A DNA stretch of 42,158 bases from Fusobacteriaceae bacterium (GTDB lineage Bacteria > Fusobacteriota > Fusobacteriia > Fusobacteriales > Fusobacteriaceae), in NCBI GenBank assembly GCA_031272775.1, contig JAISTB010000003.1, forward strand, positions 1 through 42,158. Reading direction: 5' to 3'. This document shows positions 1 to 42,158 of this stretch, one piece after another; the first letter of the stretch is position 1; the number at the start of each line of letters is the position of its first letter. Under the pieces are notes generated by a model. The model ran no database searches. It was not told the DNA's origin and saw only the letters and a list, made by a program, of their open reading frames with translations. The translations under genes and the position numbers were made by a program.

Positions 1-1399
1 CCCACTCAATTCGCAGCGCATTGGCATTCACAATGGTCGCCGCGTCAGTCAGCGGCAAGCGCACATAATACTGCCCGAACTCTTCCGACGCCAACATATT
101 CATCTGGTGGTCCATCAACCACATCCCGACTTGCGCGACCTGGCAGGGAAAATCCTCAATTTCGATCGCGTAAAACTGTCCGACGTTGACCTTCAGGAGA
201 TTCTCCACAAAGAGCGTATTCTGCAAGGTAGCCCGCTTCATCCGGAGGATGTCCAACTCCAGGAGCCGCAATTCCCGATACGTGATGATCAAAAAATTCC
301 CGCAACCCGCCGCCGGATCGAGGAACTTCAGACGGCTGATTTTTTCGTGAAAGGCGTCGAGGGCCCTGGCGCTTACCTTGACCCGCTCGAATTCCTCCCG
401 CAGATCATCCATAAAGAGCGGATTGATGAGCTTCAGGATGTTTTCTTCGCTCGTGTAGTGGGCCCCAAGTTCCCGCCGCTGGTCTTTGTTCATAACCCCC
501 TGAAACATGGCCCCGAAAATGGCCGGCGAGATCTTGTTCCAGTCGAAACCCGCGCAGTCGATCAGCGTCTGCCGCATCTTGTCGTTGAATTCGGCCAGGG
601 GCAGAACTTTTTCGAAAAGCCCCCCGTTGATGTAGCGGAAGCGCAGGAGTTCAGGCGAGAGCAGCGTCCTCTTTTCCCTTGTTTCCGGCGGGAGATTCAA
701 GACGTCAAAGAGCTTCCCGAGCCGTTCGGAGAGATCGGATCCGTCTTTTTTGGAATTCTCCAGATACTGCAAAAAGGCGCCGGCGGGAAAGATCCCCGTA
801 TCGTCGGCAAAGAGGCAGAACAGCAGGCGCACGAGATAGACCTCGAGGTCGTGTCCCTCGTAGCCGTGAGTTTTCAAGGCGTCGTGGAGCCGCGCCATTT
901 TTTCGGCGGCCTTGACGTTGACGTCGAGCTGGGTCTCCGGTTCTTTATCCGTTTCCGAAAATCCCGCCACATCGGAAAAATGTCGGATATATTTTTTCAG
1001 GTCCTTTGTCTTGAAGGAAACAAAGGCGCTGGCGGAGCGCCGTTTGAGCTGGATCGTTTCAAAATCCGAGACCATCCAGAGATCGGGAACCTCTTCGGGC
1101 GGCAAGTGGCGCATGTATTCCCCCAACTGCTCAAAAGCCGCGTCAAGGTTCTTCCCCCGGGATTTCATCTCGATGGCGATGGTCCCCTTCCACAGGTAAT
1201 CGATATAGCCCGTACGGCCGTCGGAAAGCGGAACCTTGTACTCGAAATCGCCGACCCCGAGGGGGTCGTTCACTCCGAAGACCTGCAGGAAATCCCTCTC
1301 GAAGGACTGGGCCTCGGCCTCCTCGTTCTTCGCGTCCTTCCATTTGCCCGCAAAGGCAATCGCCCGGGCAAATACGCCCTCCCAATTCACAACGGCCAT
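1..1399 (-). CDS. MmeI-type restriction endonuclease/DNA methyltransferase, N-terminal part (runs off left edge)
   Basis: Single-chain restriction-modification enzyme of the MmeI (type IIL/IIG) kind. About 466 residues are visible and the 3' end lies outside the window. The N-terminus has a PD-(D/E)XK nuclease signature: D67, then nine residues, then E77-x-K79 (in AIEMKSRGKN). This is the same D-x9-E-x-K spacing known for MmeI. A helical linker follows, and near residue 360 the SAM-binding motif I reads LDPAAGCGNFLIITYREL. The catalytic NPPY/F motif and the target-recognition domain must lie beyond position 1. The ATG at 1399 has a GGAGG ribosome site eight bases upstream and a good promoter at 1430-1458. 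Such enzymes cut near an asymmetric site and methylate one strand for self-protection, so no separate methylase gene is expected. Family assignment is firm; specificity cannot be read. Confidence 0.85.
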   Translation of the reverse strand, partial: MAVVNWEGVFARAIAFAGKWKDAKNEEAEAQSFERDFLQVFGVNDPLGVGDFEYKVPLSDGRTGYIDYLWKGTIAIEMKSRGKNLDAAFEQLGEYMRHLPPEEVPDLWMVSDFETIQLKRRSASAFVSFKTKDLKKYIRHFSDVAGFSETDKEPETQLDVNVKAAEKMARLHDALKTHGYEGHDLEVYLVRLLFCLFADDTGIFPAGAFLQYLENSKKDGSDLSERLGKLFDVLNLPPETREKRTLLSPELLRFRYINGGLFEKVLPLAEFNDKMRQTLIDCAGFDWNKISPAIFGAMFQGVMNKDQRRELGAHYTSEENILKLINPLFMDDLREEFERVKVSARALDAFHEKISRLKFLDPAAGCGNFLIITYRELRLLELDILRMKRATLQNTLFVENLLKVNVGQFYAIEIEDFPCQVAQVGMWLMDHQMNMLASEEFGQYYVRLPLTDAATIVNANALRIEW

Positions 1400-1429
1400 C
1401 CGAATCCTCCTTTATCCTTTACTGCCCAT

Positions 1430-1458
1430 ATTATACCGGTTTTCGGCTCGAATCACAA
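1430..1458 (-). promoter_or_regulatory. Sigma-70-type promoter for the MmeI-like gene
   Basis: On the minus strand the -35 box is TTGTGA (1458-1453) and the -10 box is TATAAT (1435-1430), separated by exactly 17 bases. The start codon lies about 31 bases downstream of the -10 box. The same TTGTGA-N17-TATAAT combination precedes the SIR2-like gene at 16962. Confidence 0.65.
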
Positions 1459-1484
1459 GAAAAAATGCAATTTCCCCCTATCAC

Positions 1485-1514
1485 AAAAAGCGCGATTCGG
1501 CGATCGCGCTTTTT
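1485..1514 (-). terminator. Intrinsic terminator after the glycerophosphodiesterase gene
   Basis: AAAAAGCGCGAT, loop tcggcg, then ATCGCGCTTTTT: a perfect 12-bp inverted repeat carrying T runs on both strands. It lies 22 bases beyond the stop codon of the 1537-2280 gene, closes the TRAP-phosphodiesterase operon and separates it from the restriction gene, which has its own promoter inside the gap. Confidence 0.75.
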
Positions 1515-1536
1515 GCCTTAACGCATTGCCTGCAGC

Positions 1537-2280
1537 TTATTCTTTTAAAGCCACCCACCCCATAACCTCGGCCGGATAGTTGGTGATGACGCCCTCACAG
1601 CCCCAGGCCGACAATTTTTCTACCTGCTTTTTGCGGTTTACGGTCCAGACGTTGACGCCGATCTTCCAGCGGCGACACTCGTCCACGACTTCTTCCGTCA
1701 GCTTCCGGACGTCGGGATGATAGTACGCGAGGCCGAAATTGTCGCAGTAGGCGCCCGCCTGCCCGATCCCTTCGCCGTCGGTCAGTGCGCCGCAGGGAAT
1801 ACCGGGGGCCAGCTCCCTTATTTTCATCACCGACAAATGGTTGAAGGACGAGAAGAGCACGCGGTTTTCGAGGCCGTATTTTGTCACTAAGGCCAGGGTC
1901 TTTTCCTCGATGCCCCGATAATAGTACACGCTGGTTTTGAGCTCGATATTGGTCACGAGAGCCTGCCCCGCCGCCCACGCGCAATATTCCTCAAAGGAGG
2001 GGACGGACTGGAAGGCGTAGGCAGCCGGTTTTTCCATGCTCAGGCCCCTCTTGGCCGCGTTCAGCTTTTGGATTTCCGCCAAGGTCAGATCGCGCACGAA
2101 TCCCGCGCCGTCCGTGGTCCGGTCCACCCGCTCGTCGTGGATGATCACCACTTCCCCGTCCTTTGTGAGCTGGACGTCCAGCTCAATGCCGTCGCAGCGC
2201 GTATCCGCCGCCTTCTCAAAGGCGAGCATGGTATTTTCGGGATAGCGCCCGCTATACCCTCTATGGGCGAAAATTTTCAT
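1537..2280 (-). CDS. Glycerophosphodiester phosphodiesterase
   Basis: Cytoplasmic GDPD-family hydrolase (247 residues, normal length) that splits glycerophosphodiesters into sn-glycerol-3-phosphate and an alcohol. The TIM-barrel signature is intact: KIFAHRGYSG with H6-R7, E15-N16, the metal ligands E33 and D35 (GIELDVQ), and the second catalytic histidine H48 (VIIHDE). There is no signal peptide, so it acts on imported substrates. It is the last gene of a minus-strand operon, 27 bases after dctM, with AAAGGAG ahead of its ATG. With glycerol kinase on the divergent side of the same LacI-type regulator, the locus looks built to turn glycerol-containing compounds into glycerol-3-phosphate. Coupling to a TRAP importer rather than a Ugp-type ABC importer is unusual. 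Confidence 0.9.
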   Translation of the reverse strand: MKIFAHRGYSGRYPENTMLAFEKAADTRCDGIELDVQLTKDGEVVIIHDERVDRTTDGAGFVRDLTLAEIQKLNAAKRGLSMEKPAAYAFQSVPSFEEYCAWAAGQALVTNIELKTSVYYYRGIEEKTLALVTKYGLENRVLFSSFNHLSVMKIRELAPGIPCGALTDGEGIGQAGAYCDNFGLAYYHPDVRKLTEEVVDECRRWKIGVNVWTVNRKKQVEKLSAWGCEGVITNYPAEVMGWVALKE

Positions 2281-2307
2281 AGGATTCTCCTTTGACCCTT
2301 GATATGC

Positions 2308-3594
2308 TTAAAAAATCAAATTCGGGATGAAGAGGCTCACCGCGGGAATAAAGGTCACGAGGACCAGCGCGATGAGGAGCGCGAAGATGAAAGGCATGCA
2401 TTCCCGGACAAATTCTCCCAGCTCGCAGCGCGTGATGGCGATGCAGGTGAACATCATGGAGCCGAAGGGCGGTGTCAGGCCTCCGATCATGATATTGACG
2501 ATACAAACGAGACCGAAATGGATCGGATCGACGCCAAGGCTCTTGATGACGGGGACAAGCAGGGGCGCGAGGATAATGAGCGCCGCGCCGCCTTCGAGGA
2601 ACATCCCGATGATCAGGAGCAACACGTCGATGATCACGAGCATGATCCACTTATTATGGGTGATGTTCAATAAAAATCCCGCGATGGACTGGGGAATCCG
2701 CTCCCAGTTCAGGTAGTATCCGAAAACGCCCGCCGCCACAATGATGAAGACCACGGTACTCGTCCCCTGTATGGTCTCGTAGAGGATCTTCGGGATGTGC
2801 TCCCATTTGAGCGTGCGGTAAATGAATATGCCCACAAGGGTGCAATAAAGGACGGCCACGGCCCCCGCTTCCGAAGGGGTGAACATGCCTATTCTGAGAC
2901 CCAGGACGATTCCCAGCGGAAAGAGCAACGCCCAGACGGATTCCTTGGATTGCGCGAGGAATTCCTTCAGCGTGGCCTTCCGCGCCCTGGTGGGCGCGTA
3001 TTTGCGCTTTTTTGAGATAATGTGCACCGTCACCATCAGACAGAGGGACATGAGAATCCCCGGCGCGTAGCCGGCCGCGAACATCTTCCCCACGGACACT
3101 TGGGCAATGAGCCCGTAGACGATGAGGTTGATGCCCGGCGGGATCACCGGGGTCACCGCCGAAGACGCCGCCGTAATCGCGGCCGAAAAGCCCTTGGAAA
3201 AGCCCCGCTTTTCCATTTCCGGCACGAGCATCTTGCATTCCATGGCGGCGTCGGCGTTGGCCGAGCCCGAAACGCCGCCCATGAGCATACTCAGGAGCAC
3301 GTTGCACTGGGCGAGACCTCCGGGCAGGTGCCCCGTCAGCACGTCGGCGAAGCTCATCAATTTTTCGCTGATCCCCGCGTAGTTCATGATGGAGCCCGCC
3401 ATGACGAAAAAGGGGATCGCCAGAAGCGGGAAAGACTGCGCGCTGGTCACGAATTTCTGGAAAATCAGATCCACAGGCGAAGAGGTGTTGATGGCCCCGA
3501 AATACAACATGGACGCCGCAAAGAGCCCGAAGGCGATCGGGATCCCCGAAAAATACAGAAAGAAAACCAGAAATACCGGTATATATGAAATCAC
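2308..3594 (-). CDS. dctM: TRAP transporter large membrane subunit
   Basis: DctM-type subunit (428 residues) of a tripartite ATP-independent periplasmic transporter, the channel that couples solute uptake to an ion gradient. It is strongly hydrophobic throughout, with roughly a dozen membrane segments, and carries typical DctM stretches such as IPFFVMAGSIMNYAGISEK and GGVSGSANADAAM. The start is GTG at 3594, overlapping the dctQ stop as GTGA, with AAGGAGGGG upstream; this four-base overlap indicates translational coupling. It sits between dctQ and the glycerophosphodiesterase gene in one operon. Family assignment is secure; the substrate is not visible from this subunit. Confidence 0.92.
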   Translation of the reverse strand: MISYIPVFLVFFLYFSGIPIAFGLFAASMLYFGAINTSSPVDLIFQKFVTSAQSFPLLAIPFFVMAGSIMNYAGISEKLMSFADVLTGHLPGGLAQCNVLLSMLMGGVSGSANADAAMECKMLVPEMEKRGFSKGFSAAITAASSAVTPVIPPGINLIVYGLIAQVSVGKMFAAGYAPGILMSLCLMVTVHIISKKRKYAPTRARKATLKEFLAQSKESVWALLFPLGIVLGLRIGMFTPSEAGAVAVLYCTLVGIFIYRTLKWEHIPKILYETIQGTSTVVFIIVAAGVFGYYLNWERIPQSIAGFLLNITHNKWIMLVIIDVLLLIIGMFLEGGAALIILAPLLVPVIKSLGVDPIHFGLVCIVNIMIGGLTPPFGSMMFTCIAITRCELGEFVRECMPFIFALLIALVLVTFIPAVSLFIPNLIF

Positions 3595-4097
3595 GGCGTC
3601 CCCTCCTTGTCTTCCAGCTTGCCGGTTTTTTTGATCCGAAGCCCGTCTTCATACAAAAATTTTACGGAGTAAATGAACATCAAGACGAAACTCACCATGA
3701 GGGACGAGCTGATCCAGACTGTGGAAATGCCCAGGACCGGCGTGGGTTTTTGATAAGACATGCTCACATAGACAATGCTCACATAGCCCATGTAGCCGGT
3801 GATACAAGTCAGCATCACGTCGACGAGCAGCTTCATGAAATTTCTCCCGTACCTGCCGAGTTTATTCACGATGATGTCCACGCCTACATGGCCCCGGCGT
3901 TTGTAAAAGGCGGCGGCGCCCAAAAAGACGCTCCAGACGAAGCAGCCCGTGGCCACTTCCTCCGACCAGTACAGCCCGGTTTTCACAAAATATCTGAGGA
4001 AGACGTTGACGATGACGAGGATCGTGGTCACGATGATGGCGAAAGACGCCAGGATCTCCTCAAGGTTTCGCAAAATCAATTCCTTGGTGATTTTCAT
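3591..4097 (-). CDS. dctQ: TRAP transporter small membrane subunit
   Basis: DctQ-type subunit (168 residues) with four predicted membrane helices, near residues 16-36, 48-67, 88-108 and 128-148. It forms the permease complex with DctM and helps dock the loaded solute-binding protein. The ATG at 4097 follows a GGGAGG site. It lies 63 bases after dctP and overlaps the GTG start of dctM by four bases. The W-S-E-E-V-A motif at the start of helix 2 (LYWSEEVATG) is typical of the family. Small TRAP subunits diverge strongly, so the call rests on topology, this motif and context. Confidence 0.9.
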   Translation of the reverse strand: MKITKELILRNLEEILASFAIIVTTILVIVNVFLRYFVKTGLYWSEEVATGCFVWSVFLGAAAFYKRRGHVGVDIIVNKLGRYGRNFMKLLVDVMLTCITGYMGYVSIVYVSMSYQKPTPVLGISTVWISSSLMVSFVLMFIYSVKFLYEDGLRIKKTGKLEDKEGTP

Positions 4098-4160
4098 ATC
4101 CGGTTCCTCCCGAAACGCCCGGGGGCGTAAAAATGGAGATGTTCAAGTTGCGCTGTTTTG

Positions 4161-5180
4161 TTATTTCGCCGGTCTCTTGGCGATTTCCGCTTTCAGGATG
4201 TCGTAGATGCCGGGGGTGACCCCTTTCATCTTTTCGTAAACGGGTTTTACGGCTGCGCCAAAGGCGGCGTTGTCCACGTCGTTAAACTTGATGCCGTCTT
4301 TTTCGAGTTTCGCTTTGTAGCCGTCGTAATTATTCGTGATGATCTCGATCATCTCTTTGGCGTTGGCGGTAAATTCTTCCTGAATAATGGCCTGGTATTC
4401 GGCGGGAATCTTGTCCCAGACTTTTGTACTGATATAAACGCCGCAGGTACCGAGAAAATGGTTCGTGAAAGCCATATTTTTCGCGACTTCCGCGCTGCCG
4501 TTGGTCGCGTAGGCGTCCATGGTCCCTTCGAGTCCGTCCACAACGCCCTGCTGCACGGCGGAGATCGTTTCGGAGAAGGCCATCGGCGTAACGGTCGCGC
4601 CCATGGCGGTCAGCGTGTCGATAAAGAGCTGGCTGCCCGGCGTTCTGATTTTCATGCCTTTGAGGTCGGCGGGGGTCTTGATGACTTTATTGGTCATGAG
4701 GCTCCGGAAACCGAAAATGTAGTCGAGAGCCAGGATTTTGATGCCCTTTTCTTCGGCTTTCTTGATCATGGCTTTGACGAGATCCGTCTGAATCAGATAA
4801 ATATACTCGTCAAAATTCGTATACATCATGGGGCCCACGAGGGCGTTGAAATCCGGCACATAGTCGCCCAGATAGGAAGGATCTTCCACGGAAATGAAAT
4901 CCGCGCCCCGGACCACTTGTTCGAGGCCGTCCTTGTACACGGCCAGCTGGCCCTGAGGGTACGTCTGGATGTCGATGGCGCCGTTGGTGCGGGCTTTGAT
5001 GTTTTGCGCCGCTTTATCAATGGATTTTGTCAGTTGTTCCCCGGGCGCGAAAACGTGGGAGCACTTCAGCACAAGTTTGAAGTCTTTGGGGGCCGCCGCT
5101 TTGACCACGCTGCCGAAGCCGGTCACTACAAATGATACCAGTATTGCCAATCCGAATAACCATGCAGTTCTCTTTTTCAT
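4161..5180 (-). CDS. dctP: TRAP transporter solute-binding protein
   Basis: Extracytoplasmic DctP-family receptor (339 residues). The start is placed at 5180, where MKKRTAWLFGLA begins a Sec signal peptide and AGGAGG sits seven bases upstream; an upstream in-frame ATG at 5225 has no such support. Cleavage is likely after VKA near residue 28. The fold-defining region LKGMKIRTPGS holds the conserved arginine that usually clamps a substrate carboxylate, followed by MGATVTPMAFSE. This implies an organic-acid-like ligand, although the neighbouring GDPD and glycerol kinase point to a glycerol-containing compound. It is the first gene of dctP-dctQ-dctM-GDPD and is driven by the promoter at 5281-5309. 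Confidence 0.92.
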   Translation of the reverse strand: MKKRTAWLFGLAILVSFVVTGFGSVVKAAAPKDFKLVLKCSHVFAPGEQLTKSIDKAAQNIKARTNGAIDIQTYPQGQLAVYKDGLEQVVRGADFISVEDPSYLGDYVPDFNALVGPMMYTNFDEYIYLIQTDLVKAMIKKAEEKGIKILALDYIFGFRSLMTNKVIKTPADLKGMKIRTPGSQLFIDTLTAMGATVTPMAFSETISAVQQGVVDGLEGTMDAYATNGSAEVAKNMAFTNHFLGTCGVYISTKVWDKIPAEYQAIIQEEFTANAKEMIEIITNNYDGYKAKLEKDGIKFNDVDNAAFGAAVKPVYEKMKGVTPGIYDILKAEIAKRPAK

Positions 5181-5224
5181 ATATCCTCCTTTTTTAGTGG
5201 GGGTTTTCCCCTTGTGAATGTTCA

Positions 5225-5253
5225 TTTGTCACAAACCCGGTTTGTTCAACAAA
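5225..5253. promoter_or_regulatory. Pair of perfect inverted repeats, candidate operators
   Basis: Two palindromes, TTTGT-C-ACAAA at 5225-5235 and TTTGTT-C-AACAAA at 5241-5253, share the same half-site and a central C. Their centres are 17 bases apart. They lie about 20-50 bases downstream of the predicted dctP transcription start, a roadblock position for a repressor. The divergent LacI-family gene is the obvious candidate binder. Confidence 0.55.
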
Positions 5254-5280
5254 TGTTTACCTTGTTATTGTCCTGATTCA

Positions 5281-5309
5281 AGTATACCACATGGCTAAAA
5301 TATTGTCAA
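5281..5309 (-). promoter_or_regulatory. Promoter of the dctPQM-GDPD operon
   Basis: On the minus strand TTGACA (5309-5304), 17-base spacer, TATACT (5286-5281): a near-consensus housekeeping promoter. The leader to the dctP ATG at 5180 is about 95 bases and contains both candidate operators. Confidence 0.75.
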
Positions 5310-5379
5310 TATATATTAAAAGAAAACATTAAGTCTATATAACAGACAGTTCGCCACAAAACTATTCTGCGCCGACCCC

Positions 5380-5408
5380 TTGACTTTTCCGTTGAACTAT
5401 GTTAAACT
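5380..5408 (+). promoter_or_regulatory. Promoter of the lacI-type regulator and glpK
   Basis: TTGACT (5380-5385), 17-base spacer, TAAACT (5403-5408). An imperfect inverted repeat, TTGAAC-tat-GTTAAA (5392-5406), overlaps the -10 box and may allow autoregulation. The downstream ATG at 5449 follows AAAGGAGG. Confidence 0.5.
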
Positions 5409-5448
5409 TTATTATCGCAGCAGAATTCACCAGGAAAAGGAGGCCGAT

Positions 5449-8639
<3,191 letters not shown>

Positions 8640-8660
8640 GCGTATTCCTCCGGATTCTCG

Positions 8661-9626
8661 TTATTTGGAAAGCAGGAAGGCCAGATCATGGTCTTCCGCA
8701 ATGTCATAGTTTCGCGCCCCTTCCCAGGAATAGGACAGCGGATGGGTGACCATTTTGTTGTTTTCGATGCCGACCATGACGCCGCCCTCGTCTTTTTCGA
8801 GGACGTCGACGGCCTTTGCCGCCATGCGGGCGGCGAGGATCCGGTCAAAGCCCGAGGGCGTACCGCCTCTTTGCACATGGCCGAGCACGACGGTACGGAT
8901 TTCCGTCTCCAGCCGCTCTCTCAGCGTGTTGGCGATGTCGTCGACCTTGCCGACGCCTTCGGCCACGAGGATGATGTCGTGCAATTTGCCGCGCTTGCGC
9001 CGTTCCTTGATTTGAAAAGCCAGAAGCTCGATGGGATCTTCCATTTCCGGGATCAGGACCCCGTCGCCGCCGCCGGCGATACAGGCCTGCAGGGCCAGAT
9101 CCCCGGCGTGACGGCCCATGACCTCGATCAGGATCGTCCGTTCATGGGACGTGGCCGTATCCCGCACTTTGGACATGGCGTCGAGAATCGTGTTGAGACA
9201 GGTGTCGAAGCCGATGGTGTAATCGGTCCCCTTGATGTCGTTGTCTATGGTGCCGGGAAGGCCCACGACCTTGATGCCGTGTTCGCGCCACAGGGCTTCG
9301 GCGCCCCGGTAGGAGCCGTCTCCGCCGATCACGACAACCCCGTCGATACCGCGCTTTTTCAAATTTTGCGCCGCTATGGCGCGGAATTTCGCGTCTTTGA
9401 ATTCCTCACAGCGGGCCGTCAGCAGGATCGTCCCCCCTTTATCCACGATGCCCGAGAGATAGCGGGTATCGATCGGGAACACTTCGTCGTTCAGCATGCC
9501 GAGATAGCCCCGCTGGATTCCGAAGACTTTGAAGCCCTTGTACATGGCGATTTTACCGGCCGCCCGGATTGCCGCGTTCATGCCCGGCGAATCGCCTCCG
9601 CTGGTCAAGATTCCGATTTTTTCCAA
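8661..9626 (-). CDS. pfkA: ATP-dependent 6-phosphofructokinase
   Basis: Commits glucose carbon to glycolysis by making fructose-1,6-bisphosphate. The 321 residues match the bacterial PfkA length. Seen directly: N-terminal ILTSGGDSPGMNAAIR, GGDGSYRGA at 101-109 with Gly104 (the residue that selects ATP over pyrophosphate), catalytic TIDND at 126-130 with D128, and MGRHAGDLAL. The start is TTG at 9626, preceded by AAGGGGTGAG; no better start exists because this is the conserved first residue. It follows accA by 93 bases and precedes recR by 21. Pairing of pfkA with accDA is a common Firmicute arrangement linking glycolysis and lipid synthesis. Confidence 0.96.
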   Translation of the reverse strand: MEKIGILTSGGDSPGMNAAIRAAGKIAMYKGFKVFGIQRGYLGMLNDEVFPIDTRYLSGIVDKGGTILLTARCEEFKDAKFRAIAAQNLKKRGIDGVVVIGGDGSYRGAEALWREHGIKVVGLPGTIDNDIKGTDYTIGFDTCLNTILDAMSKVRDTATSHERTILIEVMGRHAGDLALQACIAGGGDGVLIPEMEDPIELLAFQIKERRKRGKLHDIILVAEGVGKVDDIANTLRERLETEIRTVVLGHVQRGGTPSGFDRILAARMAAKAVDVLEKDEGGVMVGIENNKMVTHPLSYSWEGARNYDIAEDHDLAFLLSK

Positions 9627-9719
9627 CTCTACTCACCCCTTGTTACTGCTTAAAACATTACTCCTAACACACATACTTCTGTTTTCCGTTTCGTTGTACG
9701 ATAATGTATACTATTTTTA

Positions 9720-10682
9720 TTATTGATCTTCTTTCGCTTGTCCCTCGAGGAAAAAGCCGATGTTTCTGAATTTTTGGTAGCGGTCGGCCATGAGTTCCGC
9801 TTCCGTCAGGGCGCAAAGCCCGTCCAGGGTCTCCAGCAGGGCCTTTTTTACATTTTCCGCCGCTTCCTCAGGATTGCGGTGAACGCCCCCCACAGGTTCC
9901 GGAATGATCCGGTCGATGACGCCCAGAGTCAGGAGATCCTGAGCGGATATTTTCAGATTTTCCGCCGCTTCCGAGGCTTTGGAGGCGTCTTTGTACAGGA
10001 TGGCCGCGCAGCCTTCGGGAGAAATGACCGAATAGACCGAGTGTTCCAGCATCAGGATCCGGTTCGTGACGCCGAGACCCAGAGCCCCGCCGCTGCCGCC
10101 TTCCCCGATGACCACGGAGATCATCGGTACCCTAAGGCCGCTCATTTCCATGAGATTCCGGGCGATGGCCTCGCCCTGCCCGTGCTCTTCGGCCTCGATG
10201 CCGGGATAGGCCCCGGGTGTATCGATAAAGGTCACGATGGGGATCCGGAAGCGGTCCGCCAGCTTGAAGAGCCTGAGCGCCTTCCGGTAGCCTTCGGGAT
10301 TGGCCATGCCGAAGTTGCGGAAAAGCTTTTCGTCGGTGGTCCGGCCCTTTTGATGGCCCACGACCATGATCCTGCGGCCCTCCAGCTTGCAAAAGCCCCC
10401 GACTATGGCGGGATCTTCCCGGAACAGCCTGTCGCCGTGGAGTTCCACAAAGTTCGTCGTGATCTGTTCGATATAGTCCATCGTATAGAGTCTTTTGGGG
10501 TGCCGGGAAATGAAAACCTTGTCCCAGGACGTCAGATTGCTGTAGATTTCCTTGAGTTTTTCCTCTTTTTCGCGATTCAGCCGAGCGATTTCTTCCGTGA
10601 GGTCAATTTGCATTTCTTTAGCGAAATTCTTGAGCTCGAGGATTTTGTTCTCTATCTGGATAATGTCGTGTTCAAACTCCAT
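9720..10682 (-). CDS. accA: Acetyl-CoA carboxylase carboxyltransferase subunit alpha
   Basis: With AccD it transfers the carboxyl group from carboxybiotin to acetyl-CoA, the first step of fatty-acid synthesis. The start at 10682 (MEFEHDIIQIE) gives 320 residues, the usual length; an upstream ATG at 10715 would add a non-conserved 11-residue extension inside accD. Typical segments are present: IGRHPKR-like ISRHPKRLYTMDYIE, HGDRLFREDPAIVGG, TFIDTPGAYPGIEAEEHGQ, and GEGGSGGALGLG forming an oxyanion region. The start overlaps the accD end by 11 bases, so the two subunits are likely coupled. The biotin carrier and carboxylase genes (accB, accC) are not in the window. Confidence 0.96.
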   Translation of the reverse strand: MEFEHDIIQIENKILELKNFAKEMQIDLTEEIARLNREKEEKLKEIYSNLTSWDKVFISRHPKRLYTMDYIEQITTNFVELHGDRLFREDPAIVGGFCKLEGRRIMVVGHQKGRTTDEKLFRNFGMANPEGYRKALRLFKLADRFRIPIVTFIDTPGAYPGIEAEEHGQGEAIARNLMEMSGLRVPMISVVIGEGGSGGALGLGVTNRILMLEHSVYSVISPEGCAAILYKDASKASEAAENLKISAQDLLTLGVIDRIIPEPVGGVHRNPEEAAENVKKALLETLDGLCALTEAELMADRYQKFRNIGFFLEGQAKEDQ

Positions 10683-11601
10683 ATGTCCCACTTCCTTCGC
10701 CGTCGGAAACCACAATATTGCTTAAAATGGCGGCCAGCGTTTGCTTCAGGTCTTCCCGCTTGGCGATAACGTCGATCATGCCCGCTTTCTGCAAAAATTC
10801 GCTGGTCTGGAAACCCTCGGGCAGCTTTTGCTTGATGGTCTGCTCGATGACGCGCCGTCCCGCGAAGCCGATCAGGGCCTTGGGCTCGCTGATGATGATG
10901 TCGCCCAGCATGGCAAAGGAAGCCGTCACGCCGCCAGTCGTGGGATTGACCGGCACGGAAATAAAGGGGATGCCGGCCATGCGTAATTTCTCCAGCGCCG
11001 CCGACGTCTTGGCCATCTGCATCAGGGAAAGGATCCCTTCGTGCATGCGCGCCCCGCCCGAGGAGGCCACGACGATCACGGGGATTTTTTCCGCGAGGGC
11101 CAGCTCGATGGCGTCCGTAATCTTTTCTCCGACCACGGAACCCATGCTGCCCCCGAAAAAGCGGAAGTCCATGACGGCGATGGACACCCGGATTCCGCCG
11201 ATGTTGCCGGTCCCGGTAACGACGCCGTCCGTCATTTCAAGCTCGCTCTTGGCTTCGGCGTATTTTTCCCCGTAGCCCGGGAAAGAGAGGGGGTTGCCGC
11301 TCTCCATGGCCGTTTGGGTCTCCGTGAAGGTCCCTTCGTCGATCAGAAGGGCAATGCGGTCTCTGGCCGACATGTTGAAATAATAGTCGCAACGCGGGCA
11401 TTTTTCAAGGTTGCGTTCCAGATCCACCCGATACAGGATTTCCTGACAACTGGGGCATTTGATCCACAAATCGGTCTTTTTGCTCTCTATTTTTTTCTTT
11501 TCCTCAAACTGAACTTGTTTTTCTTCCTGGGAATCCACGGTCAGGGTGACGTATTTTTTCCGCCCCCGCGTCAGTGAAAAATTGCTCTTGAACAGTTTCA
11601 T
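10672..11601 (-). CDS. accD: Acetyl-CoA carboxylase carboxyltransferase subunit beta
   Basis: Beta subunit (309 residues) of the carboxyltransferase heterotetramer. A four-cysteine zinc ribbon (C49, C52, C68, C71; CPSC and CPRC) is followed by the crotonase-like carboxyltransferase domain, including VVASSGGARMHEGI and NPTTGGVTASFAMLGD. The first 40 residues are rich in lysine and glutamate and look like a flexible lead-in. The ATG has GGGAGG ten bases upstream, directly beside a small hairpin. It heads accD-accA-pfkA-recR; a long divergent intergenic region with an extended -10 box and an 18-base palindrome lies upstream. Confidence 0.96.
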   Translation of the reverse strand: MKLFKSNFSLTRGRKKYVTLTVDSQEEKQVQFEEKKKIESKKTDLWIKCPSCQEILYRVDLERNLEKCPRCDYYFNMSARDRIALLIDEGTFTETQTAMESGNPLSFPGYGEKYAEAKSELEMTDGVVTGTGNIGGIRVSIAVMDFRFFGGSMGSVVGEKITDAIELALAEKIPVIVVASSGGARMHEGILSLMQMAKTSAALEKLRMAGIPFISVPVNPTTGGVTASFAMLGDIIISEPKALIGFAGRRVIEQTIKQKLPEGFQTSEFLQKAGMIDVIAKREDLKQTLAAILSNIVVSDGEGSGTYGV

Positions 11602-11610
11602 ACTACCTCC

Positions 11611-11626
11611 CGGGGCAAATTCCCCG
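11611..11626 (-). promoter_or_regulatory. Hairpin abutting the accD ribosome binding site
   Basis: CGGGG-aatttg-CCCCG on the minus strand runs directly into the accD Shine-Dalgarno GGGAGG. Folding would compete with ribosome access. It is short and could be chance in GC-rich DNA. Confidence 0.3.
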
Positions 11627-11670
11627 TTCTGATCCCTTGATCTGAGTTTTGAGTGCTTTCATTACTCTAC

Positions 11671-11679
11671 ATTGTAGCA
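11671..11679 (-). promoter_or_regulatory. Extended -10 promoter element for accD
   Basis: TGC-TACAAT on the minus strand (11679-11671) is an extended -10 box 70 bases upstream of accD. No good -35 box is seen 17 bases further up, where a T-rich run lies; extended -10 promoters can do without one. Confidence 0.45.
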
Positions 11680-11769
11680 TATTCCGAAAAAAAAATCTAT
11701 CGTATTCCACGGAATTTCATTTTTTTTTGACCTTTCCGTCCAACTCTCCGCAAAATACAATTTCACGCC

Positions 11770-11787
11770 CTCTTCAATTTTGAAGAG
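11770..11787. promoter_or_regulatory. 18-base palindrome between accD and the 11906 gene, candidate operator
   Basis: CTCTTCAA-TT-TTGAAGAG has perfect 8-base arms. It lies 17 bases upstream of the -35 box of the 11906 gene and about 90 bases upstream of the accD -10, so it could serve either divergent gene. No T run follows it on either strand, which argues against a terminator. The 304-base gap from 11602 to 11905 otherwise holds the two promoters and an AT-rich stretch. Confidence 0.5.
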
Positions 11788-11804
11788 CATTTAAAATTAT
11801 ATTG

Positions 11805-11833
11805 TAGACAAAACATATTTTTTATGGTAAAAT
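11805..11833 (+). promoter_or_regulatory. Promoter of the 11906 gene
   Basis: TAGACA (11805-11810), 17-base spacer, TAAAAT (11828-11833); five of six matches in each box. The start codon is about 72 bases downstream. Confidence 0.55.
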
Positions 11834-11905
11834 AACATTGAAAAATCTTGTCGGCAAGTTGTCATGATTCACGTTGGGGTTACGTATAACAGGAGAACTT
11901 GAGAT

Positions 11906-12613
11906 ATGGTGATCACAAAGAGAAGCCGGATAATCCGGAGCAGCAAGAAAGAACCCGGCGATTTCCTCCTGCAGGGCATCCCGGTCGCTTTCAAAAAATT
12001 TATGCACTGCAGACAGCAGTCGGATTTGGAAGTTTTGGAACACTTCTGTGAAGATTACTTCGGGCGGACACTGGAAGATCTCACGGCTCAGACGGAGATC
12101 TGCTTTTGCAATGAGAGCGACGTCGAGCGCTACAACACCCTGAGACGCGGCCGGCCGGGGCTCACATCGGCGGCGGCTTCCTACGACCAGGACAGGCTGC
12201 TCTATCTGCCCGTCGAGGGGGATCCCATTGATTTTTCCGACGGAGACGCCTGCTTTGATACGGAAAATGTTTCGATTGAGATGAGACTGTTTGTCCGGGA
12301 GTTGACCTGCGCGGTGCAGATCGGGCAAATCAAGGCCCTGGCCAGGGAAAAATCCCAATCTTCCCGGGAGGATTTCAGAATCCTGCGAATAAGGAACAAT
12401 GATCCCTATGACATTGAGGCGGCCGAGACCGCGAGGTTGTACGGCATTTACGCCGATCACTACAAAAAGACAGACCGCCCCGATACGAGGATCATCCTGT
12501 GCGCCATCCAGGAACTCCAGTCGGATTGTCCCGATACGGGAGAATACCAGTGGTTTCGCAAGCGGCTCCAGCGCAAATATCTCGAACTGGAGTTGTCGTC
12601 CTCCGGGTGCTGA
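11906..12613 (+). CDS. Hypothetical protein, not recognised
   Basis: A soluble 235-residue protein I cannot assign to a family. The ATG at 11906 has AGGAGAA nine bases upstream and a promoter further up, and a strong terminator follows, so it is a single-gene unit. It has no signal peptide or membrane segment. The N-terminus is basic (KRSRIIRSSKK); the central part is acidic and has several scattered cysteines (CFCNESD near residue 70, plus others). A region near residues 125-150 (VSIEMRLFVRELTCAVQIGQIKALAREK) looks helical. Repeated short charged helices continue to the C-terminus. The reading frame has normal codon bias for the window, which supports a real gene. Context with accD and aconitase does not suggest a job. 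Confidence 0.7.
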   Translation: MVITKRSRIIRSSKKEPGDFLLQGIPVAFKKFMHCRQQSDLEVLEHFCEDYFGRTLEDLTAQTEICFCNESDVERYNTLRRGRPGLTSAAASYDQDRLLYLPVEGDPIDFSDGDACFDTENVSIEMRLFVRELTCAVQIGQIKALAREKSQSSREDFRILRIRNNDPYDIEAAETARLYGIYADHYKKTDRPDTRIILCAIQELQSDCPDTGEYQWFRKRLQRKYLELELSSSGC

Positions 12614-12646
12614 ATATCAGAGAATTTTGAAGATTGAATGAAAAAC

Positions 12647-12679
12647 CCGCCGCTTTCGGAATAAGCGGCGGATTTTTTT
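12647..12679. terminator. Bidirectional intrinsic terminator
   Basis: CCGCCGCTT, loop of seven, AAGCGGCGG (12647-12671), with T7 following on the plus strand and A5 preceding it (T5 on the minus strand). It serves both the 11906 gene and the converging aconitase gene, whose stop codon is at 12679. Confidence 0.85.
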
Positions 12680-14964
12680 CATTTTTTATTGTCGTTGATC
12701 AGAGAACCGGCCTTGAGAATACGCTTTTCGGCGTCGGTCAGAGGCGCGATGGAAAGCGCGATTTCCCGCGGCGTCCCGCTCAAAACCCAGGCCTTGATCG
12801 CCCGCGTGTCTCCGTTGAGGGCGCTTTTGATCCCGGGGACATAGATCCAGTCCCCCACCGCGAAATCAGGCTCTCCCGCCAGCAGAAAGGGAATCATCCC
12901 CCAGTTGAGGAGATTGGAGCGATAGCGTTTCGTCGCGTATTCGGAAGCGATATTGGCGAGCCCTCCCAATACTCTTTGAGAGCTGGCGGCCTGCTCCCGG
13001 GCAGAGCCGTCTCCGGGTTTTTTCGCGTAGATGACGCTGCCGATTTCCGTCTGCGCCGGATCAATCCCGCTTTGCCCCGGCAGCGCCGCAATCTTTTCGA
13101 AGATTCCTGCCAAATCCGGATCGGTATCGAGGGGAGATTTTCCTTCCCGTCTCGCCCGCTCCACGGCGTCCACGGCCTTGGCCCGTCCCACATAGCCGGG
13201 ATCCCTGCGGAAAAGGGCAAATTCCGCCAAGCCCAGCGGGTTGGAGCGGTAGGAAGACGTCTCCCCCGAGGGGATCAACTCATCGGTGGTCGTTACGGGA
13301 TCGAGAATTTTTGAGACAACTTTGAGGAGGATATTCTCCGTAAGAACGCTCTGCTCGGGCCAGTCCTTGATGTTGGGCCCGTAGATCAGCTCCGCTCCGG
13401 GTTCCGCCTTTCCGAAGCCGAAATACACCCGTTTTTGGTAGACGCCGTCGTCGAAGGTATAAGCCGGTACGACATAATCCTCGGCCACATCGCTTGCCGC
13501 CGTCAGGATCCCGCCATTGGCCGCTGTGGCCGCGATGGAGCGGGCGTCCATCAGGGCTACCGCCGACAGTTGTCCGTTCGTGGGGATGGAGCCTTCCCGA
13601 TTGGGGAAATTCCGCGTGTTGTGCCGGATGCTGAGCGACCCGTTGGCGGGGGTGTCCCCGGCCCCGAAACAGGGTCCGCAGAAAGCGGTCCGGATAATGG
13701 CCCCGGCCTCGGTCAGGTCCGTGATTGCCTGCTTTTTCAGCAAGTCCACAAAGACCGGCTGGGACGAGGGGTAAATGGAAAGGGAAAAGGCGCCGTTCCC
13801 GCAGGATTTTCCCTTGAGGAGGTGAGCCGCTTCCATGACGTTGGTATAATTTCCTCCGGCGCAGCCGCCGATGATGCCCTGCTCGACCCGGAGTTTTCCA
13901 CCCGTGAGCTTTCCGGTAAAATCGATTTTGACTTCTTTATTTTCGATGAGCCGCGCCGCGTCTTCCTCGACCTTTCGCAGGATATCGCCGGCATTGGCGT
14001 TGAACTCAGCGATGGGATAGACATTGCTGGGGTGGAAAGGAAGCGCGATCATGGGCTTGATTTTCCCGAGATCCACAACGATCATCCCGTCATACCAGGC
14101 GACTTCTCCGGGGTTGAGCTCTTTATAATCGCCGCCCCTGCCATGGGTTTCAAGATACATTTTTGTATCGTCATCGGTCCGCCAGATGGAGGAAAGACAA
14201 GTCGTTTCCGTCGTCATGACGTCTATGCCATTTCGGTAATCCGTCGTCATGGACGATACGCCCGGGCCCGTGAATTCCATGATTTTATTGTTCACATAGC
14301 CGTTTTTGAATACGGCCCCGATGATGGCGAGCGCCACGTCCTGGGGTCCCACGCCGGGCGCGGGCTTCCCTTGGAGATAGACGCCCACAACCCCGGGATA
14401 AGAGATATCCCAGGTGTCGCCAAGGAGCTGTTTTACAAGCTCGCCGCCCCCTTCGCCCACAGCCATGGTCCCCAGAGCCCCGTAGCGGGTATGGGAATCG
14501 GAGCCCAAGATCATGCGGCCGCCGCCAGCCATCATTTCCCGCATATACTGATGGAGGACCGCGATGTGCGGGGGAACGTAAACGCCGCCGTATTTTCGCG
14601 CCGCCGAAAGCCCGAAGAGATGGTCGTCCTCGTTGATGGTCCCGCCTACGGCGCAAAGGCTGTTGTGGCAGTTGGTCAGCACATAGGGCAGCGGGAATTT
14701 TTCCATGCCCGAGGCCTTGGCGGTCTGGATAATCGCTACGAAAGTGATGTCGTGGGACGTCATGGAATCGAATTTGATCTTGAGCTTTTCCATGTCGCCC
14801 GAAGTGTTGTGGGACGCGAGGATCCCGTAGGATATGGTCTGCTTTTTCGCCTCTTCTCTGGAGATTTTCCGGCCAAGGCGGGCCTGAAGCTCTTTTTCGT
14901 TATGCTCTTCGACGATTTCCCTCCCGTTGATGAGGTAAGCGCCGCCTTTTGTCAGTTTGATCAT
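12679..14964 (-). CDS. Aconitase-family hydratase
   Basis: Iron-sulfur hydro-lyase of the aconitate hydratase family (761 residues), expected to isomerise citrate and isocitrate through cis-aconitate. The cluster-binding cysteines are visible as GCAGGNYTN and, further on, [35 protein letters not shown] is a classical aconitase stretch near residue 155. The C-terminal swivel domain carries [10 protein letters not shown] and [22 protein letters not shown] precedes the ATG. It is transcribed alone, with no citrate synthase or isocitrate dehydrogenase nearby, so a partial pathway serving glutamate synthesis is plausible. Related enzymes act on methylisocitrate or homoaconitate, and substrate choice cannot be fixed from sequence alone. 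Upstream, 14965-15252 holds TATAAT-like sequence near 15003 on the minus strand but no convincing -35 box. Confidence 0.88.
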
Positions 14965-15141
14965 TCTTTCCTCCTGCGCGTGATTTTGCTTTTGCTTTTA
15001 TTATACATTATTTTTTGGGTTTTGTATATGGGGGAATGTGTTTTTGCGGTTTCCGGCCGCTTGAGCGGAAGGGATTATACATCAAAGCCGTTCAGCATCT
15101 TTTTTGACCATAATTCATGAGAAATTTACTCAAAAACAAAA

Positions 15142-15170
15142 TAGACAGTACAAAGAAATTATGGTATCAT
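15142..15170 (+). promoter_or_regulatory. Promoter of the small coiled-coil gene
   Basis: TAGACA (15142-15147), 17-base spacer, TATCAT (15165-15170). The ATG of the 60-residue gene lies 83 bases past the -10 box. Confidence 0.5.
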
Positions 15171-15252
15171 ATTTGTAATAAATATCAGGACAAAATCGCC
15201 CTGAAGCGCGTACACAATTTCCGCGGGGTGTAAAATCATTGAGGAGGGCCGC

Positions 15253-15435
15253 ATGAGGCCGGAAGAATATTTGGACAGAGAGTTGGAAACCATAGAAAGG
15301 GAGATCGAAGCCCTGGGTGACGATCTCGGACTTTTGATCGGCAGATTGCGGGAAAAACGGTTGCGCGCCGCGGAAAACAACCGGTTCGGGATCTTTGATG
15401 AGCCGCATCAGTTGACGGTTTCAGACGAGTCTTGA
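15253..15435 (+). CDS. Small coiled-coil protein, unknown function
   Basis: A 60-residue charged protein not matched to any family I know. GAGGAGG sits nine bases before the ATG. Residues 5-45 form a heptad-rich helix (LDRELETIEREIEALGDD, then LIGRLREKRLR), consistent with a dimeric coiled coil. The C-terminal 15 residues are non-helical. Its TGA stop lies inside the first unit of the 23-bp repeat array that drives the downstream ATPase, so the array begins exactly where this gene ends. It could be an accessory partner of the ATPase or an unrelated small gene. The clear ribosome site and promoter support translation. Confidence 0.6.
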   Translation: MRPEEYLDRELETIEREIEALGDDLGLLIGRLREKRLRAAENNRFGIFDEPHQLTVSDES

Positions 15436-15522
15436 CAAATCCGGAAGTAAACTCTTGACAAAGTTGGAAGTAAACTCTTGACAAATCCGGAAGTAAACCC
15501 TTGACAAAATCGGAAGTGACCT
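15431..15522 (+). repeat. Four tandem 23-bp repeats, each with a TTGACA box
   Basis: Units at 15431-15453, 15454-15476, 15477-15499 and 15500-15522, with no spacer. The shared pattern is CTTGACAAA-TCCGGAAGTAAACT. Units 1 and 3 differ at only the last base; unit 2 differs in the centre, and unit 4 is the most diverged. The TTGACA of unit 4 is the -35 box of the ATPase promoter, so three further -35-like boxes line up upstream at a 23-base period, near two helical turns. The GGAAGT core is kept in all four units and looks like a protein-binding site. Confidence 0.9.
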
Positions 15523-15529
15523 GTATAAT
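15501..15529 (+). promoter_or_regulatory. Consensus promoter of the DUF4143-type ATPase
   Basis: TTGACA (15501-15506), 17-base spacer, TATAAT (15524-15529): a full match to the sigma-70 consensus. The -35 box belongs to the fourth tandem repeat. AGGGAGG precedes the ATG at 15557. Confidence 0.85.
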
Positions 15530-15556
15530 ATAGGCGTAGTCAAGGGAGGAAACGCT

Positions 15557-16825
15557 ATGAATACCCGCTATCTGCCGCGCATTGCGGATGAAAAATTGAA
15601 GTTGATGCTTGCCACGTCGGGGGCGACGCTGATTGTGGGTCCCAAATGGTGCGGGAAGACCCGGACTGCCGAAGAAATGGCCAAAAGCGTTTTATATATG
15701 CAGGATCCGGATAATTCTGCGGCTTATAAGCAACTTGCCGATACAAAACCTTCAAAATTGTTGGAAGGAGACGTCCCCCGGCTTCTCGATGAATGGCAGA
15801 CGGCGCCCGTTTTGTGGAATGCCGTCCGTTTTGCCGTTGACAGACGGCGGGAACGAGGTCAATTCATCCTGACCGGATCCGTTATCCCGCCGGACTATCC
15901 GGACATGCACACGGGCACAGGCCGGATCAGCCGGATGACCATGCGGACCATGTCACTTTTTGAAACCGGAGAATCCACCGGTGGAATCTCCTTGCGGGAT
16001 CTGTTTGACGGAAAAACGGAACTGTTCGACGAGAACAAGCTGACCATCGAAAAAATCGCGTATATTCTTACCCGCGGAGGTTGGCCGGAAGCGGTTTGCG
16101 AAGAGAATGAAATTTACGCGCGGCGAATTGCATATAACTACCTGGATGCCGTGGCAAATCAAGATATGTCCGACATTGACGGCGTGGAAAGAAATCCTGT
16201 CCGGGTATACGCCCTGATGCGATCCGTCGCGAGAAATATCTCTACGCAGGCCAATACAAGCACGCTGGTGAAGGACCTCATCGCAAATGACGAAGGATTG
16301 TCGGACAAGACCGTCAACGATTATCTCGACGCGCTGAAAAAGCTTTTTGTTTTGGAGGATCTGCCCGCATGGAGTCCTCATCTTCGTTCCAAAAGAGCGA
16401 TCCGCACCACGGCGAAACGGCATTTTACAGACCCGTCCATTGCCACCGCAGCTTTAGGCGCCGATGCCAAAATGCTTTTTCAGGATTTCAACTTGTTTGG
16501 ATTGTTGTTCGAATCCTTGTGTATCCGGGATTTGCGAATCTACACGGACGCTTTGGATGGGGCCGTGTTTCATTATCGTGACCAGACCAATTTCGAAGTG
16601 GACGCGATTATACAACTGCGGGACGCCCGCTGGGCCGCTGTGGAAATCAAAATGGGCGCCGGCGCCATCGAAAAGGCGGCGGAAAATCTCTTGAAATTCA
16701 GAGATAATATCGATACGAACAAAACGCCGCCTCCTTCTTTTTTGATGGTGATGACCGGCACGCAATACGCGTTTCAAATGAAAAACGGCGTGTGGATCGT
16801 TCCCGTCGGCTGTCTTCGAAATTGA
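15557..16825 (+). CDS. AAA-type ATPase with DUF4143 C-terminal domain
   Basis: Member of the large ATP-binding protein family that combines an AAA+ core with a C-terminal DUF4143 domain (422 residues, typical length). Walker A is GPKWCGKT at 28-35, Walker B is PRLLDEW with D78-E79, and the sensor region FILTGS is near 105. The C-terminal part resembles a PD-(D/E)XK fold: FEVDAII, then AVEIKMG near residues 345-365. The biological role of the family is poorly known. Leucine codons TTG and other AT-leaning choices are more frequent than in neighbours, a sign of recent acquisition. It has its own repeat-decorated promoter and no obvious operon partner. Confidence 0.85.
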   Translation: MNTRYLPRIADEKLKLMLATSGATLIVGPKWCGKTRTAEEMAKSVLYMQDPDNSAAYKQLADTKPSKLLEGDVPRLLDEWQTAPVLWNAVRFAVDRRRERGQFILTGSVIPPDYPDMHTGTGRISRMTMRTMSLFETGESTGGISLRDLFDGKTELFDENKLTIEKIAYILTRGGWPEAVCEENEIYARRIAYNYLDAVANQDMSDIDGVERNPVRVYALMRSVARNISTQANTSTLVKDLIANDEGLSDKTVNDYLDALKKLFVLEDLPAWSPHLRSKRAIRTTAKRHFTDPSIATAALGADAKMLFQDFNLFGLLFESLCIRDLRIYTDALDGAVFHYRDQTNFEVDAIIQLRDARWAAVEIKMGAGAIEKAAENLLKFRDNIDTNKTPPPSFLMVMTGTQYAFQMKNGVWIVPVGCLRN

Positions 16826-16961
16826 CCCGGGGAGAACTGAAACAACCCCCAAAGCCGGCGCACAGGCCCGCCATTTTTCCCGATTTTATCTATCGAAAAA
16901 AACCAAAACCCTATATTATACCTCTTTTCTCTCAAAAAGTCAAAGAATTTTAAAATTTTGC

Positions 16962-16990
16962 TTGTGAATGCGGGCAAAATGCGCTATAAT
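16962..16990 (+). promoter_or_regulatory. Promoter of the SIR2-like gene
   Basis: TTGTGA (16962-16967), 17-base spacer, TATAAT (16985-16990). The TTG start of the gene lies 31 bases past the -10 box, so the leader is short. Confidence 0.65.
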
Positions 16991-17021
16991 TATTCTATAC
17001 AATGAAAAGAGGTGAATTTCT

Positions 17022-19847
17022 TTGCCGCAAAACAAATACAGTGAAAACCGAAAAAAGTTCAACTTGTTTTTGGGGGATTTTTATTGCGACCTGATCGGAG
17101 CGCCTGTTCGCGCGCGGTTGACGGAGCGGTTTCTCGACTTGCTGAAGGCCGGCGGCAGAGAGCGGGGCGACGATTATACCGAAACCGTCCGCCTGAAAAA
17201 TTCCCTTTCCGAAGTCAGCCAGACCTGGCTCGACAAGGCTCTCGGTCACAGGGCCGATATCCTTGATCTTCTGCGCGGCGACTACGCCGGGGTTCGCCTG
17301 ACAGACAAAGCCCTGCTCGACGGGATCATCTCTTCGGGCAAATTTTCCGTTATCCTGACGACCCATTATGACCGTTTTATCGAAGAGATCCGGGATTGCG
17401 GCGAGACCATTCACCGCATGGATCCCTTCCGTTTCGCGGAAGCCAAAAACGACAAGATCCGTTATTACAAACTCTTGGGCGATATTTCCTCCGAGTACGA
17501 GATCATCGTGACCGATCAGGATATCAAAAAAATGAAAAAACTGAGCTTTTACAAGGCCTTCTATGAAGCCGCCCGCAAGGAATTGCAGCTGCGTCCGACA
17601 ATATTCTGGGGCGTCAATCTCCTCGATCCCGATATGCTGGACCTGATGGACTTTCTCCTGGGGCCCGTGGAAGAGCTGAATCAGCCCATTTACCTCGTCC
17701 CCTCGGTTCCGCTGGTGAGCGGCAGCATCTTGAAGCTGATCGGCAAATACAGCATGACGCCGGTCTACGCCAAAGCCGCGGACGTCCTCGCGCACTTGGG
17801 ACCCGACGGCCTCGACAGCGCCTGGCTTTCGCGCAACACGAGGAAAATTACGCCCTTTGAAGGGGAGCTCTACGTCTTGGAGGGCTTGGAATCGGAGGCC
17901 TACGCCTGGTATTACGGCCCCAAAAAGGAGCTTGGAGACTCGGTAATTCAATATCCGGAGCAAATCGAATTCAAAGAGGAACCGCATGAAGAACAGATCG
18001 AGCCCGTCGTCAATGAATCTTCCCCTGAACCGATAACCGTAGGGGCGAATGAAGACCCCGCCGAGCCCCTGATTACCTCTGTAAATACGGATATCACCGC
18101 TATTCCCGAAGACGCCACCCTTGAGGAAATCGCGGAAATGGCGGCCGGCGCCGTTGTCGAAGAGCCTGCGGCAGAAGAGGCGACCAGCGAAGAAATTGTG
18201 GTTGCAGCCAAGGAAACCGGGACGGATGGGACCGAAGAGGCGGCAAGTGAAGGATTTGCGACTGTAACTGAAGAAGAGATCTTGGAAGAAGAGATCTTGG
18301 AAGAAGAGATAACCATAGAAGAAAAAACCGCGCCGGAGGAACCCGTGCCCGCCCCTTTGTCCCTGGATCTCCTGGCCCCGACCCTCGAGTCGGATCTGAC
18401 CCTCGAGCATATCGGCGGTTACCTCGATGAGACCGAAAACAAGGTCTTGGCGCCCGAAGTCTTCAAAGAAGAGATCGTTGTGATCGAAGGGCGCCCCGAC
18501 GCGCCGGTATTGCGCGCGGAGGCCTTTGCGGTCGGAAGTCCCGCGCCCGCAGACCTCGCGCCGGAAAATCCGGGACCGGAACCGCTGATTTCCGCGGAGA
18601 CCGCTCTGATTTCACTCGTTTCGGAAGAAGCGCCGGAAAGTGATCCGCCGATCACGCGGCTCAGCGATCTCGAAATCTATGACGGCGGCGAAGGTCCAGA
18701 CGAACCCCAGACCATAGACCTTCCCCACGCGGCGGCTGAAGCCGCGGCCCTCGCAGCGGAGACGGAAGAGCCCCTGCCGAAGACCGACGTCCCTGTGGAC
18801 GATCTGCTGCCCGAGACGAAGGAGCTCCCCAAGACCTATGAGGAAATCCTGCAACTGGCCGCGGAAAAAAAGATCATCAATATCGAGGCTTTCCAAAGGG
18901 AGCGGTATTCGGCGGAAGAATCCGCCGGACCGGAAGCGGAGGAAACGCCGCCGGAACCCCTTGTCTACCGGGAGCCCAGGACCCATATCCTCGACGGGGA
19001 CCGTTGCGGCGTCGAGACGAACCTCAGCAAAAAATACGCCTCCATGGGGCTTGTGGATTTCCGCATCGAAAGCGACAACCTGACCCAGGTCATCGACAGC
19101 AAAAAAATCGAACGGATCGGGACGGCCGATATCCAGGTGGGCGACCGGATCATCAACAGCGCCGAGCTCAGGCTCTATCTGCGTCAGAGCAACTACGACG
19201 TGCTGGAGATCAAAACGAGGGAATTCATGCTCTCCGTCGGCGTCACCCAGGCGCGGGAAGGATTTCTCACCCGCTGCGGAGATTTCTACAAATACCAGAT
19301 CTTCAGCGGGATCAAGAACACCCGTCTCGAAGATGTCCTGAAAAAGCTCCAGACCTTCTTCTCTGGCGTCCGGGTGCAGTTCTACATCCAGGATTATGTG
19401 GGCGATTTCACAAGCCGGGCCGTGGAAAGCGAGACGTACAAATTCGATCTGCTGCTGGATTTCCTGCGAAATTACTGCAAGATCACCGAAAACCTCAATT
19501 TGACCAAAGAAAAGAACATGTCGGAAATGCAAAATACATTTTACACGCTGTCGCTGCTCTCGATCCACGAGAATCTCAGCGAGGGCAAGACCTTCTCGGG
19601 CGCCGTGAGCTTCACGATCCCCACAGACGGGGAAATCGAAGCCGGAGATAGCCTGATCTTCGAAAAGATCCACACGCTCCGCTTCAAGGGGATCGGCTAT
19701 GACCTCAAGGAGACGATCGCCCTGAAAGAACCTGTGGCCCCGGAGGAAATCAGCGACGGCATCTTGAGCTGTCGGGACAGAAAAGTCGGCATTTCCCTCG
19801 CGAAGCTCGAAAAAGCCCAGGAAATGAAGCCCGCCAAAAGCGAATAG
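17022..19847 (+). CDS. Large protein with degenerate SIR2-like domain, acidic linker and novel C-terminus
   Basis: A 941-residue protein. The start is TTG at 17022 with AAAGAGGTGA upstream; a nearby ATG at 17002 is out of frame. Residues 1-300 resemble the SIR2_2 fold of defence and NADase proteins: ILTTHYDRFIEE (TTNYD motif, 113-117), YYKLLGD (149-154), IIVTDQD, and FWGVNLLDPDML (195-206, like the FIGYSLxDPD motif). The NAD-binding GAGxS is replaced by LFLGDFYCDLIGAP and the catalytic histidine of KLHGD is leucine, so it may be inactive. Residues 310-640 are acidic, low complexity and likely disordered. Residues 655-941 look folded and are not recognised (for example KTREFMLSVGVTQ, FYIQDYVGDFTSRA). 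It has its own promoter and terminator. The SIR2 relation is inferred from motif order. Confidence 0.6.
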   Translation: MPQNKYSENRKKFNLFLGDFYCDLIGAPVRARLTERFLDLLKAGGRERGDDYTETVRLKNSLSEVSQTWLDKALGHRADILDLLRGDYAGVRLTDKALLDGIISSGKFSVILTTHYDRFIEEIRDCGETIHRMDPFRFAEAKNDKIRYYKLLGDISSEYEIIVTDQDIKKMKKLSFYKAFYEAARKELQLRPTIFWGVNLLDPDMLDLMDFLLGPVEELNQPIYLVPSVPLVSGSILKLIGKYSMTPVYAKAADVLAHLGPDGLDSAWLSRNTRKITPFEGELYVLEGLESEAYAWYYGPKKELGDSVIQYPEQIEFKEEPHEEQIEPVVNESSPEPITVGANEDPAEPLITSVNTDITAIPEDATLEEIAEMAAGAVVEEPAAEEATSEEIVVAAKETGTDGTEEAASEGFATVTEEEILEEEILEEEITIEEKTAPEEPVPAPLSLDLLAPTLESDLTLEHIGGYLDETENKVLAPEVFKEEIVVIEGRPDAPVLRAEAFAVGSPAPADLAPENPGPEPLISAETALISLVSEEAPESDPPITRLSDLEIYDGGEGPDEPQTIDLPHAAAEAAALAAETEEPLPKTDVPVDDLLPETKELPKTYEEILQLAAEKKIINIEAFQRERYSAEESAGPEAEETPPEPLVYREPRTHILDGDRCGVETNLSKKYASMGLVDFRIESDNLTQVIDSKKIERIGTADIQVGDRIINSAELRLYLRQSNYDVLEIKTREFMLSVGVTQAREGFLTRCGDFYKYQIFSGIKNTRLEDVLKKLQTFFSGVRVQFYIQDYVGDFTSRAVESETYKFDLLLDFLRNYCKITENLNLTKEKNMSEMQNTFYTLSLLSIHENLSEGKTFSGAVSFTIPTDGEIEAGDSLIFEKIHTLRFKGIGYDLKETIALKEPVAPEEISDGILSCRDRKVGISLAKLEKAQEMKPAKSE
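18270..18314 (+). repeat. Three 15-bp in-frame repeats in the acidic linker
   Basis: GAAGAAGAGATCTTG at 18270-18284 and 18285-18299, then a diverged third copy at 18300-18314. They encode consecutive EEEIL units within the disordered acidic region. Because the unit is a multiple of three, copy-number change would lengthen or shorten the linker without breaking the frame. Confidence 0.8.
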
Positions 19848-19857
19848 CACGAAAACG

Positions 19858-19890
19858 CCGGTCCCTTGCAGAGAGGGGCCGGATTTATTT
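19858..19890 (+). terminator. Intrinsic terminator after the SIR2-like gene
   Basis: CCGGTCCC (19858-19865), nine-base loop, GGGGCCGG (19875-19882) with one G-U pair, followed by ATTTATTT. It lies 10 bases past the stop codon. Confidence 0.7.
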
Positions 19891-19935
19891 CCCATAAGCG
19901 GCAATTGCGGGCCGGGGGACTTTTTGCAAATTTCA

Positions 19936-19964
19936 TTGACAAATCGGGCGATTTATGTTACTGT
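19936..19964 (+). promoter_or_regulatory. Probable promoter of the fhs-pur operon
   Basis: TTGACA (19936-19941), 17-base spacer, TACTGT (19959-19964). The -35 box is perfect and the -10 box is weak, as in many regulated promoters. The leader to the fhs start would be about 240 bases, long enough for the structured elements seen at 20024-20184. Confidence 0.5.
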
Positions 19965-20000
19965 TGTTGTATCAAAAACCTTTTTCACGAGAATGTGATC

Positions 20001-20144
20001 ATGAATATCGAACGTTTTGAACAGTTTCCCCGGAGGGTTGACGTGTTTTTTAGCATTTCTGTCAATGACAATCAGATAGCCTGTGCCTGGGGAAACAAGA
20101 AAAAGGGGAACTTGTACCGGTTCAAACAAAAACAAGAGGTCTAA
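20001..20144 (+). CDS. Possible 47-residue leader peptide upstream of fhs
   Basis: ATG at 20001 opens a 47-codon frame ending in TAA at 20142-20144. That stop lies inside the left arm of the terminator hairpin (20137-20145), so a ribosome finishing here would block hairpin formation. The ribosome site is weak (ACGAGAA) and the peptide ([17 protein letters not shown]...) is not recognised. The same bases also form the long-range stem at 20024-20096, so the frame may be chance. Listed because its position relative to the terminator is suggestive. Confidence 0.25.
20024..20096 (+). ncRNA. Structured 5' leader of the fhs-pur operon, candidate cis-regulatory RNA
   Basis: GTTTCCCCGG (20024-20033) pairs with CTGGGGAAAC (20087-20096), ten pairs with one G-U. 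Inside it TTGAC (20038-20042) can pair with GTCAA (20061-20065). A second GGGGAAC at 20105-20111 could compete for the same CCCC-containing strand, offering an alternative fold. A terminator follows at 20137-20184. It lies upstream of formate-THF ligase and the purine operon, where riboswitch or attenuation control is common. It does not fit the ZTP, THF, PRPP or purine riboswitch patterns as I recall them. Confidence 0.4.
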
Positions 20145-20184
20145 GTGTACACTTTGCAGGATGAAGTTCAGCTTAGACCTTTTT
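20137..20184 (+). terminator. Intrinsic terminator in the fhs leader (attenuator candidate)
   Basis: AGGTCTAAG (20137-20145) pairs perfectly with CTTAGACCT (20172-20180); an inner ACTT/AAGT helix is also possible. TTTTT follows at 20180-20184. It lies only 25 bases before the fhs ATG and after the promoter, so it must be read through or prevented for fhs to be expressed. No gene needs it as an ordinary terminator. Confidence 0.65.
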
Positions 20185-20208
20185 AATTCTACACGCAACG
20201 GAGGAAAC

Positions 20209-21873
20209 ATGAAAACGGACATCCAAATCGCCCAGGAATGCAAACTGACGGAAGTGGCTGAAATCGCCAAAAAAATCGGGATCTCTCCCGACGACATCGA
20301 GCAGTACGGCAAATACAAGGCCAAAGTCAGTCTCGACGTATTGAAAAAGCTGAAAGATAAAAAAGACGGGAAGCTGATCCTCGTGACGGCCATCACGCCG
20401 ACCCCCGCCGGAGAAGGGAAATCCACGGTGACCGTGGGTCTCTCCCAGGCCCTGAACAAATTGGGCAAACGCTCCGTGGCGGCCCTGCGGGAGCCTTCTC
20501 TGGGACCCGTATTCGGGATCAAGGGCGGCGCCACCGGCGGCGGTTATGCCCAGGTCGTTCCCATGGAGGACATCAACCTCCATTTTACCGGGGATTTGCA
20601 CGCCATCGGCGTCACCCACAACCTGATCGCGGCCTGTATCGATAACCACATCGCCTCGGGCAACGCCCTCGATATCGACGTGACGAAAATCACCTGGAAA
20701 CGGGTCGTCGACATGAACGACCGGGCGCTCAGGGACGTCGTGATCGGCCTCGGCGGAAAAGCCAACGGCATCCCCCGGGAGTCGAGCTTCCAGATCACGG
20801 TGGCCTCCGAGATCATGGCGGTCCTCTGCCTGGCCGATTCCCTGGCCAACCTCAAAGAAATGATCAAAAACATCATCTTCGGCTACTCCCGGGACGGAAA
20901 GGCCCTTAAAGTAGGAGATCTCCATATCGAAGGGGCGGCGGCGGCCCTGATGAAAGAAGCCGTCAAGCCCAATCTCGTCCAGACGCTGGAAAATACGCCT
21001 GCCTTCATTCACGGCGGTCCTTTTGCCAACATCGCCCACGGCTGCAACTCCATTCTGGCCACGAAACTGGCGCTGAAAACCTCGGACTACGCGGTCACCG
21101 AAGCGGGATTTGCCGCGGATTTGGGCGCGGAAAAATTCCTCGACATCAAATGCAGGAAAGCGGGCTTTACGCCCAACTGCATTGTCCTCGTGGCCACGGT
21201 GCGGGCCTTGAAGCACCACGGCGGCGCAAAGGAACTCAATGTCGAAAACTTGGAGGCCCTGGCCAAAGGCAGCGAAAACCTGGAAAAACATGTGGAAAAT
21301 ATGAGAAAATACGGCCTTCCGGTCGTAGTCGCGATCAATCGTTTTGTCTCGGATACGGAAAAGGAGACAAAATTTATAGAAGAATTCTGCGCGAAATTGG
21401 GCGTCCCCGTGGCTTTGACCGAAGTCTGGGAAAAGGGCGGAGAGGGCGGCCTCGCCCTGGCGAAGGAGGTTCTCAAGGCCATCGAAGCGGGGACAGATCA
21501 CTACGCGCCGCTTTATCCCCTCGATCTGCCGGTCAAGGACAAGATCGTCAGGATCGCCACGGAGATCTACGGCGCCGACGGCGTGGAATTTTCCCCGGCC
21601 GCCAAAAGAATGCTCAAAACCATCGATGAATTGGGCTACGGCAATTATCCGGTCTGTGTGTCCAAGACCCAGAAATCCCTTTCGGATAACGCGGCCCTGC
21701 TGGGCCGACCCCGGAATTTCACGGTGACCATAAACGAGCTCCGGATCGCCTCGGGGGCGGGCTTCATCGTGGCCATGGCGGGAGACATCATCGATATGCC
21801 GGGACTGCCTAAAAAACCGGCTGCGGAACAGATCGACATCGACGAAAACGGCGTCATCTCCGGTCTCTTTTAA
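20209..21873 (+). CDS. fhs: Formate--tetrahydrofolate ligase
   Basis: ATP-dependent ligase making 10-formyl-THF from formate and THF, in the cytoplasm. The start at 20209 ([10 protein letters not shown]) is preceded by GGAGGAAAC and gives 554 residues, the standard length; an upstream in-frame ATG would put the attenuator inside the gene. Seen: the P-loop region [16 protein letters not shown] at 63-78, [39 protein letters not shown] and DIDMPGLPK-like end ([13 protein letters not shown]). It lies 24 bases before purL. The two formyl-transfer steps of purine synthesis, PurN and PurH, are encoded in the same operon and use its product. Confidence 0.97.
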
Positions 21874-21897
21874 GAGAGCGGAAGGGGGGAGTATACT

Positions 21898-24800
21898 GTG
21901 GATTGCCGAATCTTTGTGGAAAAAAAACCGGGCTTTGACCTCGAGGCCAAGCGTCTCGCGGCCCAGCTCCGGGAGAGCCTCAACCTCAACAAACTGACGG
22001 ACTTGCGGATCTTAAACATCTATGACGTCTTCGGGATCGGCGAAGCCGAAATGGCGGCCGCCTGCAAGGGGATTTTCGGGGAGATCGTGACCGATAACAT
22101 CCTGCGGGATCCCGCCATCGGGGGAAATAAAGCCTTCGCGGTGGAATTCATCCCGGGGCAGTTTGACCAGCGGGCCGATTCCGCCATGCAGTGCCTGAAC
22201 CTGCTTTCGGAGAAAAATCAGGGCGTCACGGTCACCAGCGGAAAATTAATTGTCCTCGGCGGGGATATTTCCGATCGGGATCTCGAACGCGTGAAACGCT
22301 GGTACATCAATCCCATAGAGAGCCGGGAAAAGGATCTGACGACCCTTGCCATCGCCGAAGGGGAAAGCGCCCCGCCGGTTGCGACGGTTAAGGGCTTTGT
22401 CGCGATGGAACCCGCGGCCCTCAAGGTCATGCGGGAAGATTGGGCCCTTGCCATGAGCGAAGAGGACCTGGCCTTTGTGCAAAAATACTTTCAAAACGAA
22501 GAAAAACGAGACCCTACGGAGACGGAAATCCGGGTTCTCGATACCTATTGGTCCGATCATTGCCGGCATACGACATTTTTGACGGAGATCGAAAATATCG
22601 TCTTTCCGGCGGGAAAATTCGGCGAAACCATGCAAGCCTGCTGGGACCGCTATTTACAGAGCAGAAAGGCCGTATACGGAGACAGGGAAGCCGAAAAGGC
22701 CGTCTGTCTCATGGATTTGGCGACCCTTCCGGCAAAGGAAATGCGCAAGGCAGGACTTTTGCCGGATCTGGAACTTTCCGACGAGATCAACGCCTGTTCG
22801 GTCTATGTGGACGTGGACGTCGACGGCAAAATCGAGCCCTGGCTTTTGATGTTCAAGAACGAGACCCACAATCACCCCACGGAGATCGAGCCCTACGGCG
22901 GCGCGTCCACCTGTCTCGGCGGCGCGATCCGGGATCCGCTCTCCGGGAGGGCCTATGTCTATCAGGCCATACGGGTCACGGGCTCGGGCAATCCTCTCGA
23001 AAAACTGGAAGACACCCTTCCCGGCAAACTCCCCCAGCGCAAGATCACCACGGGGGCGGCTGCCGGATATTCCGCTTACGGGAACCAAATCGGCCTCACG
23101 ACCTGCCATGTGACGGAAATCTATCACGAGGGCTACAAGGCCAAGCGTATGGAAGTGGGGGCTGTGGTAGGCGCCGCGCCGGCGGCCTGGGTCAGACGGG
23201 AAAAACCCGTCCCCGGCGACGTCGTGATTCTCCTGGGCGGGAAGACCGGCCGGGACGGCTGCGGCGGCGCGACGGGCTCATCCAAGGAGCACACGGGCGA
23301 TTCGCTGGCCCTTTGCGGCGCGGAAGTCCAGAAGGGGAACGCCCCCGAGGAAAGAAAGATCCAACGGCTCTTCCGAAATCCCGACGTAACCAAACTCATC
23401 AAAAAATGCAATGATTTCGGGGCGGGCGGCGTATCCGTCGCCATCGGGGAGCTGGCCGAAGGCCTGGATATTACCCTCGACGTCGTCCCCGTCAAATACA
23501 GCGGCCTCTCGGGCACGGAGCTCGCCATTTCCGAGTCCCAGGAGCGCATGGCCGTTCTCGTATCCAGGGAGGACGTCGAAGCCTTTGTCCGGCAAGCGGA
23601 CGCGGAAAACCTTGAGGCGACCCCGGTCGCCGTCGTAACGGAGACCCCGCGACTCCGGATGAACCACAAGGGGCGGGTCATCGTCGATATCGCCCGGGCC
23701 TTTCTCGATACCAACGGCGTGCGGCAAAAGACCGATGTCAGGATCGAAGCCCCGGCTTCTTCGGGAGAGGAGATCTTCCATCCCGCGGGACGCCCCGGGG
23801 AATCCCTCCCGGAGCGCTGGTACACTATGCTGCAGGACCTCAACGTCGCCTCGCAAAAAGGACTCATGGACATCTTCGACAGTACGATCGGCGCAAGCTC
23901 CGTATTTATGCCGTTCGGCGGCAAATATCAGCTGACGCCCACGGACCTCAGCATACAGAAACTGCCGGTACTCGCCGGAGACACCCATACGGCCAGCGCC
24001 ATCGCCTGGGGCTACAACCCGGAGATCAGCTCCTGGTCGCCAAGTCACGGGGCCGCCTGGGCCGTCGTCGAAAGTCTGGCGAAATTGGCCGCCGCCGGTT
24101 GCGATACCCGTAAAGTACGACTTTCTTTTCAGGAATATTTCCGGAAAATGGGGACGGACCCCCTCAATTGGGGAAAGCCCGTAGCGGCCCTCCTGGGGGC
24201 CATCGAAGCCCAAAAGGCTTTGGGGGTTCCCGCCATCGGCGGGAAGGACTCCATGAGCGGGACCTTCAACGATCTCCATGTGCCGCCGACGCTGATTTCC
24301 TTCGCGGTCACGACCTGCGACGCGCGCAAGGTCATCTCCCCGGAATTTAAAGGGGCGGGACACAAAGTTTACCTGATTCAGCATATACCAAAAGAGGACA
24401 AAACGCCCGATTATAGCACAGTAAAAGAGAATTTCCGCTTCCTCTATGAGCAGATCGGACAGGGGAAGATCCTTTCGGCCATGGCCGTCAAATCCGGCGG
24501 CGTCGCGGAAGCCCTGTCCAAGATGGCCTTCGGCAACCGGACCGGCGTCCGGATCACCGACGCCGACCTTGATTTCTTCGGACGAAACTATGGATCCGTC
24601 GTCGTGGAAGCGGCGGAAGCCCTCCCGGGAGACCGGGCGCGGCTGATCGGGGAGACCGTCGGCGAATATGAAATTCTCGTCGGAAACGAGCGGATTTCCC
24701 TCGGGCGGGGCGAAGAACTCTGGCTCGCGAAACTGCATCCGGTCTTTCCCTATAAGACGGAAGAAAAAGCCGATGTCCGCCCGGTCGTTCTCTATCCACG

Positions 24801-25629
24801 AAAAGAGATTTTCCTCTGCAAACACAAAGTCGCGAAGCCCCATGTCTTGATCGGGGCCTTTCCGGGGACGAACAGCGAGTACGACTCGGCCAGGAAATTT
24901 GGCCGCTACGGCGGGGAATCGGAAATTTTCGTTTTCCGGAACCTGACCCAGCGGCATATCGACGAATCCATCGAAGGCTTCGTCAAGGCCCTGGCCAATT
25001 CCCAAATCTTTATGGTCCCCGGGGGATTCTCGGCCGGGGATGAGCCCGACGGCTCGGGAAAATTCATCGCGACGGTCCTGACCAACGAAAAAGTGGCCGT
25101 CGCCATCCGGGATCTCCTGAAACGGGACGGGCTGATTTTAGGCATTTGTAACGGTTTCCAGGCCCTGATCAAATCGGGCCTCCTCCCCTACGGAGACATC
25201 GGCGGCATTACGCCCGCCTCGCCCACGGTGACCTTCAACAAAATCGGCCGCCACGTATGCCAGATGGTACGTATCAAGGTCGTTTCGGCCAATTCGCCCT
25301 GGCTTCAGGGAATCGAGCCCGGCGCGACGTTCACGGTCCCCATTTCCCACGGAGAGGGCAGATTTTACGCGAGTCCCGAAGTCATCGAGGAACTCATGAA
25401 AAAAGGTCAGATCGCCACGTGCTATGTGGACCTTTCTGGAAACGTCACGACGGAATACCGCTACAACCCCAACGGTTCGGAGCAGGGCATCGAGGGGATC
25501 CTGTCCCCCGACGGCCGCGTCTACGGCAAAATGGGCCACAACGAGCGCTGGGAAGAGAACGTCTTTAAAAACATCGAAGGCAATAAAGATTTCAACATTT
25601 TCCAAAACGGTATCCGTTATTTCTTGTAG
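21898..25629 (+). CDS. purL: Phosphoribosylformylglycinamidine synthase, single-chain
   Basis: Converts FGAR and glutamine to FGAM with ATP. At 1243 residues it is the fused long form containing the PurS-like N-terminus, two AIR-synthase-type ATP domains and a C-terminal glutaminase. In the first synthase domain TYWSDHCRHTTFLTEI and FKNETHNHPTEIEPYGGA are clear. The glutaminase triad is C1084 (GICNGFQAL), H1214 and E1216 (GHNERW). The start is GTG at 21898 after AGGGGGG. It is the Clostridium/Fusobacterium style of long PurL, which differs in the N-terminus from the gamma-proteobacterial one. It follows fhs by 24 bases and precedes purE by 30. Confidence 0.97.
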   Translation: MDCRIFVEKKPGFDLEAKRLAAQLRESLNLNKLTDLRILNIYDVFGIGEAEMAAACKGIFGEIVTDNILRDPAIGGNKAFAVEFIPGQFDQRADSAMQCLNLLSEKNQGVTVTSGKLIVLGGDISDRDLERVKRWYINPIESREKDLTTLAIAEGESAPPVATVKGFVAMEPAALKVMREDWALAMSEEDLAFVQKYFQNEEKRDPTETEIRVLDTYWSDHCRHTTFLTEIENIVFPAGKFGETMQACWDRYLQSRKAVYGDREAEKAVCLMDLATLPAKEMRKAGLLPDLELSDEINACSVYVDVDVDGKIEPWLLMFKNETHNHPTEIEPYGGASTCLGGAIRDPLSGRAYVYQAIRVTGSGNPLEKLEDTLPGKLPQRKITTGAAAGYSAYGNQIGLTTCHVTEIYHEGYKAKRMEVGAVVGAAPAAWVRREKPVPGDVVILLGGKTGRDGCGGATGSSKEHTGDSLALCGAEVQKGNAPEERKIQRLFRNPDVTKLIKKCNDFGAGGVSVAIGELAEGLDITLDVVPVKYSGLSGTELAISESQERMAVLVSREDVEAFVRQADAENLEATPVAVVTETPRLRMNHKGRVIVDIARAFLDTNGVRQKTDVRIEAPASSGEEIFHPAGRPGESLPERWYTMLQDLNVASQKGLMDIFDSTIGASSVFMPFGGKYQLTPTDLSIQKLPVLAGDTHTASAIAWGYNPEISSWSPSHGAAWAVVESLAKLAAAGCDTRKVRLSFQEYFRKMGTDPLNWGKPVAALLGAIEAQKALGVPAIGGKDSMSGTFNDLHVPPTLISFAVTTCDARKVISPEFKGAGHKVYLIQHIPKEDKTPDYSTVKENFRFLYEQIGQGKILSAMAVKSGGVAEALSKMAFGNRTGVRITDADLDFFGRNYGSVVVEAAEALPGDRARLIGETVGEYEILVGNERISLGRGEELWLAKLHPVFPYKTEEKADVRPVVLYPRKEIFLCKHKVAKPHVLIGAFPGTNSEYDSARKFGRYGGESEIFVFRNLTQRHIDESIEGFVKALANSQIFMVPGGFSAGDEPDGSGKFIATVLTNEKVAVAIRDLLKRDGLILGICNGFQALIKSGLLPYGDIGGITPASPTVTFNKIGRHVCQMVRIKVVSANSPWLQGIEPGATFTVPISHGEGRFYASPEVIEELMKKGQIATCYVDLSGNVTTEYRYNPNGSEQGIEGILSPDGRVYGKMGHNERWEENVFKNIEGNKDFNIFQNGIRYFL

Positions 25630-25659
25630 GGGTCTTCGGACCGCCGCTGGGAGGTATTT

Positions 25660-26139
25660 ATGACCAATGTCGCCATCCTGTTCGGAAGCAAATCCGACAC
25701 GGACAAAATGAAGGGAGCCGCCCAATGTCTCAGGGAATTCGGCGTCCCGTACAAAGCCTTTATCCTTTCGGCCCACCGGGTCCCGGAAAAACTGGAAGAG
25801 ACGCTCAAAAGCCTCGAAAGTGAGGGCTGTGAGGTCATCATCGCGGGCGCGGGTTTGGCCGCCCATTTGCCGGGAGTCATCGCCTCAAAGACGCTGTTGC
25901 CGGTAATCGGCGTGCCGCTAAACGCCGCCCTTGAAGGTCTCGACGCGCTCTTTTCCATCGTGCAGATGCCCAAATCCATCCCGGTGGCCACGGTGGGCGT
26001 CAACAACGCCTACAACGCCGGTATGCTGGCCGTGGAGATCCTGGCGCTCAAATATCCCGAAATCAAGACGAAACTGCTGGACTACCGGAAGGAAATGAAA
26101 GAAAAATTCATCAAAGAGAACGAAAGCACGGACTTGTAA
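25660..26139 (+). CDS. purE: 5-(Carboxyamino)imidazole ribonucleotide mutase-type PurE
   Basis: 159-residue PurE producing CAIR. The core is class I-like: FGSKSDTDKM, ILSAHRVPEKL, IAGAGLAAHLPGVIA and SIVQMP. Toward the end it reads VGVNNAYNAGMLA, where E. coli class I has IGKAGAANA. Class I PurE normally needs PurK to make N5-CAIR, but no purK is present in the otherwise continuous operon. Either PurK is encoded elsewhere or this variant uses AIR and bicarbonate directly. GGGAGG precedes the ATG, 30 bases after purL. Confidence 0.93.
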   Translation: MTNVAILFGSKSDTDKMKGAAQCLREFGVPYKAFILSAHRVPEKLEETLKSLESEGCEVIIAGAGLAAHLPGVIASKTLLPVIGVPLNAALEGLDALFSIVQMPKSIPVATVGVNNAYNAGMLAVEILALKYPEIKTKLLDYRKEMKEKFIKENESTDL

Positions 26140-26169
26140 ACGAACCCTTTGGTTTAAGGAGAGAATATC

Positions 26170-26886
26170 ATGGAACCCGTAAAAAAAGACTTTATCTATG
26201 AAGGCAAAGCAAAACAGGTATACAACACCACCGACGAGAATTCCGTCGTCATCCACTACAAAGACGACGCGACGGCGGGAAACGGCGCGAAGAAGGGCAC
26301 GATCAAGGACAAGGGCGTCATGAACAACACGATTACGGCCATTCTCTTTGAAATGCTTGAAAAACACGGCGTCAAGACCCATTTCATCAAAAAATTGAAC
26401 GAAAGGGATCAATTGTGCCAGAAAGTGAAAATCTTTCCGCTGGAGGTCATTGTCCGCAACATCATCGCGGGTTCCATGGCCAAGCGCGTCGGCATCGAGG
26501 AAGGGACGATCCCGCCCAACATCATCTTTGAGATCTGCTACAAAAATGACGCTCTGGGCGATCCCCTGATCAACGATCATCACGCGGTGGCGCTGGGATT
26601 GGCGACCTATGAGGAGCTGGACTTCATCTACAAGACGACGGCCCAGATCAACGAGCTTCTGAAGGTGGCCTTTGACAAAAGCGGCATCGTCCTCGTGGAT
26701 TTCAAGATCGAGTTCGGCAAAAACGCCAAAGGGGAAATTCTCCTGGCCGACGAGATCACGCCCGATACCTGCCGGCTCTGGGACAAGAAGACCGGCAAAA
26801 AACTCGACAAGGACAGATTCCGCCGGGATTTGGGCGGCATAGAGGAAGCGTACATCGAAGTATTGCACAGACTGGGGGCTGAATAA
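26170..26886 (+). CDS. purC: Phosphoribosylaminoimidazole-succinocarboxamide synthase
   Basis: SAICAR synthetase, joining CAIR and aspartate with ATP. The 238 residues match the bacterial form. Visible: [17 protein letters not shown] nucleotide-binding start, [22 protein letters not shown] with the SAICAR synthetase signature, and [36 protein letters not shown] lies ahead of the ATG. Its stop is directly followed by the purF ATG with no gap, suggesting coupling. Confidence 0.97.
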
Positions 26887-28263
26887 ATGAAAGACAAGAT
26901 GGAAGAAGCCTGCGGCGTCTTCGGCGTCTACGCCACGGGACGCAAAGAAGTGGGCAAACTGACCTATTACGCGCTGTACGCCCTGCAGCACAGGGGGCAG
27001 GAAAGCGCGGGCATCACCGTATCCAACGACGGCGAACTCATGACCTATAAAGGGATGGGTCTCGCGGCGGACGTCTTTACGACCGAAAGCCTCGATCACC
27101 TGACCGGGACCGCGGCCATCGGCCATGTGCGCTATTCCACCATGGGCGAAAGCCGCATCGAGAACGCCCAGCCCCTGGAGAGCCGCCTGAAATTGGGACA
27201 GGTGGCCGTCGCCCACAACGGGAACCTCACGAACAGCAAAATTATCCGGGAACTCCTTGAAGACGGCGGCGCGACCTTTTATACGACCATAGACTCCGAA
27301 GTCATCATCAAACTCATCGCGAGAAAGGCCAACGCGGGCTTTGAAGAGGCCATCAAAAGCGCGGTCAGCGCCATCAAAGGGGCCTTTGCCCTCGTCGTTC
27401 TGGCCGACAACAAACTGATCGGCGTCCGGGACCCCTACGGGATCCGTCCCCTGATGATCGGAAAAAACAAGCAGGGGGATTATTTCCTCGCCTCGGAATC
27501 CTGCGCCATCGACGCCATCGGCGGCGAGCTGATCCGGGACGTGGGCGCGGGGGAAATGGTCATCATCGACGAAAGCGGCCTTCGTTCCATCATCTATTCG
27601 GAAATTCACAAGAGCAATCCCTGCTCCTTTGAATATATTTATTTCGCGCGGCCCGACAGCGTCATCGACGGCATCAACGTCTACGAGACCCGCTATGAGG
27701 CCGGAAAACGCCTGGCGCGGCAAATGAAGATCGAAGCCGACATCGTGATCGGCGTTCCCGATTCCGGCGTCCCCGCGGCCATCGGCTACGCCCATGAGAG
27801 CGGGATTCCCTATGGAATGGGGCTCATCAAGAACAAATATATCGGCCGGACATTTATCGCGCCGAGCCAGGAACTGCGGGAACAGGCCGTAGCCGTAAAA
27901 TTGAACCCGCTGAAGGTTATGCTGGACGGCAAAAGGGTCGTCGTCATCGACGACAGCCTTGTCCGGGGCACGACAAGCAAAAAACTCATTGAAATCATCC
28001 GGGGCGCGGGCGCAAGGGAAGTGCATTTCCGTCTGGCCTCGCCGCCTGTACGTTTTTCCTGCTTCTACGGCATCGACACGGCCCGCCGGGACGAACTCAT
28101 GGCCAGCAAGCACGACATCGAGGAAATTCGCAGGGAAATCAACGCCGACACGCTGGATTATCTGACGATCGACAATATGCTGGAATCCATCGGCCCCGCC
28201 GCCGAATACTGCACGGCCTGCTTCTGCGGCGAGTATCCCATTTGCTCGCCCAACGAAGGCTGA
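26887..28263 (+). CDS. purF: Amidophosphoribosyltransferase, iron-sulfur type
   Basis: First committed enzyme of purine synthesis, making phosphoribosylamine from PRPP and glutamine. The 458 residues begin with an eight-residue propeptide (MKDKMEEA) before the nucleophile C9 (CGVFGVY). The PRPP motif VVVIDDSLVRGTT is near residue 355. Four cysteines at 246, 392, 442 and 445 match the [4Fe-4S] ligands of the B. subtilis enzyme (236, 382, 437, 440), which makes the protein oxygen-labile and needs self-processing. It fits an anaerobe. The ATG follows the purC stop immediately; the ribosome site lies in the purC end (CTGGGGGCTG). Confidence 0.97.
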   Translation: MKDKMEEACGVFGVYATGRKEVGKLTYYALYALQHRGQESAGITVSNDGELMTYKGMGLAADVFTTESLDHLTGTAAIGHVRYSTMGESRIENAQPLESRLKLGQVAVAHNGNLTNSKIIRELLEDGGATFYTTIDSEVIIKLIARKANAGFEEAIKSAVSAIKGAFALVVLADNKLIGVRDPYGIRPLMIGKNKQGDYFLASESCAIDAIGGELIRDVGAGEMVIIDESGLRSIIYSEIHKSNPCSFEYIYFARPDSVIDGINVYETRYEAGKRLARQMKIEADIVIGVPDSGVPAAIGYAHESGIPYGMGLIKNKYIGRTFIAPSQELREQAVAVKLNPLKVMLDGKRVVVIDDSLVRGTTSKKLIEIIRGAGAREVHFRLASPPVRFSCFYGIDTARRDELMASKHDIEEIRREINADTLDYLTIDNMLESIGPAAEYCTACFCGEYPICSPNEG

Positions 28264-28280
28264 AAGAACAGGAGGGAAGG

Positions 28281-29282
28281 ATGGCGCTCAGTTATAAGGA
28301 CGCGGGAGTCAACAAAGAAGAAGGCTACCGCGCCGTGGAACTCATGAAAAAAGCGGTGGCCAAAACGCAAAACGCCAGTGTCCTCAACGGACTTGGGAGT
28401 TTTGCGGCCCTGTACGAATTGAAGGGCTACCGGCAGCCGGTCCTCGTTTCGGGGACAGACGGCGTAGGGACAAAGCTTGTCCTGGCCTTTCAATTGAAGA
28501 CCTACACGACGGTCGGGATCGACGCCGTGGCCATGTGCGTCAACGACGTGCTCTGCCACGGGGCAAAACCGATCTTTTTCCTTGATTATCTCGCCTGCGG
28601 CAAATTGGAGGCCGAGCGGGCCGCCGAGCTCGTCTCGGGTATCGCCGAAGGCTGTTATCAGGCGGGCGCGGCCCTTGTGGGCGGAGAAACCGCCGAGATG
28701 CCGGGCTTTTACAAGGAAGGCGACTACGATATCGGCGGTTTTTGCGTCGGCGTCGTCGAAAAAGATCAGATCATCAACGGATCGGCCGTACGGGAAGGCG
28801 ACGTCCTCGTGGGCCTCGCCTCTTCTGGGGCGCACAGCAACGGTTTTTCCCTGATCCGGCGCGTCGTCTCCGACTGGTCGGCGCCTTTCGGGGAAAGCAC
28901 CGTGGGGGAAACACTCCTCACGCCCACGAAGATCTATGTGAAGCCGGTGCTGACTCTTTTGGAGAAATACGCCGTCGGCGGTCTCGCCCATATCACGGGG
29001 GGCGGCCTCCCCGAAAACCTGCCCCGGACCATTCCCGGGGGGCTTCGGCCCGTCGTGGAAAAAAAGCGGATCCCGACGCCGGAAATTTTCCGCTGGCTGC
29101 AAAAAACCGGCGACATCCCGGAAGCGGAGATGTACGGAACCTTCAACATGGGCGTGGGTTTTGTGCTAACGGTCCGGCCCCAAGACGCCGCGGGCGTCAT
29201 TGCCGATCTTGCCGCGGCGGGAGAACAAGCTTTTGTCATCGGTCATGTCGAAAAAGGTGAGGGCGGACTATGTTTCGTTTAG
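28281..29282 (+). CDS. purM: Phosphoribosylformylglycinamidine cyclo-ligase
   Basis: AIR synthetase, closing the imidazole ring with ATP. The start at 28281 (MALSYKDAGVN) is chosen because GGAGGGAAGG lies just upstream; an earlier in-frame ATG would overlap the purF end. The 333 residues carry VSGTDGVGTKLVLAF, GGETAEMPGFY, the region HSNGFSLIRRV and HITGGGLPENLPR typical of PurM. Its end overlaps the purN start by 13 bases. Confidence 0.97.
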   Translation: MALSYKDAGVNKEEGYRAVELMKKAVAKTQNASVLNGLGSFAALYELKGYRQPVLVSGTDGVGTKLVLAFQLKTYTTVGIDAVAMCVNDVLCHGAKPIFFLDYLACGKLEAERAAELVSGIAEGCYQAGAALVGGETAEMPGFYKEGDYDIGGFCVGVVEKDQIINGSAVREGDVLVGLASSGAHSNGFSLIRRVVSDWSAPFGESTVGETLLTPTKIYVKPVLTLLEKYAVGGLAHITGGGLPENLPRTIPGGLRPVVEKKRIPTPEIFRWLQKTGDIPEAEMYGTFNMGVGFVLTVRPQDAAGVIADLAAAGEQAFVIGHVEKGEGGLCFV

Positions 29283-29851
29283 CGGTTCTCGTCTCGGGCG
29301 GAGGCACAAACCTCCAGTCCGTCATCGACCATGTGGAAGCGGGGGAACTGCCCTGCGAGATCGTCGCGGTCATCGCCGACCGTCCCTGTTACGGCCTCGT
29401 CCGGGCGGAAAACCACGGAATCAAAGGGATTCTTCTCGACCGGAAGCTGTACAAAAGAGGCTTCTTCACGGAAGCTGAGCGGATCTTTACGGAAGAGAAA
29501 GTGGACCTCGTGGTATTGGCGGGCTTTCTCTCGATCCTGACGCCTGAGTTTACGGAAAAATGGAAGAATAAAATCATCAATATTCACCCTTCGCTACTGC
29601 CGAAATTCGGCGGCAAAGGCATGTACGGCCTCAAAGTGCACGAGGCGGTCCTGGCCGCGGGGGAAAGCGAATCGGGCTGTACGGTCCACTATGTGGACGG
29701 CGGCATCGACAGCGGGGAAGCGATCCTGCGGGCGAAGGTCCCCGTCCTGCCCGGAGACACGCCGGAGATTCTGCAACAGCGGATCCTCGTCGAGGAACAC
29801 AAGCTCCTGCCGGCGGCCATCAAAAAAATCATTACGGAGGAAAAATCATGA
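29270..29851 (+). CDS. purN: Phosphoribosylglycinamide formyltransferase
   Basis: GAR transformylase of the 10-formyl-THF-dependent type, 193 residues. The folate site has [17 protein letters not shown] with the catalytic N-H pair, and the D of [14 protein letters not shown] completes the active site. The N-terminus [17 protein letters not shown] is the phosphate-binding loop. It overlaps purM by 13 bases and the purH start by four (ATGA). It uses the product of fhs at the head of the operon. Confidence 0.97.
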
Positions 29852-31347
29852 AACGCGCATTGATATCGGTATTTGACAAGACAGGTATATGGGAATTCGC
29901 GAAATTTCTCGTCTCCCGGGATACGGAGCTTGTCTCCACCGGCGGGACTTACAAATATCTGAAGGAAGCGGGCGTCCCTGTGACCGAGGTGGCGGAGATC
30001 ACCAAAGCGCCGGAAATGTTGGACGGCAGGGTAAAGACGCTGCATCCCGTGATCCACGGCGGCATCCTCGCGATCCGCTCGAACCCCGCGCACATGAAGA
30101 CCATTGAAGAACGGGGCATCGCCCCCATTGACTACGTGATCGTCAATCTTTATCCATTTTTCGACAAGGTTCAGGAAAATCTGGAATTTGACGAAAAAGT
30201 GGAGTTTATCGATATCGGCGGGCCCACCATGCTTCGCTCCGCCGCCAAGTCCTTCCGGGACGTCGTCGTGATCTCCGATACGGCCGATTACGCCCCCGTG
30301 ATGGAAGAACTCCAGGGAGGCGACGTCTCCTTCGAGACGCGAAAGCGCCTCGCCGGCAAGGTCTTCAACCTGACCTCCGCCTATGACGCGGCCATTGCCA
30401 ATTTCCTCCTGGACGGCGAAAAATACCCCAAATACTTGAGTCTCTCCTACAAAAAGGCCTTTGACCTGCGTTACGGAGAAAACGCCCATCAGAGCGCCGC
30501 CTACTATGTGTCGACGACGGATCCGGGCGCCATGAAGGACTTCGATATCTTGAACGGCAAGGAACTGTCCTTCAACAATATGCGGGATATGGATATCGCC
30601 TGGAAAGTGGCCTGCGAATTTGAGGAACCGGCCGCCTGCGGGCTCAAGCACTCGACGCCCTGCGGCGTCGCCGTGGGAAAAGACGGCTACGAGGCCTATA
30701 TGAAGGCCTACAATTGCGATCCCACGTCGATTTTCGGCGGGATCGTAGCGGTCAACCGCAAGGTGGACAAGGCCACGGCGGAGGAAATGAACAAGATCTT
30801 TCTCGAGATTGTGATCGCTCCCGATTTTGACGCCGACGCCCTCGAAATCCTGCGGAAAAAGAAAAACCTGCGGGTGATCAAAGGTCACAGCGCCCCCGCG
30901 GACAGAATCAACCTCGTCAAGGTGGACGGCGGGATCCTCGTGCAAGACGAGGACATGGTCTTTGCCGGCGAATACAAAGTCGTGACGAAAAAGGCGCCGA
31001 CCGCCGAAGAACTGGAAAATCTGACCTTCGGCATGAAGGTCGTCAAATACGCCAAGTCCAACGCCATCGTGGCCGTCAAGGACAAAATGGCCATCGGCAT
31101 CGGAAACGGCGAGACAAACCGGATCTGGGCCACGGAACAGGCTCTGGCCCGGGCAAAATACCGGGCCGATGTGTTGGCTTCCGACGCTTTCTTCCCCTTC
31201 CGGGACGTTGTGGACGCCGCGGCTGCAGCGGGGATCAAGGCCATCATCCAGCCGGGAGGCTCCATGCGGGATCAGGAATCCATCGACGCCTGCGACGAGC
31301 ACGGCATCGCGATGATCTTTACGGGGATCAGGCATTTCAAGCACTGA
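29848..31347 (+). CDS. purH: Bifunctional AICAR transformylase/IMP cyclohydrolase
   Basis: Last two steps to IMP. The N-terminal MGS-like cyclohydrolase domain (about residues 1-190) shows [29 protein letters not shown], and [12 protein letters not shown]. The C-terminal transformylase has [25 protein letters not shown] with the catalytic lysine-histidine, and [20 protein letters not shown]. At 499 residues it is slightly short but complete to [23 protein letters not shown] overlap with purN; GGAGG in the purN end is the ribosome site. Confidence 0.97.
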
Positions 31348-31409
31348 CCTCTCGGCCGGCTTTGCCGATATCAGGAATATACATTTCAGCGCAAAAATGA
31401 GGTAGACCT

Positions 31410-32666
31410 ATGATAAAAATTTTGGTAATCGGCAGCGGCGGCAGGGAACACGCCCTCTGCCGGAAATTTCTGGAAAACCCGGCCGTGGAGAAAATATACG
31501 TCGCGCCCGGAAACGGCGGCACAAAGCTGACCCCCCGCTGTGAAAACGTCTCCGTCTCGGGAATCGACGCCCTGGCGGAATTCGCCAAGGCGGAAGCCGT
31601 AGATCTGACCATGGTGGGGAGCGAAGAGCTCCTGGTGGCGGGGATTGTTGACAAGTTCCGGGAAAAGGGCCTCGCGATCTTCGGACCCGACAGAAAAGCG
31701 GCCCTTTTGGAAGGATCCAAGGCTTGGGCCAAGACCTTCATGGAAAAATACGGCGTCAAGACCGCGAAGTACAGAGTCTTCACCGATCCGGCCGAAGCCA
31801 AGGCCTGGGCCGGGACCTGCGCCCATCCTCTGGTCGTCAAGGCCAGCGGCCTGGCCGCCGGAAAAGGCGTTCTGATCTGTCCGTCCTTGGCGGACTCAAT
31901 TGCCGCAATAGACGAAATTATGGTTAATCGCGCATTCCAAGAAGCGGGGGATGAAGTCGTCATTGAGGAATACCTCGAGGGCGTCGAAGCCTCCATTTTA
32001 TCGCTTACGGACTCCCGCGTCATCCTGCCTTTCGTTTCCGCCAAAGACCACAAAAAGGTCGGCGAAGGCGATACGGGGCTAAATACCGGCGGCATGGGGA
32101 CCATTGCCCCAAACCCTTACGTGACCGAAGAAGTCTTCGCGCAATTCGAGCGGGATATTCTCGAGCCCACCTTGAGGGGGATAAAAGCCGAAGGCATGCG
32201 CTTTGCCGGCGTGATTTTCTTCGGCCTCATGATAAACGCCCGGGGCGTCTGGCTCCTCGAATACAATATGCGCATGGGCGATCCCGAGACCCAGGTGGTC
32301 CTGCCCCTTTTGGAAAATGATCTGACGGAACTCCTGCAAGAGGCCCTGGCGGGCGACCTTGATAAAACGGAATTGCGCTGGAAGCCCGAACACGCCTGTT
32401 GCGTGGTCCTGGCGTCCCGGGGATATCCCGGGAGCTACGGGAAAGGCTATGAAATAAGCGGTCTCGACGCGGTCCAAAATGACTGGCTGGCGGCGGGGGT
32501 CGCCGAAAAGGACGGAAAGCTCATGACATCAGGCGGACGGGTCCTCAATCTTGTCGCCACCGGGAAGACCCTTGAAGAAGCCCGGCAAAAGGCCTACGCC
32601 GATGTGGAGCGGGTTGATTTTCAGGGAAAATATTACCGGAGAGACATCGGAATCGTGAAAAAATAA
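31410..32666 (+). CDS. purD: Phosphoribosylamine--glycine ligase
   Basis: GAR synthetase, an ATP-grasp enzyme of 418 residues catalysing the second pathway step. Seen: VIGSGGREHALC start, GPDRKAALLEGSKAWAK, VVKASGLAAGKGV as the ATP-grasp lysine loop, DHKKVGEGDTGLNTGGMG and EYNMRMGDPETQ with metal ligands. It ends the operon, 62 bases after purH, with TGAGGTAG ahead of ATG. No strong terminator follows; a T-poor A run and the yerC-like promoter lie downstream. purB, purK and the IMP branch genes are absent from the window. Confidence 0.97.
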   Translation: MIKILVIGSGGREHALCRKFLENPAVEKIYVAPGNGGTKLTPRCENVSVSGIDALAEFAKAEAVDLTMVGSEELLVAGIVDKFREKGLAIFGPDRKAALLEGSKAWAKTFMEKYGVKTAKYRVFTDPAEAKAWAGTCAHPLVVKASGLAAGKGVLICPSLADSIAAIDEIMVNRAFQEAGDEVVIEEYLEGVEASILSLTDSRVILPFVSAKDHKKVGEGDTGLNTGGMGTIAPNPYVTEEVFAQFERDILEPTLRGIKAEGMRFAGVIFFGLMINARGVWLLEYNMRMGDPETQVVLPLLENDLTELLQEALAGDLDKTELRWKPEHACCVVLASRGYPGSYGKGYEISGLDAVQNDWLAAGVAEKDGKLMTSGGRVLNLVATGKTLEEARQKAYADVERVDFQGKYYRRDIGIVKK

Positions 32667-32674
32667 AAAAAACA

Positions 32675-32703
32675 TTGCAAATTTCCCCGATTGCCTTTAT
32701 AAT
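32675..32703 (+). promoter_or_regulatory. Promoter of the yerC-like gene
   Basis: TTGCAA (32675-32680), 17-base spacer, TATAAT (32698-32703), eight bases past the purD stop codon. The ATG at 32749 has GGGGAGG upstream. Confidence 0.6.
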
Positions 32704-32748
32704 TTAGAGTGTTAAATCCGTAGATAAAGTTGAGGGGAGGAAAAGACC

Positions 32749-33114
32749 ATGAGCAATCTGCGAAGTGAGGAAAACGACAAATTATTCACGGCGTTTTTGA
32801 AACTGAAGAATCTTGACGAATGTTATGCGTTTTTTGAGGATATCTGCACGGTCAAGGAAATCGACGCCATGGCGACGCGTCTTGAGGCGGCAAAGCTCCT
32901 GTCGCGGGGCTTCACCTACGAAGAGATCCTGAAGACCATCGACATTTCCTCGGCGACGCTCTCCCGGGTCAGCCGCTGCCTCAAATACGGTCCCGGCGGT
33001 TACAGGCTGATTATCGACCGGGTTACGCGGGGACGGCCCCGCAAAGAGCCGGAGACGATGAAACCCAAAGGCAGGACGGCCGCGAAAAAAGCAGCCGCCC
33101 AAGCGAAGAAATAA
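32749..33114 (+). CDS. YerC/YecD-type TrpR-family DNA-binding protein
   Basis: 121-residue relative of the Trp repressor, of the YerC group common in Firmicutes; the natural target and ligand are unknown. Residues 1-90 show the TrpR-like helical core: LFTAFLKLKNLDECYAFFED, then the HTH region KLLSRGFTYEEILKTID with SSATLSRVSRCLKYG as recognition helix. An unusual basic tail follows (residues 91-121) with an AT-hook-like RGRPRK, then a lysine- and alanine-rich stretch (AAKKAAAQAKK), which resembles a nucleoid-protein tail and would add non-specific DNA binding. It has its own promoter. A GC-rich hairpin without T run separates it from the recombinase gene. Confidence 0.85.
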   Translation: MSNLRSEENDKLFTAFLKLKNLDECYAFFEDICTVKEIDAMATRLEAAKLLSRGFTYEEILKTIDISSATLSRVSRCLKYGPGGYRLIIDRVTRGRPRKEPETMKPKGRTAAKKAAAQAKK

Positions 33115-33117
33115 AAT

Positions 33118-33139
33118 CAGGGGCGGATTTCCGCCCCTG
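33118..33139 (+). terminator. GC-rich hairpin downstream of the yerC-like gene
   Basis: CAGGGGCGG, loop ATTT, CCGCCCCTG: nine perfect pairs, four bases after the stop region. No T tract follows, so it may be a weak terminator, a processing site or a 3'-end protector with partial readthrough into the recombinase operon. Confidence 0.4.
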
Positions 33140-33174
33140 TCGCAAATCAAGACCGATTTGCCGGGGAGAGGGCC

Positions 33175-34050
33175 ATGGACGAAAGCATGGAGCAGATCAT
33201 CCTCGAATTCCTCTATACGGCGGAACTCGTGGAAAACAAAAAACTGAATACGGTGAGGTCCATGCGAAAGGATCTGGCCCAGTTCAACCGCTATCTCAGG
33301 GAAAAAGAAAAAATCGCGGACATCCGGGCGATCAATTCCGTGACCTTGCGGGGTTTCGTCCTCGACCTGCAGGCAAACCAGGTGACGCGCCGTTCCATAA
33401 ACCGCAAACTTTCGACGCTCAGGGGCTTTTTCAAATACGCGGTCAAGAATAAACTGCTGGAACAAAATCCCATGGAGGCCATTTCCTCATTTGATTTTGA
33501 GGCCGAAGAGCCCGATATTCTGACGCTGGAAGAGATCAACGGCCTGCGGGACGCCATCGAGGAATCCAACGTCCACGGGATCAGGGACCGGCTGATCGTG
33601 GAGCTTCTGTATTCCAGCGGCATTACGTCCACGGAGATGCTGCTGACTTCGGAAAATATGTTTTCCCCGGAAAAACGGGAGCTTCGGGTCTACAACGGGA
33701 AGACGGACCGGACGGTCTTCTTCAGCGAGCGGGCAAAGCAATATTATCTTCGTTATATCGAGGCCAAACAGGCCCATTTTAAGGAAAAATACAACAGAAG
33801 TATCGTATTTGTCAACGGCTCGGGGACAAGGCTCAGCGACCGTTCCCTGCGCCGGCTCATTGACCGCTACGCGGTAAAGGCGGGATTTACGCGGGAAATC
33901 AGTCCCTACAGCTTCCGCCATACCTTCGCGGTCGTGATGCTGTCCCACGGCATGCGCCTGACGTGGCTCAAGGCCCTCATGGGCCATGTGACGATCGAAA
34001 GTACGCTGCCCTATGAGCAGTTAGTCATCAGAAAGGGGTTGAAAGCATGA
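33175..34050 (+). CDS. Xer-like tyrosine recombinase with altered catalytic residues
   Basis: 291-residue protein with the XerC/XerD layout: N-terminal SAM-like DNA-binding domain (residues 5-105, [33 protein letters not shown]) and C-terminal catalytic domain. Several catalytic positions are unusual. The first arginine of the RKHRHY set is threonine (GITSTE in place of GLRxSE, T151), and the HxxR histidine is tyrosine (SPYSFRH, Y245). K176, R248, H271 and the nucleophile Y280 remain, the last nine residues after H271 as in Xer proteins. Context matches the codV-hslV arrangement of Firmicutes. GGGGAGAGGG precedes the ATG and the end overlaps hslV by ATGA. It may be an inactive or accessory recombinase. 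Confidence 0.85.
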
Positions 34051-34595
34051 AAACAAACGAAAGAGAGCAATTTATCGCCACGACCATCGTGGCCATCAAA
34101 AAAGACGGCAAAGTGGCCCTGGCCGGAGACGGGCAGGTGACCTTCGGGGAAGTGGTGTTCAAAGGTAACGCCCGGAAGATCCGGAAAATCGAAAACTACA
34201 ATATCCTCGCGGGCTTCGCGGGCACGGCGGCCGACGCCTTCGCCCTCATCGACAAATTTGAAAACAAACTTGACGAGCACGGCGGCAACCTGAAAAAGGC
34301 CGCGGTGGAATTGGCCAAGGAATGGCGGACCGACAAGGCCCTGCGGGTTCTGGAAGCCATGCTGATCGTGGCCGACGCCACGACGATCCTTATCGTCTCG
34401 GGAAACGGCGACGTCATCGAGCCCGACGGCGACGTGGCGGCCATCGGATCCGGCGGCAATTACGCCTTCGCGGCGGGCCGCGCCCTCATGAAGCACACGA
34501 ACATGACCGCGGAGAAAATCGCCCTCGAGGCCATGGCCGTGGCTTCGGAAATGTGTATCTACACCAACGCCAATATCATCTGCGAGGTGCTGTAA
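34047..34595 (+). CDS. hslV: ATP-dependent protease subunit HslV
   Basis: Proteasome-like threonine peptidase forming the core of the HslVU protease. The 182 residues contain an 11-residue propeptide before the catalytic T12 ([15 protein letters not shown]), followed by the standard [10 protein letters not shown] and the [12 protein letters not shown] region. The ATG overlaps the recombinase end by four bases. In many Firmicutes hslU follows directly; here the next gene is a YqeH-like GTPase, so the ATPase partner is either elsewhere or missing. Without HslU the peptidase is essentially inactive in known systems. Confidence 0.95.
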
Positions 34596-35711
34596 ATGAG
34601 CGCCCGCTTATGTTGCGCCGGTTGCGGCGTCCCCTTGCAGGACGTCGATCCCGGAATAGAGGGCTATGTCCCACCCGAAAAACTGGCGGAAGGCGGGCCC
34701 CTGTTCTGCCGCCGCTGCTTCAAAATCACCCATTACGGGGAATATCATCCTTTCGAAGTGACGCCGGAGCAATACCGGGAAGAAGTTGACGCCGCCCTGA
34801 AAAAAGCCGGCGTCGTACTGGCGATCTTTGATATCGCCGATTTTGAGGGGAGTTTCGCGCCGGAGATTCTGGACATTCTCCGGGAGCGGGACGCCATAGT
34901 CGTCATCAACAAAATCGATCTTTTGGCGCGGGAAAAGCATCCGTCCAAGCTCTCGGCCTGGGTCGGAAAACGCCTTGCCGAAGAGGGCGTCGTCCCCCTG
35001 GACATGGCCTTTACGAGCACAAAAACCGGCTACGGCGTAAGCGGGATCTATAAAAGACTCAAGACCCGTTTTCCCGACGGCGTCACCGCGGCTGTGCTGG
35101 GCGTGACCAATACCGGCAAATCCAGCATCATCAACCGGCTGACCGGACAAAAGCGCATTACGGTTTCGAAGTATCCGGGTACGACCAGAAAGGCAATCAA
35201 AACCGCAATTACCGATATCAAGGCGACAATTTTGGATACGCCGGGACTCATTGCCCGGGGGGGCTTTACGGACCTCCTCTGCGCCCAATGCGTCCAGCGG
35301 TTGATCCCGTCTTCGGGCCTGAAGGGCACGGAGTTCAAGGGGGCGGAAGACCGGATGATCCTGATCGAGCGTCTGCTGTGGCTGCGCCCCTTCCGCGTCG
35401 GGGAGATCAAACCGGCTTTTACGGTCTGGTGCGCCGATACGCTTCATGTCCATGAGACCGGCGCCAAAAAGGGACCGGAACTCTTTCTGGGGGATTTGCC
35501 CGGCTGCAGGGAATTGCTGCCGCTTCCCTGTGAGCATTGCGGCGCGGACTATAGGAAACGGAAATTTACCAAGCTGCGAAAAACAGTCAATCCGGGGGAA
35601 GACCTCGTGATCAAGGGCTTGGGCTGGATCGCGGTCCGGCGCGGGCCTGTGGCGCTTGAAGTCTGCCTGCCCGCCGATGTGGACGTCGTGATCCGGCAAT
35701 CGTTGCTGTGA
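34596..35711 (+). CDS. yqeH: YqeH-like circularly permuted GTPase
   Basis: Ribosome-assembly GTPase acting on the 30S subunit. 371 residues with an N-terminal zinc finger (C7, C10, C38, C41) and a permuted G domain: G4 NKID at 105-108 comes before G1 GVTNTGKS at 169-176 and G3 DTPG at 214-217. The C-terminal region, with another CEHCG and basic stretch near residue 310, resembles the YqeH RNA-binding part. The ATG is directly adjacent to the hslV stop, so it is translated from the same message. Permutation order and zinc site make the family call strong. Confidence 0.92.
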   Translation: MSARLCCAGCGVPLQDVDPGIEGYVPPEKLAEGGPLFCRRCFKITHYGEYHPFEVTPEQYREEVDAALKKAGVVLAIFDIADFEGSFAPEILDILRERDAIVVINKIDLLAREKHPSKLSAWVGKRLAEEGVVPLDMAFTSTKTGYGVSGIYKRLKTRFPDGVTAAVLGVTNTGKSSIINRLTGQKRITVSKYPGTTRKAIKTAITDIKATILDTPGLIARGGFTDLLCAQCVQRLIPSSGLKGTEFKGAEDRMILIERLLWLRPFRVGEIKPAFTVWCADTLHVHETGAKKGPELFLGDLPGCRELLPLPCEHCGADYRKRKFTKLRKTVNPGEDLVIKGLGWIAVRRGPVALEVCLPADVDVVIRQSLL

Positions 35712-35727
35712 GGAGAGGAGGGATTTT

Positions 35728-36222
35728 ATGACCGGACAAAGGGAACAGGGTTCACCGGTGATCCGCACGCTGCTCTACGGCGTGGCGGTCGCTCTTGTGC
35801 TGGCCATTATCGCGGTTCAGAGCTATCTCAACATCACGGACGTCAGGGAGCAGGAGCGGGCCGAACAGACGCTCCGGAGCCTCAGGGACATCCGGATTGC
35901 CCTCGAAAAATACTACCGCCAGACAGGAACCTATCCCGACCTCGCCAAAGAAGGCGCCGCCAGCGACCTGAAAATCCTCGATTTCGTCGACAATAACGGG
36001 CATTTGGTCTCTTTTGCGGAAATGTTCGGAAAACCGCAATTGCCGGAGACTCCGGGCAATAATAAAATCAAGGGGAGCAACGCCGTTCACAACGTGACGG
36101 ATTTCAAAAACGCCTCCATGAGCGGCGGCTGGAACTACAATTATCCGGAAAAAACAGGGGAAATTCACGCCAATTTGCCCCATGACGTCTATTCGGAATC
36201 CATCGAATGGGAAGAATACTAG
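35728..36222 (+). CDS. Pseudopilin-like membrane-anchored protein
   Basis: 164 residues with an N-terminal membrane helix (about 13-33, RTLLYGVAVALVLAIIAVQSYL), then an amphipathic helix and LEKYYRQTGTYPDLAK, a pattern shared with type II secretion and type IV pseudopilins. The usual prepilin cleavage site (glycine, then a hydrophobic run with glutamate at +5) is not seen. The rest is polar and would lie outside the membrane. GAGGAGAGGG lies upstream and the FAD oxidoreductase follows nine bases later. No pilus assembly genes are in the window. Function unknown; it may be a processing-independent surface protein. Confidence 0.65.
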   Translation: MTGQREQGSPVIRTLLYGVAVALVLAIIAVQSYLNITDVREQERAEQTLRSLRDIRIALEKYYRQTGTYPDLAKEGAASDLKILDFVDNNGHLVSFAEMFGKPQLPETPGNNKIKGSNAVHNVTDFKNASMSGGWNYNYPEKTGEIHANLPHDVYSESIEWEEY

Positions 36223-36230
36223 GAGGAACC

Positions 36231-37643
36231 ATGTACGACATCATTGCCGCGGGCGGCGGACAGGCGGGCATATTCGCGGCCTATGAAGCCCTGACGCTCA
36301 AGCCCGGCGCGAAAATCCTCGTGCTCGACAAAGGAAAAATGCTGAATGCCCGGATCTGCCCCAAGGAAAAGACCGGCGTATGCGTCAATTGCCCGGTTTG
36401 CGCGATTATCCACGGCGTATCGGGGGCCGGGGCGTTTTCCGATTCCAAGTTCAATATGGATTACCGGGTCGGCGGCGACGTGCATACCGTGACCGGAAAG
36501 GCCCTTGTCAATGAGACGATAAACTACGCGGTAGGCATTTACCGCCGCTTTGGCTTTGCCGGGGAAGCGGTGGGCGTCCGCTACAACGACATCATGTATG
36601 AAATCAAACGCAAATGTATCGAGAATGGCGTGCAGCTGGTGGATACGCCGACGATGCACCTGGGGACCGACGGTTCCCGTCAACTCTACGCGAAAATGAT
36701 CGACTTTCTCCTGGAAAACGGAGTGGAGTTCCGTACGGACTGCGAACTCACGGACCTGATCATCGAAGACCGCCATGTCCGGGGCGTTGTGGCGACCCGC
36801 GGCGGCGTGAGCGAAGCCTACCGGAGCGACAGAGTTCTCCTGGCTCTGGGCCGGAGCGGGGCCAAAAAGGTTATGGAGCTCTGCGGCAAATACGATATTC
36901 CCTACGAAACGGGGGCCGTGGACATCGGCGTCAGGGCCGAAATCCCCGATATCGTCATGAAGGAGATCAACGAGAACTTTTACGAAGCGAAAATGATCTA
37001 TTACTCCCGCAATTACAAGGACAAGATGCGGACGTTCTGCAGCAACCCGGGCGGTTTCATCGCGGCGGAAAAATATGAAGACGACGTGATTCTCGCCAAC
37101 GGGCACGCTTTTCGGGACAGAAAATCCGAAAATACCAATCTCGCGCTGCTGTGCACCAAGACATTCACGGAACCCTTCAAACAGCCCTTTGAGTACGCCA
37201 CGGCCATTGCCCGCATGGCCTCCATGCTGACCGGAGGAAAGCTCCTGGTGCAATCTTACGCCGATCTCAAGAGCGGGCGGCGTTCTACCGACGAGAAACT
37301 GGCTCGCCTGAATATCGTTCCGACCACGACGGACTATGTGGCCGGGGACATCGCGCTCGCGTGCCCCAAGCGCATTCTCGACAACATCATCGAGTTTATC
37401 GAGGTGCACGACAAAATCACCCCGGGCTTTGCCTCGGGGGACTTGCTGCTCTATTTCCCCGAGATCAAGTTCCGCTCGACCCGGGTCGGCGTCAAGGCCC
37501 ATATGGAAACCGGCGTCTCCGGTCTCTACGCGGCCGGAGACAGCTCGGGCTACGGGTCCGGACTCAATATCGCGGCCGTCATGGGGATCCTGGCCGCGCG
37601 GGCCATGACGGAAAACACCGGATTATGCCCGCGCAAAATATAA
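36231..37643 (+). CDS. FAD-dependent dehydrogenase (COG2509-like)
   Basis: 470-residue flavoprotein of unknown substrate. The start at 36231 (MYDIIAAGGGQAGI) has AGGAGG right upstream; an earlier ATG at 36207 lies inside the previous gene. The N-terminus is the FAD dinucleotide fold, and the C-terminal YAAGDSSGYGSGLNIAAVMG is the second FAD signature. A cysteine cluster (C43, C51, C54, C57: CPKEKTGVCVNCPVC) is followed by GVSGAGAFSDSKF, typical of this group and suggestive of a metal or iron-sulfur site. It ends the run that starts with the recombinase. The family is widespread in anaerobes but uncharacterised. Confidence 0.85.
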   Translation: MYDIIAAGGGQAGIFAAYEALTLKPGAKILVLDKGKMLNARICPKEKTGVCVNCPVCAIIHGVSGAGAFSDSKFNMDYRVGGDVHTVTGKALVNETINYAVGIYRRFGFAGEAVGVRYNDIMYEIKRKCIENGVQLVDTPTMHLGTDGSRQLYAKMIDFLLENGVEFRTDCELTDLIIEDRHVRGVVATRGGVSEAYRSDRVLLALGRSGAKKVMELCGKYDIPYETGAVDIGVRAEIPDIVMKEINENFYEAKMIYYSRNYKDKMRTFCSNPGGFIAAEKYEDDVILANGHAFRDRKSENTNLALLCTKTFTEPFKQPFEYATAIARMASMLTGGKLLVQSYADLKSGRRSTDEKLARLNIVPTTTDYVAGDIALACPKRILDNIIEFIEVHDKITPGFASGDLLLYFPEIKFRSTRVGVKAHMETGVSGLYAAGDSSGYGSGLNIAAVMGILAARAMTENTGLCPRKI

Positions 37644-37682
37644 GGCGGGGAGAAATTTTCCGAAAAAAATTAAAAAAAATCT

Positions 37683-37710
37683 TTGCAGAATGATATTTTT
37701 GTGTTATAAT
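37683..37710 (+). promoter_or_regulatory. Promoter of the tRNA cluster
   Basis: TTGCAG (37683-37688), 16-base spacer, TATAAT (37705-37710). The first tRNA starts 37 bases past the -10 box. Confidence 0.65.
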
Positions 37711-37746
37711 ATTCTACGTGAGTTTGAAGGTACAAAAAACGCATTT

Positions 37747-37822
37747 GCGTCATTAGCTCAGCTGGTAGAGCATCTGACTCTTAATCAGGTGGTCACAGGT
37801 TCGAATCCTGTATGACGCACCA
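37747..37822 (+). tRNA. tRNA-Lys (CTT)
   Basis: Acceptor GCGTCAT pairs with ATGACGC; anticodon loop CTCTTAA gives CTT, reading AAG. D-arm GCTC...GAGC, T-loop TTCGAAT, CCA encoded. First of five tRNAs in one transcript, four bases before tRNA-Val. Confidence 0.95.
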
Positions 37823-37826
37823 AAGT

Positions 37827-37902
37827 GGTCGCTTAGCTCAGTTGGGAGAGCGTCTGCCTTACAAGCAGAGGGTCATAGGTTCGAGTCCTATAGCGACCAC
37901 CA
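37827..37902 (+). tRNA. tRNA-Val (TAC)
   Basis: Acceptor GGTCGCT pairs with AGCGACC; anticodon loop CTTACAA gives TAC for GUA/GUG codons. T-loop TTCGAGT, discriminator A, CCA encoded. Confidence 0.95.
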
Positions 37903-37943
37903 CTCAGTATCTTACCGGTTGATTTGGATAGCAAAAAAATAAT

Positions 37944-38021
37944 GGGGGTGTAGCTCAGTTTGGTGAGAGCGCTTGCCTGTCACGCAAGAGGTCGCGAGTT
38001 CGAGCCTCGTCACTCCCGCCA
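37944..38021 (+). tRNA. tRNA-Asp (GTC)
   Basis: Acceptor GGGGGTG pairs with CACTCCC with one G-U; anticodon loop CTGTCAC gives GTC. Discriminator G as expected for Asp, CCA encoded; D-loop slightly long. Confidence 0.95.
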
Positions 38022-38027
38022 TTAAAC

Positions 38028-38103
38028 GCCGTTCTAGCTCATGCGGTAGAGCAACTGATTTGTAATCAGTAGGTGGTTGGTTCGAGTCCGACGAGCGGCA
38101 CCA
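38028..38103 (+). tRNA. tRNA-Thr (TGT)
   Basis: Acceptor GCCGTTC pairs with GAGCGGC with one G-U; anticodon loop TTTGTAA gives TGT for ACA. T-loop TTCGAGT, CCA encoded. Confidence 0.95.
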
Positions 38104-38137
38104 GAGCAATTAACCAAAAGCAAAGTTCGAAATATAC

Positions 38138-38223
38138 GCCTGAGTGGTGAAATGGTATACACGCTAGTTTCAGGTACTAGTGCCGATTGCGGCATAAGAG
38201 TTCGAGTCTCTTCTCAGGCACCA
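38138..38223 (+). tRNA. tRNA-Leu (CAG)
   Basis: 86 bases with the long variable arm of class II tRNAs (TGCCGATTGCGGCA). Acceptor GCCTGAG pairs with CTCAGGC; anticodon loop TTCAGGT gives CAG for CUG. CCA encoded. Confidence 0.95.
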
Positions 38224-38238
38224 AAATGATCATGAAAG

Positions 38239-38267
38239 CCCGGCGTTTCCGTCGGGATTTTTATTTT
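38239..38267 (+). terminator. Intrinsic terminator of the tRNA cluster
   Basis: CCCGGCG, loop TTTC, CGTCGGG (one G-U), followed by ATTTTTATTTT. It lies 15 bases after the last tRNA. Confidence 0.8.
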
Positions 38268-38291
38268 CCCCGCCCTTTTCCGAAAGATTTT

Positions 38292-38321
38292 TTGACAAAG
38301 CTTTCGGATCTGCATTATAAT
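38292..38321 (+). promoter_or_regulatory. Promoter of the TerY-P triad
   Basis: TTGACA (38292-38297), 18-base spacer, TATAAT (38316-38321): both boxes match the consensus. The vWA gene begins 100 bases downstream after GGAGG. Confidence 0.7.
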
Positions 38322-38421
38322 ATAGGTAGGGCAGTTGGAGTGAAATACCGACTTTTGCACAAAACCGCGGCGTATAATCTTGCTTGACATATATTGTGAA
38401 ACCCTGAAAATTGGAGGAAAC

Positions 38422-39090
38422 ATGGATTATCTGGAAAAAAAGCGAAAAGACGACCTCATCGTGAATCCGACGCCGAGATGCGCCTGTATACTGGTCCTCG
38501 ACACATCGGGCTCCATGGCGGGAGACCCCATCGAGGAGTTGAACAACGGGCTCATGAACTTTCTGTCGGAGGTCCGGGAGGACGAATTGGCCCAATACTC
38601 GGTGGAATTGGGCATTGTCGCCGCAGGCGGCGGCGTGCGGGAGGCGCTTCCCCTGACGCCGATCCACTTGATCGAGGCCGTGAATTATTTTGAGGCCGGC
38701 GGCGATACGCCCCTGGGCGAAGCGGTGGAAACGGCCCTCAACATGCTTGAACGCCGGAAGACCGAATACAAACGCACAGGGGTTCCCTATTACCAGCCCT
38801 GGCTTGTGCTGATCAGCGACGGCGAGCCCAACGACAACTGGGAGGAGACCGCCGCCCGGGCCCGGAACATGTCGGCCGCCCGTAAGCTCGTTTCGCTCCC
38901 CGTCGGAGTCAGTTCGGCTGACCTTGACGTATTGTCCCGCTTTTCGAGCAGACCCGCCAAAAGATTGTCGGGACTCAAATTCCGGGAATTCTTTGAATGG
39001 CTCTCGGCCAGCATGGCCCGGGTGTCCAGCTCCGCCTCGACGACGGCCCAGATCAATCTGCCGCCCACGGACGGTTGGGACAGCATATGA
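38422..39090 (+). CDS. TerY-like vWA-domain protein
   Basis: 222-residue stand-alone von Willebrand A domain of the TerY kind. The metal-ion-dependent adhesion site is complete: D27-x-S29-x-S31 (VLDTSGSM), T96 (GGDTPLGEAV) and D133 (ISDGEPND). The start at 38422 (MDYLEKKRKDD) has GGAGGAAAC just upstream. The C-terminus is helical and basic. Its stop overlaps the kinase ATG as ATGA, so both are translationally coupled. In known TerY-P triads this protein binds a partner and is controlled by the kinase and phosphatase encoded beside it. Cytoplasmic, no signal peptide. Confidence 0.88.
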   Translation: MDYLEKKRKDDLIVNPTPRCACILVLDTSGSMAGDPIEELNNGLMNFLSEVREDELAQYSVELGIVAAGGGVREALPLTPIHLIEAVNYFEAGGDTPLGEAVETALNMLERRKTEYKRTGVPYYQPWLVLISDGEPNDNWEETAARARNMSAARKLVSLPVGVSSADLDVLSRFSSRPAKRLSGLKFREFFEWLSASMARVSSSASTTAQINLPPTDGWDSI

Positions 39091-40214
39091 GACCGACGCT
39101 CTCCCAGACCATCGCCCGGATGGTCAATCCCTTTTTCATCGGAAAGACCGCGAGAAAAGAACGGAAGCCCGCGGCTGCTTATCCCGCCGGATTCAAGCGC
39201 GTCACCGAGGTCTTTGACCGGCTCGGGCAGCCGAAGATCCTCGGAGACCCCATCGCGAAGCCGGGCGGGGAAGGCTGCGTCTATTTCCTGAAAGACAAGC
39301 CCGATATTCTCGTCAAGATTTACCATCCGCGCAAATTGGAAGGGCATAGGGCCGAATACCGGGAAAAAATCGAGGCCATGATCGGAATCAAGGACGAATT
39401 CCGGGATTTTCCGGTATGCTGGCCGCTGCTTTCCGTGTTTGACCAGGAAAAAAACTGGATTGGCTACGCCATGCAGCGAGGAATAGGCGCGCCCATGCGC
39501 TATCTGGCCCACGCGGTCGCTTACCGCAAGCATTTTCCCTATTTGGACAGGACGCTGCTTCTGGAATATCTCGTGAGCTTCGTCCGAAACATCCTTTTTT
39601 TGCAGGAAAAAGGAGTTTTTATCGGCGATTACAATATGCTGAATTTTCTCTGCGACACCCGAAGCGACAAGGTGACCATGATCGATTGCGACAGCTATCA
39701 GATCGAAATCGAAGGAAAACGCTACCCCTGCCCCGTGGGGAGTCCTGATCTGACCCCGGTTGAGCACCACGACAAGGATTTTAGGACGGTGGCGCACACG
39801 AAGCAGAGCGAGGCCTTTTCCCTGGCGATCATTATCTTTGAGTGCCTGATGCTGGGCAGGCATCCCTACGACGTCGTGGGCGGAGACGATCCCGTCACGA
39901 ATCTGCGCAGGGCCAATTTTCCCTACAAGCGCGGCAATACAGGGGTCCCCAAAGGCCCGTGGCGGAACATCTGGACCCATATGCCGCTCAGGATCCGCAA
40001 ACTGTTTATCGAGACGTTTACGGAAGGCGTCAATGATCCGGAAAAAAGAGTCTCCGCCGAGACCTGGCTCGCCGAGCTCAAGATCTACCACGCCGATATG
40101 CGGGCCGGAAAATACGACAAAAACATCAACCCGTTGAAAAAGCTTGTAAAAGTGACGCCGAAGGCGGAACCGAAAGGCATTGAAGAGGACGAAACGGAAA
40201 ATTACGTGGATTGA
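39087..40214 (+). CDS. Protein kinase of the TerY-P triad
   Basis: 375-residue cytoplasmic kinase-like protein. The glycine loop is KPGGEGCVYFL (G60, G61, G63) and the ATP lysine is K77 (ILVKIY). The catalytic loop reads FIGDYNMLNFL (D181, N186) in place of the canonical HRDxKxxN, and the metal-binding DFG is DCD at 200-202 (MIDCDSYQ). PVGSPDLTPVE resembles the activation segment. Catalytic residues for phosphotransfer are therefore kept although the motifs are divergent. ATGA overlap with the vWA gene. The last 60 residues are charged and likely flexible. No transmembrane segment. Confidence 0.88.
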   Translation: MRPTLSQTIARMVNPFFIGKTARKERKPAAAYPAGFKRVTEVFDRLGQPKILGDPIAKPGGEGCVYFLKDKPDILVKIYHPRKLEGHRAEYREKIEAMIGIKDEFRDFPVCWPLLSVFDQEKNWIGYAMQRGIGAPMRYLAHAVAYRKHFPYLDRTLLLEYLVSFVRNILFLQEKGVFIGDYNMLNFLCDTRSDKVTMIDCDSYQIEIEGKRYPCPVGSPDLTPVEHHDKDFRTVAHTKQSEAFSLAIIIFECLMLGRHPYDVVGGDDPVTNLRRANFPYKRGNTGVPKGPWRNIWTHMPLRIRKLFIETFTEGVNDPEKRVSAETWLAELKIYHADMRAGKYDKNINPLKKLVKVTPKAEPKGIEEDETENYVD

Positions 40215-40223
40215 GGGGGAACG

Positions 40224-41201
40224 ATGTCAGGTATGGAAAAATTGCTGGCGCGGATCACGCGCCTTGAAAAAAGATTGGGCCTGAAGGCCGACGGCGGCCG
40301 AAAAAAAGCGGCAAAAGCGGAGGCGGACGGCGAAGAAAAGCGCCTGCGGCTCGCCGAAAAAAAGCTGGACGCGATCCTGAAGGCCCTCGCGACCACAAGC
40401 GGCCCGCGCAAAACCGCAAAACCTGCTCAAAACGCGCCGGATACAAACTGGAAGACCGTGGGGGAATCGGCGGTGGGCCTTGCTCACAGGCGCGGGGTTA
40501 CGCCGGTCCCCTGTCAGGACGCTCACGCGGTCATCCACAAAAAGAGACTGATTATGGCCGTTTGCGACGGGGCCGGGAGCGCCGCTCTTTCAGAGATCGG
40601 CGCGAAAACGGTCAGCGCCGCCGCCGTGCGTTTTCTGAGTTCCCTGGAGCCTCTTGCGTCGGTTTTATTGGACCTCGGGGTAAAAACGCTTCCCGAAGCT
40701 CTGCTGGCGGAGACGCTCTACCGGCACGCCGTCGGACAGATCCGGGATCTGGCTGCGGAACTGAAACGCCCGGGGACCGATTTCAAGACAACGCTTCTTC
40801 TGTTTGCCACCGGAACTCGCTACGGTTTTTGGTTCCGGGTCGGGGACGGCGAGATCGTCGGCGAGAGAAAAGGCAGGCTTTTCCGGATCGGCGCGCCCGT
40901 CAAGGGGGAATATTCCAACGAGACGGTCTTTGTCGATGAAAAATATGATTTTTCCAAGGCGCGCTATGGCCTTATTCAGACGGAAGATCTGAGCGGTATT
41001 GCGCTCATGACGGACGGCGCGGCGGAACGCCTTGTTTCCTATGACGGCAAGCGGATCGCCGGGCGTCTTTCGACGTACTTTGCCGAATTAAAAAAAGACA
41101 GGCTCCCGAGGGAAGACCTGTACAAATTTTTTACGGATCTCGAAATTTGGACCGGCTCGACCCAGGACGACAAGACGCTCGTCTTGGGCGCGAGGGCGTG
41201 A
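40224..41201 (+). CDS. PP2C-family protein phosphatase of the TerY-P triad
   Basis: 325-residue phosphatase. Residues 1-55 form a charged coiled coil (MEKLLARITRLEKRLGL, then a lysine-rich helix) that may mediate oligomers. The PP2C domain starts near residue 78: PCQDAHAV (D99), the metal-binding VCDGAGSA (D115, G116), LMTDGAAE near 270 and TQDDKTLV near the end. These are the acidic ligands of metal-dependent serine/threonine phosphatases. It follows the kinase by nine bases after GAGGGGG and ends the plus-strand operon; the next gene converges on it 11 bases away with no clear terminator between them. Confidence 0.9.
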   Translation: MSGMEKLLARITRLEKRLGLKADGGRKKAAKAEADGEEKRLRLAEKKLDAILKALATTSGPRKTAKPAQNAPDTNWKTVGESAVGLAHRRGVTPVPCQDAHAVIHKKRLIMAVCDGAGSAALSEIGAKTVSAAAVRFLSSLEPLASVLLDLGVKTLPEALLAETLYRHAVGQIRDLAAELKRPGTDFKTTLLLFATGTRYGFWFRVGDGEIVGERKGRLFRIGAPVKGEYSNETVFVDEKYDFSKARYGLIQTEDLSGIALMTDGAAERLVSYDGKRIAGRLSTYFAELKKDRLPREDLYKFFTDLEIWTGSTQDDKTLVLGARA

Positions 41202-41212
41202 GTTTTCCGGAG

Positions 41213-41734
41213 TTAAGCCTTCCGGTAGTAGATCACGGCCTGTTTTGACAGCATTTTCAGAAAAGGGGCCTTGACGAAGGCAAATTTCTGTTTTTTTTCA
41301 AGATAAAGCAGAAAGTCGTCAAAGGCTTTTTTATTTTCCGAAATATGGTTGTCGTAGATGTTGATCTTTTTTTTGGGGAAATTGATCTCCGCACGGACGT
41401 CGTTTCTGACGGAATCCCGGGCCATGGTCAGGATGCGGGTCATTTCCGCGATGGGTTCCTTCAGCTTCAGTTTATCGCCGAAATAGACGGCCAGGGTCTC
41501 GTTGTTGAGGACTTCGATGCGGACGTCCTTCTGGTAGGCGTTTCGCAGCGTCAGCAGACCCGTCAGAATCAGGGCGAAGGCGCAGACGAGGGGAATAAAG
41601 GGTTTCTCAAACTTGTCCTTGGCCATGATCATGATCGCGACGTATACGGACGTCGACAGCACAAAGCTCACGAGGAACCAGTGCGTCAGGGAGACCGTCA
41701 TCATTTTCGGGAGAATGTAGGTTTTTTTTGTCAT
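41213..41734 (-). CDS. Two-helix membrane protein, unknown function
   Basis: 173 residues. Two membrane segments near residues 14-36 and 45-63 (SLTHWFLVSFVLSTSVYVAIM and PLVCAFALILTGLLTL) followed by a cytoplasmic domain of about 110 residues with alternating strands (RIEVLNNETLAVYFGDKLKL), reminiscent of bacterial PH-like YdbT/DUF304-style domains. The link is weak. AAAGGA lies 12 bases before the ATG. The minus-strand upstream gap holds TTTACT-N17-TATCTT (41803-41775 region) as a possible promoter. Not recognised further. Confidence 0.6.
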   Translation of the reverse strand: MTKKTYILPKMMTVSLTHWFLVSFVLSTSVYVAIMIMAKDKFEKPFIPLVCAFALILTGLLTLRNAYQKDVRIEVLNNETLAVYFGDKLKLKEPIAEMTRILTMARDSVRNDVRAEINFPKKKINIYDNHISENKKAFDDFLLYLEKKQKFAFVKAPFLKMLSKQAVIYYRKA

Positions 41735-41819
41735 GGAGGTATCGTTTTCCTTTCGTTTTTCGTATTTTTGCTTCTTTTATAAGATAGCAGAAAACGGGGA
41801 AAAAGTAAATAGGGAATTT

Positions 41820-42158
41820 TCAGTTCTTTTCTTCCGCTTTTCTGTAGTGCATTCGTCTTTCCGCCAGGGCAAAATTCATAAAATACTGTTCCAGCCCGTT
41901 TGCCTCTTCTTCGGAAAAATTGTTCAGCAAAATCTCCAAAAAATTCTCCCTGGCGCGCAGAATTTCTTTGAGGCGCAGGGATTTTTTTCCTGTCCAGGCT
42001 TCGGCGGTCGCGTCAAACAGGTCGAGCGCTCGGATCATAGCCGCTTCCTCTCTCGCTTTGTCCCCCTTGCGTTTCGCGTTGAAGGCGCGTTCGACTTCAG
42101 AGCCGATATTCCCCATTTGGAAAAAAATGGATCTTTCGCGCCAGCGCTCACGGTCGAT
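41820..42158 (-). CDS. Helical protein, 5' end beyond window edge
   Basis: At least 113 residues; the frame is open to the right edge (begins IDRERWRERSIFFQMGNIGSE). The internal ATG at 42116 has no ribosome site, so the gene probably starts outside the window. The FFQMGNIGSEVERAF stretch resembles a widespread small protein family of unknown function that I recall from bacteria and archaea. All-helical, no membrane segment. Stop at 41820. Confidence 0.6.
   Translation of the reverse strand: MDRERWRERSIFFQMGNIGSEVERAFNAKRKGDKAREEAAMIRALDLFDATAEAWTGKKSLRLKEILRARENFLEILLNNFSEEEANGLEQYFMNFALAERRMHYRKAEEKN

Follow-up and report, generated by a model that had tools for sequence, protein, structure and literature searches.

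What does a protein do that has kept the SIR2 fold and lost the catalytic residues that go with it? The question is raised by one gene on the forward strand of a 42,158-nucleotide stretch (here, the window) of contig JAISTB010000003.1, from a Fusobacteriaceae bacterium (assembly GCA_031272775.1). Relatives of its product are labelled 'SIR2 family protein' in databases, a name suggestive of an NADase or a deacetylase; as described below, the active site has been lost throughout the family, which speaks against that suggestion. The reading frame was uninterrupted for 941 codons from a TTG start codon, 8 nt downstream of a ribosome-binding site, and its coding status was backed by 45-59% identity to same-genus proteins across the N domain and by low dN/dS in relatives. 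Two antisense reading frames (16995-18410 and 18612-19904, minus strand) were judged to be spurious shadows of a GC-rich gene. The features of the locus are as follows:

16962-16990 (+), sigma-70-like promoter TTGTGA-17-TATAAT directly upstream of the gene, matching the consensus at 10/12 positions in a scan, which is no evidence of function
17007-17013 (+), ribosome-binding site AGAGGTG (position approximate) for the TTG at 17022, by sequence reading
17022-19847 (+), the gene, encoding a fused pseudo-SIR2 / acidic linker / orphan C-domain protein of 941 aa, by reading frame and homologues
17022-17860 (+), pseudo-SIR2 domain, approximately aa 1-280, by PF13289, the ThsA profile comparison, the fold of homologue L041 and residue counts; it holds a degenerate GAG loop, FLGDFYC (aa 16-22), TTHYD (aa 113-117), YKLLGD (aa 149-154, with L152 at the catalytic His position), Q166 and GVNLLDPD (aa 197-204)
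17937-18941 (+), acidic low-complexity linker, aa 306-640, net charge -74, by composition
18942-19814 (+), C-terminal orphan domain, approximately aa 641-931, by a C-domain HMM match (18882-19814) and AlphaFold2
19858-19882 (+), intrinsic-terminator-like hairpin 3' of the stop codon, by consensus scan; such hairpins were no more numerous than in shuffled sequence

The first 300 or so residues had been described in a preliminary account as keeping the SIR2_2 order of motifs, and TTHYD, KLLGD, VTDQD and FWGVNLLDPD are indeed all present in that sequence. Residues 110-215 scored 48.5 bits with the Pfam model PF13289 (SIR2_2), whose cut-off is 24.5, no family scored better in the profile search, and all 30 of the 30 aligned family members matched the same model at E 0.01 or better; NCBIfam models gave no match to the window protein. 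A profile of the family aligned with residues 14-229 of ThsA (E 3e-13), and PADLOC returned weak matches confined to the SIR2 stretch, the best of them to ThsA. The SIR2 fold was predicted on L041, a short-linker fused homologue that stood in for the N domain of the window protein. Its AlphaFold2 model reached a pLDDT of 89.8 and a pTM of 0.53, so each domain is modelled with confidence and their relative placement is unreliable; in Foldseek the N half retrieved KomC, ThsA and DSR2 at E ~1e-10, with KomC the best.

Loss of the GAGxS loop and replacement of the catalytic histidine by leucine, both claimed earlier for the window protein, were confirmed and proved to be general. The profile alignment, which begins at ThsA residue 14, set GAGLS of ThsA opposite G-D-F-Y-C in the window protein and G-D-F-x-x in the family profile; the loop has thus been replaced. 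Likewise, YKMHGD of ThsA lay opposite YKLLGD (His to Leu152), the family pattern being YK-x-[LFYNM]-GD. Among the 42 N domains examined, neither the catalytic His nor GAG was retained in any (0/42 each): in nearly all of them GAG had become G-[DEN]-[mostly F], and in 41 the serine of GxS had become Asp or Asn. The TTNYD motif fared better, with its Asp kept in 36/42 and its Asn in 25/42. Three residues, Q67, D71 and Q166, were invariant (42/42), the last at a position that is not Gln in ThsA. In DSR2, His171 and Asn133 are required for NADase activity, and D135, the Asp of TTNYD, contacts nicotinamide (PMC10981675). On these residue counts, neither the window protein nor any member of its family is at all likely to be a working SIR2 enzyme. 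Of the ligands suggested in the preliminary account (NAD(P), ADP-ribose derivatives or a protein), a protein is now favoured; binding of NAD or ADP-ribose is disfavoured, since the glycine loop that would bind phosphate has lost its Ser and carries Asp, Glu or Asn together with a mostly bulky residue.

The second half of the protein had been called a globular domain of no recognised family, a description that has held. AlphaFold2 modelled the C domain of the window protein with a pLDDT of 87 and a pTM of 0.78, and that protein's C domain matched nothing in Pfam or NCBIfam. When all 28 members were searched against Pfam at E 10, scattered matches appeared in one or two members and conferred no identity on the family. 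A profile search of PDB sequences found nothing, Foldseek gave no significant match in the PDB (best E 0.024, TM 0.11) or among viral models (best E 0.016, TM about 0.1), and searches of viral, phage and IMG/VR sequences yielded no relative of the protein. Judged against the PDB and viral models, the predicted domain may possibly be a new fold.

Between the two domains, the linker (aa 306-640) is 27% D+E and 4% K+R, nearly devoid of aromatic residues, and its composition bears out the acidic, flexible character first proposed for it. It does join the two halves, as proposed, but it is not peculiar to the window protein: an acidic stretch (net -11 to -40) also stands at the N-terminus of several C genes that are separate from N, and is therefore a property of the family and not a product of fusion. 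In five genera, 11 proteins have linkers that read through in frame, and the fusions are accordingly not taken for artefacts. The N proteins of split pairs share a conserved basic tail (EKKFVW, GKKLFR, EKKMYR) at their ends, which is present also where a gene overlap does not impose it (for example, L034 9544-9570 and L043 9911-9935).

The C-domain profile found its target in 52 of 61 Fusobacteriaceae genomes, in none of the 37 other Fusobacteriota genomes and, within the full set of 389, in none of the 328 outside Fusobacteriaceae. The N profile found largely the same genomes, most differences falling at contig edges or in incomplete genomes, and N and C co-occurred wherever contigs allowed; a contig search with 7 N sequences returned three loci, all from Fusobacteriaceae. 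Orthologues are carried by Ilyobacter polytropus and F. vincentii. Each genome had one C-domain copy except G022, where a contig end was duplicated: the locus is identical near both ends (L036 at 14 kb, L063 at 1.80 Mb) of the 1.8-Mb contig C1, probably an unresolved circular overlap. Second, weaker SIR2-type matches at G014:C229:72693-73385 and G080:C7:131131-131823 are likely separate SIR2 proteins. The F. vincentii record that holds the core locus L079 (NZ_CP084075.1, 2.1 Mb) is labelled plasmid pSB055A and looks like a chromosome.

In most genera N (~265-285 aa) and C (210-470 aa) are separate, adjoining genes; they are fused in g1 (the genus of the window), g2, g12 and parts of g8 and g11. 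In three genera (g6, g8 and g13), the end of the N gene and the beginning of the C gene share 7 nt (RTGGTAG), an arrangement that suggests translational coupling. Each genus clustered in the N-domain tree, over which the state changed between fused and split at least 5 times. Reading frames were intact across ~50 genomes, and dN/dS of N and C was 0.07-0.35, mostly ~0.1, as compared with 0.01-0.04 for a neighbouring synthetase gene; by these ratios the pair is under purifying selection, a pseudoenzyme that is constrained yet evolves faster. The pair is best read, from its phylogenetic pattern, as a vertically inherited, single-copy trait of Fusobacteriaceae. The G+C content was 0.556 in the window and 0.49 and 0.32 at loci of the two other genomes placed in its genus (L032 and L033), a range unusually wide for a single genus; in the rest of Fusobacteriaceae the loci had ~0.27-0.32.

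The likeness to NAD-depleting defence proteins noted at the outset had made defence genes worth seeking near homologues; none occurred among the conserved neighbours, which were housekeeping genes (cardiolipin synthase, a PHP phosphoesterase, Lon and a small alarmone synthetase). In seven genera the next gene downstream of N-C, spaced by -53 to +50 nt, encodes a RelA_SpoT protein of ~260 aa (PF04607, 73 bits; closest in the PDB to a small GTP pyrophosphokinase, E 4e-13), and the same placement was seen in F. vincentii. This synthetase is 63-83% conserved and near-universal in Fusobacteriaceae; Fusobacteria have been reported with Rel, or with Rel plus fpRel (Atkinson et al. 2011; PMC3153485). 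The link to alarmone synthesis is a purely genomic one, and it is not obligatory. In g5, g12 and g14 N-C is kept and the synthetase lies elsewhere in the genome; in g7, g10 and one g2 genome the synthetase is present and no N-C was found. The small synthetase was absent from all three genomes of g1, where detection of the long Rel indicates that the search works, so the fused protein must act there without it. Cardiolipin synthase is often upstream and divergent, frequently followed by the PHP-domain gene, with a persistence similar to that of the synthetase, and Lon precedes N in g5, g14 and one g2 genome. In the window, a divergent promoter (16915-16943, minus strand; TTGACT-17-TATAAT, 11/12 match) is directed away from the gene, to where relatives have the divergent cardiolipin synthase and the window has a DUF4143 ATPase (15557-16825, plus strand) instead. 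The cardiolipin synthase of this genome has moved to another contig, and the promoter is possibly a relic.

The reading we prefer, with a probability of roughly 0.6, is that the two domains make up a lineage-specific, vertically inherited complex of a pseudo-sirtuin and its C-domain partner, without NADase activity, that takes part in stress physiology as a scaffold or regulator. Constant pairing, coupling and repeated fusion make it very probable that N and C form a complex. In such a complex, the dead SIR2-fold N protein would bind protein and probably oligomerise as a scaffold for C, a fast-evolving, beta-rich partner domain. The acidic disordered tether would join them, within one chain in the window protein or as an N-terminal extension of the second gene in several split forms, where that gene can be translationally coupled. 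We infer contact between N and C, neither binding nor cleavage of NAD, and service in stress or growth-control physiology. The most likely mode would be to modulate alarmone synthesis or to respond to it, because in seven genera the operon has a small alarmone synthetase as its third gene; in the genus of the window the protein might act, for example, on another target or on the long Rel. A concern of the complex with alarmone control is put forward tentatively; the fuller proposal, of a stress-signalling complex dedicated to Fusobacteriaceae in which a pseudo-sirtuin scaffold and a new-fold partner control or read alarmone synthesis, is more speculative. If true, it would give the bacterial SIR2 fold a non-enzymatic role and add a new kind of alarmone regulator.

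A working NADase in defence is rejected on the family-wide loss of catalytic residues together with the core genomic context, and a mobile anti-phage role is unlikely for genes found in 52/61 genomes of one family, in single copy, with a genus-wise tree and housekeeping neighbours. The same single copy, vertical inheritance and neighbours weigh against a core-genome phage sensor or domesticated defence remnant, which would have lost its NADase and still detect infection, acting through another effector; the phage and IMG/VR searches, empty of relatives, and the PADLOC matches, weak and confined to the SIR2 stretch, tell against it further. The closest folds are nonetheless defence NADases, and the synthetase evolves much more slowly than N and C (dN/dS 0.01-0.04 against ~0.1), rapid evolution being frequent in sensors; we consider this alternative quite improbable. 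Rather unlikely, too, is a ligand sensor, in which the degenerate SIR2 pocket would bind a nucleotide (an ADP-ribose derivative, NAD(P) or an alarmone made by the operon partner) and switch the C domain. Retention of the nicotinamide-contacting Asp in most members and of the Asn in many (PMC10981675), the invariance of Q166 at its new position and the nucleotide signal made by the operon all favour such a sensor, whereas the altered GAG loop and the Asp or Asn in place of Ser would put negative charges at the would-be phosphate sites.

Two further alternatives are answered by distribution and selection. The tight same-strand operon of seven genera, in which N-C immediately precedes the synthetase, would suit a toxin-antitoxin style neutraliser of that enzyme; yet the synthetase occurs without adjoining N-C in three genera, no N-C at all was detected in g7 and g10 although they have the synthetase, N-C persists without the synthetase in every genome of the window's genus, and the conservation and near-universality of the synthetase also disagree, leaving this idea very little likelihood. 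A neutral relic, the functionless and decaying remains of a SIR2 enzyme, would explain the lost catalytic residues and is contradicted by the dN/dS values, the intact reading frames and the three invariant positions; we give it virtually no credence.

The SIR2 fold itself is well known, and loss of catalytic residues from a retained fold is a known kind of event. No description of the N-C pair was found in the open-access papers searched, nor of a pocket that is dead in the whole family and carries its own invariant residues, of the orphan partner domain or of the core-genome operon. Reading the pair as a pseudo-sirtuin complex draws attention to a conserved, uncharacterised gene pair in most Fusobacteriaceae, oral and gut Fusobacterium included, and to a C domain for which the PDB contains no detectable structural relative; it also connects a pseudo-sirtuin with alarmone metabolism in a way that can be tested.

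The closest known systems share some features with the family and differ in others. ThsA, the SIR2-SLOG NADase of Thoeris (PDB 6lhx/8bto), shares the SIR2_2-type fold and motif order, but it retains the GAG loop and catalytic His lost throughout the family and carries SLOG where the family has an unrelated C domain (no Pfam or Foldseek match); the family is also a core gene outside defence islands. KomC, the Kongming SIR2 NADase (PDB 8zsi/9xvc), is a stand-alone SIR2 protein of similar length (264 aa) with a partner, KomB, but has its catalytic His (H146); the family has lost that His and has the orphan domain as partner. DSR2 (defence-associated sirtuin 2) likewise joins an N-terminal SIR2 fold to a large C-terminal part, but needs N133 and H171; the family lacks the His, and its C domain had no Foldseek match to DSR2. 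SIR2-APAZ (SPARSA) has a second, C-terminal domain and a total size near that of the short-linker fused members, but pairs APAZ with a short Argonaute, and neither APAZ among the C-domain Foldseek matches nor Argonaute among the conserved neighbours was found. An annotated split orthologue exists in Ilyobacter polytropus, ILYOP_RS12925/RS12920 ('SIR2 family protein' and 'hypothetical protein' in RefSeq), with two genes (277 + 280 aa) and Lon upstream in place of the single fused gene of the window. For contrast, a genome from another family of the order encodes an ordinary active relative, a ThsA-like SIR2 protein (L064:1825-3231, minus strand) that retains both GAG and the catalytic His and whose C part is apparently of SLOG type.
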